In this document: piece by piece, positions 1 through 64,000 of the stretch
Layout: each line of letters opens with the position of its first letter
How positions within the stretch are numbered: the stretch's first letter is position 1
Source of the DNA: Poseidonibacter lekithochrous
GTDB taxonomy: Bacteria > Campylobacterota > Campylobacteria > Campylobacterales > Arcobacteraceae
Assembly (NCBI RefSeq): GCF_018861145.1
Contig: NZ_JAHKQT010000023.1
Location: 62,001-126,000 of the forward strand
Direction of reading: 5' to 3'
DNA length: 64,000 bases
Notes under the pieces: generated by a model
The model's database searches: none
Seen by the model: the letters and a program-made list of their open reading frames with translations, nothing else
Told to the model about the DNA's origin: nothing
Program-made: the position numbers and the translations under genes

Positions 1-2
1 AT

Positions 3-65
3 GGAATTAAAGTGTTTAATGAAACACAATTAGAAGATTTAAAAAAATTTATAGAAACAAACTAA
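3..65 (+). CDS. C-terminal end of an unidentified protein (partial)
   Basis: An open frame runs in from the left edge and stops at TAA 63-65. It encodes the last 20 residues of a protein, rich in Lys and Glu and ending KKFIETN. Only 6 bases separate its stop from the convergent thioredoxin gene. The fragment is too short to identify. Codon composition looks coding and the position is consistent with a real gene end, but the frame could still be chance. Confidence 0.5.
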   Translation, partial: GIKVFNETQLEDLKKFIETN

Positions 66-71
66 TTGTTT

Positions 72-503
72 CTATAAACTCTCATTTACAAGATTTGATA
101 ATCTAAGTGGGTCAAGTGCTCCACTTACTCTCTCTTTTTCAACCCCATTTTTGTAAACTACAATCGTAGGAATTGATCTAATATTAAATTTTGCACCTAA
201 ATTTTGTTCGGCTTCTGTATTTACTTTTACAAATAAAGCTTTTAAAGCATACTTTTCTGCCACTTCTGTGAATATAGGTGCCATCATCTTACATGGACCA
301 CACCAAGGCGCCCAAAAGTCAACAATCACTGGTATTTCAGAGTTTACAATAACATGATCAAAATTTGATTCATCAAGTTCTATTGGAGTGGTACTTAAAA
401 GTGAATTTTTGCAAGACCCACAATTTGCTTTTGCATATGAATCTTTTTTAGGAATTGAGTTGATTTTTAAGCAAGATGGACAAACTACATTTATTTTACT
501 CAT
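72..503 (-). CDS. trxC: Thioredoxin with N-terminal zinc finger (TrxC-type)
   Basis: A 143-residue cytoplasmic thiol-disulfide oxidoreductase. Residues 1-35 carry two CxxC pairs (C8/C11 and C28/C31), the zinc-binding extension that separates thioredoxin 2 from thioredoxin 1. A thioredoxin fold follows, with active site WCGPC at residues 67-71 and the cis-proline loop RSIPT further on. Length matches TrxC proteins (about 140 residues). It would reduce protein disulfides, and in known TrxC proteins the zinc finger tunes redox behaviour under oxidative stress. It lies just upstream of two small flagellum-like or SprA-like genes on the same strand. Family assignment is firm; the physiological role is inferred. 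Confidence 0.93.
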   Translation of the reverse strand: MSKINVVCPSCLKINSIPKKDSYAKANCGSCKNSLLSTTPIELDESNFDHVIVNSEIPVIVDFWAPWCGPCKMMAPIFTEVAEKYALKALFVKVNTEAEQNLGAKFNIRSIPTIVVYKNGVEKERVSGALDPLRLSNLVNESL

Positions 504-520
504 TATTTAATCCTTTATAT

Positions 521-760
521 TTAAGCTTTTATATTTAATAGAATATCAGTAACTGCATCTTGAGTTTTAATACCCTCAGCATTTGCTTGATAAGATATAA
601 TTTCAGGAATTTGTCCTGCAATTGAATCTATTAAATCTTGACTTACTTCTTGTAATGCTGGATCACCAACTACATTAGCAATATCTGCAATTTTACTAAC
701 TTTATCAGCTATTTGAACTTGTGCTGATACCATTGCTTCAACATTATTATTAATTTGCAT
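521..760 (-). CDS. Small protein resembling the C-terminal helix of flagellar rod/hook proteins
   Basis: A 79-residue protein with no signal peptide or membrane segment. Its C-terminal half, ending SYQANAEGIKTQDAVTDIL and then LNIKA, resembles the conserved end of flagellar rod and hook proteins (FlgC, FlgE, FlgG), where the pattern is YEANAKVI.T.DEML..L..I. The N-terminus MQINNN resembles that of the adjacent upstream gene (MEINNN). The ATG overlaps the stop of that gene by 11 bases, so the two are probably translated together. It could be a flagellar export substrate or accessory rod component; this is inference from short similarity. No established name is recognised. Confidence 0.7.
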   Translation of the reverse strand: MQINNNVEAMVSAQVQIADKVSKIADIANVVGDPALQEVSQDLIDSIAGQIPEIISYQANAEGIKTQDAVTDILLNIKA

Positions 761-1244
761 AATCTACTCCTTGTTCTATATTTTGTAATAAGAGTCTGTT
801 TAAGTTTGCAGTTCTTGATATTGCACTATCTGCAGCACTTAACTCTGCTGGTGCAGAAGCTGCATTTGCTAATTTATCTAGTTTTACACTTGCAGCTGCT
901 TCATCTTTTGGAATACTTGTATCAAATCTAACACTTCCACCACTTGCATAAACTTTTCCATCAGGTCCTACCTGATATGAATAATTAATAGGAGCAGTTG
1001 TAGGTGCCCCTGATGCATGTGCTTGTTCATGTGTACGAACTTTAGCATCAAGATCTTTATATTTATCTAAAACTCTTTTATAATCTTCTTCATCATAGTT
1101 TTTACCTACAATATTAACACTATCATTTTTTTCAAATAAAGATTTTTCATCTTCTTTTTTATCAATACTAGCTAGTTCTGCTTTTTTTACAGCTATTTGT
1201 TGATTTAAAGATGAAATAGTATTAAAATTGTTATTTATTTCCAT
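750..1244 (-). CDS. SprA-related putative metalloprotease (CJM1_0395-type)
   Basis: A 164-residue protein. The diagnostic segment is VRTHEQAHASG, which contains an HExxH-type putative zinc site. It is followed by a YSYQVGPDGKVYASGG stretch and a Ser/Ala-rich helical region ending NLNRLLLQ. This matches the small SprA-related putative metalloprotease family of Campylobacterota. No signal peptide is visible. The N-terminal 70 residues are charged and probably coiled. It is translationally coupled to the downstream flagellum-like ORF (11-base overlap). Proteolytic activity is inferred from the HEQAH motif only; the role is unknown. Confidence 0.75.
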   Translation of the reverse strand: MEINNNFNTISSLNQQIAVKKAELASIDKKEDEKSLFEKNDSVNIVGKNYDEEDYKRVLDKYKDLDAKVRTHEQAHASGAPTTAPINYSYQVGPDGKVYASGGSVRFDTSIPKDEAAASVKLDKLANAASAPAELSAADSAISRTANLNRLLLQNIEQGVDYAN

Positions 1245-1317
1245 GATGTACTCTATTTTTATAGTTTATTAATTATTCTATCAAAAAAATTAATAATTGT
1301 AAATAAAATGTATTTTT

Positions 1318-1950
1318 CTAGTTTGAGTTTTTTAGTTGAAGTATTCCTTTTCCTAATCCTATAAACATCCCACCTGTAATTCTACTAAACCAAGTTAATC
1401 TATTTTTATTACTTAGCCATTTCTTTGATTTTTTAGCTATATAGGCATAAGCACATAATGAAGTAAAGGAAATAAATAAAAATATACCAGTTAAAGTAAA
1501 GAATTGAGGAATGATATTAATATGCATATCTAAGAATTGAGAGAAGATTGCAGTGAAAAATAGTATAGGTTTTGGATTTGTAATAGCAAGGAAAAATGAT
1601 TCTAAAAAATAAGTTTTATTACTTTTCTTTTTTTCTTTTTCATTATTTTCATCAAAATGAAAACTACTTTTATTTAAAAGAAATTTAATTCCTAAGTATA
1701 TTAGATAAACTGCACCAACTACTTTAACAAGTAAAAATAAGTTGGAAGATGTTTTAAATAAAACACCTAATCCAAATATTGATGCAGTTGATAAAATGAA
1801 TAAACCTAATACATTTGCAAAAGATGAAAGCATAACAATTTTCATATTTGCTCTCATACCATTTACAATTGCTAATATTACAGCAGGTCCTGGACTAGTT
1901 ATATAGAAAAAAGCTACAACAGTGTATATTAATAATGTATCGATATTCAT
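1318..1950 (-). CDS. LysE/RhtB-family amino-acid exporter
   Basis: A 210-residue integral membrane protein of the LysE/RhtB superfamily. The first helix is followed by the hallmark SPGPAVILAIVNGMR stretch. A second proline-containing NPKPILFF motif lies near residue 125, as expected for the internal half-repeat. About six hydrophobic segments are visible, with a Lys/Glu-rich cytoplasmic loop between the third and fourth. Family members export amino acids such as lysine, threonine or homoserine lactones; the substrate cannot be told from sequence. The gene is 17 bases upstream of the SulP gene's stop on the same strand, so the two may not share a transcript start. Confidence 0.88.
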   Translation of the reverse strand: MNIDTLLIYTVVAFFYITSPGPAVILAIVNGMRANMKIVMLSSFANVLGLFILSTASIFGLGVLFKTSSNLFLLVKVVGAVYLIYLGIKFLLNKSSFHFDENNEKEKKKSNKTYFLESFFLAITNPKPILFFTAIFSQFLDMHINIIPQFFTLTGIFLFISFTSLCAYAYIAKKSKKWLSNKNRLTWFSRITGGMFIGLGKGILQLKNSN

Positions 1951-1967
1951 TTTATTTCCTTAGTTTT

Positions 1968-3509
1968 TTAGTAGTCGTAAGCTACTTTATATTTTGGATC
2001 ATCTTCTTCATAAGTACAAAATTGTCCAGCATTTTTCATAATGGACTTACATTCAGCACTTAAATGTCTAATTTTTACAGTTTTCCCAGCTTCTAAATAC
2101 TTTTTAGTAATTGCATCAACTGCTTCAACACCTGAGATATCCATTACTCTAGCATTTTTGAAATCCAATACTACATTTTCTGGATCATGTTTAATATCAA
2201 AGTTATCATTAAAAGCTGTTACACTTCCAAAAAATAATGGTCCATCAAAGTCATATATTTTAGTTCCATTATCTTCTCTATGTGTTCGTGCAGTTACTTT
2301 TGCATGTTTCCAAGCGAATACTAAAGCAGAGATAATTACACCAGAAATTACGGCAATTGCTAAATCAGCAACAATAGTGATTAGAGTAACAGTAATTAGA
2401 ACAAAAGCATCACTTTTTGGCATTTTTGTAATTCTAGAAAAAGAACTCCATTCAAAAGTACCAATAGAAACCATAAACATAATACCAACTAAAATAGCTA
2501 CTGGAATAATATTTAAAAGATCTGTTAGAGTTGCTACAAGTAAAATAAGACCAATTGAAGCTACAACTCCTGAAAGTCGTCCAAGTCCACCTGATGTATA
2601 GTTGATAATAGATTGTCCAATCATCGCACATCCTGGCATTGCACCAAATAAACCACAAGTAATATTTCCAGTTCCTTGAGCTATACATTCTTGGTTTGCA
2701 CTACCTCTTGTTCCACTAATCTCATCTAAAACAGAAAGTGTTAATAATGACTCAATTACACCAACAAGAGCAACAATTACTGCATAAGGAAGTACAAGCT
2801 TTAAAGCTTCCACATCTAAAATAACATCTGGAATATGAAAACTTGGTAATAGTCCTTTAAACTCAGTTAAGTTTGCTAAATCGCCAACAAGTTTAGTATC
2901 AGCACCTGTAATATAAACTCCAAGAGTAAATACGATAATTGCAATAAGACCTGCTGGAATTGCTGCTGTAAACTTTGGTAAGAAATACATTGTAGCCATA
3001 GTACCAAGTATTATTGCATACATAATTATTCCAGCACCATCTAAAAATTTAAATTGACTAGTTGCAATTACAACTGCTAAACCATTTACAAAACCATGAA
3101 GTGCAGGTTGCGGAACTAAACGGATAAATTTACCCATTTTAAATGCACCAATAGTAATTTGTATAATTCCTGCAACGATAGCGGTAAGAGTAATATATTG
3201 AACTATTCCAAAAGAAATAGCATCTCCACTTAAACCTTGAGCTATTAATATCTCTTTAGCAGCTAAACTAACTCCAACTAAAACAATAGCAACAGCACCT
3301 GTTGCACCTGAAATCATTCCTGGTTTTCCACCCATTAAAGCAGTGATTAATCCTAAAATAAACGCAGCATATAATCCAACAATTGGACTAACTTGTGCAA
3401 TAAATGAAAATGCAATAGCCTCAGGAACAAGTGCAACAGCTACAACAAGTCCTGATAAAATATCACTTTTTGCATTTTTCCCTATAAAAGTATCTTTTAT
3501 ATTTAACAA
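1968..3509 (-). CDS. SulP-family anion transporter with C-terminal STAS domain
   Basis: A 513-residue SLC26/SulP permease. The N-terminal transport domain starts with VALVPEAIAFSFIAQVSPIVGLYAAF (given here as overlapping segments VALVPEAIAFSFIA and VGLYAAF), typical of SulP helix 1. Ten or more hydrophobic helices follow to about residue 400. A cytoplasmic STAS domain occupies roughly 420-510, with VLDFKNARVMDISGVEAVD. Members move sulfate, bicarbonate or other anions; the substrate is unknown. A second SulP is encoded at 14833-16398. The gene is transcribed divergently from the GGDEF gene, with 100 bases between them holding both promoters. Confidence 0.93.
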   Translation of the reverse strand: MLNIKDTFIGKNAKSDILSGLVVAVALVPEAIAFSFIAQVSPIVGLYAAFILGLITALMGGKPGMISGATGAVAIVLVGVSLAAKEILIAQGLSGDAISFGIVQYITLTAIVAGIIQITIGAFKMGKFIRLVPQPALHGFVNGLAVVIATSQFKFLDGAGIIMYAIILGTMATMYFLPKFTAAIPAGLIAIIVFTLGVYITGADTKLVGDLANLTEFKGLLPSFHIPDVILDVEALKLVLPYAVIVALVGVIESLLTLSVLDEISGTRGSANQECIAQGTGNITCGLFGAMPGCAMIGQSIINYTSGGLGRLSGVVASIGLILLVATLTDLLNIIPVAILVGIMFMVSIGTFEWSSFSRITKMPKSDAFVLITVTLITIVADLAIAVISGVIISALVFAWKHAKVTARTHREDNGTKIYDFDGPLFFGSVTAFNDNFDIKHDPENVVLDFKNARVMDISGVEAVDAITKKYLEAGKTVKIRHLSAECKSIMKNAGQFCTYEEDDPKYKVAYDY

Positions 3510-3597
3510 ATTCTAAACCTTTCATTATTAATTTGATTATCTATATATTCGCGATTATATCTAAGTGTTAATTAATCTTAGTTAAATAAATTTAGGA

Positions 3598-3603
3598 TAA
3601 AAT
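3598..3603 (+). promoter_or_regulatory. -10 element (TAAAAT) for the GGDEF gene
   Basis: The sequence TTTAGGATAAAATTGCGTG holds a TAAAAT hexamer. Seven bases downstream falls exactly on the A of ATG 3610, so the transcript may be leaderless. The same word occurs before the putative 6S RNA and mobB. An AGGA at 3594-3597 could instead serve as a ribosome-binding site. Confidence 0.45.
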
Positions 3604-3609
3604 TGCGTG

Positions 3610-4716
3610 ATGAAAATTAAGCTATTTAAGTCAGTTACATTTAAACTAATACTTTTAGTATTAGTTGTTCTTTTTGCACTAGTTGGTGCATCACTTTTAT
3701 TTAACTCTCAAATAGATAAATTAAAATCACAAATTGATAGTCTTTATTTTGGTAATTTTGTGCCAATTGTAAAGCTTAATAATATTAAAAACAATTATAA
3801 ATCAATAATCACGTGTAGAACAATGAAATATATTTGTGATTTCAAAAAAGAAGAAAAAATCATTTTAGAAGAATGGGAATATTATTACAATTCTTATAAA
3901 AATGAAAAAGAAAAAAATGTAATTGATAATGTTGATTTTGCATTAAAAGAAACATTTAAAGTAAATAAATTACATATCTTTAAAAAAATTGTTAAAAAAA
4001 TAGAATTTTTAATAGATTATGAAACTAAAACAGCTTTTAAACAAAGAAAACTTTTTGTAGAAGAATATAAAACTATGAAGGATTATCTGTTTTTTAATCT
4101 TTTACTTATTTTAGTATTAACTTTTGCAATGGTTGCTTATATAATTTATGAGCTTGTTAAAAAAGATAATCAATTAAGAGTTTTAAATACAAAATATAAA
4201 ATTGATTCAATTACTGATTCAATGACAAAATTATATAATAGAAAATATTTTGATACAATATTTGATAATATGCCTTTTATAGCGAATGCAAATAATTGGG
4301 AATGTGCATTTATAATGTTTGATATTGATTTCTTTAAACAATACAATGACACTTACGGTCATGATTCAGGTGATGAAACGCTTAAAAAAGTTGCAAATGT
4401 TTTAAAAGAATATTTCAATAATAAGTATGAATTTGTATTTAGATTAGGTGGGGAAGAGTTTGGTGTGATTTTATTTGATGTTGATATTGATATCTTAGAA
4501 TCATGTTTAAAAGAAATAAATCAAAAAATTGTTGATTTAAAAATCGAGCATAAGACTAGTGAAGTTTTAGATGTTGTTACTATTTCAATAGGTGCTATAA
4601 TGTACAGACCAAATACATATATTTCTGCTAATAAACTTTACAAAAGAGCAGATGATTGTCTTTACAAATCAAAACATAATGGTAGAAACCAATACCATAT
4701 ATTCAAGGGAGAATAA
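3610..4716 (+). CDS. Membrane-anchored diguanylate cyclase (GGDEF)
   Basis: A 368-residue protein that would make cyclic di-GMP from two GTP. A first membrane helix lies near residues 8-31, followed by a Lys/Glu-rich periplasmic sensor of about 125 residues with no recognised fold. A second helix (about 160-183) and a GGDEF domain (about 200-365) complete it. The active-site loop is RLGGEEFGV, a competent A-site. The position of the inhibitory RxxD I-site reads NKYE, so product inhibition by that site is unlikely. A GTG at 3607 is an alternative start; ATG 3610 was chosen because a -10 element sits at leaderless spacing. It overlaps pssA by one base. Confidence 0.92.
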   Translation: MKIKLFKSVTFKLILLVLVVLFALVGASLLFNSQIDKLKSQIDSLYFGNFVPIVKLNNIKNNYKSIITCRTMKYICDFKKEEKIILEEWEYYYNSYKNEKEKNVIDNVDFALKETFKVNKLHIFKKIVKKIEFLIDYETKTAFKQRKLFVEEYKTMKDYLFFNLLLILVLTFAMVAYIIYELVKKDNQLRVLNTKYKIDSITDSMTKLYNRKYFDTIFDNMPFIANANNWECAFIMFDIDFFKQYNDTYGHDSGDETLKKVANVLKEYFNNKYEFVFRLGGEEFGVILFDVDIDILESCLKEINQKIVDLKIEHKTSEVLDVVTISIGAIMYRPNTYISANKLYKRADDCLYKSKHNGRNQYHIFKGE

Positions 4717-5273
4717 TGTCTTTTTTATTTAATAAATATAACCATTTTAACTTAGCAAATATTGTAACTTTTTTCAATATTGCATCAGGAATTTTCGCAA
4801 TTTATTTTTTAACTCATCAAGAGTTTTTTGCAGCAGCACTTTTTGCATGGCTTGCAGGTGGTTTTGATATCATTGATGGAAAAATTGCAAGAAAGTATGA
4901 ACTTTCTACTGAGTTTGGAATTCAATTAGATTCATATGCAGATTTCTTATCTTTTGTTATAGTACCAACTATGTTTATATACTTTGCCGTTATTGATACA
5001 AAAGAATTAATGCTTTATACACCTTTAATTGTATTTGCATTTATTTATTATGTTATTTCTGGATTAAGAAGATTAATTCAGTTTAATATTAACGCAGAAG
5101 AAGGTGAAGTTGCTAAACACTTTGTTGGAATCCCAACACCTTTAGGTGCTATTTTATTATGGCTTGTTTATCTAATCTATTTAACAGGGTTCATACATGA
5201 AAATGTTGTTTTAGGATTAATGATAATTATTGGATATTTATTAAATTCTAAAATTAAAATACCTCACTTATAA
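4716..5273 (+). CDS. pssA: CDP-diacylglycerol-serine O-phosphatidyltransferase
   Basis: A 185-residue membrane enzyme of the CDP-alcohol phosphatidyltransferase family. It would make phosphatidylserine, the precursor of phosphatidylethanolamine. The catalytic signature DG..AR........G...D...D is complete: DIIDGKIARKYELSTEFGIQ followed by LDSYADF at residues about 49-75. Several hydrophobic helices follow, and the end LLNSKIKIPHL resembles PssA rather than PgsA. It is somewhat short for the family. The start ATG overlaps the stop of the GGDEF gene (TAATG), implying translational coupling. Confidence 0.88.
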   Translation: MSFLFNKYNHFNLANIVTFFNIASGIFAIYFLTHQEFFAAALFAWLAGGFDIIDGKIARKYELSTEFGIQLDSYADFLSFVIVPTMFIYFAVIDTKELMLYTPLIVFAFIYYVISGLRRLIQFNINAEEGEVAKHFVGIPTPLGAILLWLVYLIYLTGFIHENVVLGLMIIIGYLLNSKIKIPHL

Positions 5274-5285
5274 GTCTAAAATAAT

Positions 5286-6209
5286 ATGAATAATGAAGTT
5301 GTAAGTATAGATTTAGGTTCTAATTCTTTTAGAGTTCTAAAGTATGATTGCTTAAAACACAAGGTTATAAGTGATTATCATGAAGTAGTAGGAACTGCAG
5401 ATGGTTTAGTTGATACTGGAATCATTTCATTAGAAGCTCAACAAAGAGTAATAAAAGCTTTAAAACAATCAATTCAAAAAGTAGATTACAATCCAAGTGT
5501 AGCAGTTGCAGTTACTACTGCTGCTATGAGAAAAGCTAGTAATAATATTGAAGTTTTAAAAAATATTGAAGAAAATACTGGTGTTAAGTTCACAATCATT
5601 GATGGAATTGAAGAAGCTAGACTCACTTTACTTGCGGTAAAACAAGCTTTAAAAAGAGAAAATATCAACTCTTCTAAATTTATACTTTTAGATATTGGTG
5701 GTGGGTCTACTGAAATCATTGTAAATACTGAAGAAAAATATATTTCTCATAGCTTTGATTTTGGAATTGTAACCATGACTCAAGAGTTTCTAGAACATCA
5801 TGATTTGCATAAAGATTTAGATTTAAGAAAGATTGAGATTAAAAAGTATTTAGATTCACAAAAATTAAATTTAGATGATTATACTTTTGTAGCAACTGCA
5901 GGAACTCCTACAACAATTGCTGCTGTAAAACTAGGACAAGATTATTTTTCTTATGATAAAGATGTTGTTAATGGAACAATTGTAAACTTAAAAGATTTAG
6001 AAAATTGTTTAAGTATTTTTGATAATAGTAATAAAGATACAATTACTAAACTAGTGGGTCGAGGAAGAGTAGAGTTTATTCAAGTAGGAATTTATATTTA
6101 TAGAGCAATTTTTGAAGTATTAGAAAAAAACGAATCAATTGTTTTAGATGATGGATTAAGAGAAGGTGTTGCTATTAACCATTGTTTAAAACAAAAGTGT
6201 AAAGGTTAA
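5286..6209 (+). CDS. ppx: Exopolyphosphatase / guanosine pentaphosphate phosphatase (Ppx/GppA)
   Basis: A 307-residue member of the ASKHA ATPase fold. The N-terminal phosphate-1 motif is SIDLGSNSFRVL and the phosphate-2 motif is LLDIGGGSTEII near residue 137. An adenosine-like motif (TAGTPTTIAAV) follows near residue 205. It would hydrolyse polyphosphate or pppGpp. At 307 residues it is the short two-domain form, lacking the HD-like C-terminal extension of E. coli Ppx. It follows pssA by 12 bases and ends convergently with the flagellin-like gene, the two stop codons overlapping. Which substrate is preferred cannot be told from sequence. Confidence 0.9.
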   Translation: MNNEVVSIDLGSNSFRVLKYDCLKHKVISDYHEVVGTADGLVDTGIISLEAQQRVIKALKQSIQKVDYNPSVAVAVTTAAMRKASNNIEVLKNIEENTGVKFTIIDGIEEARLTLLAVKQALKRENINSSKFILLDIGGGSTEIIVNTEEKYISHSFDFGIVTMTQEFLEHHDLHKDLDLRKIEIKKYLDSQKLNLDDYTFVATAGTPTTIAAVKLGQDYFSYDKDVVNGTIVNLKDLENCLSIFDNSNKDTITKLVGRGRVEFIQVGIYIYRAIFEVLEKNESIVLDDGLREGVAINHCLKQKCKG

Positions 6210-6228
6210 GACAATAACCTTACACTTT
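6194..6228. terminator. Bidirectional hairpin at the ppx / flagellin-like convergence
   Basis: The arms AAAGTGTAAAGGTTA (6194-6208) and TAACCTTACACTTT (6215-6228) are complementary over 14 pairs with one bulged A, around a six-base loop. The stem spans both stop codons. A run of A on the left and T on the right makes it suitable for either strand. Confidence 0.7.
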
Positions 6229-7015
6229 GTGCTTGTACAATATTAGCTTGAGATGCTGCTAGGTATCCAAGATTTGCAGAGATATTATTTTTAGAAAAAT
6301 CAACTGATTCTTCTCCAAAATTTTTATCTTTATTTACTTTATTTCCATTATACAAATCAATTTGTTCTTTAATAGTTTCTCTTGCATTCCCTTCAACTGA
6401 TTGACCAAACTGTATGAATTCAGCTGATATATTTTGAAGCTCAGTACTACTATCTTCAACTTTTGATATTACTGCATTTAATTGTTCAGGATCATTTAAA
6501 TCTGCATTGTTAACAGCTTCAAAAATTTGATTTGCAAAATCTGGGGTATTTGTCTTATCAATAGAAAAGTTTGAATTATCTGTATTTATTGTAATACTTT
6601 TTTGCTCATCATAATAATCTAAACTTAATAGCGTCTCATTTTTATATTTTGTTTCATAAGCTATTTGATTAAAATTTCTAAGGTTTTCATTTATTGATTG
6701 TTTGATATCGTTTTTATCTTGAATTTTATTATCATCGCTTTTTACATTTTCAAGTTCATTTTGAATATTGTTTAAGAAATCTTGTTGTTTATCAAGTGCA
6801 TTAGTAGTGATATTACTTATAGCTATACCATTATTTAATGATTGAACATTTAAAGATAATTCATCTCTTTTTTGATTATATTCATTAATTGATAAAGATG
6901 AAGCACCTTCTTTGTCAACTTTTTGTACTTGATTAATTTGTTGGGATTTGTCAATCTGTAGTTGTGATGATTGATTAAGGTTATTAATATTATTGCTAAT
7001 GCTACTTACATCCAT
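6206..7015 (-). CDS. Flagellin-like protein (divergent, no typical D0 N-terminus)
   Basis: A 269-residue protein. The middle part (RDELSLNVQSLNNGIAISN through FNQIAYETKYKNETLL) follows the order of the flagellin N-terminal D1 helices, where the pattern is ...R...L..G..I........I..I...TEFNG..LL. The C-terminus ends LGYLAASQANIVQAQSVRLL, close to the flagellin D0 end SQANA....L.LL. The first 45 residues are Gln/Ser/Asn-rich and do not look like a normal D0 helix. It may be an exported FlaC-like protein or a flagellar accessory. It does not look like a main filament subunit. Alternative: a hook-associated FlgL-like protein. Confidence 0.75.
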   Translation of the reverse strand: MDVSSISNNINNLNQSSQLQIDKSQQINQVQKVDKEGASSLSINEYNQKRDELSLNVQSLNNGIAISNITTNALDKQQDFLNNIQNELENVKSDDNKIQDKNDIKQSINENLRNFNQIAYETKYKNETLLSLDYYDEQKSITINTDNSNFSIDKTNTPDFANQIFEAVNNADLNDPEQLNAVISKVEDSSTELQNISAEFIQFGQSVEGNARETIKEQIDLYNGNKVNKDKNFGEESVDFSKNNISANLGYLAASQANIVQAQSVRLLS

Positions 7016-7128
7016 AATTAAGTCCTTAAATTAGTTTCTATCTTGATTATATGTTAATTAAACTAAAACTAATCTAAAATGTAACATTTAGAGTAAATGT
7101 GTTAATCCACAATTAATATTTTTTTTTG

Positions 7129-7134
7129 TAGAAT
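7129..7134 (+). promoter_or_regulatory. -10 element (TAGAAT) of the ilvBN operon
   Basis: A T-rich stretch at 7119-7127 followed by TGTAGAATA resembles the Campylobacterota vegetative promoter, in which a T-rich upstream region stands in for a -35 box. It would start RNA near 7141, about 12 bases before the ilvB ribosome-binding site. No leader peptide or attenuator is visible. Confidence 0.5.
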
Positions 7135-7163
7135 ATCTGCTTATTTTAAAACGGAGAATGACA

Positions 7164-8861
7164 ATGAAAATGAATGGCGCAAAAATGGTTGTAGAATCAT
7201 TACATCAAGAAGGGGTAGAAGTAGTTTTTGGATATCCTGGAGGCGCTATCATGAACGTCTACGATGAAATTTATAAGCAAAACAATTTTGAACATATTTT
7301 AAATAGGCATGAGCAAGCTTCAATTATAGCTGCTCAAGGATATGCAAGATCAACAGGTAAAGTTGGAGTTGCTATTGTAACTAGTGGACCTGGATTTACA
7401 AATGCAGTTACTGGATTAGCAGATGCATATATGGATTCTATTCCTTTAGTTGTAATTTCAGGACAAGTTCCAACACATATTATAGGGACTGATGGTTTTC
7501 AAGAAATTGATGCTGTAGGAATTTCAAGACCATGTACTAAGCATAATTACTTAGTAAATAGTATTGAAGATTTACCTAGAATTATTAAAGAAGCATTTCA
7601 TATAGCTAGTACTGGAAGACCAGGACCTGTACATGTAGATATTCCAAAAGATATTACTGCACAGATTGCAGAGTTTGTTTATCCAGAAGAGATTGATCTT
7701 CCAACTTATAAACCAACTGTTAATTACAATAAAAAACAGTTAAAAAGAGCAATGACTGAACTTTCTAAAGCTAAAAAACCATTATTATATATTGGTGGTG
7801 GAGCAATTTTATCAAATTGTTCTTATGAAATTAGAGATTTAGCAAAAAAATTAAATATTCCTGCTGTTGAAACATTAATGGCAAGAGGTGCTATGGGTGA
7901 TAAAAATCCACTGTTCTTTGGAATGCTAGGTATGCATGGAGAGTTTTCTGCAAATATGGCAGCACATGAAACAGATCTTTTAATTTCATTAGGTGCACGA
8001 TTTGATGATAGAGTTACAGGAAGATTAGATGAATTTGCATCAAAAGCTAAAGTAATACATGTAGATATTGATCCTACAAGTATTAGTAAATTAGTAGATG
8101 CACATTACCCAATAGTTGGAGATTTAAAGAAAACTGTATTAGGTATGCTTGAATCACTTGAAGATTATGATTTTAATGACTTTTCAAATTGGGTTGAGTT
8201 ATTAACTGAATATAGAGAAAAAGAGCCATTAAGATATAATGATTCAAATGATATTATCAAACCTCAATGGCCAATTCAAAGACTTGGAAAATTATTAGGA
8301 GAAAAAGCTGTAATTTCTACAGATGTTGGACAACATCAAATGTGGTCTGCACAATTTTATCCATTTTCACATCCAAGACAATGGATTACATCAGGTGGTT
8401 TAGGAACAATGGGGTTTGGATTACCAGCAGCACTTGGAGTTGCCCGAGCTATGCAAGGAACGGATAAAGTTTCTATAAATATAACAGGTGATGGTTCAAT
8501 TTTAATGAATATTCAAGAGCTAATGACTTGTGCTGAATACAAGCTTCCTGTAATAAATGTTATTTTAAATAATAATTATTTAGGAATGGTTAGACAATGG
8601 CAAACAATGTTCTATGAAAACAGATTATCTGAAACAGATTTATCTGCACAACCAGATTTTAAAATGTTAGTTGAATCTTTTGGTGGAGTAGGATATAGAG
8701 TTACTACAAAAGAAGAGTTTGATGCAGCTGTAAAAGATGCAATTGAGCAGAAAAAAGTAGCAATGATTGAAGTTCTTGTTGCTAGAAATGAAGAAGTACT
8801 ACCAATGGTTCCAAATGGACATGCATTAAATGAAATGACATTATTAGAAGGGGGTGAATAA
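7164..8861 (+). CDS. ilvB: Acetolactate synthase, large (catalytic) subunit
   Basis: A 565-residue thiamine-diphosphate enzyme that condenses pyruvate to acetolactate in valine and leucine synthesis and makes acetohydroxybutyrate for isoleucine. The N-terminal domain shows VVFGYPGGAIMNVYD and the catalytic Glu in LNRHEQASIIAAQGYAR. A central FAD-type domain follows. The C-terminal ThDP/Mg motif is ITGDGSILMNIQEL ... NNNYLGMV. The first in-frame ATG at 7158 lies only one base after the GGAG Shine-Dalgarno sequence (7153-7156). ATG 7164 has proper spacing (7 bases) and is chosen. It is followed by ilvN after one base. Confidence 0.96.
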   Translation: MKMNGAKMVVESLHQEGVEVVFGYPGGAIMNVYDEIYKQNNFEHILNRHEQASIIAAQGYARSTGKVGVAIVTSGPGFTNAVTGLADAYMDSIPLVVISGQVPTHIIGTDGFQEIDAVGISRPCTKHNYLVNSIEDLPRIIKEAFHIASTGRPGPVHVDIPKDITAQIAEFVYPEEIDLPTYKPTVNYNKKQLKRAMTELSKAKKPLLYIGGGAILSNCSYEIRDLAKKLNIPAVETLMARGAMGDKNPLFFGMLGMHGEFSANMAAHETDLLISLGARFDDRVTGRLDEFASKAKVIHVDIDPTSISKLVDAHYPIVGDLKKTVLGMLESLEDYDFNDFSNWVELLTEYREKEPLRYNDSNDIIKPQWPIQRLGKLLGEKAVISTDVGQHQMWSAQFYPFSHPRQWITSGGLGTMGFGLPAALGVARAMQGTDKVSINITGDGSILMNIQELMTCAEYKLPVINVILNNNYLGMVRQWQTMFYENRLSETDLSAQPDFKMLVESFGGVGYRVTTKEEFDAAVKDAIEQKKVAMIEVLVARNEEVLPMVPNGHALNEMTLLEGGE

Positions 8862-8862
8862 A

Positions 8863-9360
8863 ATGAATAATTTTAATCACTATTATGATACTGAAACTAC
8901 AAGACAGGTTATTTCAGTTGTTGTTATGAATGAGCATAATGTTTTATCAAGAATAGTTGGATTGTTTTCAGCTCGTGGTTATAATATTGATTCATTAACA
9001 GTTGCTCCTATGGAAGGAAGCAAATACTCTAGAATGACTATTGTTACAACTGGAGATAAAAGAGTAATTGATCAAATTGTAAAGCAATTAAATAAATTAA
9101 TTCCAGTATTAAGAGTAAATGAACATAGAAATGTTGTTGAAAAAGATACTGTATTAATGAAATTTTCTATTGAAAATAATTTATCTGATATTGATGTAAT
9201 TGCTCGTGCTTATCACGGTTCAATTCAAAATGTTACAGATGAAGCTATTATAGTATCAGCTACTGATTCTAGTTTTAGAATAATGAATTTTATAAAAGTA
9301 ATGCAAAAATTCAATCCACTTGAAGTAGTAAGAAGTGGTATTGTTGCAATGGAAAGATAA
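8863..9360 (+). CDS. ilvN: Acetolactate synthase, small regulatory subunit
   Basis: A 165-residue regulatory subunit. The N-terminal ACT domain reads VISVVVMNEHNVLSRIVGLF followed by SARGYNIDSLTVAP, the classic valine-binding region. A C-terminal ALS_ss_C-type domain follows. It activates IlvB and confers branched-chain amino-acid feedback. A GTG at 8854 abuts the AGAAGGGGG ribosome-binding site (8846-8853) and is too close, so ATG 8863 is preferred. It is separated from the ilvB stop by a single base, so the subunits are made from coupled translation. Confidence 0.95.
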   Translation: MNNFNHYYDTETTRQVISVVVMNEHNVLSRIVGLFSARGYNIDSLTVAPMEGSKYSRMTIVTTGDKRVIDQIVKQLNKLIPVLRVNEHRNVVEKDTVLMKFSIENNLSDIDVIARAYHGSIQNVTDEAIIVSATDSSFRIMNFIKVMQKFNPLEVVRSGIVAMER

Positions 9361-9397
9361 GAAAACTTTTTCTTATCTTATCCTCTAAAAAGGATAA
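9356..9397 (+). promoter_or_regulatory. Two tandem hairpins between ilvN and lpxD, the second masking the lpxD ribosome-binding site
   Basis: The first inverted repeat is GATAAGAAAA (9356-9365) with TTTTCTTATC (9368-9377). The second is TTATCCT (9378-9384) with AGGATAA (9391-9397) around a CTAAAA loop. The second stem contains AGGA 9391-9394, the only Shine-Dalgarno candidate before ATG 9400. The first may act as a weak terminator or processing site. Regulation is inferred. Confidence 0.5.
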
Positions 9398-9399
9398 AA

Positions 9400-10347
9400 A
9401 TGACTCTACAAGAGATTGCACAATCAATTAATATTGAATGTGATAACACAAAAGAAATTTTAGGTTTAAGTACACTACTTGATTCAGAACAAACAGAAAT
9501 TACATTTCTAGAAAATAAAAAATATCTTAATGATTTAAAAAAGACAAGAGCAGCAGCTGTATTAATAAATAAAGAGTTTGCAAATGAAGTGCCAGAAGGA
9601 ACAATCGCTCTTATTTGTGATGAACCTTATTTAAATCTTGCAAAACTATCAAAACTTTTTGCACCTGAAATAATTGAACTAGAAGGTGAAAAACCTGTAA
9701 TTGGTGGCTTTACAAAAGTTATGCCAAATGTATATATAGGAAAAGGTTCACGTATTGGATCTGATTGTACTATTATGGCTGGAGCCTATATTGGTGATAA
9801 TGTAAAAATTGGTAACAATACTGTTATCCATCCAAATGTTGTAGTTTATAGAGATTGTAATATTGGAAGTGATTGTATTATACATGCCGGAACAGTTATT
9901 GGAAGTGATGGTTTTGGGTTTGCTAATACTAAAGATGGTAAATATATTAAAATTTATCAAAATGGTAATGTAGAAATTGGTGATGATGTAGAAATCGGAT
10001 CTAATTGTGCAATTGATAGAGCAGTATTTAAATCAACGCAAATTGCAAATGGTGTAAGAATTGATAATCTTGTACATATTGGACATAACTGTAAACTTGG
10101 AACTGGATGTATTTTAACAGGTCAAGTTGGACTTTCAGGGTCAACAGTTCTTAATCATTATGTAATAATGGGTGGTCAAAGTGGAACTGCAGGACATTTA
10201 GAAATTGCTCCATTTACTACAATTGCAGCACGTGGTGGAGTTACAAAAAGTATTACAGAGCAAAAGAAATCATGGGCAGGTTTTCCTTTAATTGAGCATA
10301 GAAAATGGCTTAAATTACAAAGTAAAATTGCTAAACTATTAAAATAA
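9400..10347 (+). CDS. lpxD: UDP-3-O-acylglucosamine N-acyltransferase
   Basis: A 315-residue enzyme that adds the second R-3-hydroxyacyl chain during lipid A synthesis in the cytoplasm. Residues 1-95 form the uridine-binding domain. From about residue 105 there is a long left-handed beta-helix built of hexapeptide repeats (for example IGSDCTIMAGAYIGDNVKIG). The active-site His lies in VHIGHNCKLGTG. A C-terminal helix closes it (HRKWLKLQSKIAKLLK). Length is slightly below E. coli LpxD (341). It sits between ilvN and ftsK. The upstream hairpin could control its translation. Confidence 0.95.
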   Translation: MTLQEIAQSINIECDNTKEILGLSTLLDSEQTEITFLENKKYLNDLKKTRAAAVLINKEFANEVPEGTIALICDEPYLNLAKLSKLFAPEIIELEGEKPVIGGFTKVMPNVYIGKGSRIGSDCTIMAGAYIGDNVKIGNNTVIHPNVVVYRDCNIGSDCIIHAGTVIGSDGFGFANTKDGKYIKIYQNGNVEIGDDVEIGSNCAIDRAVFKSTQIANGVRIDNLVHIGHNCKLGTGCILTGQVGLSGSTVLNHYVIMGGQSGTAGHLEIAPFTTIAARGGVTKSITEQKKSWAGFPLIEHRKWLKLQSKIAKLLK

Positions 10348-10357
10348 AGGCCAAGTT

Positions 10358-12568
10358 ATAGCTAAAAAAATCATATCCTTAATTGTTTTATTTATTATTG
10401 TTTATTTTGAATTCGCTACTTTTTTTAGTACAAAAGAAGTAGTTGGAAAAATAGGGTTTATCTTTGCAAAAAACTCAAATGAGTATTTTGGTCTCTTATC
10501 ATATGTATATCTTTTAATGTTCCTTTATCCTTTATATATTATAAATTTCAAAGAAGATATTAAAGGTAAAGACTTAACTTTAAATATAATTATAGTTTTA
10601 TTAATACTTTTTGTATCTTTAATATTTCAGTCACTAATACTAGAAAATGGTATATATAGTGGAAAGATAGGAAATATTTTAGTTGAGAGTTTAAATCCAT
10701 TTATTGGAAATGCAGGGCTCTATATCTTTGTATTAGTAGGTTTTGTTATCTCATTTTTAGTTTTATTTGAAAATTCAGAAATGGATTTTAATAAAGTAAC
10801 TAAAAAGTTTAAAATAGATAGAAGTAATAATGTTAAAAGAATAGAAAATACAAGTACTAAAAGAAAAAAACGTAAAGAAGAGAGTGTTCTTGTAAAAGAA
10901 AGTGGTGATACAGCAGAGATTATTATGGATACTCCAATTATCACTCCTGTTGAACCTTCAAAGGTAGATTTTGTAAACGAACCTGAAATATTAGAAGTAG
11001 TTGATGAAATAAAAGAAAATGATGTAAAAGTTGAAGAGTTCGATAATGTTGAAGAAATTATAAGTAAGCATAATGAAGGACATTCAATTATCGTTGAAGA
11101 ATTAGAAGAGAATAAAAAACTTCTTGATGAGATTGAAGTTGGAACTACTGAAAAACCAAAAGATTTTAAACTTCCGCTTACAAGCTTTTTTCAAGCAACA
11201 CCAAAAGAGAAGAAATCAAAAGTTTCAGAATCAGTTATTGATCAAAAAATATGTGATTTATTGGATAAACTTTCAATGTTTAAAATTGAAGGTGATGTTG
11301 TAAGAACATATACAGGACCAGTTGTAACAACTTTTGAATTTAAACCAGCACCAAATGTTAAAGTATCTAAGATATTGAACTTACAAGATGATTTAGCAAT
11401 GGCTTTAAAAGCTCAAACTATTAGAATTCAAGCACCAATCCCAGGTAAAGATGTAGTAGGAATTGAAGTTCCAAATGAAGATACTCAAACAATTTATTTA
11501 AAAGAGATGTTAGAAAGTGATTTATTCCAAAATTCTAAATCGCCATTAACAATGATTTTAGGTAAAGATATTGTTGGTAAACCTTTTATTACAGACTTAA
11601 AGAAATTGCCACACTTACTTATTGCAGGAACAACAGGTTCTGGAAAATCTGTTGGTATTAATTCAATGATTTTATCTTTGTTATATAAAAACTCACCAGA
11701 TAATCTAAAACTTGTAATGATTGATCCAAAAATGCTTGAATTCTCAATGTACAATGATATTCCACACTTATTAACTCCTGTTATTACAAAAGCAGGAGAT
11801 GCTATTAATGCATTGGCAAATATGGTTGGAGAAATGGAGCGACGTTATACTTTAATGTCTCAAACAAAAACTAAAAATATTGAAAACTATAATGAAAAAG
11901 GTAAGAAAGAAGGGTTTGATACATTGCCTTATATTGTTGTTGTAATTGATGAATTAGCAGATCTTATGATGACAAGTGGAAAAGATGTTGAGTATTCAAT
12001 TGCAAGACTTGCTCAAATGGCAAGAGCTTCTGGAATCCACTTAATAGTAGCTACTCAAAGACCTTCTGTTGATGTTGTAACAGGCCTTATAAAAGCAAAT
12101 CTTCCAAGTAGGCTTTCTTATAAAGTAGGGCAAAAAATTGATTCTAAAATTATCTTAGATTCAATGGGAGCTGAATCATTATTAGGTCGTGGAGATATGC
12201 TATTTACACCTCCTGGAATGTCAGGACTTGTAAGAATTCACGCTCCTTGGTCAAGTGAAGATGAAATTGAAAAAGTTGTTGAATTCTTAAAAGAACAAAG
12301 AGATGTTGAGTATGATATGAACTTTATAAAAGATAGAAATTCTCAAAACTCATCAAATACTTCTACAAGTGCAGAACTTGGAGATTTAGACGAATTATAT
12401 GAAGCTGCTAAAATGGTTTGTATTAATGATAATAAAACATCTATTTCTTATATTCAAAGAAAACTTAGAATTGGATATAACAGAGCAGCTACAATTGTGG
12501 AACAATTAGAGCAAACAGGTGTTCTATCTGAAGCAAATATTAAAGGTAATAGAGAAATTTTAGTTTAA
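10358..12568 (+). CDS. ftsK: DNA translocase FtsK (apparent ATA start)
   Basis: A 736-residue septal DNA pump. From ATA 10358 the protein begins xAKKIISLIVLFIIVYFEF, a proper first membrane helix, with AAAGG at 10346-10350 seven bases upstream. No ATG, GTG or TTG is in frame before ATG 10517. That ATG removes this helix and has no ribosome-binding site. Further membrane segments precede an acidic linker. The motor domain has Walker A GTTGSGKSVG and Walker B YIVVVIDELADLMM. A winged-helix gamma domain (about 670-736) should read KOPS-like polarity sequences. It is needed for terminus segregation together with XerH. The start could be a sequencing error or a genuine rare AUA start. Confidence 0.93.
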   Translation: MAKKIISLIVLFIIVYFEFATFFSTKEVVGKIGFIFAKNSNEYFGLLSYVYLLMFLYPLYIINFKEDIKGKDLTLNIIIVLLILFVSLIFQSLILENGIYSGKIGNILVESLNPFIGNAGLYIFVLVGFVISFLVLFENSEMDFNKVTKKFKIDRSNNVKRIENTSTKRKKRKEESVLVKESGDTAEIIMDTPIITPVEPSKVDFVNEPEILEVVDEIKENDVKVEEFDNVEEIISKHNEGHSIIVEELEENKKLLDEIEVGTTEKPKDFKLPLTSFFQATPKEKKSKVSESVIDQKICDLLDKLSMFKIEGDVVRTYTGPVVTTFEFKPAPNVKVSKILNLQDDLAMALKAQTIRIQAPIPGKDVVGIEVPNEDTQTIYLKEMLESDLFQNSKSPLTMILGKDIVGKPFITDLKKLPHLLIAGTTGSGKSVGINSMILSLLYKNSPDNLKLVMIDPKMLEFSMYNDIPHLLTPVITKAGDAINALANMVGEMERRYTLMSQTKTKNIENYNEKGKKEGFDTLPYIVVVIDELADLMMTSGKDVEYSIARLAQMARASGIHLIVATQRPSVDVVTGLIKANLPSRLSYKVGQKIDSKIILDSMGAESLLGRGDMLFTPPGMSGLVRIHAPWSSEDEIEKVVEFLKEQRDVEYDMNFIKDRNSQNSSNTSTSAELGDLDELYEAAKMVCINDNKTSISYIQRKLRIGYNRAATIVEQLEQTGVLSEANIKGNREILV

Positions 12569-12656
12569 ATTTTATATTTAATAAGAAAATCACTAGCTTT
12601 TTCTTGTTAATTTACCATATATGAATAGAGTATGTAATTTTTAATAATTTTTATGA

Positions 12657-12662
12657 TAAAAT
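12657..12662 (+). promoter_or_regulatory. -10 element (TAAAAT) of hpf
   Basis: TTTATGATAAAATAAATAA carries the GATAAAAT word also seen upstream of the putative 6S RNA and mobB. A run start near 12669 would leave a short leader with the AAGGAG ribosome-binding site at about 12679-12684 before ATG 12691. Confidence 0.5.
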
Positions 12663-12690
12663 AAATAAATTATTATATAAGGAGTTTGTT

Positions 12691-13233
12691 ATGAATACAG
12701 GTATTGTAGGAAGACACATAGATTTAACTGAACCAATTAAAGAATATATAAATAGCTCGGTGGAAGCATTTAAAAAATATAATTTAGATATTATTTCGGT
12801 AAATTCAATTATTTCTCAAGAAGAGAAACACGGTAAAAAAGCATTTTCTTTTGAATTTACTTTAAATGTTGCACATTTAGATACAATTGTTGTTAAACAA
12901 AAAGATAAAGATTTATATTCTGCTATTGATATAGCAGTAGATAGAGTTTGTAAAGTTTTAAGAAGACACCATGATAAGGTTTCTGCACACAAAGCTACTA
13001 AATTAACTGAAGTTGTTTCTTCTGAAATTGAAGACAAAATTGCACTTGAATTAGAAAGTTTTGAAACAGAAATTTATCCTGCAAGACTTAGCTCTTACAA
13101 ACCAGTAGATATTGAAGAAGCATTAAAAGAATTAAAAAGTTCTGATGCTATATTCAAAGTATTCTATGATAAAGACGATAACATGAGAGTACTATATAAA
13201 AGTAGTGCTGAAGGAAAATTTGGATTATATTAA
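12691..13233 (+). CDS. hpf: Ribosome hibernation promoting factor, long form
   Basis: A 180-residue protein of the HPF/YfiA family. The N-terminal domain (about 1-100) has the beta-alpha-beta-beta-beta-alpha pattern that sits in the decoding channel (NTGIVGRHIDLTEPIKEYIN ... AIDIAVDRVCKVLRRH). A C-terminal domain (about 125-180) characteristic of long HPF allows formation of 100S ribosome dimers. It inactivates ribosomes in stationary phase. It is a single-gene unit with its own promoter and a strong terminator. The start has a good AAGGAG ribosome-binding site. Confidence 0.93.
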   Translation: MNTGIVGRHIDLTEPIKEYINSSVEAFKKYNLDIISVNSIISQEEKHGKKAFSFEFTLNVAHLDTIVVKQKDKDLYSAIDIAVDRVCKVLRRHHDKVSAHKATKLTEVVSSEIEDKIALELESFETEIYPARLSSYKPVDIEEALKELKSSDAIFKVFYDKDDNMRVLYKSSAEGKFGLY

Positions 13234-13251
13234 TCTTGAATTTTCATAATG

Positions 13252-13288
13252 AAAAAGGTATTAGTCAAAAGACTAATGCCTTTTTTAA
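13252..13288 (+). terminator. Rho-independent terminator of hpf
   Basis: The stem AAAGGTATTAGTC / GACTAATGCCTTT encloses an AAAA loop (13267-13270) and is followed by TTTTTTAA. There is one G-T pair in an otherwise perfect stem. Confidence 0.88.
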
Positions 13289-13322
13289 TTTTAATTATAC
13301 ACAAATAGGATATTAAAAGTTT

Positions 13323-14816
13323 ATGAACAAAACATTAAAAAAAATTGCACTTATTGGTCAACCAAACGTAGGTAAATCATCGTTATTCAATAGAATTGCT
13401 CAAAAGAGGATTGCAATTGTTTCTGATATGGCAGGAACAACTAGGGATATTAGAAAGCATGAAGTTACTATTATGGACAAAAAGGCATTAATGCTAGATA
13501 CTGGTGGTATTGATGAAACAAATGATGCAATATTTTCAAATGTAAAAAGAAAAGCTATAGAGACGGCAAAAGAGGCTGATATAATACTTTTTATGGTTGA
13601 TGGTAAAAATATACCTGATGATAAAGATAAAGAATTATTTTATGAGCTTCAAAGATTAGGTAAAGAATTAGCTTTAGTTGTTAATAAAATTGATAATGAT
13701 AAAGAGTTAGAAAGACTTTGGGAATTCTTTGAATTTGGAATTGGTGAAGAAAACTTATTTGGAATGTCAGTATCGCATAATAGAGGTACAAAAAATTTAT
13801 TTGATTGGATATATTCTCACTTACCTGAACTTGAAGAAGAAGTACTAGAATCTTCAGAAGTGAAAGAAATAGTAACTGAAACACATGTCTTACCTTTATC
13901 AGAAATTGAAGGCACTGAAGATTTAGAAGATTATGAAATTCAAGAAGATATTATAATTCCTGAAGATGAAATAGAAGATCCTGATACTTTTATAGTTGAT
14001 AATAAAATTAAAGTCGGTATTATTGGTCGAGTTAATGTTGGAAAATCTTCAATATTAAATGCAATTGTTGGACAAGAAAGATCTGTTGTTTCTCCAATAG
14101 CAGGTACAACTATTGATCCAGTTGATGAAGTATTTGATTATGCTGATAAAAGTGTTACATTTGTAGATACAGCAGGGTTAAGAAGAAGAGGGAAAATTGA
14201 AGGAATTGAAAAATTTGCTTTAATGAGAACAAGAGAAATGTTAGAAAAAGCAAATGTTGCTTTACTTGTTTTAGATGCTTCTTCTGAATTAACAGATTTA
14301 GATGAAAAAATTGCAGGTCTTGTTGATGAATATGGATTAGGAACAATAATTGTTCTTAATAAATGGGATGAAAATATGGAGACTTTCAAAAAAATGGAAG
14401 AATTAATTAGAGAAAGATTTAAATTTCTTTATTATGCTCCAATTATGGCAGTTTCAGCTAAGACAGGACGTTCTATTGATAGATTAAAAGATAAGATTAT
14501 TGAAATATATGACAACTATACTCAAAGAATTCCGACATCAGCTCTTAATAGAGTAATTGAGAAAGCTGTAATTAGACATTCACTTCCAAGTCCAAATGGA
14601 GCTTACTTAAGAATCTATTATTCTACGCAGTTTGAAACTAAGCCACCAAGAATTGCTTTAGTTATGAATAAGCCAAGATTACTTCATTTCTCTTACAAAA
14701 GATATTTAATTAACTTCTTAAGAGATAACTTTAATTTTGAAGGTTGTCCAATTCATATAATTGCTCGTGGTAAAAATGACAAAGTTGGTGATGAGGAATA
14801 TTTAGAAGAAAAATAA
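13323..14816 (+). CDS. der: Ribosome biogenesis GTPase Der (EngA)
   Basis: A 497-residue double GTPase that assists 50S subunit assembly. The first G domain starts GQPNVGKSSLFNR (G1) with DTGG (G3) and NKID (G4). An unusually long acidic linker (about 165-225, many Glu) joins it to the second G domain, with GRVNVGKSSILNA, DTAGLRRRG and NKWD. A KH-like C-terminal domain ends the protein. Both nucleotide sites are intact. It is preceded by a terminator, so it should have its own promoter in 13289-13322. It is followed by a SulP gene after 16 bases. Confidence 0.96.
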   Translation: MNKTLKKIALIGQPNVGKSSLFNRIAQKRIAIVSDMAGTTRDIRKHEVTIMDKKALMLDTGGIDETNDAIFSNVKRKAIETAKEADIILFMVDGKNIPDDKDKELFYELQRLGKELALVVNKIDNDKELERLWEFFEFGIGEENLFGMSVSHNRGTKNLFDWIYSHLPELEEEVLESSEVKEIVTETHVLPLSEIEGTEDLEDYEIQEDIIIPEDEIEDPDTFIVDNKIKVGIIGRVNVGKSSILNAIVGQERSVVSPIAGTTIDPVDEVFDYADKSVTFVDTAGLRRRGKIEGIEKFALMRTREMLEKANVALLVLDASSELTDLDEKIAGLVDEYGLGTIIVLNKWDENMETFKKMEELIRERFKFLYYAPIMAVSAKTGRSIDRLKDKIIEIYDNYTQRIPTSALNRVIEKAVIRHSLPSPNGAYLRIYYSTQFETKPPRIALVMNKPRLLHFSYKRYLINFLRDNFNFEGCPIHIIARGKNDKVGDEEYLEEK

Positions 14817-14832
14817 TTACTAAGGAGTTTTC

Positions 14833-16398
14833 TTGCAAATTCTAAAAAATAATATATTCGCAGGAATAACAGCTGCAGTTGTTGCATTACCTCTAGCACT
14901 TGCATTTGGAGTTGCTAGTGGAGCAGGTGCAATAGCTGGATTATATGGTGCAATAATATTAGGTTTTTTTGCAGCACTCTTTGGTGGAACTCCCACACAA
15001 ATCTCAGGTCCAACAGGTCCTATGACAGTTGTTATTGCAACTGCAATTGCAACTTTCCCAAACGATATATCAACAGTAATGACAGTTATATTTTTATCTG
15101 GTTTAATTCAAATATCTTTTGGATTAGTAGGAATTGGAAAATGGATTAAATATATTCCTTATCCTGTAATTTCAGGTTTTATGTCAGGTGTTGGTGTAAT
15201 TATTATTATTTTACAAATAAACCCATTTTTAGGTGTTGAAGCCTCTAGTTCTGTTATTTATACAATAACTCAATTATTTGATACTATTAAACATGCAGAT
15301 AATCATGCTTTAATTATTGCCTATATTACATTAGGAATAATGTTTTTAACTCCTAAATTTATTACTAAATATGTTCCTTCAGCTTTAATTGCTTTATTTA
15401 TCGTAACCTATATTACTATTTATATGGAATATGATGTGGATACAATAGGAAATATTCCCGTTGGTTTACCTGAGTTTACTCTTCCTTTTTCTTTTGATAT
15501 TTTACAATTAAGCAGTATTATTACATTGGCAATAACTCTTGCTTTATTAGGTTCAATTGATTCTTTATTAACTTCACTAGTTGCTGATTCTATGACAAAA
15601 ACAAAACATAATCCTAAAAAAGAGTTAATAGGTCAAGGTATTGGTAACTCTATTTGTGCATTTTTTGGTGCAATTCCAGGTGCAGGTGCAACAATGCGTA
15701 CAGTTATTAATATAAATAGTGGAGGTACATCTAAACTATCTGGGATGATTCACTCAATTACTCTTTTACTTATTATTCTGTTTTTAGCTCCTCTAGCTTC
15801 GCAAATACCACTTGCTGTGTTATCAGGTATTTTAATCAAAGTTGGTTTTGATATTTTAGATTACAAGTTTTTAAAAATTATGAATAAGGTTTCAAGACAA
15901 GATTTACTTATTATGACAACAGTATTTTTACTAACAGTTTTTGTAGATTTAATTATGGCAGTTGGTGTTGGTATTACAATTGCATCAATTTTAGCTGTTT
16001 ATCAAATCTCAAGAAATACAAGAATGAAAACTAGAAGAACAAAAAGTTCATTTGATATTGATATTACTAATAATAATATTGAAATTATAAAAATTGATGG
16101 TTCTTTATTTTTTGGAACAGCGTCTGTTTTAGATAATAAATTAGATAAAATCACTGATAATAAAATTGTTATCTTAGATTGTAAAAATGTATCTTTTTTA
16201 GATATTTCAGCAATTTTTACCATAGAAGACATGATTACTAAATTAAGTGCGAAAAATATAAAAACATTGCTTGTTTTAAAACATGCACATAAAAGAAATA
16301 TATTAGCAGTTGATAGTGATAATTCTTTTAAAAAACATAAAATGTTTTTTCATATGGATGATGCTATTAATTATACTCAACAATTGGAACTAAAATAA
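14833..16398 (+). CDS. SulP-family anion transporter with STAS domain (second copy)
   Basis: A 521-residue SLC26/SulP permease starting at TTG, with AAGGAG at 14822-14827. Helix 1 reads VVALPLALAFGVASGAGAIA and the family motif ISGPTGPMTVVIAT is clear at about residue 57. A STAS domain fills the last 100 residues (VILDCKNVSFLDISAI). It differs substantially from the SulP at 1968-3509, so the two are not a recent duplication. Bicarbonate or sulfate are possible substrates; sequence does not decide. Its TAA is directly followed by the hemD ATG, so the pair is co-transcribed. Confidence 0.92.
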   Translation: MQILKNNIFAGITAAVVALPLALAFGVASGAGAIAGLYGAIILGFFAALFGGTPTQISGPTGPMTVVIATAIATFPNDISTVMTVIFLSGLIQISFGLVGIGKWIKYIPYPVISGFMSGVGVIIIILQINPFLGVEASSSVIYTITQLFDTIKHADNHALIIAYITLGIMFLTPKFITKYVPSALIALFIVTYITIYMEYDVDTIGNIPVGLPEFTLPFSFDILQLSSIITLAITLALLGSIDSLLTSLVADSMTKTKHNPKKELIGQGIGNSICAFFGAIPGAGATMRTVININSGGTSKLSGMIHSITLLLIILFLAPLASQIPLAVLSGILIKVGFDILDYKFLKIMNKVSRQDLLIMTTVFLLTVFVDLIMAVGVGITIASILAVYQISRNTRMKTRRTKSSFDIDITNNNIEIIKIDGSLFFGTASVLDNKLDKITDNKIVILDCKNVSFLDISAIFTIEDMITKLSAKNIKTLLVLKHAHKRNILAVDSDNSFKKHKMFFHMDDAINYTQQLELK

Positions 16399-17031
16399 AT
16401 GTCTAAAATATATTTATTAAATAATTTGAAATATGAAGGTATTGAAAACTTAGAAGTTTTCGGAATAGAAAATATTGAAAGTGATATTGACTTAAGTAAA
16501 TATGATGCTTTAGTATTTACTTCTAAAAATGCTGTTTATTCTATAGACTCTTTTAATAAAGAATGGAAAAAAATACCTGCATATTCAATTGCAGAAAAAA
16601 CTTCAAATGTAATAATTGAACACAATGGGAACTTAGTATTTACTGGTCTTTCCTCTCATGGAAATGAATTTGCAGAAGAATTGAGTCATGTACTTAAAAA
16701 CAAAAAAGTATTGTATATAAAAGCTTTAAAAACTGTATCAAATATAGTTGGTATTTTAAAAGAAAACTCTATTGATTTGGATGAGTTAATAGCATATAAA
16801 ACATCATGCTTGGAAACTAAAAAAATACTAGAAAATAACTCTATTTTTATTTTTACATCACCTTCAAGTGTGGAGTGTTTTTTTAAGAATTATAAATGGG
16901 ATGACTCCTATAAAGCTATTGTTATAGGAAAAACTACAGCAGATTATTTACCTAAAAACATAAATTATATAGTAAGTAATAAAACTTCTATAGATGAATG
17001 TATAAAACTTGCTAAGCAACTATTAAATTAA
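16399..17031 (+). CDS. hemD: Uroporphyrinogen-III synthase
   Basis: A 210-residue protein of the HemD fold. It cyclises hydroxymethylbilane with inversion of ring D in haem synthesis. Typical features are DALVFTSKNAVYSID near residue 34, FTSPSSVECFF near residue 152 and a closing AIVIGKTTADYL. HemD proteins are weakly conserved, and length (about 210-250 residues) fits. The ATG follows the SulP stop with no gap. The haem pathway is also represented in this window by hemW. Confidence 0.85.
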   Translation: MSKIYLLNNLKYEGIENLEVFGIENIESDIDLSKYDALVFTSKNAVYSIDSFNKEWKKIPAYSIAEKTSNVIIEHNGNLVFTGLSSHGNEFAEELSHVLKNKKVLYIKALKTVSNIVGILKENSIDLDELIAYKTSCLETKKILENNSIFIFTSPSSVECFFKNYKWDDSYKAIVIGKTTADYLPKNINYIVSNKTSIDECIKLAKQLLN

Positions 17032-17055
17032 AACTAAAATTAATCATCAATTAGA

Positions 17056-17061
17056 TAAAAT
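17056..17061 (+). promoter_or_regulatory. -10 element of the putative 6S RNA
   Basis: ATTAGATAAAAT contains TAAAAT. Seven bases downstream is A17068, which is precisely the first base of the 12-pair closing stem of the RNA. The same TTAGATAAAAT word precedes mobB. Confidence 0.55.
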
Positions 17062-17067
17062 ATTGCC

Positions 17068-17238
17068 ATCTAAGTGGTTCGGGATTTCCATTGTTGAGGG
17101 TCCGATAATATATTTATGTACATATTTGTAACTAGTCGGTGTGCAGCGTTTCATTATGTTTTCGCTCCTGAAGTCTAGATCTTATGTACGGTTATTGGCT
17201 TTTTAGGGCCAAACTTGATGGTTAACGGCTACTTGGAT
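17068..17238 (+). ncRNA. ssrS: Structured small RNA, best fit 6S RNA
   Basis: The 242 bases between hemD and purD are clearly less AT-rich than other spacers. The ends 17068-17079 and 17227-17238 pair over 12 consecutive positions (AU, GC and GU). Inside, CCATTG pairs with TGATGG, then after a 5-by-5 internal loop GGTCC pairs with GGGCC. An apical hairpin (AGCG/CGCT, around 17145-17167) is possible. The result is a long rod of about 171 nucleotides with an open middle, the hallmark shape and size of 6S RNA, which binds RNA polymerase. Placement just before purD and a matching promoter support a transcribed RNA. The identity is inferred. A purD leader riboswitch is the main alternative. Confidence 0.6.
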
Positions 17239-17273
17239 TTAAAAATAAAATAATTATAATACAAGGAATAATC

Positions 17274-18539
17274 GTGAATATATTAATACTTGGTAGCGGT
17301 GGTAGAGAATACTCTATTGGATTAGCTATCTCTAAAGAAAATGAACATAACTTATTTTTTATGCCTGGAAATGGAGCAACTGATAATTTAGGGACAAATA
17401 TTAATATTAAAGATTATAATGAACTAGCACTTTGGGCAAAAGAAAATTCAATTGATTTAACAATAGTAGGACCTGAAGCTCCTTTAGTAGATGGTGTTGT
17501 TGATATATTCAAAGAAAATGATTTAACAATTTTTGGACCAAGTAAAGCAGCAGCAGCTCTTGAAGGTTCTAAAGTTTATATGAAAAATATATTAAAAAAA
17601 TATAACATACCAACAGCAGCGTTTATTGAAACTACAAATGAAAATGAAGCTCATGATTTTATTGATACTATGAATTTACCAATTGTTGTTAAAGCAGATG
17701 GTTTATGTGGTGGTAAAGGTGTAATCATTGCACAAAGTTTTGATGAAGCAAAAGAAGCAGCAAGTGATATGCTAGCAGGAACTTCTTTTGGTGATGCAGG
17801 AACTTCTATTGTAGTTGAAGAGTTTTTAGATGGTTACGAACTTTCAATTTTTGCTATTTGTGATGGTGAAAACTATAAAGTATTACCAGCAGCTCAAGAT
17901 CATAAAAGAATAGGGGATGGTGATACAGGACCTAATACTGGAGGAATGGGTGCATATGCTCCAACTCCTTTAGTAAATGAGGATATTTATCAGAAAGTTG
18001 AAGATAGAGTTATAAAACCAACTTTAGAAGGTATGAAAAAAGAGGGTGCTCCTTTTGAAGGTGTACTTTTTATTGGTGTGATGGTAGTTAAAGGTGAACC
18101 AATTATATTAGAATATAATGTAAGATTTGGAGATCCTGAGTGTGAAATTTTAATGCCTTTATTGGAAACTCCTGTTTCTGAGTTATTTTATAAAGGTGCT
18201 ACAAGACAACTTGATAAATTAGATATTAAAATTAAAAACGAATTTGGAGTTGGAGTTGTAATGGCAAGTGAAAACTACCCATACTCAAGCTCAACACCTG
18301 CTGAAATTATAGTAGATGAAATAGTAGATGAAGACTTAGCTTTAAATTCTCATATTTCATATGCTGGTGTTTCAAAAGAGAATGGAAAATTAATAGCTGA
18401 TGGTGGTAGAGTATTGGTTTGTGTAGGTTTTGGAAAAAGTATAAAAGAAGCAAGAGATAGAGCTTATGATTTATGTGGACAAGTTCATTTTGCTGGAAAA
18501 AAATGTAGATCTGATATTGCATATCAAGCTTTAAAGTAG
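17274..18539 (+). CDS. purD: Phosphoribosylamine-glycine ligase
   Basis: A 421-residue ATP-grasp enzyme that makes GAR in purine synthesis. The N-terminal domain begins [20 protein letters not shown]. The ATP-grasp core has [16 protein letters not shown] and the signature [10 protein letters not shown]. The metal-binding RFGDPECE motif lies near residue 284. The start is GTG 17274 with AAGGA ten bases upstream. Length matches E. coli PurD (429). It heads a run of genes (RDD protein, lptD, phosphoribosyltransferase, pnp) whose order resembles Helicobacter. Confidence 0.96.
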
Positions 18540-18543
18540 TTAA

Positions 18544-18981
18544 ATGTCTAACAATACAAATGATTTACAATTAGCATCATTAAGGTCACGTGCAACTGCC
18601 TTTGTTATTGATGATTTACTTGTAACTGCAATTATTCTTATTATTTTTTGGGAAAACATTATGGCTGTTAGTCATGATGTTAATGCAATGATGTTTTTTA
18701 TGAAAACTGATTTAGTAATGCCTTTAATATTTTTAAAGTTTGTTTATCAAGCTTTATTTACTTGGTATTATGGTGCAACTGTAGGAAAAATTGTAACTAA
18801 AATTAAAGTTATTGATGCAAACAATTGGGGTAGAGTATCTATCTTTTCAGCAATTTTAAGATCAATTGGAAGAATATTTTCTGAAATGTTCTTTTATGTT
18901 GGTTTCTTAATTGGATTTTTTAATGATGGAAGAAAAACATTTCATGATTTTACAGGTAAAACATTGGTTGTAAATGCTTAA
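18544..18981 (+). CDS. RDD-family membrane protein
   Basis: A 145-residue integral membrane protein. The N-terminal LRSRATAFVIDDLLVTAIIL carries the Arg and paired Asp residues that give the RDD family its name. Three hydrophobic segments follow. The end GRKTFHDFTGKTLVV is the usual RDD C-terminal motif. Function is not established for most members; some are proposed Na+/H+ exchange or transport components. It overlaps lptD by 8 bases, so the two are translationally coupled, and it could be linked to envelope biogenesis. Confidence 0.88.
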   Translation: MSNNTNDLQLASLRSRATAFVIDDLLVTAIILIIFWENIMAVSHDVNAMMFFMKTDLVMPLIFLKFVYQALFTWYYGATVGKIVTKIKVIDANNWGRVSIFSAILRSIGRIFSEMFFYVGFLIGFFNDGRKTFHDFTGKTLVVNA

Positions 18982-21064
18982 GAGTTCAATAGCCTCACTA
19001 TTATTAGTTAGTACTTTATCATTTAGTGAAGAACTTCAAACTGAAAAATTCCAACTTATTTCTGAAAATATAAAAACAGAAGGTAATGTCGTAACTGCTA
19101 GTGGTAGTGTTATTGTTTTCTCACCAACTTATTATCTAAGTGCATCTAAAATAATTTATGATAAAGAAAAAGAAACTTTTGAATTATTTGATAATGTTTT
19201 GATTTTAAAAGATAATACTATTCAAACGCAAAGTGATTATGCTTTAGTAAATTTAAAAAACGATGTATATGCTCAAAGCCCAGTTATGCTTTTTGATAAG
19301 AAAAGTAATCTTTGGGTTAATTCAAAAAAATCTACAAAAGATAACACAAATATTGAATTAGATAGTTCAATAATTTCATCTTGCGATTGTGTAGATCCAG
19401 CTTGGAGTATCAGAGTTTCATCTGCTTCTTATGATACAGAAGACAAATGGATGCATGCTTATAATCCAAGATTATATTTTAGAAATGTACCTGTTTTTTA
19501 TAGTCCTTATTTAGGGTTTCCAACAGATACAACAAGAAGAACAGGATTATTACCTCCAACAATTGGGTATTCAAATACTGAAGGTTTATCTTATTCTCAG
19601 TCTATATTTATAGCACCCAAAGCAAATTATGATTTAGAAATTATTCCACAAATTAGAGATAAAAGAGGATTTGGAGCATATTCATATTTTAGATATGCTG
19701 ATTCTGCTTACTCATTGCTTAAATTAAATGCAGGTTTCTTTAGAGAAAAAGAAAGCTATAGAGAAGAAAATGATTTAGATAATCAAAAACATTATGGATG
19801 GAGTGTTGACTATGAAAGAACAAAGCTTTTTTCTAGTGGAAATCATCAAGATGGTTTATATGCATCTATAAATTGGCTAAATGATATTGAATATGATACT
19901 TTAGAAGAAGATGATAATTCAACTTCAAGTGATGAGAAAGTTGAATCAAAAATTAACTATTTTTATAATACGCCTAAATATTATGGTGGGATATATGGAC
20001 GATTTTATATAGATACTTCTGCCGAATCTAATGATGCAACATTACAAAAATTACCTGAATTACAATTTCATTCATATACAGATGAACTTTTTGGATTAAA
20101 TAAAGTTTTATATTCTTTAGATACAAGATATAAGCATTTTACAAGTGTAGAAAACTTGGGTGCAAACTATTATGAAGTGTCATTACCTATAAATTACACT
20201 AGATATTTTTTAGATGATTATTTATATGTAAATATTGAAAATAAAACAGTTTTAAGTAAATATGAATATACAAATAATAGTTCAAATTTTAAAAATGGAA
20301 CTTTAATTCAAAATGAAGTTTCTATTTCTGTTGGTACAGATTTAATTAAACCTTATGATAATTATCTTCATACTATGAATATTGAAGCAGAGTATTCTCA
20401 TCCTGAAAGTGTAAGGGAAGATGGAGATTTATATGATATAACTAATAACGATGAGGAATTAGCTCCGTTTACTAATACTACAAGTAACAGAAGTATTAAT
20501 ATATCATTAAACCAATCTTTGTATAACAATGATAATTTAGAACAATTAGTGAATCATAAATTAAAACAATCAATTTTATATAATAGTATAGATGAACCAA
20601 AACTTCAAAATACTGAAAACTATATTAAATTGAATTATAAAGATGCAAGTATATCAAATAGAATAACATATAATGTTCAAGATAAGCAATTTATTGAAAA
20701 TACAATTAGTGCAAGTTATAATATAAAAGATTTAACATTAAAAGCTGGATATTATAAATCAAAAGATACACCAAATTCTGGAAAAGAAGATTTAGAATCA
20801 TATAATGTTGAAGCAAATTATAAGATTTCAAAAGATTATAAATTTGGGTATTATGAAAACTATAATATATTAGAAAAAGTAAGAAGTAAACAAGGTATTA
20901 ATCTTAATATTAATGATAAATGTTGGAATTTTGATATAAAATATGAAAGAGAAAGAGTTGCTTCTTCAAGTGATATTGATGTAGATCAAAAAATTGTTTA
21001 TTTAAACCTTACTTTAAAACCTCTTGGTGGAATAAAACAAGAATATACAGTTGGAGATGAATAA
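18974..21064 (+). CDS. lptD: LPS-assembly protein LptD
   Basis: A 696-residue outer-membrane beta-barrel that inserts lipopolysaccharide into the outer leaflet. A short signal peptide (MLKSSIASLLLVSTLSFS) is followed by an OstA/LptA-like beta-jellyroll (ENIKTEGNVVTASGSVIVFS). The remainder is barrel, with the conserved FRNVPVFYSPYLGFPTD region near residue 170. Cysteines at SSCDCVDP and near the C-terminal KCWNF are candidates for the inter-domain disulfides. It overlaps the RDD gene start and its own stop overlaps the next ATG (TAATG), so it is part of a tight operon. Confidence 0.93.
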   Translation: MLKSSIASLLLVSTLSFSEELQTEKFQLISENIKTEGNVVTASGSVIVFSPTYYLSASKIIYDKEKETFELFDNVLILKDNTIQTQSDYALVNLKNDVYAQSPVMLFDKKSNLWVNSKKSTKDNTNIELDSSIISSCDCVDPAWSIRVSSASYDTEDKWMHAYNPRLYFRNVPVFYSPYLGFPTDTTRRTGLLPPTIGYSNTEGLSYSQSIFIAPKANYDLEIIPQIRDKRGFGAYSYFRYADSAYSLLKLNAGFFREKESYREENDLDNQKHYGWSVDYERTKLFSSGNHQDGLYASINWLNDIEYDTLEEDDNSTSSDEKVESKINYFYNTPKYYGGIYGRFYIDTSAESNDATLQKLPELQFHSYTDELFGLNKVLYSLDTRYKHFTSVENLGANYYEVSLPINYTRYFLDDYLYVNIENKTVLSKYEYTNNSSNFKNGTLIQNEVSISVGTDLIKPYDNYLHTMNIEAEYSHPESVREDGDLYDITNNDEELAPFTNTTSNRSINISLNQSLYNNDNLEQLVNHKLKQSILYNSIDEPKLQNTENYIKLNYKDASISNRITYNVQDKQFIENTISASYNIKDLTLKAGYYKSKDTPNSGKEDLESYNVEANYKISKDYKFGYYENYNILEKVRSKQGINLNINDKCWNFDIKYERERVASSSDIDVDQKIVYLNLTLKPLGGIKQEYTVGDE

Positions 21065-21714
21065 TGACACCTGATCCTATATTTTTTAAAAATAGAGAAG
21101 TAGCTGCTTATAGATTACTAGATATTCTTCCAATTGATAATATGAAATTAGAAGATTGGACAGTATTATCAACTTCATGTAGTGGTTATCCTATTGCTAG
21201 TATTATTGCTAAGGAATTAAATGCCAAACTAGATATGATGTTTAGCAAAAAGATTTTTGCAGCTAGTAATAATGAATGTGAAATAGCAATTGTTACTGAA
21301 GCTGAAGAAGTTTTAATACATGAAGAACTTGTAAAATCTTTTGATATTAGTTTAGATTTGATTTATGGTCAATCACAATTTTTATATGAAAATGAGTTAT
21401 CTTATGAAATCAATAATTTTAGAAATGGTGAAAAGTTAACAAATCTAAATGGAAAAAATATTCTATTAATAGACGAGGGATTAAACACAGGTTTAACAAT
21501 GATGGCATGTATTAAAAGTGCAATTAAATTAGGCGCTAAATCAATATCAGTAGCAGTTCCTGTAATACCAACAGCTAGTATTACAACAATTGACTCAATT
21601 GCTGACGATTTGTATTATATAAAGAAATTAGATCATTTTATATCTATTGATTTTTATTATGATACATTAGATGAAGTAAAGTTTGAAGATATAGAAACAA
21701 TAAAAAAGGATTAA
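21064..21714 (+). CDS. Phosphoribosyltransferase-family protein
   Basis: A 216-residue type-I PRTase. The PRPP-binding loop is NILLIDEGLNTGLTM (about residues 135-149), in the form of the canonical VxLVDDGxxTGxTM with Glu for the second Asp. A hydrophobic strand ISVAVPVIP follows. The N-terminus FKNREVAAYRLLDIL resembles bacterial PRTases of the ComF/Rv0571c type. The nucleobase substrate is unknown. It is translationally coupled to lptD, and pnp starts 6 bases after its stop. The neighbouring purD fits a nucleotide role, but that is only context. Confidence 0.85.
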   Translation: MTPDPIFFKNREVAAYRLLDILPIDNMKLEDWTVLSTSCSGYPIASIIAKELNAKLDMMFSKKIFAASNNECEIAIVTEAEEVLIHEELVKSFDISLDLIYGQSQFLYENELSYEINNFRNGEKLTNLNGKNILLIDEGLNTGLTMMACIKSAIKLGAKSISVAVPVIPTASITTIDSIADDLYYIKKLDHFISIDFYYDTLDEVKFEDIETIKKD

Positions 21715-21719
21715 AATAA

Positions 21720-23900
21720 ATGTCAACAGTTTGTGAATTTGAATTAAATAAAAAGCAAGAGATTTTTGAGTTTAGCAAAGTTGCTAAACAAGCTAATGGA
21801 TCAGTATTAGCTAAATTAGGTAATGCGGTTGTATTAGCAACAGTAGTTAGTGAGTTTGATAATCCAGTTAGTGAAGATTTTACTCCTTTAACAGTTCAAT
21901 ATGTTGAAAAAACATATGCAGCAGCAAAACTTCCTGGAGGATTCTTTAAAAGAGAATCAAAACCAAGTGAATTTGAAACATTAACTTCAAGAGTAATTGA
22001 TAGAAGTTTAAGACCACTATTCCCAAAAGGATATGTTTATCCTACAACTATTACTGTTATAGTATTAAGTGCTGATAAAGAAGTTGATTTACAAGCTTTA
22101 GCTTTAAATGCTGCTAATGCTGCTTTATATACATCAAATTTACCAATTAAAAAATCTGTTTGTGGTGTAAGAGTTGCAAAGATTGATGGTGAGTATGTTG
22201 CAAATCCTAAAATGACTGAACTTGAAAATTCTACTTTAGATTTATATATAGCTGGTTCTAAAGATGAATTATTGATGATTGAAATGAAAGCTATATCATC
22301 TTCAGATATGATTGAAGTTGATATTGAAGCATTTACAAAAGTACATAATACAAATGAAATGAATGAAGAACAGTTAGTTGAAGCAATAGCTTTTGCTCAA
22401 GAAATTTTACTTGAAGCAAATACTACGTATGAAGCTGGATTTGAAACTGCTTGTAAAGAAATGAAAGAAGTTGAATTAGTAGAATTTACAATTTCAGAAG
22501 AAGTAATTTCTTATGTAAGAGATAATTTCTCTTCAGATATTACAGAAGCTATTAAAAAATTAGCAAAAAGTGAAAGAGCAACTGAACTTAAAGATGTAGC
22601 AAAAATGATTTCTACAAATTCATATTGTGAAGAAAATGAAATAGAATTTTCTGTAATTTATGAAGCTGTTTCTATTGTAAAAAGAGAAATAGTTAGAAAT
22701 ATGATTGTAAGTGATAAGGTAAGAGCCGATGGAAGAGGATTAAAAGATGTTAGACCAATTTCTATTGAAACAAATATTTTACCATCAGCTCACTCATCTT
22801 GTTTATTTACAAGAGGTGAAACACAAGCACTTGTAGTTGGAACTCTTGGTGGTCCAAAAGATGGACAAATGTTTGAAAAACTAACTGAAAAATCAACTTC
22901 AATTGAAAATTTCATGTTACATTATAACTTTCCTGGTTTCTCAGTAGGTGAAGCTAAACCAATGTTTGGTGTAGGAAGAAGAGAATTAGGTCATGGTAAT
23001 TTAGGAAAAAAAGCTTTAGAAGCTACTATTGATAATGATTATGCTGATACAATAAGATTAGTTTCTGAAATTTTAGAATCAAATGGTTCTTCATCAATGG
23101 CAACTGTTTGTGGTGGTTCTTTAGCACTTAAAGCAGCAGGTGTTCCAATTTCTGATTTAGTTGCAGGTGTTGCTATGGGTATGGTTGTAGAAAAAGGTGA
23201 GTATTCTGTGTTAACTGATATTATGGGCTTAGAAGACCATGATGGTGATATGGACTTTAAAGTTGCAGGTACAAATAAAGGTATTACAGCTTTACAAATG
23301 GATATTAAACTTGGTGGAATTGAATTATCAGTTTTACAAGAAGCATTATTACAAGCAAAAGAAGGTCGTGATCATATCTTAGGATTAATGCATACAGCAG
23401 CAGAAGAAATTATTCCTAGTGAAGCTTTACCTTTAATTGAGCAATTTGCAATAGATCCAAGTAAGATAATGGTTGTTATTGGAAAAGCTGGTTCAACTAT
23501 TAAAGAAATAATTGAAAAGTTCTCAGTAGGTATTGATTTAGATAGAGATAGTGGAACTGTTAAGGTTAGTGGAAATAATAAGCAAAATGTACTTGATGCT
23601 TGTGAACATATTAAAACTATTTCTAATAATGCAGTTTCAAGAAAACAACCTTCGAAGAATTTAGATTTTGAAAAGCTTTATACTGTTGATGATGTATTAA
23701 TGGCTAAAGTAGAAAGAATTGTTGATTTTGGAGCGTTTATGGCCTTACCAAAAGGCGGAGAAGGTTTATTACATATTTCTAAAATTTCTAAAGAAAGAGT
23801 TAAAAATGTTTCTGATGTTTTAACTGTTGGAGATGAAGTAGAAATAAAAGTTTTAAAAGTAACTAAAGACAGAATTGAATTAGCTTCTAATTCAATTTAA
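21720..23900 (+). CDS. pnp: Polyribonucleotide nucleotidyltransferase (PNPase)
   Basis: A 726-residue phosphorolytic 3'-5' exoribonuclease. Two RNase PH domains are present, the first with LPGGFFKRESKPSEFETLTS and the second with TRGETQALVVGTLGG and SDLVAGVAMGMV. An alpha-helical linker lies between them. A KH domain (VVIGKAGSTIKEI, about residues 585-640) and an S1 domain (ERIVDFGAFMALPKGGEGLL, about 660-726) end the protein. Length is normal for the family. It is the last gene of the purD-lptD-pnp run. A hairpin lies downstream. Confidence 0.97.
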   Translation: MSTVCEFELNKKQEIFEFSKVAKQANGSVLAKLGNAVVLATVVSEFDNPVSEDFTPLTVQYVEKTYAAAKLPGGFFKRESKPSEFETLTSRVIDRSLRPLFPKGYVYPTTITVIVLSADKEVDLQALALNAANAALYTSNLPIKKSVCGVRVAKIDGEYVANPKMTELENSTLDLYIAGSKDELLMIEMKAISSSDMIEVDIEAFTKVHNTNEMNEEQLVEAIAFAQEILLEANTTYEAGFETACKEMKEVELVEFTISEEVISYVRDNFSSDITEAIKKLAKSERATELKDVAKMISTNSYCEENEIEFSVIYEAVSIVKREIVRNMIVSDKVRADGRGLKDVRPISIETNILPSAHSSCLFTRGETQALVVGTLGGPKDGQMFEKLTEKSTSIENFMLHYNFPGFSVGEAKPMFGVGRRELGHGNLGKKALEATIDNDYADTIRLVSEILESNGSSSMATVCGGSLALKAAGVPISDLVAGVAMGMVVEKGEYSVLTDIMGLEDHDGDMDFKVAGTNKGITALQMDIKLGGIELSVLQEALLQAKEGRDHILGLMHTAAEEIIPSEALPLIEQFAIDPSKIMVVIGKAGSTIKEIIEKFSVGIDLDRDSGTVKVSGNNKQNVLDACEHIKTISNNAVSRKQPSKNLDFEKLYTVDDVLMAKVERIVDFGAFMALPKGGEGLLHISKISKERVKNVSDVLTVGDEVEIKVLKVTKDRIELASNSI

Positions 23901-23932
23901 TAATTAACCCTAGTTTAATATTTCTTACGTTA

Positions 23933-23960
23933 GTATAGTTAAATAATTTTTTAACTATAC
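23933..23960 (+). promoter_or_regulatory. Hairpin between pnp and cheY
   Basis: GTATAGTTAAA (23933-23943) and TTTAACTATAC (23950-23960) are perfect 11-base complements around a 6-base loop. There is no T-run after it, so a classical terminator is doubtful. It sits 18 bases before the cheY start and may be a 5'-leader structure or RNase processing site. Confidence 0.45.
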
Positions 23961-23978
23961 AACTTAAGGGGTATTAAT

Positions 23979-24347
23979 ATGGCGAAACTTTTAATCGTAG
24001 ATGATTCTACAATGCTAAGAGATATGTTAAACTATGCATTAAACGAGGGTGGTTACACTGATGTAACTGAAGCTGTTGATGGAGTAGATGGTTTAGCAAA
24101 AGCTAATGCTGCAAATTTTGATTTAATAATAACTGACGTAAATATGCCTAATATGGATGGATTAACACTTATTGGCGAACTTAGAAAAATACCACAATAT
24201 TCAAAAAAACCTATTTTAGTACTAACAACTGAAAGAAGTGATGAAATGAAAACAAAAGGAAAAGCAGCAGGTGCTACTGGATGGATTGTTAAGCCTTTCG
24301 TTCCAGATCAACTGTTAAAAGCTGTAAATATAGTATTAAGTAGATAA
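23979..24347 (+). CDS. cheY: CheY-like single-domain response regulator
   Basis: A 122-residue receiver domain without output domain. The acidic pocket is VDDS near residue 7, the phospho-acceptor Asp lies in IITDVNMPNMDG near residue 51, the switch Thr in VLTTERSDE and the Lys in IVKPF. In chemotaxis it would carry phosphate from CheA to the flagellar motor or act as a phosphate sink. It opens the cheY-A-R-D-B operon, with cheA starting 14 bases downstream, so CheA is its probable kinase. The ribosome-binding site AAGGGG is strong. Confidence 0.93.
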   Translation: MAKLLIVDDSTMLRDMLNYALNEGGYTDVTEAVDGVDGLAKANAANFDLIITDVNMPNMDGLTLIGELRKIPQYSKKPILVLTTERSDEMKTKGKAAGATGWIVKPFVPDQLLKAVNIVLSR

Positions 24348-24361
24348 ATAAAGGATCTAAT

Positions 24362-26443
24362 ATGTCATTTGATATTTCAAAATATAGAGAAATGTTTTTA
24401 GAAGAAGCTGAAGAACTTTTTGAATCAGCTGATAATGTACTTTTAGAAGCTGAAAATAATGGTTCATTAACTGATGAAGAAATGGGTCAATTATTTAGAG
24501 ATGTGCATACTTTAAAAGGAAGTGGAGCATCTGTTGAATTAAAACTTTTTGCTGAATTTACTCATGATGTAGAAAATTTAATGGATAAATTGAGAAATCA
24601 TAAGATTGAATTTATTCCTGAAATGGCCGGAACTTTAATTGATGGTTTAGATGTAATGAAGGAAATTTTGGATTTAGAAGTAGCTGAAGATTTATCTAGA
24701 GAAACTTTTACTGAAATGACAGCTTCATTACTTGAAGAAATTCGTGCATATTCAAATGGAACAGTGGTAAAAAAGGTTGAAGAAGTTCCAGTTGTGCAAA
24801 CTCCTATTGTTAATAAAGAACCTATTGTTGAAGAAGCTTTAGATAATGACAATTTTGGATTTTTTGACGATGACTTAAACGATCAAATTGGAAGTAAATC
24901 ATATGGTATTTTTGCTGATGATATAGACGAAAATCAAAAGAACTTTGGATTTTTTGATGATGATTTACAAGAAGTAACAGCAAATTATAAAGATTTACCT
25001 GTAGATAATGAAGAAAAAGAACATTTTGGATTTTTTGATGATGTGCCTTCTTTAACACCTGATTCTGTAATGCAGACTAATAGTATTGAAGATACTGAAG
25101 TTGTAGAAGCTACTACTGAAACAACTGCAGTTACTACAAATGAAAATATTTCTTCATCTGAAGAAAAAGCTGTAATTGCTCCAAGAGCTAGTAGAGAAGT
25201 AAAAGAAAAAGCTACTAAAAAAGCTTCTACAAATAATAATATTAGAGTAAATCTAGATAAAATTGATTTATTAATGAATAATGTTGGTGATTTAGTTATT
25301 ACAAATGCCATGCTTACACAATTCTCATCTACAATAGATGATTCTAAAACAAGAAATTCAGTACTTGAAAGATTAGAATTATTAGAAAGACATATTCGAG
25401 ATATGCAAGATTCAATTATGAGTATTAGAATGGTACCTATGGAATCTATTTACTCTAAATTCCCAAAAGTTGTAAGAGATATTTCTAAAAAACTTGGTAA
25501 AAAAGTTGAATTCAAACACTTTGGTGATAATGTTGAAATTGATAAAGCAATGATTGAAGGATTAACAGATCCTTTAATGCATATTATTAGAAACTCTCTT
25601 GATCACGGACTAGAAACTCCAGAAGAAAGAGAAGCATCTGGAAAAATTGATGTAGGTTCTATTGTTATTTCAGCTGAACAAGCTAATGGTCAAATGATTA
25701 TTACTATTGAAGATGATGGACGTGGAATTAATGTAGAGAAAGTTGCATTAAAAGCTTTAGATCAAGGTCAAATTGATGAAAATCAATATAATAATATGAA
25801 TGACAATGAAAAAGCAATGCTTGTATTTGGAGCAGGAGTTTCAACAGCAGATCAAATTTCTGAAATTTCAGGACGTGGTGTTGGAATGGATGTTGTTAAA
25901 ACAAATATTCAAAAATTAGGTGGAGATTTAAAACTTGATACTAAATTAGGTGAGGGTACTGTATTAACAATTATGTTACCTTTAACACTTGCTATTCTTG
26001 ATGGTTTAGATATTGCAGTTAGTGATCAAAAATATATTTTACCATTATCTTCAATTGTTGAATCCTTACAACCAACATCAGATATGATTAAGAAAATTGG
26101 TGATGGTACTCAAGATCTTTTAATGTTAAGAGAAGAGTTTATCCCTGTTGTAAGAATACATCAATTATTTGGATTAAAAAGTAGTTTTGAAAACCTAGAA
26201 GATGGAATGTTAATTGTAGTTAAATCAGGAAATACAAAAGTTGCTTTATCTATAGATGAATTTCTAAATCAACATCAAGTTGTAGTAAAACCACTTGATA
26301 AAAACTTTAGATCAGTTGAAGGAATAGGGGCGGCTACTGTAAGAGGTGATGGTAGTATTGGTCTTATTTTAGATGTTGTTGGTATTATTAATGCTCAAAT
26401 TAATATCGAAAGAGGTATAAATAAAGCAAGAAAAGCTTCATAA
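24362..26443 (+). CDS. cheA: Chemotaxis histidine kinase CheA with FGFFDD repeats in place of P2
   Basis: A 693-residue kinase. The Hpt (P1) domain has phospho-acceptor His49 in DVHTLKGSG. Residues about 135-285 form an acidic, low-complexity linker carrying four FGFFDD-like motifs, and no folded CheY-binding P2 domain is recognisable there. P3 dimerisation, the HATPase domain (N-box HIIRNSLDHGLE, G1 DDGRGIN, ISGRGVGMD) and a P5 CheW-like domain follow. The receiver domain fused to CheA in Campylobacter and Helicobacter is absent. It is followed directly by cheR (TAAATG). It autophosphorylates with ATP and feeds CheY and CheB. Confidence 0.95.
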   Translation: MSFDISKYREMFLEEAEELFESADNVLLEAENNGSLTDEEMGQLFRDVHTLKGSGASVELKLFAEFTHDVENLMDKLRNHKIEFIPEMAGTLIDGLDVMKEILDLEVAEDLSRETFTEMTASLLEEIRAYSNGTVVKKVEEVPVVQTPIVNKEPIVEEALDNDNFGFFDDDLNDQIGSKSYGIFADDIDENQKNFGFFDDDLQEVTANYKDLPVDNEEKEHFGFFDDVPSLTPDSVMQTNSIEDTEVVEATTETTAVTTNENISSSEEKAVIAPRASREVKEKATKKASTNNNIRVNLDKIDLLMNNVGDLVITNAMLTQFSSTIDDSKTRNSVLERLELLERHIRDMQDSIMSIRMVPMESIYSKFPKVVRDISKKLGKKVEFKHFGDNVEIDKAMIEGLTDPLMHIIRNSLDHGLETPEEREASGKIDVGSIVISAEQANGQMIITIEDDGRGINVEKVALKALDQGQIDENQYNNMNDNEKAMLVFGAGVSTADQISEISGRGVGMDVVKTNIQKLGGDLKLDTKLGEGTVLTIMLPLTLAILDGLDIAVSDQKYILPLSSIVESLQPTSDMIKKIGDGTQDLLMLREEFIPVVRIHQLFGLKSSFENLEDGMLIVVKSGNTKVALSIDEFLNQHQVVVKPLDKNFRSVEGIGAATVRGDGSIGLILDVVGIINAQINIERGINKARKAS
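24854..25045 (+). repeat. Four FGFFDD-type peptide motifs within CheA
   Basis: Residues 165-172 (FGFFDDDL), 181-188 (YGIFADDI), 195-202 (FGFFDDDL) and 222-228 (FGFFDDV) repeat one aromatic-acidic motif with 14- to 27-residue spacing in a disordered-looking linker. The first and third copies are identical in protein and nearly so in DNA. Confidence 0.85.
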
Positions 26444-27289
26444 ATGAGTTATACAACTGATGATGTTCATAATAAAGTTAAAAAACTTTTATATGGATTA
26501 ACAGGTATTACACTAGCTGATAACAAAGATATTATGATCTCTAATAGAATTGATAAATTAAAAAGAGATTCTAAATACAAGGGTGATATTATGGAACTTC
26601 TTCATTCAATTGAAGAAGGTTCTTATGTTACTGAATTCATAAACTCTTTTACTACAAATAAAACTCATTTTTTTAGAGAAGATTTTCATTTTTTAGATTT
26701 AAAAAATAGAGTTTTACCTGAACTTGCTAAAACTGGAAATAAAATAAATATGTATTGTTCTGCATCTTCAACAGGTGAAGAACCATACTCTATGGCTATG
26801 ACAGTTTTAGAAGTACAAGATGAGCTTGGGAAAAAAATAAATGCCTCTGTATTAGCGACTGACATTGATACAAATGTATTACAATATGCTGCTAATGGTG
26901 TTTATCGATATTCTAAATCTTCTAAAGAATTTCCTAAATGGATTAAACCATCAAAATATTTTAAAAGAAGAATTCAAAAGAATTTAGCAGGAGAAGAAAT
27001 CCTTATAAAAGTCAAAGATGAGTTGAAAAAGATGCTTTCTTTTCAAGTTATGAATTTAAATGATAATAATTATCCATTTTCAAAAAATCAATTTGATATT
27101 GTATTTTGTAGAAATGTATTAATTTATTTCTCAGCAGAAGATCAAAATAAAATATTAAGAAAACTTTTTTCTCATTTAAAAATTGGTGGAACATTATATT
27201 TGGGGCATTCAGAAAATCCCCAGGATTTAGTGCATTATGTAAAAAGAGTAGGGCAAAATATTTTTATAAAAGAAAAGGAAATATTTTGA
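26444..27289 (+). CDS. cheR: Chemoreceptor glutamate methyltransferase CheR
   Basis: A 281-residue S-adenosylmethionine enzyme that methylates Glu side chains on chemoreceptors for adaptation. A helical N-terminal domain (1-80) precedes the Rossmann domain. The SAM-binding segment is YCSASSTGEEPYSMAM near residue 105, with ATDID about residue 140 and FDIVFCRNVLIYFS near residue 220. The ATG directly abuts the cheA stop. The stop overlaps the TTG start of cheD, giving tight coupling. Confidence 0.95.
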   Translation: MSYTTDDVHNKVKKLLYGLTGITLADNKDIMISNRIDKLKRDSKYKGDIMELLHSIEEGSYVTEFINSFTTNKTHFFREDFHFLDLKNRVLPELAKTGNKINMYCSASSTGEEPYSMAMTVLEVQDELGKKINASVLATDIDTNVLQYAANGVYRYSKSSKEFPKWIKPSKYFKRRIQKNLAGEEILIKVKDELKKMLSFQVMNLNDNNYPFSKNQFDIVFCRNVLIYFSAEDQNKILRKLFSHLKIGGTLYLGHSENPQDLVHYVKRVGQNIFIKEKEIF

Positions 27290-27963
27290 TTGTAATTGGA
27301 CATAAAGATGGAAGTATTGAAAAAGCATCAGCTGTAAGATTTACACAAAAAACAAAAGGTTTATCTACTCATACTGTTATAGGTGGTGAGTTTGCAGTTG
27401 GAAATGATATTGAACAAATTGCTTTTAAAACTTTATTAGGTTCATGTGTTGCAATTATGTTTTATGATAAAGTTACTAAAATAAAAGCTATGAATCATTT
27501 TTTGCTTCCTAATAGTAATAATAGTAATGATGATATGAAATATGGACTTTACTCAGTTGAAGCAATGCTTAATGAAATGTATAAATTAGGTTGTAATAAA
27601 AATAATATGTTTGCAAAGATATCTGGTGGAGCTGATATTATGCAATTATCTTTATCTTCTCAATCTATTGGACATAGAAACGTTGAGTTTGCAAAAGATT
27701 TTTGCAAAGCAGAAGGTTTTAAATTAATTAGTGAACACACACGTGGAGAGCATGGACGATTAATTTTACTTGCAAATGAGTTTGAAACATTTATTAAAGT
27801 TACACAAAAAAGTGAAACTGATAGTAAAATTTTACAAGAAGAAAAATTCTTACAAAAAGAGATTACAAAAGCTCCTGTTATCAAAGAATATGTTGGTGGT
27901 GTTGATTTATTTGGTATTGAAGATAAAGCACAAGAACCTGAAATGGAAATCGAGCTTTTCTGA
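27286..27963 (+). CDS. cheD: Chemoreceptor glutamine deamidase CheD
   Basis: A 225-residue CheD-family protein. The catalytic signature is LLGSCVAIMFYD with the nucleophilic Cys. The His is in AMNHFLLP, and the KISGGADIM segment is typical. It would deamidate receptor Gln to Glu and modulate CheA. It starts with TTG overlapping the cheR TGA, with AAAAGGAA upstream. About 60 C-terminal residues after the CheD fold (Lys/Glu-rich, ending MEIELF) are an extension not seen in the short T. maritima enzyme; their role is unknown. Confidence 0.92.
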   Translation: MIVIGHKDGSIEKASAVRFTQKTKGLSTHTVIGGEFAVGNDIEQIAFKTLLGSCVAIMFYDKVTKIKAMNHFLLPNSNNSNDDMKYGLYSVEAMLNEMYKLGCNKNNMFAKISGGADIMQLSLSSQSIGHRNVEFAKDFCKAEGFKLISEHTRGEHGRLILLANEFETFIKVTQKSETDSKILQEEKFLQKEITKAPVIKEYVGGVDLFGIEDKAQEPEMEIELF

Positions 27964-27989
27964 TTTTATAATAAAGAGGGTGTTTTTTA

Positions 27990-29063
27990 ATGTATACTGT
28001 TTTAGTAATAGATGATTCTGCATCTATGAGAAGAATTATAAAAGATATGATTAATCAAATAGATGAGTTTGAAGTTGTATCAATGGCTGTTGATGCATTT
28101 GATGCAAGAGAAAAAATAAAGCAGTATGAACCTGATATTGTAACTATTGATATAAATATGCCAAAAATGAATGGTGTAACATTTTTAAGAAACCTTATGA
28201 GACTACACCCTATGCCTGCCGTTGTTATTTCAGGTGAGGGTGTTCGAGGTAATGATATTTTTGATGATGGAGCTGTTGGTTTTATATCAAAACCTGAAGG
28301 TGGAGAGTCTATGTCTTCATTTCAAAGTAGGATAAAAGAAACATTATTAAGTTTAACTTTTTTACTTAAAAGATATACTTTAAAAAAACCTAAACCATTA
28401 ATTAAAAAAAAGAAAACAGCTAGTACAATTGAATATAAAATTCATCCAGATGAAGTAATACCTTCAAATCCAACAAGAGGTTCTGGGAATAAACTAATAG
28501 CTATTGGTTCATCAACAGGTGGAGTTGAGGCATTATTAAAAGTATTCCAAAAACTTCCATCTGGATTACCGCCTATTTTAATTACACAGCATATTCCTTA
28601 TGGTTTTTCAAACTCTTTTGCACATAGATTAAATGATTATTCAGATGTAATCGTAGAGGAAGCAAAAGATGAAACAATTTTAGAAAATGGACATGCTTAT
28701 TTAGCTCCTGGAAATATGCATCTAACTATTGTAAAAAGTGGTTTAGATTATAAAACAAAGTTATTAGATACAAAAAAAGTCAGTCAACATAAACCAAGTG
28801 TTGATGTATTGTATCGATCTGTTAATAATGTAATAGGTTCCAGTGCTATGGCTATTATAATGACAGGAATGGGTGATGATGGAATGATTGGTATGAAAGA
28901 TATGTATCAAAATAATGTGTATACTATTGCTCAAAATGAAGAAAGTTGTGTTGTTTTTGGAATGCCAGCAAAAGCTATTAATGCAGGTGCAGTTAAAAAT
29001 ATTGTGCCTTTAGACGATATTGCTCAATATATAATTGATTACTCTAAAGGTAAAAAAAGATAA
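27990..29063 (+). CDS. cheB: Chemotaxis methylesterase/deamidase CheB with receiver domain
   Basis: A 357-residue protein. The receiver domain (1-125) has VIDDSASMRR and the phospho-acceptor Asp in TIDINMPKMNG. A Lys-rich linker follows. The methylesterase domain carries the catalytic triad: Ser in AIGSSTGGVEALL, His in TQHIPYGFSNSF and Asp in MTGMGDDGM. Removing receptor methyl groups is controlled by CheA phosphorylation. This differs from Campylobacter CheB, which lacks the receiver domain. It is the last gene of the chemotaxis operon and converges on the recombinase gene. Confidence 0.95.
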   Translation: MYTVLVIDDSASMRRIIKDMINQIDEFEVVSMAVDAFDAREKIKQYEPDIVTIDINMPKMNGVTFLRNLMRLHPMPAVVISGEGVRGNDIFDDGAVGFISKPEGGESMSSFQSRIKETLLSLTFLLKRYTLKKPKPLIKKKKTASTIEYKIHPDEVIPSNPTRGSGNKLIAIGSSTGGVEALLKVFQKLPSGLPPILITQHIPYGFSNSFAHRLNDYSDVIVEEAKDETILENGHAYLAPGNMHLTIVKSGLDYKTKLLDTKKVSQHKPSVDVLYRSVNNVIGSSAMAIIMTGMGDDGMIGMKDMYQNNVYTIAQNEESCVVFGMPAKAINAGAVKNIVPLDDIAQYIIDYSKGKKR

Positions 29064-29084
29064 TATTTCTATTTTAGAAAATAT
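29063..29084. terminator. Weak bidirectional hairpin between cheB and xerH
   Basis: ATATTTCT and AGAAAATAT pair around ATTTT with one bulge, directly after the cheB stop and covering the xerH stop. It is AT-only in most pairs, so strength is uncertain. Confidence 0.4.
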
Positions 29085-30126
29085 CTGTAGTTCGTTCTAA
29101 TTGATCTTTATCAAAATGAGTATATATCCTTGAAGTATTAATATCTGCATGACCAAGTGATTCTTGAACTAATATCAAGTCTTTACTTTTTTGATAAAGC
29201 ATCGTAGCAAAAGTATGTCTTAACATATGTGCACCATTCTTTTCTTTTCTTATACCAATGCTAAGTAATATTTTTTCAACAATACTGCTAATATATGCTT
29301 GAGTTAAAGCTTTACCTTTTTGATTACATAAAAGTAGGGCGTTGTTATGTGATTTAACTTCATTCCATTCATTTAAATCATTTGTTATAATATTTGCTTT
29401 TATCATAACAACTCTTGGTTTATTACCCTTTCCTCTTACTTGAATTATGAAAGCATCACCATCTTTATTAAAATCTTTTAACTCAATATTTATAGCTTCA
29501 CTAACTCTAATACCTGTGTAAAGAATTATTTTGATAATAAGTCTATTTCTTGCAGCTATTTTTGCACTAAAAGGATATCTATCAATTGCTTGAATAAAAG
29601 CTCTAACTTCATCTTTTTTCATAAATGAGGGCAGTTTAGTTCCACTTTTACCACTTAACCCTCCCCAATTCTTAAGCTCAACACCATATCTATAAACAAA
29701 ACCATTTACTTCTTCATTTTGCTTATCTATATATCCAAAAAAAGTTACTAATGATATTCTATAGTTTTTCTTTGTTGCATCTGAAAGTTTACTTGTTTGA
29801 GTAATTAAAAAGTCACGTAGAAGTTCCTCATCTATTTCTTTCATTGAATTAGGTCCATAATTAATCATAAACTTGTATAATTTTTCTAAAGGTATAAAAT
29901 ATACATGGATGCTATTAATTCCAATATTACGTACTTCTTTAATAGTTAGTTTTAAAGTGTCAATTGAATCAAAACCAATTGTAAGCTCTTGCAGTATTTG
30001 CGCTAATCTATCTTTATCTTTAACTTGTCTATTTGAAAGAGATGTGATCTTATTTCTAATAAACCTTGATAACCAGAATAAATATGTCTGACTAAATGTA
30101 TCTTCACAATCTAATGGATATTTCAA
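29074..30126 (-). CDS. xerH: Tyrosine recombinase XerH (single-recombinase chromosome resolution)
   Basis: A 350-residue tyrosine recombinase. A SAM-like N-terminal DNA-binding domain covers about 1-165. The catalytic domain has the Arg in YTGIRVSEAINIEL, a Lys in the beta-hairpin RGKGNKPRVV, HMLRHTFATML (HxxR), LGHADINTS and the Tyr nucleophile in SRIYTHF. All active-site residues are intact. Length and sequence match XerH of Helicobacter and Campylobacter, which acts alone at difH and is stimulated by FtsK. The start is TTG with AAAGG upstream. A dif-like inverted repeat lies 36 bases before the start codon. Confidence 0.9.
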   Translation of the reverse strand: MKYPLDCEDTFSQTYLFWLSRFIRNKITSLSNRQVKDKDRLAQILQELTIGFDSIDTLKLTIKEVRNIGINSIHVYFIPLEKLYKFMINYGPNSMKEIDEELLRDFLITQTSKLSDATKKNYRISLVTFFGYIDKQNEEVNGFVYRYGVELKNWGGLSGKSGTKLPSFMKKDEVRAFIQAIDRYPFSAKIAARNRLIIKIILYTGIRVSEAINIELKDFNKDGDAFIIQVRGKGNKPRVVMIKANIITNDLNEWNEVKSHNNALLLCNQKGKALTQAYISSIVEKILLSIGIRKEKNGAHMLRHTFATMLYQKSKDLILVQESLGHADINTSRIYTHFDKDQLERTTDIF

Positions 30127-30161
30127 TTTTGACCTTTTTTGAGTTTAAAATATATTTTACT

Positions 30162-30183
30162 TTTGGAAACTATAATTTCCAAA
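30162..30183. repeat. dif-like inverted repeat upstream of xerH
   Basis: TTTGGAAA (30162-30169) and TTTCCAAA (30176-30183) are perfect inverted repeats separated by the 6 bases CTATAA, the central spacing of Xer recombination sites. It is in the xerH promoter region, 36 bp before the TTG start. It may be the chromosomal dif site, or an operator for xerH. Confidence 0.5.
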
Positions 30184-30236
30184 TTATATTATATCCTCTC
30201 TTTAAGTAGTATAAAATAATATTTATTAATATTTTT

Positions 30237-30515
30237 TTACCAAAAAGAAGCAGTTTCATAAGTTGAATTTTGATTATTGTCTAACTCTAAATAGATATTA
30301 TCATTATAGTCTATGTATAAGTTATAATCCCCTATACATAAACTATTTTCTATATTACTTTTGTTTAAATATGCATCTTCAGAATATTCACTTAAATCTG
30401 ATAAATAGTACTCTACCATTGAAGGTGCCATATTATCAATAGCAAGCTCTATTGAGCCAAAATCATTGACACCAAAAGTATTATACAAAGATGTTTTATC
30501 TAATAATGTAATCAT
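30237..30515 (-). CDS. Hypothetical small acidic protein
   Basis: A 92-residue protein with no recognised family. It is strongly acidic and Tyr/Asn/Ser-rich (SEYSEDAYLNKSNIENSL), and ends in TASFW. There is no signal peptide, membrane helix or cysteine pair. It lies 11 bases downstream of the coiled-coil gene on the same strand, so the two probably share a transcript. It is 110 bases from the xerH start. Codon usage is the same as in its neighbours. It could be an unannotated partner of the coiled-coil protein. Confidence 0.7.
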   Translation of the reverse strand: MITLLDKTSLYNTFGVNDFGSIELAIDNMAPSMVEYYLSDLSEYSEDAYLNKSNIENSLCIGDYNLYIDYNDNIYLELDNNQNSTYETASFW

Positions 30516-30526
30516 TATCGTCTTTT

Positions 30527-30982
30527 CTAGTTGTTAAACCCATTTAATAAAGATGCCATTCTGTTTAAATCAATTTTATTTTCTTCAGGTTTTTTATCAT
30601 CATCATCATCATCATTTACGGTGTTATTGTTGAAGATATTACCATTTGTTGTTTCTTTATCTTCTTCAGATGTTTTTATTTCATCTTCTGTATTCGTAGA
30701 TGAAGTATCATCTTTATTTTCAGTAGTTACTCTTTTATTTAATAAACCTTCAATTTTTCCTAACATTGATGAAATATTTGAGTTATCTTCTTCTGTATTT
30801 GTTTTGAAGTCATTTACATTTAATTCTAAATCTTCTTTTACAGTTTCTAATTCAAGAACTTCATCTTCTAATTCAGTAATTCTATTTTCTAACTCAGTGT
30901 TTTTACCTTCAAGTTCTTCGTAGGCTTTTATTAAAGTATTTAAAGCATTATTTAGTTTTGAAATTGTTTCTGCATTTGTCAT
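30527..30982 (-). CDS. Hypothetical coiled-coil protein with acidic tail
   Basis: A 151-residue protein. Residues 5-58 are predicted coiled coil by eye, with leucines and hydrophobics at heptad spacing (ELENRITELEDEVLELE). The middle is Thr/Glu/Asp-rich and disordered, including seven residues DDDDDDK. The C-terminus is a short hydrophobic peptide, RMASLLNGFNN. The pattern of coiled coil, disordered acidic linker and terminal peptide suggests a tethering or scaffold protein, but no family is recognised. It sits just upstream of the 92-residue ORF and downstream of the M3 peptidase. Confidence 0.75.
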   Translation of the reverse strand: MTNAETISKLNNALNTLIKAYEELEGKNTELENRITELEDEVLELETVKEDLELNVNDFKTNTEEDNSNISSMLGKIEGLLNKRVTTENKDDTSSTNTEDEIKTSEEDKETTNGNIFNNNTVNDDDDDDKKPEENKIDLNRMASLLNGFNN

Positions 30983-31033
30983 TTGTCTTACATCCTTGGT
31001 AATATTATTATTAATTCGTTATTATTGCTAAAT

Positions 31034-33001
31034 TTAGCTAATAATTCCATCAATTCTTAATAAAGAATCAATACTTGGCTTTCTTTGTGCAAAATTGTAA
31101 AATAATTTATCCATATTTGATGATCCACCTTTAGATAAAATAGTCTCTTTATATTTTAAAGCAAGCTCTTTATTGAAGATGTTTCCTGAATCAATAAACA
31201 TATAGAAAGCATCAGCACTTAGTACTTCTGCCCATTTATATGAATAATATCCAGCAGAATATCCACCTGCAAAAATATGAGAGAAACCATTTTGGAACTT
31301 ATTATATGAAGGTGGAATCATTGCTGCAAATTCTTTTCTTACTTCATCTAATAAATTTTGTACTTCTTTTTCACTTTTGTATAAGTCTTGATATAGTTTA
31401 AAGTCAAACAAAGCAAATTCTACTTGTCTTACTAATGATAATGAAGATTGGAAGTTTTTAGCTTTTATGATTCTATCAATGGCTTCATCATCTAGTACTT
31501 CTTGAGTTTCATAATGTTTAGCAAATAGTTTTAACACATCTTTATCATATGAAAAGTATTCTAAAAATTGTGAAGGAAATTCAACTGTATCCCAAGCAAC
31601 GCCAGAAATTCCACTAACATAAGGATCTTTTATATCACTAACTAAGTGATGTAAAGCATGTCCCATTTCATGAAATAGTGTTACAACATCTGAGTGTCTT
31701 AGTAATGAAGGAGTCGTATCAGTTGATTGAGGAAAATTACAAACTATAAAAGCAGTAGGTAAATGTTTTTCTCCTTTTGAATCTACATAATGAGAGTGCC
31801 AGTTATTCATCCACGCACCACCTCTTTTATCTTTTCTAGCTTCAAGATCAATATATATTCTTGCAATCTCATTATCTTTAGAGAATAGATTATATACTCT
31901 TACTTTATCATCCCATGCTTTAGCATCAGTTTGAACAAACTTGATATCAAACATTTGATATAAGAAGTCAAAGAAGCCATTTAATACAGATTCTTGCTCA
32001 AAATAAGGTCGATAATACTCTTCATCTAAATCATATTTAGTTTTCTTTAGTTTTTCAGAATAATAAGCCATATCTGATGATCTAAAATCATTTATTCCAT
32101 CTTTACTCGCTAATTGTTTAATTTCTTCTAATTCCTCAATTGCTTTAGCTTTTCCCTTATGTCCTAATTCTTCTAAAAATGAAATAACCTCTTCTTCTTT
32201 TGAAGCCATTTTTGTTTGTAAAGAGTATTCAGAATAAGAATTAAAACCTAAGATTTTTACCTTTTCATTTTTTAACTTAAGTATTTGTTCTATAATCTTT
32301 CCATTTTGAGGAGCTTTAGTACAATAAGCTTTATAAAGTTCTTCTCTTCTCTGTCTTGATGTTCCATATGTAATATAAGCCATATATGATGGAATTTGTA
32401 AAGTAAACTTATATTTAGTTTTACCCTCTTCTTCAAATTTTGCTAATTCTAAATCTGAAGCAGGAATTTCTCTTATATCATCTTCCTCTTCTATAATCAT
32501 TTCAAACTTATTTGTTGCATCTAATAAGTTTTGAGAGAACTTATGAGATAGTTCACTTAGAGTTAAATTTATATCTTCTAATCTTTTCTTTTTATCATTA
32601 TCTAAGTGACAACCAGAAAGTACAAAGTCTCTTATTTCATTTTCTAAGACTTTATTTTGTATACTACTTAAAGTACTTTTATACTTAGAATGTATATCTT
32701 TTAAAGCTCTATAAATACTTTCATTTTGAGATATCCAAGTTTCATATTTTGAAATAACTGGAAGACATTCTTCATAAACTTTTCCTGTGATTTCAGAATT
32801 TTTTACTGAATCAATATGAAAAATTGGAGTAAGAAAGTCATTAATACTCTCCCCTATTTCTTCATATGGCATAACAAAATTTTCATATGTTTTATCTTCT
32901 ATTTTCATTAATTCTAATATTTCATTTTTTGATTGCTCTAATAGTTTTTCTAATAATACTTTTGAGTCTGTTAGTTTTTCTAAATTAAATTCTTTAAACA
33001 T
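31034..33001 (-). CDS. prlC: M3-family oligopeptidase (oligopeptidase A type)
   Basis: A 655-residue zinc metallopeptidase of the thimet/oligopeptidase A type that degrades short peptides in the cytoplasm. The zinc site is TLFHEMGHALHHL, with the third ligand Glu in WDTVEFPSQFLE. The C-terminal FAGGYSAGYYSYKWAEVL matches M3 enzymes and holds the substrate-binding Tyr residues. Length is close to E. coli PrlC (680). There is no signal peptide. It is 15 bases downstream of the prmC start-side neighbour on the minus strand (prmC lies upstream in the transcript). Confidence 0.94.
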   Translation of the reverse strand: MFKEFNLEKLTDSKVLLEKLLEQSKNEILELMKIEDKTYENFVMPYEEIGESINDFLTPIFHIDSVKNSEITGKVYEECLPVISKYETWISQNESIYRALKDIHSKYKSTLSSIQNKVLENEIRDFVLSGCHLDNDKKKRLEDINLTLSELSHKFSQNLLDATNKFEMIIEEEDDIREIPASDLELAKFEEEGKTKYKFTLQIPSYMAYITYGTSRQRREELYKAYCTKAPQNGKIIEQILKLKNEKVKILGFNSYSEYSLQTKMASKEEEVISFLEELGHKGKAKAIEELEEIKQLASKDGINDFRSSDMAYYSEKLKKTKYDLDEEYYRPYFEQESVLNGFFDFLYQMFDIKFVQTDAKAWDDKVRVYNLFSKDNEIARIYIDLEARKDKRGGAWMNNWHSHYVDSKGEKHLPTAFIVCNFPQSTDTTPSLLRHSDVVTLFHEMGHALHHLVSDIKDPYVSGISGVAWDTVEFPSQFLEYFSYDKDVLKLFAKHYETQEVLDDEAIDRIIKAKNFQSSLSLVRQVEFALFDFKLYQDLYKSEKEVQNLLDEVRKEFAAMIPPSYNKFQNGFSHIFAGGYSAGYYSYKWAEVLSADAFYMFIDSGNIFNKELALKYKETILSKGGSSNMDKLFYNFAQRKPSIDSLLRIDGIIS

Positions 33002-33016
33002 TTATATAATCCTTTT

Positions 33017-33853
33017 TTATTTTTTAAATTGTATTGTAAATCCTCTATCAAACTTTTCATAGTCTTGATAGAATGATAAACTATTTATATTAAATTTTTC
33101 TAAATAGTTTGTTAATGGTTTCTTTTGATCAAATCCCATTTCACATAGTAAATATTCAATATTTCTTTTATTTGTTTGATCAATTATCTTTTTTAATAAT
33201 TCATCACCTACACTTCCACCAAATAATGCATTTGAAGGTTCAAATTTTACATTAGTTGGTAATTCGTAATCATCTGCTATATAAGGTGGATTTGATATTG
33301 TTAAATCTATATTTATTTCATCTATATTCTCATATAAATTACTTAATCTAAATTCAATTTTATCTTCAACTCCATGTTTTTTTGCATTTTTCTTTGCAAG
33401 TTCTAATGCTTTTTCATTAATATCAACTGCAATTATTTTTATATTCTCTATTAATAACGCTAGCATAACTGAAATTATTCCCGAACCAGTACCTATTTCT
33501 ATTATATTAATTGTTTCTTTTTTGTCTTTTATACTCTTAATTACTTCAAGTGCATTATCAATTAATAATTCTGTTTCTGGTCTAGGTATTAAAACACCCT
33601 CTTGAACAATAAAAACTTCTCCATAAAATGAAGCTTTATTTATTATGTATTCCATTGGATAATTTGTTACTCTTTTTTTTATTAACTTTTCAAGCTCTTT
33701 TTGCTGTTCAAATTCTTTATTATAGTTTAGATGTAACCATATAGTATTTTTCTCTAATAAATACATCATTAGCATCTCAACTTCTTTTGCTGGAATATGT
33801 GTTACAAATTTTAAATCATTTGTATATTTTCTAATCGTATCTTTTATTGTCAT
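33017..33853 (-). CDS. prmC: Peptide chain release factor N5-glutamine methyltransferase
   Basis: A 278-residue SAM-dependent enzyme that methylates the GGQ glutamine of release factors 1 and 2. A helical N-terminal domain (1-80) precedes the methyltransferase domain. Motif I is IIEIGTGSGIISVML and the active-site motif is LTISNPPYIADDYE. Length equals E. coli PrmC (277). It lies between hemW (upstream in the transcript, 47 bases) and prlC. Confidence 0.93.
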   Translation of the reverse strand: MTIKDTIRKYTNDLKFVTHIPAKEVEMLMMYLLEKNTIWLHLNYNKEFEQQKELEKLIKKRVTNYPMEYIINKASFYGEVFIVQEGVLIPRPETELLIDNALEVIKSIKDKKETINIIEIGTGSGIISVMLALLIENIKIIAVDINEKALELAKKNAKKHGVEDKIEFRLSNLYENIDEINIDLTISNPPYIADDYELPTNVKFEPSNALFGGSVGDELLKKIIDQTNKRNIEYLLCEMGFDQKKPLTNYLEKFNINSLSFYQDYEKFDRGFTIQFKK

Positions 33854-33900
33854 ATTATGTATAAACCTTTTTTAAACTTGATATTATAGTTAAATTGTTA

Positions 33901-34968
33901 TTACTCTAAAATATATAATGCTAATTCATCTGATAATAAAAAGTTTTTATTATAAATTCTTTTATCTTTTACTAAAACTTTATCATTTTCAATTAAATCT
34001 TTTACTTTTTCTAGTTCTTTTTGTGTAAATAGTGATAGTTCAACACCATTTGAACACCTAAAACCAAGTAGTATTTTCTCCGTTTTTATGTCATCTAAAT
34101 CTATTGCTTCATAATCCATTTTAAAAGGATCTGCTATATATTCTTCAATACTTTTAGAAGGATAGTATCTTCTTTTATTTACATATCCTACCGCTCCTGC
34201 ACCTACTCCTAAATATTCTTTATGTTCCCAATATCCATAATTATGTTTTGATTCATATTTTTTTTCTCTAGCAAAATTTGATATCTCATATTGAGTAAAA
34301 TTATTCTCTTTAATAAAATCAAATATTTCATAAGATAACTCTTCATCATCAATTTTTACACTAGATCTATCAAAGAACTTTGTACCTTCTTCAATCATTA
34401 ATGAATAAGCACTTAAATGTGTAATTGGTAAGGAAAAAGCTTGTCTAAAATCCTCTTTCATACTCTTTAGTGTGTCTCCTTGGACTCCATATATTATATC
34501 ACAGTTAATACCATTAAAGCCTATACTATTTGCATTTTGTATAGCTTCTATAGCACTTTTATTCTTATGCGATCTACCTAGGAATTTCAACTTTTCATTG
34601 TTGAAACTTTGTACTCCAAAACTAACTCTATTTACACCGAAACTATGCATAGTTTCGAGCCATTCATATGAAGCTGAATTTGGATTGGCTTCTGTTGTGA
34701 TTTCTGCGTCTTTTATTAAATATGGTTTTATCATATTTAAAACTTCTTCATACTCTTGAGCTTTTACGCAAGATGGTGTACCACCTCCAATAAATACTGT
34801 TTCTATTTCTTTATTATGTTTTTTAACATAAATATCTAATTCATTTTTTAATTGTTTTTTTAGTGCTTTCATATACTCTTGTTTCAAATGAAACTTATCA
34901 GTATATGAATTGAATGCACAGTAAAAACATTTGCTATCGCAAAAAGGTATATGTATATATAAAAGCAA
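33901..34968 (-). CDS. hemW: HemW, radical SAM haem chaperone (coproporphyrinogen-oxidase-like)
   Basis: A 355-residue radical SAM protein. The cluster motif is CDSKCFYCAF (C10, C14, C17), preceded by the family start LLYIHIPF. GGGTPSC and the NRVSFGVQSFNNEKLKFLGR region follow, with a HemW-type C-terminal domain. HemN and HemW differ in the number of C-terminal elements and start; the short length supports HemW, which binds and delivers haem. The start is TTG with an AGGA-like sequence upstream. It is divergently transcribed from rppH with 55 bases between. Confidence 0.9.
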   Translation of the reverse strand: MLLYIHIPFCDSKCFYCAFNSYTDKFHLKQEYMKALKKQLKNELDIYVKKHNKEIETVFIGGGTPSCVKAQEYEEVLNMIKPYLIKDAEITTEANPNSASYEWLETMHSFGVNRVSFGVQSFNNEKLKFLGRSHKNKSAIEAIQNANSIGFNGINCDIIYGVQGDTLKSMKEDFRQAFSLPITHLSAYSLMIEEGTKFFDRSSVKIDDEELSYEIFDFIKENNFTQYEISNFAREKKYESKHNYGYWEHKEYLGVGAGAVGYVNKRRYYPSKSIEEYIADPFKMDYEAIDLDDIKTEKILLGFRCSNGVELSLFTQKELEKVKDLIENDKVLVKDKRIYNKNFLLSDELALYILE

Positions 34969-35023
34969 TTTTTAATCCTAATTTCTGTAAAATCTTTGGC
35001 TAATTATAAGGGAAAACATATTT

Positions 35024-35518
35024 ATGACTGATAAAAATGAAATCACAAAAGATAATACTAAAAATTATAGACCTAATGTAGCAGCGATTGTACTATCAGC
35101 GAAATACCCACATACATGCGAAATATTTATAGCGTCACGTACTGATGTAGATAATGCTTGGCAATTCCCACAAGGTGGAATTGATGAAGGTGAAAATGCA
35201 AAAGAAGCATTATACAGAGAGCTTGAAGAAGAAATAGGAACGAGAGAAATTGAGATTATTGCAGAATATCCTCAATGGGTATCTTATGACTTCCCTCCTG
35301 CAATTGCAAAAAAAATGCACCCCTTTGATGGTCAGATACAAAAGTACTATTTAGTAAAATTAAAAAAAGGTGCAAAAGTTAATATTGACACTGAAATCCC
35401 AGAATTCAGTGAATATAAATTTGTACCAACAAAAAATATCTATGACTATATAACTTTCTTTAAAAGAACAGTTTATAAGCAAGTTTTAAAATATTTTAAA
35501 AATGAAGGCTATATTTAA
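35024..35518 (+). CDS. rppH: RNA pyrophosphohydrolase (Nudix)
   Basis: A 164-residue Nudix hydrolase that removes pyrophosphate from the 5' end of mRNA and triggers decay. The Nudix box GGIDEGENAKEALYRELEEE plus IG is complete (Gx5Ex7REUxEExGU). The N-terminal YRPNVAAIVLS and AWQFPQGG are characteristic of RppH/NudH. Length is near E. coli RppH (176). It is followed by lysC after 17 bases, so they probably share a transcript. Confidence 0.94.
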   Translation: MTDKNEITKDNTKNYRPNVAAIVLSAKYPHTCEIFIASRTDVDNAWQFPQGGIDEGENAKEALYRELEEEIGTREIEIIAEYPQWVSYDFPPAIAKKMHPFDGQIQKYYLVKLKKGAKVNIDTEIPEFSEYKFVPTKNIYDYITFFKRTVYKQVLKYFKNEGYI

Positions 35519-35527
35519 AAAGGAATT

Positions 35528-35542
35528 ATGAGTAAATGTTAA
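35528..35542 (+). CDS. Candidate micro-ORF (MSKC) overlapping the lysC start
   Basis: ATG 35528 with AGGA at 35521-35524 reads Met-Ser-Lys-Cys-stop. The stop (35540-35542) lies just inside lysC, whose ATG is at 35536. The ribosome-binding site is at 3-base spacing for the micro-ORF and 11-base spacing for lysC. It may be chance, or it may set lysC translation by termination and reinitiation. Confidence 0.25.
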   Translation: MSKC

Positions 35543-36747
35543 AAGTATTAAAATTTGGGGGTACAAGTGTTGGTACACTTGAGCGAATCCAAAATGTTGC
35601 AAATATAATAAAAAAAATAAAAGATGAAGGTCATGATGTAATTGCAGTAGTTTCTGCTATGAGTGGTGAAACAAATAAATTAATTGAATATGCTGATAGT
35701 TTTTCATCACAGCCAAATGCATGTGAAATGGATATGTTATTAAGTTCAGGAGAGAGAGTTACTTCTGCATTATTGTCAATTGCTTTAAATGAACAAGGTT
35801 ATAAAACTACTTCAATGAGTGGTAGAGAAGCTGGTATTATTACAGATAATGCTCATATGAAAGCTAGAATTGAAGATATTGATACAACAAATCTTAAAAA
35901 TGCAATAGCAGATGGAAAAACTGTTATTGTTGCTGGTTTTCAAGGTGTAACTATTGATACTAAAAGAGTATCAACACTTGGTCGTGGTGGTAGTGATTTA
36001 ACAGCAGTCGCAATTGCTGGTGCTATTGAAGCTGATATTTGTGAGATATATACAGATGTTGATGGTATTTATACTACAGATCCTAGAATTGAACCAAAAG
36101 CAAAAAAATTAGAAAAGATTTCTTATGATGAGATGTTAGAATTAGCTTCATTAGGAGCAAAAGTTTTACAAAATAGATCAGTAGAGATGGCAAAAAAATT
36201 AAATGTAAACTTAGTATCAAGATCTAGCTTCACTCCTGAAGTGGAAGGTACATTAATAACAAAGGAAGAAAATATTATGGAAAAACCAGTTGTAAGTGGA
36301 ATCGCATTAGATAAAAACCAAATCAGAGTTGGTATGTATGGTGTAACAGATAAACCAGGCATCGCTGCATCAATCTTTACATCACTTGCTGATGCTGATA
36401 TCAATGTTGATATGATAGTTCAGACAAGAGGACTTGATGGTACAACTGATTTAGATTTTACAATCCCTACAACTGATTTTGCATTATGTAAAGATGTAAT
36501 GGAAAAGTTTAAAGATCAATCTAAAAATATTGATTATAATGAAAATATTTGTAAAGTATCAATTGTTGGTGTCGGAATGAAATCTCATACAGGTGTTGCT
36601 TCAAAAGCTTTCTCTTCAATGGCAAATGAAAATATTAATATTAGAATCATATCTACTTCAGAGATAAAGATTTCAATGATTATTGAAGTAAAATATGCAG
36701 AATTAGCAGTAAGAGCATTACACGAAGCTTATAATCTGGATAAATAA
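35536..36747 (+). CDS. lysC: Aspartate kinase
   Basis: A 403-residue enzyme that phosphorylates aspartate, the first step to lysine, threonine, methionine and diaminopimelate. The kinase domain starts MLKVLKFGGTSVG and holds LSSGERVTSALLS and TLGRGGSDLTAVAIA. Two ACT domains (about 265-403) give feedback control (VTDKPGIAASIFT; VGVGMKSHTGVASKAF). An in-frame ATG with AAAGGA at 36261-36279 could produce the separate regulatory subunit known for similar aspartokinases. It is followed by hobA after 2 bases. Confidence 0.96.
   Translation: MLKVLKFGGTSVGTLERIQNVANIIKKIKDEGHDVIAVVSAMSGETNKLIEYADSFSSQPNACEMDMLLSSGERVTSALLSIALNEQGYKTTSMSGREAGIITDNAHMKARIEDIDTTNLKNAIADGKTVIVAGFQGVTIDTKRVSTLGRGGSDLTAVAIAGAIEADICEIYTDVDGIYTTDPRIEPKAKKLEKISYDEMLELASLGAKVLQNRSVEMAKKLNVNLVSRSSFTPEVEGTLITKEENIMEKPVVSGIALDKNQIRVGMYGVTDKPGIAASIFTSLADADINVDMIVQTRGLDGTTDLDFTIPTTDFALCKDVMEKFKDQSKNIDYNENICKVSIVGVGMKSHTGVASKAFSSMANENINIRIISTSEIKISMIIEVKYAELAVRALHEAYNLDK
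36261..36279 (+). promoter_or_regulatory. Internal ribosome-binding site and start in lysC
   Basis: AAAGGA (36261-36266) is followed after 10 bases by in-frame ATG 36277. Translation from it gives a 156-residue polypeptide beginning MEKPVVSG that contains just the ACT domains. This is the arrangement of alpha2-beta2 aspartokinases (Bacillus, Corynebacterium). Confidence 0.5.
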
Positions 36748-36749
36748 AC

Positions 36750-37301
36750 GTGCAAGAATTTTTAAATTGGACTGTTGATACAATCAGGGAAGATAGATTA
36801 ATCTCTCCTTGGTTAGAAGAAAAAAAATATGAATGGACTCCATTAGTTTCTAAAAATATTGTAAATTTATTAGAAAAAGGTGCTTCTGTTATTGTTTTAA
36901 CAGATAGAGATAGAGAATGGTTTTTAGAATATATTTTAACTAATGTTAATTCTTCTAAGTTAAATAGACCATTTTTACCTTTTTACGATTTTAAATCCTT
37001 CTATAAATATATGGATAATATAAAATCAGACGATGATATTTCATATATAAAAGATATGTTAAATATCTCTTTTCCTAATGGATATTGTTTTTGGTATATA
37101 GGTAAAAGTCAAGATGTACGTGCAGTAATTCCTAAAGTTTCTAAAAACTCTTTTCTTTGGCTTTTTGATGAAGAAATGCAAGATGCTTTTAACTTAAGAT
37201 CAAATGATGAAGCTTTAGATATGAAACTATTACAAATGTTTAGATTGTATAATAAAACTGTAAGTTCTGCCCTTTTTGCAGAAATTAATGTAGAAAACTA
37301 A
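36750..37301 (+). CDS. hobA: HobA, DnaA-binding replication initiation regulator
   Basis: A 183-residue protein of the Campylobacterota-specific HobA family, the functional counterpart of DiaA. It is a SIS-fold tetramer that binds DnaA domain I-II and promotes orisome formation at oriC. Sequence elements are FLNWTVDTIREDRLISPWLE at the N-terminus and NISFPNGYCFWYIGKSQDV mid-protein. The start is GTG 36750, two bases after lysC. The order lysC-hobA-holB-folP is the same as in Helicobacter pylori, which strengthens the assignment. Confidence 0.9.
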   Translation: MQEFLNWTVDTIREDRLISPWLEEKKYEWTPLVSKNIVNLLEKGASVIVLTDRDREWFLEYILTNVNSSKLNRPFLPFYDFKSFYKYMDNIKSDDDISYIKDMLNISFPNGYCFWYIGKSQDVRAVIPKVSKNSFLWLFDEEMQDAFNLRSNDEALDMKLLQMFRLYNKTVSSALFAEINVEN

Positions 37302-37302
37302 A

Positions 37303-37938
37303 ATGTATGATAAAAAAATTGATAAATCAACTATCTTAATTGTTAATGATATAGAGAAAACATTAAGTGATTTATCACCTTTTTATTCTCCTCATAGTGT
37401 TAGAATAATTAAAAATGAAGAGAAAGATGAATTCCAACTTCTCCAAGCAAATCAAGCTATAAAAGAAGCATATATTGCTTCAAATGAAAATAAATATATT
37501 TTTCTTTGTGGAAGTACTTTTAGAAAAGAAGCACAAAACTCTTTATTAAAAGTATTAGAAGAACCTCCTAAAAATGTAGTTTTTATTATTCTCACAAATT
37601 CAAAATCTTCAATTTTACCAACTATATATTCTCGTATGCCTTATAAATATATGAAAACTTCATTATTAAAAGATGAAATTTCATTAGATATTCTAAAGTT
37701 AGATTTAAAAGATATTTACGTATTTTTAAAGGAAAATCAAAAAATATCAAAAAATGATGCAAAGACTACGATAGAAGCTATTTTATTAAAAGCAAATAAA
37801 CAGAATATGAAACTAACATCTACTCAATTAGATCTATTTTCAAAAGCTTCAAAACTTTTAGAATTAAACTCAAGACCAATTAATATTTTAACAACATTAC
37901 TTTTATCTTTAGCAAATCAAAAAACTAATATAAACTAA
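37303..37938 (+). CDS. holB: DNA polymerase III delta-prime subunit (short form)
   Basis: A 211-residue clamp-loader subunit. The AAA-like core shows IFLCGSTFRKEAQNSLLKVL followed by EEPPKNVVFIIL, the typical delta-prime sensor region. It has no P-loop, as expected for a non-ATPase delta-prime. At 211 residues it is much shorter than E. coli HolB (334) but similar to the Helicobacter form. It helps load the beta clamp. It sits between hobA and folP with a 1-base and 12-base gap. Confidence 0.85.
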   Translation: MYDKKIDKSTILIVNDIEKTLSDLSPFYSPHSVRIIKNEEKDEFQLLQANQAIKEAYIASNENKYIFLCGSTFRKEAQNSLLKVLEEPPKNVVFIILTNSKSSILPTIYSRMPYKYMKTSLLKDEISLDILKLDLKDIYVFLKENQKISKNDAKTTIEAILLKANKQNMKLTSTQLDLFSKASKLLELNSRPINILTTLLLSLANQKTNIN

Positions 37939-37950
37939 GGGTTAATACAA

Positions 37951-38754
37951 ATGCAAACTAATAAAACAAAAATTATGGGTGTTTTAAATGCAAATGAAGA
38001 TTCATTTTTTAAAGATAGTAGATTTGATAATAAAGAAGCTAGTTTTAAAATAGAGAAAATGATTGAAGATGGTGCAAATATTATTGATATTGGTGCAGTT
38101 TCAAGTAGACCTGGAAGTATTACTATTGATGAAAAAATAGAGCTAGAGCGTCTAAAAAATATTGTTGATACTATTTATAAAGAAAAATATTTTGAAAAAG
38201 TAGATTTTTCTATTGATTCTTATTCTCCTTTGGTTATTGATTATGTTTTGAATAAAGGCTTTAAAATAGTAAATGATATTACAGGCTTAGCAAATGATGA
38301 AGTTTGTAAAGTAAGTGCTAAATATGATGCCAAAGTTATTATAATGCATATGCAAAATAATCCTAAAAATATGCAAGAAAAACCACAATATAATAATGTT
38401 ATTCTAGATATAGATGAATATTTTAAAAAGCAAATACAAAAAGCTAATAGTTTCGGCCTTCAAGATATAGTTTTAGATGTTGGTATTGGTTTTGGAAAAA
38501 CTTTAGCTCATAACTTATTACTTTTAAATAAATTAGTACATTTTAAACATTTTGGATATGAATTATTAATAGGTGCTAGTAGAAAATCTATGATTGATAT
38601 GATTACACCATGTGAGATTAAAGATAGACTTCCTGGAACTTTAGCAATTCATTTAGAATCTGTTAATAGAGGTGCTTCAATAATTAGATGTCATGATGTT
38701 TATGAACACTTTCAAGCTTTAAAAGTTCAAGAAGCTATTAACTCAATTTCTTGA
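37951..38754 (+). CDS. folP: Dihydropteroate synthase
   Basis: A 267-residue TIM-barrel enzyme condensing dihydropterin pyrophosphate with p-aminobenzoate in folate synthesis. The family start is TKIMGVLNANEDSFF (normally MGILNVTPDSFS). DIGAVSSRPGS corresponds to the DIGGESTRPG loop, followed by IVNDITGL and LIGASRKSMI. The first loop reads NANEDS rather than NVTPDS, a small deviation typical of the group. It ends with a 10-bp hairpin spanning the stop. Confidence 0.93.
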   Translation: MQTNKTKIMGVLNANEDSFFKDSRFDNKEASFKIEKMIEDGANIIDIGAVSSRPGSITIDEKIELERLKNIVDTIYKEKYFEKVDFSIDSYSPLVIDYVLNKGFKIVNDITGLANDEVCKVSAKYDAKVIIMHMQNNPKNMQEKPQYNNVILDIDEYFKKQIQKANSFGLQDIVLDVGIGFGKTLAHNLLLLNKLVHFKHFGYELLIGASRKSMIDMITPCEIKDRLPGTLAIHLESVNRGASIIRCHDVYEHFQALKVQEAINSIS

Positions 38755-38764
38755 GTTAATTTTA
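38737..38764. terminator. Hairpin at the folP / tyrA convergence
   Basis: ATTAACTCAA (38737-38746) and TTGAGTTAAT (38751-38760) are perfect complements around TTTC, followed by TTTTATACTTTT. It contains the folP stop codon and could terminate both strands. Confidence 0.65.
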
Positions 38765-38773
38765 TACTTTTAT

Positions 38774-39604
38774 TCATAATATTTCATGTAAAGTATTAGC
38801 TTTTTTCATCCATTCTTCTAGTTTTTCATACTCTTCATTTTCAACCATTTCTCTAACTTTTTTCATATGACCTTCAAATAAATCTATTGAACTTAGTAGG
38901 TTTTCTCTATTTTGTTTAAAAATATCTGTCCACATATTAGGACTAGATTTTGCAATCCTACTCATATCTGTAAATCCACCAGCAGCAAGTGCAATGATTG
39001 ATTTTGGATCTTCATGATTCATAACAGTATTTGCTAAAGAAAAAGAAATTGCATGAGGTAAATGAGACATGTAACAAGCATGAAGATCATGGTTATGAGA
39101 ATCCATAAAAACAAGTCTCATTCCAATATCTTGAAATACTTTTATTGCCCTATTTTTATGAAGGTCTGTATTGTTTTCTAAATCGCATAAAACAACAGTT
39201 TTCCCTTCATACAAATTATCCATAGAAGCTTTAGGTCCAAACTTCTCAGAACCACACATAGGATGAGCTGCTATAAAATTTTCTCTTATTTGCTCTGGAA
39301 TATTTTTTACAATAAACTCTTTTGTTGAGCCTAAATCCATAATAGTAGTATCTTTTCTTATATCTAAAAGATTTGGTAAAAAAGATATGATATTATCAAC
39401 AGGAATTGCTAAAACAATTAAATCACAGTTCTCTTTTAATGTCTGAATATCAACCAATTCATCTACTAAATCTAGCTCTAAAATCTCTTTCTTTGAGTTT
39501 TCACTTCTAGCATAACCATATACTTTTTTTGCTATGCCATATTTTTTAACTGCTTTTGCTAAAGAACCACCCATTAGTCCTAAACCAACTATTCCTATAT
39601 TCAA
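38774..39604 (-). CDS. tyrA: Prephenate dehydrogenase
   Basis: A 276-residue NAD-dependent enzyme that converts prephenate to 4-hydroxyphenylpyruvate for tyrosine. The Rossmann motif is IGIVGLGLMGGSLAKAVKKY. The catalytic His is in AAHPMCGSEKFGP, and the second half is the all-helical domain (HLPHAISFSLANTV). There is no C-terminal ACT or chorismate mutase domain. It converges on folP and leaves an upstream spacer of 364 bases. Confidence 0.92.
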   Translation of the reverse strand: MNIGIVGLGLMGGSLAKAVKKYGIAKKVYGYARSENSKKEILELDLVDELVDIQTLKENCDLIVLAIPVDNIISFLPNLLDIRKDTTIMDLGSTKEFIVKNIPEQIRENFIAAHPMCGSEKFGPKASMDNLYEGKTVVLCDLENNTDLHKNRAIKVFQDIGMRLVFMDSHNHDLHACYMSHLPHAISFSLANTVMNHEDPKSIIALAAGGFTDMSRIAKSSPNMWTDIFKQNRENLLSSIDLFEGHMKKVREMVENEEYEKLEEWMKKANTLHEIL

Positions 39605-39968
39605 ATTAACACCTTTTTTGTAAATTAATTTTGAGATTATATCTTAATATTGATTTAAACCCTTTAAATTATAAATTTTACAATTCTTTTTTATTGTATT
39701 TAATCCATAGAATTTTAACTATTTGTATTTTTTTTCTTAAATGTTCAATTAATTGGGATTTACTACTCTTTTTTTAATATAGCTAGTATATAATAATAGC
39801 TAATAAATTAAAATTCTAAAATAATAATTATCAAATTTTATATATAATAACTTGTAAAATATACAATTAGTCAATTTTAAATAGTAAAATAATTAATTAA
39901 ATAATAAAAATAATTGTAATAAAATCCTTTTACATAAAATATATAATGATTTAAGAGGAAAGATATAA
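39605..39968. other. Long AT-rich spacer with a promoter for the nuclease gene
   Basis: This stretch of 364 bases is almost pure A and T and holds no credible ORF or RNA structure. A TATAAT at 39942-39947 and an AGAGGA ribosome-binding site at 39954-39959 serve the nuclease gene, and the tyrA promoter must lie near 39610-39650. The low complexity could mark the edge of an inserted gene. Confidence 0.6.
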
Positions 39969-40877
39969 GTGGAATTTAGTGGAAATATATTAAGAATTAA
40001 AAATAAAATTTATGCGATAGATAATATAAATAGTGTTGATTATTCAGAAGAGATACTAACATTAAAAAATATTACCTTTCCTATAATGTTTATTCTTACA
40101 ATAATGATTGTCTTTTTTGGAATAAATTCATTTATGATAATTTCATATATTATATTAATAGGTTTGTCTTTTGTAAAAAGAACACGTTATTTTGTTTTTA
40201 TTGATAATAGATTTAAATCGGCTTATTCTACATTTGATGAAGATGATTTTTTAGCTTTTAAGAAGAACCTTGATTATGCAATGCAAAATAAAAAACAACC
40301 TATTAAAAAAGAAGAGGAATTAGAACAATTTTCTGAATCAGTAGAAGAATATAAGATAAGAAAAAGAAAAGAAGCTTTTAAAAAGAACTTAAAGAAACAA
40401 GAAGAAATTTATAAAAATAAACATAAAGAGATTAGAATAGAAGATATAGAAACACCTAATGTAAAAGAAAAAGAAGAATTAAAATCTGGAATGTCAAATA
40501 AAAAGAAAAAAGAAAAAGGTGATGATTATGAAAAGAAAGTTGCTGGATATTATAAATTAGATGGCTATGATATTTATCTAAATGGAATTAAAAAAGACAG
40601 GTTAGATGGTGGAATTGATGTTATTTGTAAAAAAGATGATGAAGTCATATTAATACAATGCAAAAATTGGAATCATACTACTGGGAGAAAAATCACTCAT
40701 ACTCATATTAAAGAATTTCATAGTAATTGTATTAAATACATAGACCAAGAAAACTTAGATAAATCAAATGTAAAATTAAAATATATAGTACCAAATAAGA
40801 AAGTTTTTAAAGCATGTGCAATTAATATATTTAGAGATGATTATTATAATTGCACATATGAGATTTTAGAATTTTAA
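39969..40877 (+). CDS. Membrane-anchored Mrr-like restriction endonuclease domain protein
   Basis: A 302-residue protein starting at GTG 39969. Residues 1-33 form a small beta-rich stretch (NILRIKNKIYAIDNINSV), two hydrophobic helices follow (about 35-69), then a short beta segment and a highly charged Lys/Glu linker (105-185). A C-terminal PD-(D/E)XK nuclease domain of the Mrr_cat type has Glu188, Asp217 (GGIDVIC) and Gln230-Cys-Lys232 (IQCKNW). All key residues are present. Soluble Mrr proteins cut methylated DNA; membrane-tethered versions may act on incoming DNA or in stress. No methylase or toxin partner is adjacent. The role is inferred. Confidence 0.85.
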   Translation: MEFSGNILRIKNKIYAIDNINSVDYSEEILTLKNITFPIMFILTIMIVFFGINSFMIISYIILIGLSFVKRTRYFVFIDNRFKSAYSTFDEDDFLAFKKNLDYAMQNKKQPIKKEEELEQFSESVEEYKIRKRKEAFKKNLKKQEEIYKNKHKEIRIEDIETPNVKEKEELKSGMSNKKKKEKGDDYEKKVAGYYKLDGYDIYLNGIKKDRLDGGIDVICKKDDEVILIQCKNWNHTTGRKITHTHIKEFHSNCIKYIDQENLDKSNVKLKYIVPNKKVFKACAINIFRDDYYNCTYEILEF

Positions 40878-40975
40878 AGAGTGAAAATAATCAAATACTA
40901 GGCAACTAACTATTAATATTTATATAAAGTGAATTTAGATATATTAATGCCTAATTATGAAATTTAAGGAAAGTC

Positions 40976-43222
40976 GTGAAAAATAAAGTAATCCTATTTT
41001 CTTTGGTATGTGCAACTGCACTATACGCAGATACAATACAATCTATAGAATATAATAATTTAAATAAGATATCTCAAAAAATAGTAGATGAAACACTTGA
41101 TATGAAGCCAGGTGATGAAATTAATGATAATAAAATAAATGATGCAATAAAAAAGTTTTATAAATTTGGCTACTTTGATGATATAGTTGTTATTAATGAT
41201 AACGGTAAACTACAATTAAACTTCAAAGAAAAACCTTCAATTGCTAATATTGATATAAAAGGTTATAAATCAAGAACAGATGATATTGAGTCATTAAAGA
41301 CAATGATTAAATTGAAAAAAGGTTCTATGTATACAGAGAAAAGAATTAAAGATGCTAAAAAAATATTATTAGACCTTTTAGAAAATGATGGATATATTAA
41401 CTCTGTTGTTGAAACAGAAATTGAAACTATTAATGAACACTCTTTAAAAGTTACATTTAATGTAAATAAAGGTGATGAAATTATTATTAAAAAAGCAAAT
41501 TATTATGGTGCTGATGAATTAGACCAAGATGATTTTGACCATGTAACGGCTAATAAAGAAAAAGAAGTAGCTTCCTGGTGGTTTGGACAAAATGATGGTG
41601 AAGTTAAAATTGATCAATTAAAATATGATGCAAGAAGAATAAATGAATTATATTTTGAAAAAGGATTCCTTGATGCACAAGTTAAAGAACCTTTCTTAAA
41701 TATTGACTTTGCTTCAAATCAAGCAAATTTAGACTTTTTTATAAATGAAGGTAGTAAATATATTACAAATGATATTAAAATTTATCTTGATCCTTCAATT
41801 GTTGATGCTAAAGATATCTATCCAGAATTAGATTTAATTATTGGAAATACATTTAATATTAAAAAACTTAGACGAGATCAGGCATATATTAAAACACAAG
41901 TAGCTAACAAAGGTTATGCTTATGCGGAAGTTAAATTTGATGTTAAAAAAGATACAGAAAACTCGAAAGTTGATATTGTATATAATGTAATCCCTGGTAA
42001 AAAAGTTTATATTAATGATGTTAAAATTTCAGGTAATGCAAGAACTCTTGATAGAGTTATAAGAAGAGATGTATATTTAGCTCCTGGTGATTTATATAAT
42101 GAAACAGACTTTACAGATACAAAATCAAAATTAGGTAGATCATCTTATTTTGAAACAGTAAAAGTTGAGCAAAAAAGAGTAACAGAAGATAAAATTGATA
42201 TTTTAATTGAAGTAGTTGAAGCAGCTACAGGAGCTTTAACACTTGGTGGTGGATACGGATCTTATGATAAAATTATGGTAAGTGGGTCTGTAAAAGATTC
42301 AAATGTATTTGGTTCAGGTTTAGGTGTAGGAATAAGTGCAGATTTATCTGCTAATTCAAGTGAATTCTCTTTAAACTTAAGTAATCCTTCTATTAATGAT
42401 AGTAAATTTAATGGTGATATTGAAGCGCATAATTCTGATAATGAAATTAGTAGAACTGTTTATGATTTAGATAAAAATACTAAAGGGTTTTCAGTTGGTG
42501 TTGGTCGAGAAATTTTTAGAAACTTAAGAGGTGGATTAAGATATAAACTTGATTTTATAAAAGAAGAGTATACATATGATGATGATTCAACTGTTCCTGA
42601 AGATAGTCGATTTAAAAATGCAGATTATATTTCAAGTTCATTAACACCATATTTAAGCTTTGATAATACAGATAACTATCAATTGCCACGAGAAGGTATA
42701 AAAGCTGGAACTTCTTTAGAATATGCTGGTGTTGGTGGAGATTCAAGATATTTAAAATCAACTTCATACTTTAAGTATTTTAATAGTTTAAATGACTATG
42801 CTGAATTAGATTGGATTTTCAGATTTAGAACTAAGGTAAGTGCTTTAATAGATAATGGACAAATAAATCAAGGTGATTCATTATACTTAGGAGGAGTAAA
42901 AAGTTTAAGAGGATACTCTTCTTATGCTTTCCCTTCAAATACTGATGGATATGTTACTGAACCTTATAAAAGGTCTTGGGCAAACTCTATAGAAATGAGT
43001 TTCCCTTTAATACCTAATGCTAAAATGAGATGGGCATTATTCTATGATTATGGAATGATTGGGGAAGATAACTTTAGTGATATTGCAAGATCAAGTACTG
43101 GTGCTGTATTAGAATGGATTTCTCCTTTAGGACCATTACAACTTGTTTTTGCAAAAGCTTTAGATGCAAAAGAGGATGATGATACATCAACATTTGAATT
43201 CTCACTGGGGAGTAGTTTTTAA
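40976..43222 (+). CDS. bamA: Outer-membrane protein assembly factor BamA
   Basis: A 748-residue Omp85 protein. A signal peptide (about 1-19, VILFSLVCATALYAD) precedes five POTRA domains (about 20-420), with the end of the fifth at KVEQKRVTEDKIDILIEV. The C-terminal 16-strand barrel holds the LGGVKSLRGYSSY lid motif (VRGF/Y-type) and ends in FEFSLGSSF, the C-terminal Phe signal. It folds outer-membrane barrels such as LptD. The start is GTG. The stop overlaps the mqnC ATG by one base. Confidence 0.95.
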   Translation: MKNKVILFSLVCATALYADTIQSIEYNNLNKISQKIVDETLDMKPGDEINDNKINDAIKKFYKFGYFDDIVVINDNGKLQLNFKEKPSIANIDIKGYKSRTDDIESLKTMIKLKKGSMYTEKRIKDAKKILLDLLENDGYINSVVETEIETINEHSLKVTFNVNKGDEIIIKKANYYGADELDQDDFDHVTANKEKEVASWWFGQNDGEVKIDQLKYDARRINELYFEKGFLDAQVKEPFLNIDFASNQANLDFFINEGSKYITNDIKIYLDPSIVDAKDIYPELDLIIGNTFNIKKLRRDQAYIKTQVANKGYAYAEVKFDVKKDTENSKVDIVYNVIPGKKVYINDVKISGNARTLDRVIRRDVYLAPGDLYNETDFTDTKSKLGRSSYFETVKVEQKRVTEDKIDILIEVVEAATGALTLGGGYGSYDKIMVSGSVKDSNVFGSGLGVGISADLSANSSEFSLNLSNPSINDSKFNGDIEAHNSDNEISRTVYDLDKNTKGFSVGVGREIFRNLRGGLRYKLDFIKEEYTYDDDSTVPEDSRFKNADYISSSLTPYLSFDNTDNYQLPREGIKAGTSLEYAGVGGDSRYLKSTSYFKYFNSLNDYAELDWIFRFRTKVSALIDNGQINQGDSLYLGGVKSLRGYSSYAFPSNTDGYVTEPYKRSWANSIEMSFPLIPNAKMRWALFYDYGMIGEDNFSDIARSSTGAVLEWISPLGPLQLVFAKALDAKEDDDTSTFEFSLGSSF

Positions 43223-44292
43223 TGGTTAAAAAAATGGATTTATTAAATAGAAGAATAACTAACGCTGAAGCATTAGATTTAATTGAAAATGCTTCATTAT
43301 TAGAGTTAGGTGAATTAGCTACAAAAAGAAAGCTTGAGTTACATCCTGATAAAACTACATCTTTTATAGTTGATAGAAATATAAACTATACAAATGTATG
43401 TTGGGTAGATTGCAAGTTTTGTGCTTTTTTTAGACATGGACGAGATGAAGATTCTTATGTATTAAAGTTTGATGAGATTGATTCAAAAATTGATGAATTA
43501 TTAGAAATTGGTGGAACACAAATACTTTTTCAAGGTGGAGTTCATCCAAAACTTAAAATTGATTATTATGAAGAACTAGTTTCTCATATTCATACTAAAT
43601 ATCCTCAGATCACTATTCATGGTTTTTCTGCAATTGAAATTAAATATATTGCAAAAGTATCAAAAATCACAATATTAGAAGTTTTAAAACGACTTCAAGT
43701 AAAAGGTTTAAGTTCAATTCCAGGAGCTGGAGCTGAGATCTTATCTGATAGAGTAAGAGATATTATAGCACCAAATAAAATGGATAGTAAAGATTGGATT
43801 GAAGTTCATGAATTAGCACATTCTATTGGAATGAAAACAACTGCAACAATGATGTTTGGAACAGTTGAGACTGATGAAGAGATTATTGAACATTGGGAAT
43901 TATTAAGAGATTTACAAGATAGAACGGGTGGATTTAGAGCCTTTATTATGTGGTCATTCCAAGGTGCGAATACAACTCTTTTAAAAGAGATTCCAGATAT
44001 TAAACCTCAATCATCAAATAGATATTTAAGATTACTTGCTGTTTCAAGACTTTACTTAGATAATTTTATGAATATGCAAAGTTCTTGGGTAACACAAGGC
44101 TCTTACATAGGTCAATTAGCTTTAAATTTTGGAGCAAATGATTTAGGAAGTACAATGATGGAAGAAAATGTAGTAAAAGCTGCAGGAGCTTCTAATCGAA
44201 TGAATCAAGAAGAGATGATTAGGTTGATTAAAGATGTTGGTGAAAAACCAGCAAAAAGAAATACAGCTTATGAGATATTAGAGAGGTATTAG
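43222..44292 (+). CDS. mqnC: Cyclic dehypoxanthinyl futalosine synthase (radical SAM)
   Basis: A 356-residue radical SAM enzyme of the futalosine menaquinone pathway, cyclising dehypoxanthinyl futalosine. The family motif DRNINYTNVCWVDCKFCAFF gives the CxxxCxxC cluster site near residue 60. ILFQGGVHP and the C-terminal WVTQGSYIGQLALNFGANDL are typical. The other pathway genes are not in the window. The order bamA-mqnC-M16 peptidase is the same in Helicobacter. The ATG overlaps the bamA stop (TAATG), with a GGGGAG ribosome-binding site. Confidence 0.93.
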   Translation: MVKKMDLLNRRITNAEALDLIENASLLELGELATKRKLELHPDKTTSFIVDRNINYTNVCWVDCKFCAFFRHGRDEDSYVLKFDEIDSKIDELLEIGGTQILFQGGVHPKLKIDYYEELVSHIHTKYPQITIHGFSAIEIKYIAKVSKITILEVLKRLQVKGLSSIPGAGAEILSDRVRDIIAPNKMDSKDWIEVHELAHSIGMKTTATMMFGTVETDEEIIEHWELLRDLQDRTGGFRAFIMWSFQGANTTLLKEIPDIKPQSSNRYLRLLAVSRLYLDNFMNMQSSWVTQGSYIGQLALNFGANDLGSTMMEENVVKAAGASNRMNQEEMIRLIKDVGEKPAKRNTAYEILERY

Positions 44293-44296
44293 ACCT

Positions 44297-45592
44297 TTGA
44301 TTAAAAAATTTAAAAAATATTTATTTGCATTAGTAATTTTACAAGGAAGTTTAATGAGTGCTGACATAAAGCATATAGAAATAAAAGGGATTAAAGTTCC
44401 AGTAGTTTTTGAAAAACAAAATAGTTTACCAATTTTAAATTTACAATTGGTTTTTCAGAACTCAGGTTATATTCAAGATAAAGATAAAAGTGGATTAGCA
44501 AGTTTTTCTTCAAAGTTATTAAATGAAGGAACAAAAGAATTAGGTTCAACAAAGTTTGCACAAAAGTTAGAAGAAAATGCAATTTCTTTACATACTTCAA
44601 ATGGTTTTGAAACTTTTGTAATAGAATTATCAAACTTAAAAGATGTAACTAAGAAATCAATTAATTTATTAACTAAATTAATTGAATCACCAAATTATAC
44701 TGAGGATACTTTAGTTAAGTTAAAGACGTTAAAAACAGGTGAATTAAAAAGAAAAGAGAATGATTTTGATTATACTGCAAAAAATTTATTAAAAGCAAAT
44801 CTTTTTAAAGGTACATCGTTAGCAAGCCCTAGTTCTGGTAATTTAGAAAGTATTCAAAATATTAATCTTAAAGATATAAAGACCTTTATTAACGATACAA
44901 TTAATCTAAATAATTTAATAGTAGTAGCTGGTGGAGATTTTACTTATAAAGAATTTGCAAAGTTAATTCAACCAGTTTTGGATGTTTTAAAGCCAGGAGT
45001 TAAAAGAGAATTAGAAGAGATTAATTTTGTATCTAAAGATGCAGAAGAAACACTAATTAAAGAAACAGAACAAGCTTATATTTATTTTGGTAGTTCATAT
45101 AATGTTACAGCATCTGATGAAAATAGATATATAGCAAAGGTTGCATCATTTATTCTAGGTGGTTCTGGTTTTGGTTCAAGACTTATGGAAGAAATTAGAG
45201 TTAAAAGAGGACTTGCTTATAGTGCTTATGGTTCTGTTTCTATAAATAAATCTCATACATTCTTTAGTGGTTATTTACAAACTAAAAATGAAACAGCAAA
45301 AGAAGCACAATCTTTAGTTAAAGAAATTATTAAAGATTTTGTTAAAAAAGGTGTTACTAAAGATGAGTTAAAAGCTGCAAAAAACTTTTTAACTGGAAGT
45401 GAACCTTTAAGAAATGAAGTTTTATCACAAAGATTAAATAAAGCTTTTACTCTTTATTATAGAGGGTTAGATCAAGATTATCCAAAAAGAGAGTTAGATT
45501 TAATTCAAGATTTAAAACTAGAAGATTTAAATAAGTTTATAAAATCTCATGAAGAGATTAATAATTTAACATTTGCAATTGTAAGGAAATAG
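44297..45592 (+). CDS. M16-family (insulinase-like) protein lacking the HxxEH zinc motif
   Basis: A 431-residue exported protein with a short hydrophobic N-terminus ([19 protein letters not shown], probable signal peptide). Two M16-type domains are present. The zinc site normally HFLEH reads [10 protein letters not shown], so it is probably not catalytic. The C-terminal [20 protein letters not shown], with the Arg/Tyr substrate pair, is intact. Such proteins often form the non-catalytic half of a heterodimer. No catalytic partner gene is nearby. The start is TTG; gltX follows after one base. Confidence 0.88.
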
Positions 45593-45593
45593 T

Positions 45594-46871
45594 TTGTTAA
45601 GATTTGCACCAAGTCCTACATCTAATATGGACATTGAAAGTTTAAGAGTTGCAATATTTAATTATATTGTGGCAAAACAATTAAATGAAGACTTAGTAAT
45701 AAGAATAGAAGATATAGATCAAGAAAAAAATATTGATGGAAAAGATAAAGAAATTTTAGAAATATTGAGTCTTTTTTCTATTGATTATTTAACAGCTGCA
45801 CATCAAAGTGATTCTTTAAAATATCATCAAAAAATGGCTATGCAACTTCTTACAAAAAAGAAAGCATTTTCTTGTTTTTGTGGAGATGCTAAACTTAAAG
45901 AATTAGAAGATGAAGCAAAAGAAAATGGAAAACCTTTTGTATATGATGGTTTTTGTCAAACTTTATCTGATGAAGCAGTTTTAGAAGTAAATGCCCCTTT
46001 TACAGTAAGAATTAACAAACCAGAAGAAAATATCAAATTTACTGATATTTTAAAAGGTGATTTTGATGTAAGGCCTGATGAAGTTGATGCTTTTAATATT
46101 TTAAAACATGATAAAACACCAACATATGATTATGCTTGTGCGGTTGATGATATGTTAATGGATGTTTCATTTATAATTAGAAGTGAAAAATATATTGAAA
46201 ATACTGCTAAGCAAATACATATAAGAAATTCTTTATCTTATACAAAAGAGATTAAATATGCACACTTAACAAAAATTTCTAATATCCCAAATGATTTGAA
46301 CTCTGTAAAAGCATTAATTGAGGAAGGTTTTCTTCCAAGTGCTATTGCAAATTATTTAGTTCTTTTAGGAAATAAGACTCCAAAAGAAATATTTTCTTTG
46401 GAAGAAGCAATAGAATGGTTTAAGATTGAAGATATTTCAAAAAATGTAACTAATTTTGATATTGAAAAATTAAGATTTATTAATAAAAAACATTTAGAAC
46501 AAATGGATGAAATGAGACTATCTAAATTATTAGGTTTTGCAGATTTAGATATAGGAAAACTTGGAAAAATATACTTAGAAGAAGTTTCTACATTAAAAGA
46601 GTTAAAAGCTAAAATACACACAATCTTTGAAGAAAAAACTACTTGTAAAGGTTTTGAAAGTGAGTTTATAAAGTTGAAAACATGTTTACAAGATGCTCCA
46701 TATTATGATGATTTTAATGAGTTAAGTAAATATATTACAAATGAAACTAGATTAAAAGATGAATCTTTAACTAAGCCTTTAAGATATCTTTTAACAGGAG
46801 AAGAAACTGGACCTGATATTTCAAATATTTATGCATTAATTAAAAACTACTTAGGAGAAATTATAAAATGA
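45594..46871 (+). CDS. gltX: Glutamyl-tRNA synthetase paralogue with degraded catalytic motifs
   Basis: A 425-residue class I synthetase fold. The start [20 protein letters not shown] aligns with the normal PSPTG..HIG.LR.A.FN, but HIGN reads DIES (residues 13-16). The second ATP motif, KLSKR, is missing: [17 protein letters not shown] appears to lack about seven residues there. The rest ([38 protein letters not shown]) is well kept, so this is not a random pseudogene. Other Campylobacterota carry a second GltX for Glu-tRNA(Gln); here glnS lies 2.4 kb away, so the paralogue may have lost that task. The start is TTG with AAGGA, coupled to the M16 gene. Confidence 0.9.
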
Positions 46872-47140
46872 TAGATGCTTTCACAACTTCAGTACTTACT
46901 GTAGTTTTAACAATTATATCTTTATATAAATGGGTTATTATAATCTCAGCATTACTAACATGGGTACGACCAGATCCAAATAATCCTATTGTTCAAATGT
47001 TATATAGATTAACAGAACCAGCGTATGCTTTTGTGAGAAGATATATTCCTACTGTTTTTGGTGGTATGGATTTAGCTCCATTAATATTAATCTTTGGATT
47101 AATGTTCTTAGAAATTTTCTTAAAAAACCTATTCTTTTAG
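46868..47140 (+). CDS. YggT-family membrane protein
   Basis: A 90-residue integral membrane protein with two hydrophobic helices. The segment [20 protein letters not shown] followed by [20 protein letters not shown] is the conserved YggT core. Members are poorly understood; in other bacteria they are linked to osmotic shock, cell division or membrane complexes. It overlaps the last codon and stop of the gltX gene (4 bases) and is followed by the lytic transglycosylase after 9 bases, so all are in one transcript. Confidence 0.9.
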
Positions 47141-47149
47141 TAGGATATT

Positions 47150-48802
47150 ATGAAAAAATTAGTAGCTTCACTATTTTGCTTTGTGGCATTAAATCTTAAT
47201 GCAAATACTGAAGCTGTTAATATTACAGACAAAGGTTTTAAAGTCACACTAGATTGGCTTGAAGAAAAACCAAAATCTTATGCAAAAGATTTTTTTATTA
47301 TTCAATATTTAAATCAAAAAGATATTAGTGAAGAAGAGGCACAAACAGCTTATGATATGTCAAAAGCTAAAAAAGGGAGAGTTAAAAAAGCTTTTAATAA
47401 AAGATTTTCTAAAATTCCAAATAAAGACTTAAGATGTTATAGAGCAAAGCCAAAAGATTTGCTCAAAGAAAACTCTAGATGTATTTCTTTAGGTTTAAGT
47501 ATTTTTGATGCAACTACAATGTCAAAAGAAAACTTAAAACTTGCAATTGAAAAGATTAAAGACTACCCTACTTTAGCAAATGATTTAAAAATATTTGCTT
47601 CTGATGATCCTTTTAATGCATTAATAAATACAAATACAAGTAGATTTTATAGATTGTTTTTTGATTCAAGAGATACTTATCGTACAAATATTATAAATAA
47701 TATTATGCCGGAAAGTTTTATTGATAAGCTAGCAAAAGAAAATAGTTTTAATAGATTTATAACTTATGTTGTTCATCGAGGTAAATTAGATAAGGTTCAA
47801 AAGTCCTTATTTAACGTAAAAAACAATAATAAAATCACGAATCAAACTTTTTTTTCATTAGCTTTAAATGCGATTAACCACAATGAAGAATTAGTCGCTT
47901 TAAATTATTTAAACAAAGCATATTCTAAATCCTATTTACAATCAGATAAAGATAGAGCCCTTTTTTGGATTTATTTATTAACACAAAATAAAACATTTTT
48001 AAATAAAACGGCACAAAGTTGGGATAATAACTTATACTCTTTATATGCTAAAGAGTTATTAGAAGTTCCAATTGACAATGTTTATTATGATATTGATATT
48101 CCAAATACGCCAACTACATATAATACATTAGATCAATTTGAATGGATAGAAGTTGATATAGATACAAAGAAAAATCTTGATGATAATAAACTTGCTAAAT
48201 ATTCAAAGTTATTTACAGATGCATCAACATTACCTCATTATGCTTATGTATTAGAAAGATATGCGAAATATAGAAAGCAATATTATATTAAACCTTTTAG
48301 AGATATTATGAAAAATTATGATGTTAATAGACAAGTTTTAATGTATGCTATTGGAAGACAAGAAAGTAGATTTATCCCTTCAGCAGTTTCTTTTGCGACT
48401 GCACAAGGTGTAATGCAAATCATGCCATTCTTATCAAAAGAATTAGCAAAGCAGCTAAATGAGTCATATAATATTTATGAACAGTTTTTACCAGAAGTAA
48501 ATTTAAGGTATGCAAATAAACATCTTAATTCTTTAGAAAAACAATTTGATAAAAATCCTTTATTTATAGCTTATGCATATAATGGGGGTCCAGGATATAC
48601 AAGAAGTCAATTTAAACGTGGATTATTTAAAGAAAAAAATAGATTTGAACCCTTTATGAGTATGGAGCTAATTTCATATGAAGAAACTAGAAAATATGGT
48701 AGAAAAGTTTTAACAAATTACTATATTTATAATAATCACTTAAATGAAGAAAATAAAGTGACTTTATCTTCTATTTTTCAAACTTTAATTCTGCCGAATT
48801 AG
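47150..48802 (+). CDS. slt: Soluble lytic murein transglycosylase
   Basis: A 550-residue periplasmic enzyme that cleaves the glycan strand with formation of 1,6-anhydromuramic acid. A signal peptide (KKLVASLFCFVALNLNAN) is followed by an alpha-superhelical domain of about 350 residues. The C-terminal Slt domain (about 395-530) has the catalytic Glu in GRQESRFIPSAVS and the typical AQGVMQIMP and AYNGGPGYTRS motifs. Its last 32 bases overlap the end of the convergent lipoprotein gene. Confidence 0.93.
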   Translation: MKKLVASLFCFVALNLNANTEAVNITDKGFKVTLDWLEEKPKSYAKDFFIIQYLNQKDISEEEAQTAYDMSKAKKGRVKKAFNKRFSKIPNKDLRCYRAKPKDLLKENSRCISLGLSIFDATTMSKENLKLAIEKIKDYPTLANDLKIFASDDPFNALINTNTSRFYRLFFDSRDTYRTNIINNIMPESFIDKLAKENSFNRFITYVVHRGKLDKVQKSLFNVKNNNKITNQTFFSLALNAINHNEELVALNYLNKAYSKSYLQSDKDRALFWIYLLTQNKTFLNKTAQSWDNNLYSLYAKELLEVPIDNVYYDIDIPNTPTTYNTLDQFEWIEVDIDTKKNLDDNKLAKYSKLFTDASTLPHYAYVLERYAKYRKQYYIKPFRDIMKNYDVNRQVLMYAIGRQESRFIPSAVSFATAQGVMQIMPFLSKELAKQLNESYNIYEQFLPEVNLRYANKHLNSLEKQFDKNPLFIAYAYNGGPGYTRSQFKRGLFKEKNRFEPFMSMELISYEETRKYGRKVLTNYYIYNNHLNEENKVTLSSIFQTLILPN

Positions 48803-49250
48803 AGTTTGTATTACTTAAAGTAAAAGTTAAGTCATAACTATCTTTTACTTCATTAAACTTTACAAGATAGTATTTCCCCCATGTGTTTTTTGATAATATA
48901 TCTTTATATTTTTCATTATCAGTTTGAATCTCTTCAATAGATTTAGGCTTCTTTCCATTTAAAGTAAAAAAGTATCCATTTTCATTTATATCTTGACTCT
49001 TTTCTTCTACAAAATAAATAGATGTAACAAATACTTCATCTTTTGAATCAAATTCTGTAATATCAGTATTATTTAAATATGTTCCCCATAAAAGAACTTT
49101 TTGCTCTTTATTTATAATTACATCAGCTTTTTTTGTGTATTGCATAGCTTTTGATTCAAACTCACTTTTGTCAAAATGCTTTAATGCTGTAGTTGATGAA
49201 CATCCTATTACTATAGTTGATAATATTGATAAAGATAAAGTTTTGTACAT
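48771..49250 (-). CDS. Probable lipoprotein of unknown function
   Basis: A 159-residue protein with a lipoprotein signal peptide. The lipobox is VIGC, with the acylated Cys at residue 17 followed by SSTT. The remainder is polar and has no recognised domain; hydrophobic strands alternate with Lys/Asp-rich turns (KVLLWGTYLNNTDI, EVFVTSIYFVEE), suggesting a small beta-rich domain. It overlaps the convergent slt gene by 32 bases. It lies 27 bases from the stop of glnS on the same strand and may be co-transcribed with it. Confidence 0.82.
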   Translation of the reverse strand: MYKTLSLSILSTIVIGCSSTTALKHFDKSEFESKAMQYTKKADVIINKEQKVLLWGTYLNNTDITEFDSKDEVFVTSIYFVEEKSQDINENGYFFTLNGKKPKSIEEIQTDNEKYKDILSKNTWGKYYLVKFNEVKDSYDLTFTLSNTNSNSAELKFEK

Positions 49251-49277
49251 ATATTGCCTTTTTTATTTTATTAGTTA

Positions 49278-51551
49278 CTATTTTAACTTTTGTGCAACTA
49301 ACTGATTTACAACTTTAGGATTTGCTTTACCACCAGTGCTCTTTAATACTTGCCCTACAAAGAAACCTAAAAGTTTAGTATTACCTTCTTTAAATTTAGC
49401 AACATTATCTGGATTTTTTGCAATTACTTCATCAATAATAGGTGAAATAATTGCAGGATCACTTATTTGGATAAGTCCTTTGTCTTCAACTATTTTTGAC
49501 GGACTTTCTCCACTTTTTACCATTTCTTCAAAAACTTGTTTTGCAATTTTACTTGAAATTGTACCAGTATCGAGAATTTTAACAAGTTGTGCTATTTGCT
49601 CTGCTGTAAATTTAAGCTGATTTATTTCTTTGTCTTTTAATTCTCTAGCAACTTCAGTAACAATAATATTTGCTAAACTAATAGGGCTATTAAGAGTAGA
49701 TAAAGCTTCTTCATAAAAACTTGAAAGTTTTTCATCACGTGCTAAAATATTTGCTACTTCATTATTTAAACTAAGTTCTTTTGAATACTTATTAAATAAC
49801 ACTTTTTCCTCATCACTCATAGCAGCAACTTCACCAACTACTTGTTCATTTTTTGCTTGTTTTTTTATTTCGTTTTTTTCTTCATTTTTAGAATTTGATT
49901 CTTCACTTTTTGTTTTTTTACCCCAAGAATCTTTAAGTCCAACTATTTTATTAAATACAGGTTTTTCATCTCTATAATCAATTGGATCAGCATAAAAATA
50001 TCCCTGTCTTTCAAACTGAAATCTTTCATCTATTTTTTCAAGTATAACAGCAGGTTCAATAAGTGCATTTTTAACAATTTTTAAAGAATCAGGATTTAAA
50101 TCTTCTATTCCTTCAGGGGCTTCATTTTTAAATAATCTATCATAAAGTCTTACTTCAATTTGTTTAGCTTCTTTAGAACTAACCCATTGAATAGCACTTT
50201 TTACTTTAATTCCACTAGTATCACTTCCACTTTTTGAATCAGGATAATATTTTGCTTTTAACTCACAAATATTTCCATTCTCATCTTTTATAACTTCTTC
50301 ACAAGTAATTATATATCCATGTCTTAATCGTACAGCTTGTGTAGGAGTTAAACGGAAGTATCCTTTTTCAGGATTTTGTGAAAAATCATCTCTTTCTATA
50401 TAAATCTCTTTTGAAAAAGGTACTTTTCTACTACCCTCTTTTGGTACATCATGTGGATAATATGAAGCATCAAGGTCTTCGCTACCTTCATAGTTTTCTA
50501 TTGTAACTTTAAGTGGATCAAGAACACACATAACTCGTGGTACTTTTTTATTTAAATCATCTCTAATACAAAATTCTAGTTGTGCAACATCAACCATTGA
50601 ATTAGCTTTTGCAACTCCAATTTGATCACAGAAGTTTAAGATAGATTCTTTTGTATAACCCTTTCTTTTATATCCAGCAATTGTAGGCATTCTAGGGTCA
50701 TCCCACCCATCAACATATTTGCCATCAACTAATTCTAAAAGTTTTCTTTTACTCATAACTGTGTAATTTATACCAAGTCGAGCAAATTCATGTTGGTATG
50801 GACGTGGTAATTCTAGTTTTAAAGTATCTAATACCCAATTATAAATATCACGATTATTTTCAAACTCTAAAGTACAAATTGAATGAGAAACACCTTCAAT
50901 ATAATCAGATAAACAATGAGCAAAATCATACATTGGATAAATACACCATTTATCCTCTGCTCTAAAATGATGGGCATGTCTAATTCGATATAAAAGTGGA
51001 TCTCTTAATTTCATATTAGAAGCACCCATATCAATTTTAGCTCTTAAAACATGTTCTCCGTCTTTAAACTCACCATTTTTCATTTTTTCAAAAAGGTCTA
51101 AATTTTCTTCAATAGTTCTGTTTGCAAATTTACTTCGTACTCCTGCTTGTGTAACAGTTCCCCTATTCTCACGCATCTGTTCTTCATTTACACTATCAAC
51201 ATATGCCTTATCCATTTTAATAAGTTTGATTGCATAATCATATATTTTATCAAAATAATCTGAAGTAAAACGTACATCTTCTCCCCAATCAAAGCCAAGC
51301 CATTGCACAGCATCTTTTAGTGCTTCTACATATTTTGTATCTTCTTTTGTAGGATTTGTATCATCCATTCTAAGGTTACAAGTACCATTAAAATCAGATG
51401 CAATACCAAAATTTATACAAATAGATTTTGCATGTCCTATATGAGGAAAGCCGTTTGGCTCAGGTGGGAATCTAGTAATAACCTCTTTATATTTGCCAGA
51501 CTTTAAGTCCTCATTTACTATTGCATGTAAAAAATCTTTATTTTCACTCAT
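49278..51551 (-). CDS. glnS: Glutaminyl-tRNA synthetase with C-terminal YqeY-like domain
   Basis: A 757-residue class I synthetase. The HIGH motif is PPEPNGFPHIGHAKSI and the KMSKS-type motif is VMSKRKL, both intact. The anticodon-binding beta-barrels follow (about 340-550). After a Lys/Glu-rich spacer the last 150 residues form a GatB/YqeY-like helical domain (LVKILDTGTISSKIAKQVF), known as an appendix of some bacterial GlnRS such as Deinococcus. It charges tRNA(Gln) directly. Many Campylobacterota lack GlnRS and use GatCAB, so this is a noteworthy presence; the tRNA-Gln gene lies at the right end of the window. Confidence 0.94.
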   Translation of the reverse strand: MSENKDFLHAIVNEDLKSGKYKEVITRFPPEPNGFPHIGHAKSICINFGIASDFNGTCNLRMDDTNPTKEDTKYVEALKDAVQWLGFDWGEDVRFTSDYFDKIYDYAIKLIKMDKAYVDSVNEEQMRENRGTVTQAGVRSKFANRTIEENLDLFEKMKNGEFKDGEHVLRAKIDMGASNMKLRDPLLYRIRHAHHFRAEDKWCIYPMYDFAHCLSDYIEGVSHSICTLEFENNRDIYNWVLDTLKLELPRPYQHEFARLGINYTVMSKRKLLELVDGKYVDGWDDPRMPTIAGYKRKGYTKESILNFCDQIGVAKANSMVDVAQLEFCIRDDLNKKVPRVMCVLDPLKVTIENYEGSEDLDASYYPHDVPKEGSRKVPFSKEIYIERDDFSQNPEKGYFRLTPTQAVRLRHGYIITCEEVIKDENGNICELKAKYYPDSKSGSDTSGIKVKSAIQWVSSKEAKQIEVRLYDRLFKNEAPEGIEDLNPDSLKIVKNALIEPAVILEKIDERFQFERQGYFYADPIDYRDEKPVFNKIVGLKDSWGKKTKSEESNSKNEEKNEIKKQAKNEQVVGEVAAMSDEEKVLFNKYSKELSLNNEVANILARDEKLSSFYEEALSTLNSPISLANIIVTEVARELKDKEINQLKFTAEQIAQLVKILDTGTISSKIAKQVFEEMVKSGESPSKIVEDKGLIQISDPAIISPIIDEVIAKNPDNVAKFKEGNTKLLGFFVGQVLKSTGGKANPKVVNQLVAQKLK

Positions 51552-51780
51552 TATTATTAAACCTTTTGAATTTGAAACTTTTATAAGACTTGTATTTTAG
51601 CAAATTAGAGCTTATATCATCTATGAAATAAAATATATTATTTACTGATATATTTTATTTCAATATATAGTTAGTACTTTCTTATATACCTTCTAAAGTT
51701 TCCATTTTTTACCATAAAAGTATCTTTTTTACCTTTTTTAAATACTTTTTAAAAGTTAGAATATTAATAAATTAATATGA
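51552..51780. other. Spacer upstream of glnS
   Basis: Very AT-rich. It must hold the minus-strand glnS promoter. I see no ORF, RNA or convincing repeat. Together with the following AraC remnant it forms a 406-base gap without an intact gene. Confidence 0.5.
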
Positions 51781-51909
51781 AGAAAGATTATAATAATACA
51801 AGAAATAACAGACAAATTAAATTTTGATGAACCTACTAACCTTGTCAAATTTTTTAAAAGGTTTGAGAATATCTTTCCAAGAGAATATAAACAAAAAAAG
51901 AATCAATAA
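51781..51909 (+). pseudogene. C-terminal remnant of an AraC-family regulator
   Basis: The open frame ending at TAA 51907-51909 encodes about 42 residues. They include IQEITDKLNFDEPTNLVKFF and then KRFENIFPREYKQ, which match the end of the AraC DNA-binding domain (EIA..LGF.D.S.F.R.FKR..G..P..YR). A TGA (51778) stops the frame just before it, and no upstream part of the gene remains. There is no start codon with a ribosome-binding site. This looks like the last trace of a deleted regulator. Confidence 0.75.
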
Positions 51910-51944
51910 TTATCTATATAAATATACTTTAACCATCATTTAGA

Positions 51945-51950
51945 TAAAAT
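51945..51950 (+). promoter_or_regulatory. -10 element (TAAAAT) of mobB
   Basis: TTTAGATAAAATCC carries TAAAAT. RNA starting seven bases later would begin at about 51957-51958, the A of the mobB ATG. There is no ribosome-binding site upstream of mobB, which supports a leaderless transcript. Confidence 0.5.
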
Positions 51951-51957
51951 CCAATTT

Positions 51958-52455
51958 ATGAATAAAAAAAGATTAATAGTGGCCTTCTCAGGACCATCAA
52001 ATAGTGGAAAAACGACAGCAATAGTTAAAGTATCAAATATCCTTCAAGATAGAGGGTTTAAGGTTTGTATTATTAAACATGATCCAAAAGATAAAGCCAT
52101 GTTTGATAGACCAGGAAAAGATTCGTTTAAATTTGGAGAAACAGGTGCAGATGTTGCAGTAGTAAGTCCTAATAAAACTACTTTATTGAAAAAAACAACT
52201 TCTACAATTAATGAAATGATTGAATTATTTGATGATTTTGATTACTTACTAGTTGAAGGTTTAAAAACTCTAGACTTACCTAGAATTTCTATTTTTAGAA
52301 ATAATTTAAATGAAGATTATTTTAAAGTTACGGATGCAATAGCTAGTGACGACACTATTAATGATGATGACATTCCATCATCAATTGAGAAATTAAACTT
52401 AAACTCTCCAGAAGATATGATTATCTGGATTGATAAAAACGCAAAGAGAGTATAA
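51958..52455 (+). CDS. mobB: Molybdopterin-guanine dinucleotide biosynthesis protein B
   Basis: A 165-residue P-loop GTPase that aids the last step of molybdenum cofactor synthesis. The Walker A motif is [12 protein letters not shown] (residues 10-21). [20 protein letters not shown] and GADVAVVSP are typical of MobB. The closing [14 protein letters not shown] corresponds to the VEG motif. The other cofactor genes are not in the window. No Shine-Dalgarno sequence precedes it. fbp begins 2 bases after the stop. Confidence 0.92.
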
Positions 52456-52457
52456 AT

Positions 52458-53300
52458 ATGCAAGATATAATCAAAGCAATAGAAAAAGCAAGTATTAAAA
52501 TTAAAGAGTTGATTGAAACTGGTGATACTGGCAAAAGTGAACAAGAAAATTCAACAGGTGATACTCAATTAAAACTTGATATTGCAAGTGATGTAATTAT
52601 TGAAGATATATTTAAAACAATTCCAAGTATTAAAGCTATTGTTTCAGAAGAACAAGAAGAAATTGTAAATTTAAATAAAGATGGTGAATACTTAATTGCT
52701 TATGATCCATTAGATGGTTCTTCATTAGTAGATGTAAATTTATCAGTAGGTTCTATTTATGGAATTTATAAAGGTGATTTTGATGCAAAAAGCATTATTG
52801 CTTCAGTTTATGTTGTATTTGGACCTCGAGTAGAAATGGTTGTTGCTATTGATGATGTTAAGATGTATAGACTTTTAAAAGGTAAATTTGAATTTATTCA
52901 AACTATAACTTTAAATGAAAAAGGTAAGTTAAATGCACCAGGTTCAACACAAAACTGTTGGGCACCATTTCATAAACAATTAATTGATGATATTTTTAAT
53001 GATGGTTATAGATTAAGATACTCAGGAGGTATGGTTCCTGATTTACATCAGATTTTACTTAAAGGTGGTGGGTTGTTTTCTTATCCAGGTACAACTGATA
53101 GACCAAAAGGTAAATTAAGACAATTATTTGAAGTTTTTCCTTTTGCTTATACATATGAAAAAGCAAATGGCCAAGCTGTTGATGGTTTTAAAAGAGCATT
53201 AGAAGTTGAAACAACACATATTCATGATACAACTCCTTGTTTCTTTGGATCTAATATAGAAATAAACAGAGTTTTAGAAGTTTATAAAAAGAATGGATAA
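52458..53300 (+). CDS. fbp: Fructose-1,6-bisphosphatase, class I
   Basis: A 280-residue gluconeogenic phosphatase. The metal-binding motif [20 protein letters not shown] is intact, with the upstream SEEQEE acidic residues. The C-terminal [20 protein letters not shown] contains the sugar-phosphate binding Lys/Arg. It is shorter than E. coli FBPase (332) but in the range of the group. Together with pckA and oadGAB in this window it suggests growth on organic acids. A small cysteine-rich ORF overlaps its end. Confidence 0.94.
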
Positions 53301-53499
53301 AACAAACGACATAGTTATTGATGAGTGGGAATTAAAACTTGATCAAAAGCTAGTTGAGATAAAAGAGTGTCAAACAAGTAATTCTTTAGAGTCTTGTACT
53401 CCATGTAATAAGTTTTTTGACTGTGAATTAAGAAAGAAATACGTTGTAGCTGTTTATTCTTCAATGAATAAAGGTGCTGGCGGTGGCTTTGAATTTTAA
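53293..53499 (+). CDS. Small cysteine-containing conserved protein
   Basis: A 68-residue protein that overlaps the last 8 bases of fbp. It contains four cysteines ([20 protein letters not shown]), which could bind a metal. The end KGAGGGFEF is glycine-rich. No signal peptide or membrane helix is present. It lies between fbp and metG, 27 bases from the metG ATG. It is probably translated with fbp. A zinc- or iron-binding role is only suggested by the cysteines; no family is named. Confidence 0.75.
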
Positions 53500-53526
53500 T
53501 ATTATAATTTATAAAAAAGGTAAATA

Positions 53527-55482
53527 ATGGAAGAATCTTGTAAAAATGTTTATATAACAACACCAATATACTATGTAAATGATGTAGCACATATAGGGCA
53601 CGCCTATACAACAATTATAGCTGATATGCTAGCTAGATATTCAAGATTAACAGGAGCTAATACTTATTTCCTAACAGGAACTGATGAGCATGGTCAAAAG
53701 ATAGCACAAAGTGCAGAAGCTAGAGGTAAAACTCCAAAAGAATATGCTGATGAAGTATCTGGAAAGTTTAAAACTTTATGGGATGATTTTGATATTTCTT
53801 ATGATAAATTTATTAGAACAACTGATGATGAACATAAAATTGGTGTACAAGCAGCATTCCAAAAAATGTATGACAAAGGTGATATTTATAAAGGTGATTA
53901 TGAAGGTTACTACTGTGTATCATGTGAGACATTTTTTACTGAAAAACAATTAGTTGATGAACAATTTTGTCCTGATTGTGGGAAACCTACAAATATTGTA
54001 AAAGAAGAGAGCTACTTTTTCAAATTATCAGCTTATGAAGATAGACTTCTTAAATGGTATGAAGAAAATGAAGATTGCATACTTCCTAGATCTAAGAAAA
54101 ATGAGATTGTAAACTTTGTTCAAGGTGGATTAAGAGATTTATCAATTTCAAGAACTTCTTTTGATTGGGGTGTTAAACTTCCTGAATCTATGAATGAACC
54201 AAAACATGTAATGTATGTTTGGCTTGATGCTTTGATGAACTATATTACAGCCTTAGGTTATGGAACAGATGAAAAAGAAATGGGTCATTGGCCAGCTTCT
54301 ACTCATTTAGTTGGGAAAGATATTTTAAGATTCCATTCTATTTATTGGCCAGCATTTTTAATGTCTTTAGATTTACCATTGCCAAAGCATATTGCAGCTC
54401 ATGGTTGGTGGACAAGAGATGGTGAAAAAATGTCTAAATCAAAAGGAAATGTTGTAGATCCAAAACTTGTAGCTGATGCTTATGGTTTAGATGCTTTTAG
54501 ATACTTCATGTTAAGAGAAGTTCCATTTGGTCAAGATGGAGATTTTTCACAAAAAGCTTTAATGGATAGAATCAATTCTGATTTAGGAAATGATTTAGGA
54601 AACTTATTAAATAGAATTTCTGGAATGAGTGGTAAGTACTTTGACTTTAAAGTATCTTCTAAAGATGTTAAAAAATTCCATCAAAAAGAACTAGATGAAG
54701 TAGAAGCAATTTTAGATAATGTTGAAGAGTACTTATATAAAATGCAATTAAATAGATACTTAGAAGATATTTGGAAAGTATTAACAATTGCTAATAAAGC
54801 AATTGGGGATTATGAACCTTGGAACTTAATGAAAGAAGGAAAAACAGATGAAGCTATGGCTTTAGTTGCTTTAATTACTAATATTATGGCAAGAGTTTCA
54901 CTTCTTTTAGATTCAGTGATGCCTGAAAAGATTGGAAAAATTGCGGCTTCATTAGGAATTACTATTAATAATGAAACTTATACTTCTTTATTAAAAAATA
55001 AAGAGTTGATTGCAGATACTACTATTACAAAAGTTGAGCAACTTTTCCCAAGAATTGAAGAGGTTCTTTTAGAACAAGCTAAACCTGCAATAGTTGAAAA
55101 AGCTGCTGCTGAAGTAAATGCTTCTAAAAAAGATGAAAAAATCGAAGAAGATGATAATCTAATTACAATTGATAAGTTCTTTGAAACAACATTAAGAATT
55201 GGAACAATTGTAGAAGCTGTTGAAGTCCCAAAATCTAAAAAACTTTTAAAACTACAAGTAGATTTAGGAGAAGGAAGAAATAGACAAATATTAGCAGGGA
55301 TAAAAGAATTTTATAATGCAGTTGATTTAGTTGGAACACAAGCATGTGTTGTTGCAAATTTAAAACCAGCTAAATTAATGGGAATGATTAGTGAAGGAAT
55401 GCTAATGGCTGCTAAAGATGAAAATGGTTTATCTTTAATCAGACCTGAAACTCCAAAAGAAATTGGAACTAAAATAAGCTAG
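53527..55482 (+). CDS. metG: Methionyl-tRNA synthetase with C-terminal tRNA-binding domain
   Basis: A 651-residue class I synthetase. HIGH is in NDVAHIGHAYTTI and KMSKS in GEKMSKSKGNVVD. A zinc knuckle (YCVSCETFF ... FCPDCGKPT) lies near residue 130. After the anticodon-binding helices, the C-terminal 110 residues form an EMAP/Arc1p-type OB-fold (FFETTLRIGTIVEAVEVPKS) that aids dimerisation and tRNA binding. It charges both initiator and elongator tRNA-Met (both encoded at 63.8-64 kb). The last base of its stop is the first base of the next gene's GTG. Confidence 0.96.
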   Translation: MEESCKNVYITTPIYYVNDVAHIGHAYTTIIADMLARYSRLTGANTYFLTGTDEHGQKIAQSAEARGKTPKEYADEVSGKFKTLWDDFDISYDKFIRTTDDEHKIGVQAAFQKMYDKGDIYKGDYEGYYCVSCETFFTEKQLVDEQFCPDCGKPTNIVKEESYFFKLSAYEDRLLKWYEENEDCILPRSKKNEIVNFVQGGLRDLSISRTSFDWGVKLPESMNEPKHVMYVWLDALMNYITALGYGTDEKEMGHWPASTHLVGKDILRFHSIYWPAFLMSLDLPLPKHIAAHGWWTRDGEKMSKSKGNVVDPKLVADAYGLDAFRYFMLREVPFGQDGDFSQKALMDRINSDLGNDLGNLLNRISGMSGKYFDFKVSSKDVKKFHQKELDEVEAILDNVEEYLYKMQLNRYLEDIWKVLTIANKAIGDYEPWNLMKEGKTDEAMALVALITNIMARVSLLLDSVMPEKIGKIAASLGITINNETYTSLLKNKELIADTTITKVEQLFPRIEEVLLEQAKPAIVEKAAAEVNASKKDEKIEEDDNLITIDKFFETTLRIGTIVEAVEVPKSKKLLKLQVDLGEGRNRQILAGIKEFYNAVDLVGTQACVVANLKPAKLMGMISEGMLMAAKDENGLSLIRPETPKEIGTKIS

Positions 55483-56474
55483 TGAAAATTACTTCTATTA
55501 TAGATATTATTGATGGGAAGCTTTTAAACTCTCCATCAATATCCTTTATATACTCCTTTAAAACTAATGTATCAAAAGTAAAAGAAGGTGACCTTTTTAT
55601 AGCTTATAATTTGGATGATATTCAAATAGCTATCCAAAAAGGTGCTTTTGCAATAATACTTCAGAATTTCTACCCTATTATAGATAAAGAAATAGCATGG
55701 ATTAAAGTAGATAATATTGAAACTTCTCTTATAAAACTAGTTCGATATAAACTTGCTCATTTTAATTTGCAAGCTTTTTATTGTAATGATGTAAGTTATG
55801 AATTTTTTAAAACTTTTTCTTCATCATCAAATAAAAAAGTTAAGCTTATTCCTACGAGTTTTAAAAAGTTTGTTTCTGTACTTGAAGATATTGATAATGA
55901 AACAATTTTAGTTTCAAATGATAAGCAAATATTAAATAAAATCTATCCAAATAATACAAATTTTGAAAAAGAAGATTTTCTTATTTCAAATTTACTTGAG
56001 CATTCACTTTTTGAAGTTTCTTTTACTTTTAAAAATAAGTATTTTCAAAGAATAAAAATTCCAAGTATTTATTTAGAATATTTTATAAGAGTTTATGATT
56101 TTTTAAATATAAATGAATTTGATGATTCTAAATTAAGAAATTCTAATCTTTTAAGAACACTATTCTTAGATAAAAATTTAAATATTGTAGAGTTTGGAAA
56201 GTCTGATAAATTTGTTATAACATCAAATAATATCTCTTTAGTAGAAAAAGAAATTGATTATTTAAAAACTAAGTTTACTTATGGAAAGATAATTTATATC
56301 ACTTCTTCTTATATTGATTTTTTACCTAAAGAGCAAATTCTTTTAAAAGATATTTCCAAACTAAGAGATACTTTAAAGAATAACTCTTTCAATGCTTCTT
56401 ATATTATAGGTTATGAATTTGAAAAAATTCAGCAGATATTATCAAAAGAAGAAAAAGAGCTAACTCTTTTCTAA
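55482..56474 (+). CDS. Mur-ligase-like protein lacking the ATP-binding P-loop
   Basis: A 330-residue protein starting at GTG inside the metG stop (TAGTG). Residues about 15-95 resemble the N-terminal UDP-binding domain of MurE/MurF (VSKVKEGDLFIAYN; AIQKGAFAIILQN; WIKVDNIETSLIKLVRY). Where a Mur ligase has GTNGKT the sequence reads FYCNDVSYEFFKTF, so ATP-dependent ligation is unlikely. The rest is Lys/Phe/Ile-rich with no recognised motifs. It may be a regulator or scaffold of wall synthesis, or a structural relic. The similarity is modest and was judged by eye. Confidence 0.7.
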   Translation: MKITSIIDIIDGKLLNSPSISFIYSFKTNVSKVKEGDLFIAYNLDDIQIAIQKGAFAIILQNFYPIIDKEIAWIKVDNIETSLIKLVRYKLAHFNLQAFYCNDVSYEFFKTFSSSSNKKVKLIPTSFKKFVSVLEDIDNETILVSNDKQILNKIYPNNTNFEKEDFLISNLLEHSLFEVSFTFKNKYFQRIKIPSIYLEYFIRVYDFLNINEFDDSKLRNSNLLRTLFLDKNLNIVEFGKSDKFVITSNNISLVEKEIDYLKTKFTYGKIIYITSSYIDFLPKEQILLKDISKLRDTLKNNSFNASYIIGYEFEKIQQILSKEEKELTLF

Positions 56475-56485
56475 CTTTAGAGTAT

Positions 56486-57142
56486 TTAATAAATTGTTCC
56501 AAAAGTACTAATTACTTTACCAATAATTTTAATATCAGAATTATTTAATACTTGAGACGGATAGTCTTTGTTATCTGAAATAATATCTAAATGTCCATCA
56601 ACTCTTTTTTGTATTCTTTTTACAAATAATCCATGAACAGTTGTAAATGCATATATTCCATCTCTTGAACAATCATTTTTTGTTTTATCTAAAAATATGA
56701 TGTTGTCATCATTTAATGTAGGTTCCATAGAGTCCCCTACTACATTAATTGCATCAATATTTTTCAAATTATCTTTTCCACCTAATCTATCAATAAAATA
56801 TGCAGGTACTTCTAAAGATTCAAAATCATCTTTATTTTCATATGCACCGCCACCAGCACTAACAGATACATCAGGAAAGTATTTTATCCAATATTTATCT
56901 GTACTATCTACAAGAGAACCTGGACTTTGATTATAAAGAAGCCAGTTTATAGATATCTTCTTTTTTGCACAAAAGTTTAATATATTTGAATATGGAATCT
57001 TCCCTCTATTTTTCATAGTTGCAAAATTTGCTTGTGACAATTCTAAAGATGTTGCTACATCTTTATCAAATATTTTACCATTTACTCCATCTGCACTTAG
57101 TATATCTTTTAATTTATCTATGATTTCACTTACAATAAGCAT
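56486..57142 (-). CDS. S24-family (LexA/CI-type) self-cleaving transcriptional repressor
   Basis: A 218-residue protein. An N-terminal helix-turn-helix (about 22-70, DVATSLELSQANFATMKNRG) is joined to a C-terminal peptidase S24 domain. The cleavage region has Ala96-Gly97 in VSAGGGAYE, the catalytic Ser138 in VGDSMEPTL and Lys175 in LFVKRIQ. All residues for RecA-stimulated self-cleavage are present. It resembles phage CI-like repressors more than LexA. It is transcribed divergently from a 31-codon ORF with a 21-bp inverted repeat between. Classic LexA is generally absent from Campylobacterota. Confidence 0.93.
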   Translation of the reverse strand: MLIVSEIIDKLKDILSADGVNGKIFDKDVATSLELSQANFATMKNRGKIPYSNILNFCAKKKISINWLLYNQSPGSLVDSTDKYWIKYFPDVSVSAGGGAYENKDDFESLEVPAYFIDRLGGKDNLKNIDAINVVGDSMEPTLNDDNIIFLDKTKNDCSRDGIYAFTTVHGLFVKRIQKRVDGHLDIISDNKDYPSQVLNNSDIKIIGKVISTFGTIY

Positions 57143-57192
57143 ATTAAATCCTTTTACATAGTATTTACATAATTATATTACAAAATGAAATA

Positions 57193-57213
57193 TTTTTCAA
57201 GTATTTTGAAAAA
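57193..57213. promoter_or_regulatory. Candidate operator of the S24 repressor
   Basis: TTTTTCAA (57193-57200) and TTGAAAAA (57206-57213) are perfect inverted repeats with a 5-base spacer (GTATT). They lie between the divergent repressor and the 31-codon ORF, next to a TATAGA-like -10 at about 57218-57223. This is the expected place for an autoregulatory operator. Confidence 0.5.
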
Positions 57214-57254
57214 ATAGTATAGAATTTGAAATATTAAATACAAAAGGACACAAA

Positions 57255-57350
57255 ATGGCAAGAAAAATTATTGAAACAAGAAATAACGTTATAGATTTTT
57301 TTCACAAAGTTGACACTTTAATTTACCAGTTTGGCGATAAAGTATTATAA
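57255..57350 (+). CDS. Candidate small protein (31 residues) opposite the S24 repressor
   Basis: ATG 57255 is preceded by AAAAGGACA (AAGG at about 57243-57247), a good ribosome-binding site. The frame reads MARKIIETRNNVIDFFHKVD and then TLIYQFGDKVL before TAA. It is amphipathic, with basic N-terminus and a hydrophobic segment in the second half. The leader starts next to the operator-like repeat. It could be a repressor-controlled peptide such as a small toxin or regulator. Only 31 codons, so chance occurrence cannot be excluded. No homologue is recognised. Confidence 0.55.
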   Translation: MARKIIETRNNVIDFFHKVDTLIYQFGDKVL

Positions 57351-57463
57351 AAAAAACAAATTTAACAATTTAATTAAGATAAAAGATAACTATAAATGTT
57401 AATAAAGCAAGTTTAATATATTATTACATTAATAATCACATTGTGGTAATAACGGAGACTGTT

Positions 57464-57706
57464 ATGGAAATAAACTTAGTTACGGAAGCATTTAAATTTA
57501 TGGCATTAGGAATGGGAGTTGTATTCTCATTTTTAATTATCTTAATTTTTGTGCTTAAAGCTCAAGGTGCATTGTTAACAAAATATTTTCCCGAAAAGAA
57601 AATAGAGCCAATTAAAAGGCCCAATATAAATGCATCATCTAATGAGACTGCAAAAGTAGCTGCAATCGTTGCAGCTGTACAGCATCACAAAAATCTAAAA
57701 GGTTAA
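57464..57706 (+). CDS. oadG: Oxaloacetate decarboxylase gamma chain
   Basis: An 80-residue single-span membrane protein (hydrophobic helix LGMGVVFSFLIILIFVLKAQ), followed by a Lys/Pro-rich linker and a short C-terminal segment. It anchors the alpha and beta subunits of the sodium-pumping decarboxylase. The in-frame GTG at 57443 has no ribosome-binding site; ATG 57464 follows CGGAG at 6-base spacing and is preferred. Its stop overlaps the ATG at 57706 of oadA. The gene heads oadG-oadA-oadB, all in the same direction. Confidence 0.9.
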   Translation: MEINLVTEAFKFMALGMGVVFSFLIILIFVLKAQGALLTKYFPEKKIEPIKRPNINASSNETAKVAAIVAAVQHHKNLKG

Positions 57707-57711
57707 TGTTA

Positions 57712-59526
57712 ATGGCAAAAAAGTATATAGATGTTATGGATACTACATTTAGAGATGGTTTCCAATCCGTCTTTGGTGGTAGAGTTTTAATGAATGACTT
57801 CTTTCCAGCTGTTGAAGCTGCGAAAGATGCTGGTATAACTCATTTTGAGTTTGGTGGTGGAGCGAGGTTCCAATCTTTATTTTTCTATTTACAAGAAAAT
57901 GCATTTGAAATGATGGACAAGTTTAGAGAAATTGTTGGTCCAGATGCAAACTTACAAACTCTAGCTCGTGGTATCAATACAGTAATGTTAGATACAGGTT
58001 CAAGAGAACTAATTGACTTACACGCAAAAATGTTTGCCAAACATGGTACAACAACAATCCGAAATTTTGATGCTTTAAATGATGTACAAAACTTAGAATA
58101 TTCTGCTGAATGTATTAAAAAATATGGTTTAAATCATGAAGTAGTAGTTACTCTTATGGATTTACCTCCAGGATGTACAGGTGCTCATGATGTTGCTTTC
58201 TATGAAAAAACATTAAGACAAATTCTTGATAGTGGTGTTCCACATGATTCTCTTTGTTTTAAAGATGCTTCAGGAACTGCATCCCCACAAAAAGTATACG
58301 AAACTATTCAAATGGCTAGAAAACTAGTAGGAAATGATACTCATATTAGACTACATACTCATGAAACTGCTGGTGTTTCTGTAGCTTGTTATTTAGCTGC
58401 ATTAGAAGCTGGAGCTGATGGTATTGATTTAGCTGCAAGTCCAGTTTCAGGTGGAACTTCTCAACCAGATATTTTAACAATGTTACATGCGGTAAAAGGT
58501 AAAAACTTTGATTTAGGTGGACTTGATATTGAAAAAGTATTAAAGTATGAAGAAGTATTAACTGATTGTTTAAAAGATTACTTTATTCCTCCAGAAGCTA
58601 CACAAGTTTCACCATTAATTCCTTTCTCTCCAATGCCAGGTGGAGCATTAACTGCTAACACTCAAATGATGAGAGATAATGGAACTTTACATAAATTCCC
58701 AGAAGTAATTAAAGCAATGAGAGAAGTTGTTGAAAAAGGTGGATATGGTACATCTGTAACTCCTGTTTCTCAATTCTACTGGCAACAAGCTTATGCAAAT
58801 GTTATGTTTGGTCCTTGGAAACAAATTGCTCCAGGTTATGGGAAAATGGTACTTGGTTACTTTGGTAAAACACCAGTTGCTCCAGATGAAAAAATTGTTG
58901 CACTTGCAGCTGAAAAATTAAAAATGGAACCAACAACAGAAAATCCATTAGATATTGCAGATAGAGATGAAAAGAAAAAAATCTCTGTATGGAAACAAAG
59001 ATTAGAGTTAGAAGGTATTGAAACTAGTGAAGAAAATGTTTTCATAGCTGCTGCTTGTGATGAAAAAGGAATTGCTTTCTTAAAAGGTGAATCACCATTA
59101 AATATAAGAAAAAACGATTCTTCATGTGAAAATGATAAAGAATGTAATTTAGGAGAAAATAATATGAGTAATGCAAATGGAAATTATACTGTTGTAGTAG
59201 ATGGTCAAAAATTTAATGTATCAATTGCTGAAGGAAATGCTGATATTCAAGTAACACCTGTTGCGTCTAAAGAAGCTTCAACAGCAGCGACTCCTGTTTC
59301 TTCAAATGGTACAGAAACTGAAGTACCTGCAGTTGTTAATGGTGCAGTATGGAAAATACTTGTTAAAGTTGGAGATAAAGTTGAAAAAGATCAACAAATC
59401 ATGATCTTAGAAGCGATGAAAATGGAAATTGATATTAATGCTCCTGCTGCTGGAACTATTACAAATATTTTAGTTTCACCTAATGCTGCAGTTGAAGAAG
59501 GACAAACTTTAGCCATTATTGGTTAA
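57712..59526 (+). CDS. oadA: Biotin-dependent carboxyltransferase (oxaloacetate decarboxylase alpha / pyruvate carboxylase B)
   Basis: A 604-residue protein. The N-terminal carboxyltransferase has [15 protein letters not shown] (a variant of DTTLRDAHQSL), KDASGTASP and the PYC_OADA domain to about residue 450. The C-terminal biotinyl domain holds the biotin Lys in [13 protein letters not shown]. Located with oadG and oadB, it is the alpha subunit of a sodium-pumping oxaloacetate decarboxylase. ATG 57712 (MAKKYID) has AAAAGG nine bases upstream; ATG 57706 is too close. An internal ATG at 59164 with AGGAG could make a separate biotin carrier. Confidence 0.94.
59151..59166 (+). promoter_or_regulatory. 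Internal ribosome-binding site and ATG in oadA
   Basis: AGGAG (59151-59155) is followed after 8 bases by in-frame ATG 59164. A product from here is 120 residues: a free biotinyl carrier protein starting [12 protein letters not shown]. The join lies in a Cys/Glu/Asn-rich linker that looks like a fused gene boundary. Confidence 0.55.
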
Positions 59527-59545
59527 TAGTTTTATTGGAGCAATA

Positions 59546-60868
59546 ATGAAAAAAAGTTTATTTATTTCTATCTTTTTATTGATAAGTATTTTATCTTTTA
59601 ATGTATTTGCATCATCTGCACATGTAGCTGATAATACAGAAACAAAAGAATACGAATCTAAAAGTATGTCTCAACTTGTTGGGTCATTTTATCAAACAAC
59701 TGGATTAAATGCATTAATTAGTCCTGAAGAAGGTGTAAAAGATGCTCATGGTAAAGAAATGAGTATATTTGCACAAAGTGGCGGTAGAGTAATTATGATT
59801 ATCATATGTTTTCTACTATTTTATCTTGCAATCAAAAAAGGTTTTGAACCTCTACTGCTAATTCCTATTGGATTTGGTGGTATTTTAGCAAATATTCCAA
59901 TTGCTAATATTGCTGCACCAGAGGGAATGTTAGGTATTATTTATAATATGGGTATTGCAAATGAGTTTTTCCCATTACTTATTTTTATGGGTGTTGGAGC
60001 AATGACAGATTTTGGTCCATTATTAGCTAATCCTAAAACGGCATTACTTGGTGGTGCTGCACAATTTGGTATTTTTGGTTCATTAGTTGGAGCAGTTGTG
60101 CTTTCTCAATATGTTCCAGGAATTGAATTTACATTACAACAAGCAGCAGCTATTTCGATTATTGGTGGGGCTGATGGTCCAACATCAATTTTCATAGCCT
60201 CTGCTTTAGCCCCTGAATTATTAGGTGCAATTGCAGTTGCAGCTTATTCTTATATGGCTTTAGTACCAGTTATCCAACCTCCAATTATGAGAGCGTTAAC
60301 TAGTGATGCTGAGCGAAAAATAAGAATGAAATCAACAAGAAAAGTTTCAAAACTAGAGAAAATGGTTTTCCCACTAGTTGTTTTAACTTTAAGTTTATTA
60401 ATTTTACCTGATGCCTCACCTCTTATTGGTGCACTTTGTTTTGGAAATTTTGCAAAAGAATCAGGAGTTGTTGATAGACTTTCTGATACAATGCAAAATG
60501 CTTTAATTAATATTGTAACAATATTCTTAGGATTAGGTGTTGGTTCTAAATTAGCATCTGAATCATTTTTAGTTGCAGAAACTATGGGTATTATGGCAAT
60601 TGGACTATTAGCATTTGCAGCAGGTACTGCTATGGGTATTATAATGGCAAAAATTATGAACATGTTAAGTTCAAAAGAAAATCAAATCAACCCTTTAATT
60701 GGAGCCGCTGGTGTATCAGCAGTTCCAATGGCAGCTAGGGTTGTAAGTAAAGAAGGCCAACAGTATGACTCATCGAACATTTTATTAATGCATGCGATGG
60801 GTCCTAATGTTGCTGGAGTAATTGGATCAGCCGTTGCAGCGGGTGTACTTTTATCAATATTTAAATAA
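59546..60868 (+). CDS. oadB: Oxaloacetate decarboxylase beta chain (sodium pump)
   Basis: A 440-residue integral membrane protein that couples decarboxylation of carboxybiotin to sodium export. About nine helices are visible. The conserved [18 protein letters not shown] region contains the sodium-binding Asp, and [15 protein letters not shown] and [14 protein letters not shown] are typical. ATG 59546 follows TTGGAG with 5-base spacing; TTG 59519 lacks a site. The N-terminal 50 residues look like a signal-type extension. pckA begins 28 bases downstream. Confidence 0.94.
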
Positions 60869-60896
60869 AAATTAATTAAGTAGGAAGAATTAAATT

Positions 60897-62477
60897 ATGT
60901 CTGAAATTAAAGACTCTTTAGGTTTAGAAAATGTTGGAATGGTTAGAAGAAATCTTGATGTAGATACATTAATGAATCACGCAGTAGAAAATGAAGGTGC
61001 AAAAATATCTTCAACTGGTGCCCTTATGATAGATACAGGTATTTTTACAGGTAGAAGTCCAAAAGATAAGTTTTTTGTTAATCAAGATCCATCAAATAAA
61101 TTTATTGCTTGGGGAGATATTAACAAAAAAGTATCTACTGAAGTTTATGAAGAGTTATTAATTACTTCAAAAAAACAATTAAGTAATAAAGATTTATATG
61201 TAACAGATGTATATTGTGGTGCATCATTAGACTCAAGAAAATCTGTTAGATTTATTACTGAAGTTGCTTGGCAAGCACATTTTATTAGAAATATGTTTAT
61301 AGTTCCAGAAACTCAAGAAGAGTTAGATAACTTTGTACCAGATTTTACAATTTATAATGCTTGTAAAACAGTTGATATGGCTTATGCTAGTCATAACTTA
61401 CATTCAGAAGTTTATGTAGTATTTAATGTTGAAGAAAACATTGCAATGATTGGTGGAACTTGGTATGCAGGTGAAATGAAAAAAGGCGTTTTCTCTATGA
61501 TGAATTACTGGTTACCATTAGATGGTAAATTAGCAATGCATTGTTCTGCTAATATAGGAGAAGATGGTGATACTGCTTTATTCTTTGGATTATCAGGAAC
61601 TGGTAAAACTACACTTTCAACAGATCCTAAAAGAGCTTTAATTGGTGATGATGAACATGGTTGGGATGATAATGGTGTATTCAACTTCGAAGGTGGTTGT
61701 TATGCTAAAGTTATTAATCTTGATAAAGATTCTGAGCCAGAAATCTTTGGTGCTATCAAAAAAGGTGCTATTTTAGAAAATGTTGTTTATGACGAAAATG
61801 GTGTTGTTGATTATTCTGATGGTTCAAAAACAGAAAACACTAGAGTTTCTTATCCTTTAAATCATATTGAAAATCATACACCTGATATGAAAGGTGGACA
61901 CCCTACGAATATTATCTTCTTATGTGCTGATGCATTTGGTGTACTTCCTCCTGTTGCAAAACTTGATAAACAACAAGCAATGTATTACTTCTTAAGTGGA
62001 TATACTGCAAAAGTTGCAGGAACTGAAAGAGGTATTACTGAACCAGTTGCTACATTCTCTTCTTGTTTTGGAGAAGCATTTTTACCTTTAAATCCTACAG
62101 TTTATGCTGAACTTTTAGGTCAAAAAATTGACAGACATAATGTAAATGTTTATTTTGTTAATACAGGATGGACAGGTGGAGCTTATGGTGTTGGAAAAAG
62201 AATGAGTATTAAAAATACTAGAGCTTGTATTAATGGAATCCTTGATGGTTCAATAGAAAATTCTGAGTTCGAAACGTTACCAGTTTTTAATTTAAAAATT
62301 CCAAAAACACTAGTTGGTGTTGAAACAGAAGTTTTAAATCCTAGAAATACATGGGCTGATAAATCTGAATATGATGAGACTACTAAGAAATTAGCTGGTA
62401 TGTATATTGAAAACTTTAAAAAATACTTAACTTTAGAAAGTGAATATGATTTCACAGCTGCAGGACCAACTTTATAA
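60897..62477 (+). CDS. pckA: Phosphoenolpyruvate carboxykinase (ATP)
   Basis: A 526-residue enzyme that makes PEP and CO2 from oxaloacetate and ATP, the entry to gluconeogenesis. The kinase-1a P-loop is [15 protein letters not shown], the metal-binding motif [10 protein letters not shown] is intact and [15 protein letters not shown] is the kinase-type signature. Length matches E. coli PckA (540). It shares the direction of oadGAB and uses the same metabolite. A strong terminator follows. Confidence 0.97.
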
Positions 62478-62510
62478 GATACATTTTTTCTAATAAAGTT
62501 TACTGTTGAG

Positions 62511-62542
62511 AGGAGTGAATTAGATTTCACTCCTTTTTTTTT
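62511..62542 (+). terminator. Rho-independent terminator of pckA
   Basis: AGGAGTGAA (62511-62519) pairs with TTCACTCCT (62526-62534) around a six-base loop. A run of nine T follows. It ends the oadGAB-pckA group. Confidence 0.92.
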
Positions 62543-62568
62543 AACTTATAAATAGACAAATAGAGTTA

Positions 62569-63600
62569 TTAACACTCTATTTGTATTTCTTCAATTATTT
62601 CTAAACCAAAGCCATTTAATCCAACAAATGAATGTTTTCCACCACTTGTCATAAGTTTGATTTGTTTGATATTTAATGAATTAAGTATTTGTGCACCTAT
62701 TCCATAATCTTTTTGAGATTCTTTTGATTGCATATCATCACTTAAAAATATTAATATTCCACTTTTTGATTGAAGGAAATTAATAGTTTTTAACATTGAA
62801 TGAAGTTTCTCATCATTTAAAAACAGTTTTATATCAGGAATTGTTGTATGAAACTTAACATGTGTAACTTCACTTAACTCTCCAAATACAATTACAGTAT
62901 GAATATTTCCAATATGATCTTCAAACTCTTTTTTTATAGCTTTAGATCCAAAGAATGTAATCTCTTCTCTAGAAATATTTTCTACAAGATTTTCATGTGA
63001 TAATCGATATTCAACTAAATCAGAAATATAAATTTGTTTCATAGTATGTTTTTTAGCAAAAATATCTAAATCATCACGTCTAGCCATTGTTCCATCTTCT
63101 TTCATGATTTCACAAATTACAGCTTCACCATTTAATCCTGCTAATTTACATAAATCAACACTTCCTTCAGTATGACCAGTTCTAACAAGTACTCCACCAT
63201 CTTTTGCAATTAATGGGAATATATGTCCAGGACGTACTAGTTCTTGTGCTTTTGAAATAGGATTAGCTAAAATTCTAATAGTGTCGTCTCTCTCCCCTGC
63301 ACTAATTCCAGTTAAAGCATTAACTGCATCAACAGATACCGTAAATGCAGTTTCATAAGATGATGTGTTTGAACTAACCATTGGATTTAAATCTAATTTA
63401 TTTGCAGTTTCTTTTGTAACTGATACACAAATTAAACCTTTGGCATGAGTTGCCATAAAATTTACTTTTTCAGGAGTACTTAATGCCGCCGCATAAACTA
63501 AATCACCCTCATTTTCTCTATCTTCATCATCAAGCATAATAACCATATTACCTTTTTGAATCTCTATAATTGCTTCTTTTACTCTTTGTATTGCATTCAT
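62569..63600 (-). CDS. ribB: 3,4-dihydroxy-2-butanone-4-phosphate synthase with degenerate GTP cyclohydrolase II half
   Basis: A 343-residue RibBA-type protein. The N-terminal half (1-205) is intact DHBP synthase: DDEDRENEGDLVYAA, GHIFPLIAKDGGVLVRTGHT and GEAVICEIM. The C-terminal half occupies the GTP cyclohydrolase II position but lacks the zinc Cys cluster (C.TGD...RCDCG); the region reads VKFHTTIPDIKLFLNDEKLH. Only the butanone-phosphate branch of riboflavin synthesis should be active, as reported for Helicobacter RibBA; a separate RibA is expected elsewhere. Confidence 0.92.
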   Translation of the reverse strand: MNAIQRVKEAIIEIQKGNMVIMLDDEDRENEGDLVYAAALSTPEKVNFMATHAKGLICVSVTKETANKLDLNPMVSSNTSSYETAFTVSVDAVNALTGISAGERDDTIRILANPISKAQELVRPGHIFPLIAKDGGVLVRTGHTEGSVDLCKLAGLNGEAVICEIMKEDGTMARRDDLDIFAKKHTMKQIYISDLVEYRLSHENLVENISREEITFFGSKAIKKEFEDHIGNIHTVIVFGELSEVTHVKFHTTIPDIKLFLNDEKLHSMLKTINFLQSKSGILIFLSDDMQSKESQKDYGIGAQILNSLNIKQIKLMTSGGKHSFVGLNGFGLEIIEEIQIEC

Positions 63601-63673
63601 TTTTCTTCTTTTTCTATAGTATTTAATATTTTTATTATTATATCAAAAATATTGAAATTTAATCTAAAAGCTC

Positions 63674-63702
63674 TTGACAAAAATATGCTTTTTTACTATA
63701 AT
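63674..63702 (+). promoter_or_regulatory. Consensus sigma-70 promoter of the tRNA cluster
   Basis: TTGACA (63674-63679) and TATAAT (63697-63702) are separated by 17 bases, a perfect consensus. RNA would start near 63709, about 11 bases before tRNA-Gln. It is the only full -35/-10 consensus noted in the window. Confidence 0.9.
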
Positions 63703-63719
63703 TTCGGCACTTAAACGAT

Positions 63720-63794
63720 TGGGGTATCGCCAAGTGGTAAGGCAACGGCTTTTGGTGCCGTCATTCGAAGGTTCGAATCCTTCTACCCCATCCA
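63720..63794 (+). tRNA. tRNA-Gln (anticodon TTG)
   Basis: Acceptor TGGGGTA pairs with TACCCCA, and CCA is encoded. The anticodon arm ACGGC-TTTTGGT-GCCGT gives anticodon TTG reading CAA. The T arm has GGTTCGAATCC. This is the substrate of GlnRS (49278-51551). Confidence 0.96.
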
Positions 63795-63811
63795 TAAGTA
63801 GATTTATTGAT

Positions 63812-63888
<77 letters not shown>

Positions 63889-63902
63889 ATTAAATGTGTT
63901 AA

Positions 63903-63979
63903 GTCAAGGTAGCTCAGCTGGCTAGAGCGCTGGTCTCATAAGCCGGAGGTCGAGGGTTCGAGTCCCTCTCTTGACACCA
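63903..63979 (+). tRNA. tRNA-Met (anticodon CAT)
   Basis: Acceptor GTCAAGG pairs with TCTTGAC, with ACCA encoded. The anticodon arm CTGGT-CTCATAA-GCCGG gives CAT. The first base pair is G-C, so it is not an initiator. Elongator Met is most likely; lysidine-modified tRNA-Ile2 shares this anticodon and cannot be fully ruled out. Confidence 0.88.
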
Positions 63980-64000
63980 CTTTATTTATACACTTAATTC

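Follow-up and report, generated by a model that had tools for sequence, protein, structure and literature searches.

Intact GluRS2 normally makes Glu-tRNA(Gln) for GatCAB. The closest described system is the H. pylori-type GluRS2, an active enzyme with intact HIGN and KMSKR motifs (PMC9976931) in an organism that has no GlnRS. A survey of 2014, which gives the HIGH-motif signature of GluRS2 as H-phi-G-N, recorded GlnRS together with GluRS2 in six of ten epsilon-proteobacterial genomes and, regarding GluRS2 as obligatory, suggested that the GlnRS of this group may have no function (PMC3927822). The two enzymes are also reported to occur together in Mesorhizobium (PMC3927822). Several synthetase relatives with functions other than charging have been described. 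HisZ, a HisRS paralogue without adenylation activity, is a non-catalytic bacterial paralogue kept as a partner, namely as the regulatory subunit of HisG (PMC9437257). The ArgRS-like eukaryotic protein DALRD3, which has no synthetase core, recruits METTL2 to tRNA(Arg) and binds tRNA rather than charging it (PMC7237682). GluQ-RS (YadB), a GluRS paralogue with another function, is an active enzyme that has no anticodon domain. In the literature searched, from whose coverage most subscription papers fall outside, we found no report of motif loss in GluRS2; non-catalytic synthetase paralogues are already known (HisZ, DALRD3), and a recurrent one derived from GluRS2 after the gain of GlnRS appears to be new.

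The window, a 64,000-nucleotide stretch of Poseidonibacter lekithochrous DNA, belongs to a 3.0-Mb Arcobacteraceae genome whose nearest named relatives include Poseidonibacter ostreae. Translation, profile match and fold model identify the gene at 45594–46871 (+) as gltX2 encoding a degenerate GluRS2, a pseudo-synthetase of 425 amino acids with a TTG start, position 1 being methionine in nearly all degenerate homologues from the other families. Its TIGR00464 score is 330.7 bits (cut-off 289.95). By translation and alignment, the HIGH-motif position (45630–45641, +) now reads D13-I14-E15-S16, where intact orthologues have HIGN. At residues 224–240 (46263–46313, +) the alignment pairs the loop [17 protein letters not shown] of the window protein with [24 protein letters not shown] of intact orthologues, indicating that the KMSKR loop has been deleted, with a loss of about 8 residues, and the R-G-E-D-H motif is also absent. 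The frame is open, with a stop-free orthologue in nine congeneric genomes at 67–87% identity. An AlphaFold model has a mean pLDDT of 95.3, which, as the input alignment included intact copies, indicates fold compatibility and not measured folding; it matches E. coli GluRS (8i9i) with a Z score of 36.4 over 418 residues. A first-pass annotation had read DIES at residues 13–16, an apparently deleted KLSKR loop and an otherwise maintained fold and frame, and these readings were borne out.

A match was obtained in each of the 104 Arcobacteraceae genomes searched, and almost all of them carry two copies, one GltX1-like with about 33–35% identity and the other orthologous to the window gene with 50–100% identity. 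The orthologue of glnS-negative relatives has the sequence GDMHIGN...GKKMSKR, with the H-phi-G-N signature, implying that the window gene is a GluRS2 minus its motifs. It resembles the H. pylori-type enzyme in orthology, in its full-length fold and in the company of GluRS1 and GatCAB, but differs in that its motifs are gone and GlnRS is present. The fold match to GluQ-RS has a Z score of 28–29, and the protein scores under the GluQRS cut-offs; full-length and devoid of the motifs, it does not belong to the GluQ-RS (YadB) family, whose members are truncated but active. The zinc knuckle CxC...Y...C (C94, C96, Y117, C121; motif as defined in PMC4381286) is retained in the acceptor-arm insertion (45873–45956, +). 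HisZ differs from degenerate GltX2 in being a class II protein of one old origin with a known partner, whereas degenerate GltX2 is of class I with many recent independent origins; unlike DALRD3, degenerate GltX2 keeps the whole synthetase fold.

The first-pass annotation had suggested searching the genome for another intact gltX and for gatCAB. Such a gltX1, with HIGG and KLSKR, is found at another site (G000:C33:46317-47651), and GatB is present. The GlnRS with a YqeY-type tail, said to lie 2.4 kb away, was confirmed at 49278–51551 (−), about 2.4 kb from gltX2 (NF011291, 1225 bits). The window also carries a tRNA-Gln (UUG) at 63720–63794 (+) with the U1-A72 pair kept in its acceptor stem. No AsnRS scored above the family cut-off in the host genome, which, together with the presence of GatB, implies that GatCAB is needed for Asn-tRNA regardless of glnS.

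To relate motif state to glnS across the Campylobacterales, gltX2 loci were extracted by tblastn. The GlnRS search was positive in 62 of 104 Arcobacteraceae genomes and in 116 of the 349 genomes of the order, and GltX2 was read in the Arcobacteraceae, in 80 glnS-positive genomes outside the family and in 80 glnS-negative genomes, about 225 genes in all. Motif loss matches the presence of glnS: of the 126 GltX2 genes examined from glnS-positive genomes 119 are degenerate and 7 intact, and of the 100 from glnS-negative genomes 99 are intact (Fisher p about 1e-54, relatedness ignored). The loss in the window is therefore no chance event. These counts support the earlier proposal that the gain of GlnRS removed the need for GltX. 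Motif loss without glnS, which had been named beforehand as the contrary finding, occurs in one of the 100 glnS-negative genomes only, G086, a 74%-complete MAG from which glnS may simply be missing. G212 was considered as a glnS-negative genome with degenerate GltX2 and rejected, as the tail of a glnS (56% identity) ends at the contig end; it is counted as glnS-positive. G139 is intact in spite of a long upstream frame.

The seven glnS-positive genomes with intact GltX2 (G052, G056, G060, G224, G309, G356 and G399) look like early stages in which glnS is present and the motifs are still there, and some could be artefacts, G052 being a MAG with 7% contamination and G060 being 86% complete. G054 was left out of the counts because its glnS match is ridden with stops; its GltX2 is intact, as if glnS had decayed instead of gltX2. 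Together, the seven cases and G054 suggest an order of events in which glnS came first and motif loss second. Two glnS-like stretches are full of in-frame stops, with 15 in L271 (G054:C171) and 22 in L272 (G081:C290), and are apparent remnants. In f14, f17 and part of f13 (for example G116, G119 and G159) neither GltX2 nor glnS was found and GatB is present; GltX1 may charge both tRNAs in these genomes. In the glnS-negative G140, GltX2 is split by a frameshift into two adjoining pieces (L265), with HIGN and RGEDH intact in the part read; the frameshift is possibly a sequencing error.

Motif loss arose repeatedly and independently. On a GltX2 tree built with the motif columns left out, motif state changes about 22 times, and 16 of these changes are forced by well-supported branches. 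Families f1, f4, f6, f16 and f20 form single supported groups, the support for f7 is weak, and each of the six holds both degenerate and intact GltX2. Independent pairs differing in glnS were concordant in about 11–12 cases and opposite in none (commonest draw 12 to 0; median p 0.0005). In the Arcobacteraceae alone there are 7 changes, 4 of them forced, and the pair test by itself does not reach significance. The tree was built by a quick method and includes fast-evolving rows; because such rows tend to cluster, the count of changes would be lowered rather than raised.

The degenerate genes remain under purifying selection. Maximum-likelihood estimates of dN/dS (IQ-TREE codon runs) were 0.038–0.083 in five degenerate groups and 0.017–0.033 in four intact groups, a relaxation of about twofold that is far from neutral; the dN/dS analysis suggested in the first-pass annotation thus found constraint within the degenerate groups. 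Frames are open in nearly all of the roughly 118 degenerate copies, across genera and families, and the set as a whole shows neither the broken frames nor the dN/dS near 1 of pseudogenes. We infer from the open frames and from dN/dS values of 0.04–0.08 that most degenerate GltX2 proteins are functional pseudo-enzymes. Relaxation is uneven along the protein: the region of the KMSKR loop and the stem-contact fold shows a rise in dN/dS of about 3-fold (95% interval 2.0–5.2), the second Rossmann half of 2-fold (1.2–4.1) and the last helical bundle of 1.5-fold (1.2–2.0); no significant rise is seen in the first Rossmann half, in the zinc insertion or in anticodon bundle 1. Constraint is thus lost mainly around the active site. 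The zinc ligands are kept in 57 of 57 degenerate Arcobacteraceae copies, and the three cysteines in 54–55 of the 59 others.

The losses are not limited to ATP binding. Most degenerate copies no longer have RGEDH (G197, D199). The glutamate-pocket residues R3, S7, E39, Y178 and R196, whose roles we assume to be those of T. thermophilus GluRS, are all present in the window copy, and elsewhere the pocket is eroding, with Y178 kept in 41 of 57 Arcobacteraceae and 24 of 59 other degenerate copies and R196 in 44 of 57 and 35 of 59. In the anticodon domain, about half of the copies retain K386 and R405. The mean net charge falls from -3.6 to -14.7, by about 11 units, in all six families. With the motif columns set aside, the mean still drops from -6.1 to -13.4, with about 8 independent pairs in this direction against 0.3 in the other (median p 0.016, range 0.001–0.29). 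On average about ten basic residues are lost, in every family and most strongly in the stem-contact region. The acidic shift in every family indicates that tRNA binding is probably weakened, and the drift could also be plain relaxation. The first-pass guess of a role in tRNA or glutamate binding fares poorly against this loss of basic residues and the eroding pocket, the window copy being one that keeps its pocket.

In the window, gltX2 opens the series gltX2-yggT-slt-lipoprotein-mobB, with yggT at 46868–47140 (+), the slt transglycosylase gene at 47150–48802 (+), a small putative lipoprotein gene at 48771–49250 (−) and mobB at the far end at 51958–52455 (+). This order is common to glnS-positive and glnS-negative genomes across families and is an old locus. 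In several families glnS sits inside or beside it, at differing sites and in differing orientations: between the lipoprotein gene and mobB in the species group of the window (the window and G003), after yggT in G082, divergently upstream in f16, and, in 14 of 18 cases in f20, immediately upstream in the same orientation, separated by 1–4 bp. In two sister species of the window's genus (G001, G004) the lipoprotein gene adjoins mobB without glnS, implying that glnS was inserted in the lineage of the window. In most Arcobacteraceae glnS lies far from gltX2, and linkage is weak there except in five genomes. The linkage fits a functional tie between the two genes; alternatively, it could reflect recombination at a common locus.

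We consider it probable, judging from sequence, that degenerate GltX2 is a catalytically dead GluRS2 that was freed by the gain of glnS and has been kept for a second role already in place, likely the binding of a protein partner. Intact GluRS2 charges tRNA(Gln) with Glu for GatCAB; upon the gain of glnS, Gln-tRNA(Gln) would be made directly, and synthetase chemistry would be released from selection. The ATP motifs would be lost first or together, the KMSKR loop and RGED before HIGH; basic tRNA-facing residues and some of the glutamate pocket would erode afterwards, with the protein kept for a function independent of aminoacylation. Retention after many independent losses makes a pre-existing role likelier than a new invention each time, and the acidic surface, combined with the constrained fold core, zinc insertion and anticodon bundle 1, suggests that this role is the binding of a protein partner. 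The partner would most plausibly belong to the Gln/Asn tRNA machinery, either GatCAB, for which an interaction with the zinc domain has been proposed (PMC4381286), or GlnRS itself. There is an even chance, in our estimate, that active GltX2 is bifunctional across the Campylobacterales, including the Helicobacter and Campylobacter relatives, in which case the lineages that acquired glnS would be natural separation-of-function mutants that have only the second role left. The system amounts to a repeated natural experiment in which synthetase chemistry has been removed and most of the protein retained in many lineages, making a putative hidden second function of GluRS2 directly testable. GlnRS is predicted to be the working enzyme in these bacteria, the motif data running opposite to the published suggestion on GlnRS (PMC3927822), and automatic annotation labels this pseudo-synthetase family 'glutamate--tRNA ligase'.

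Retention could instead reflect a tRNA(Gln)-binding helper, in which the dead synthetase holds tRNA(Gln) or hands it to GlnRS or to a modifying enzyme, in the manner of DALRD3. We regard this as rather unlikely. Constraint on the zinc/acceptor insertion and anticodon bundle 1 is near normal, as such a helper would have it, and at the two positions that we equate with the tRNA(Gln) determinants of H. pylori GluRS2 (E338 and G414 in reference numbering) the window protein has E and G, as do about 75–85% of degenerate copies. The linkage of glnS to the gltX2 locus and the precedent of DALRD3 acting on human tRNA(Arg) (PMC7237682) point the same way. However, the basic residues have been lost in six families, most strongly in the stem-contact region, R405 and K386 survive in only about half of the copies, and a protein that bound tRNA(Gln) tightly would be a competitor of GlnRS.

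Slow decay without function, the frame persisting for a time after GlnRS had made the gene redundant, is disfavoured and seems improbable. Constraint is indeed relaxed, and the seven glnS-positive genomes with intact motifs are what recent redundancy would be expected to leave. A fraction of the degenerate set may be decaying, since G138, G242 and G262 have short or broken copies, and GltX2 is absent altogether in some glnS-positive lineages (for example G109, G143, G222, G345 and G111; f9 and some genomes of f7 and f20 are of this kind), which suggests that the second role is dispensable there and hence not universal. These lineages offer a comparison set for whatever replaces that role. Yet dN/dS values lie far below 1 in each of five separate degenerate groups, frames stay open in nearly all copies across genera and families, the zinc cysteines are invariant and relaxation is confined to certain regions. 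Of the two outcomes offered by the first-pass annotation, a decaying gene or a pseudo-enzyme, these data, together with the fold, favour the pseudo-enzyme and count against decay.

A trans-editing factor that hydrolyses Glu-tRNA(Gln) would draw on the direct orthologue in H. pylori, which hydrolyses excess Glu-tRNA(Gln) according to the title of Huot et al. 2011, and on the five pocket residues kept in the window copy; the erosion of Y178 and R196 elsewhere and the loss of basic surface, which argues against tRNA binding, leave this quite doubtful. It is very improbable that gltX2 is kept only in cis, as a frame and stop for translational coupling to yggT. The start codon of yggT overlaps the gltX2 stop in the window and many relatives and gene order is conserved across families, but the two genes lie about 20–60 bp apart in other families, and coupling would preserve the frame and not the residues, whereas dN/dS of 0.04–0.08 and an intact predicted fold indicate selection on the protein. 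A still-active synthetase with unusual motifs is disfavoured and hardly credible: most of the amino-acid pocket is there in the window copy, but neither HIGH nor RGED survives, the KMSKR loop has been physically removed, and the replacement letters vary from lineage to lineage, so that no alternative motif emerges.

Two further genes of the window were noted. In the M16-family protein encoded upstream of gltX2 at 44297–45592 (+), an HxxEH zinc motif is absent from the N-terminal domain, and the M16 'inactive domain' is the sole M16 profile with a good score; the gltX2 operon may therefore hold a second non-catalytic family member. The ORF at 39969–40877 (+), which adjoins bamA, encodes a restriction endonuclease domain of the Mrr type (PF04471, E 9e-8).
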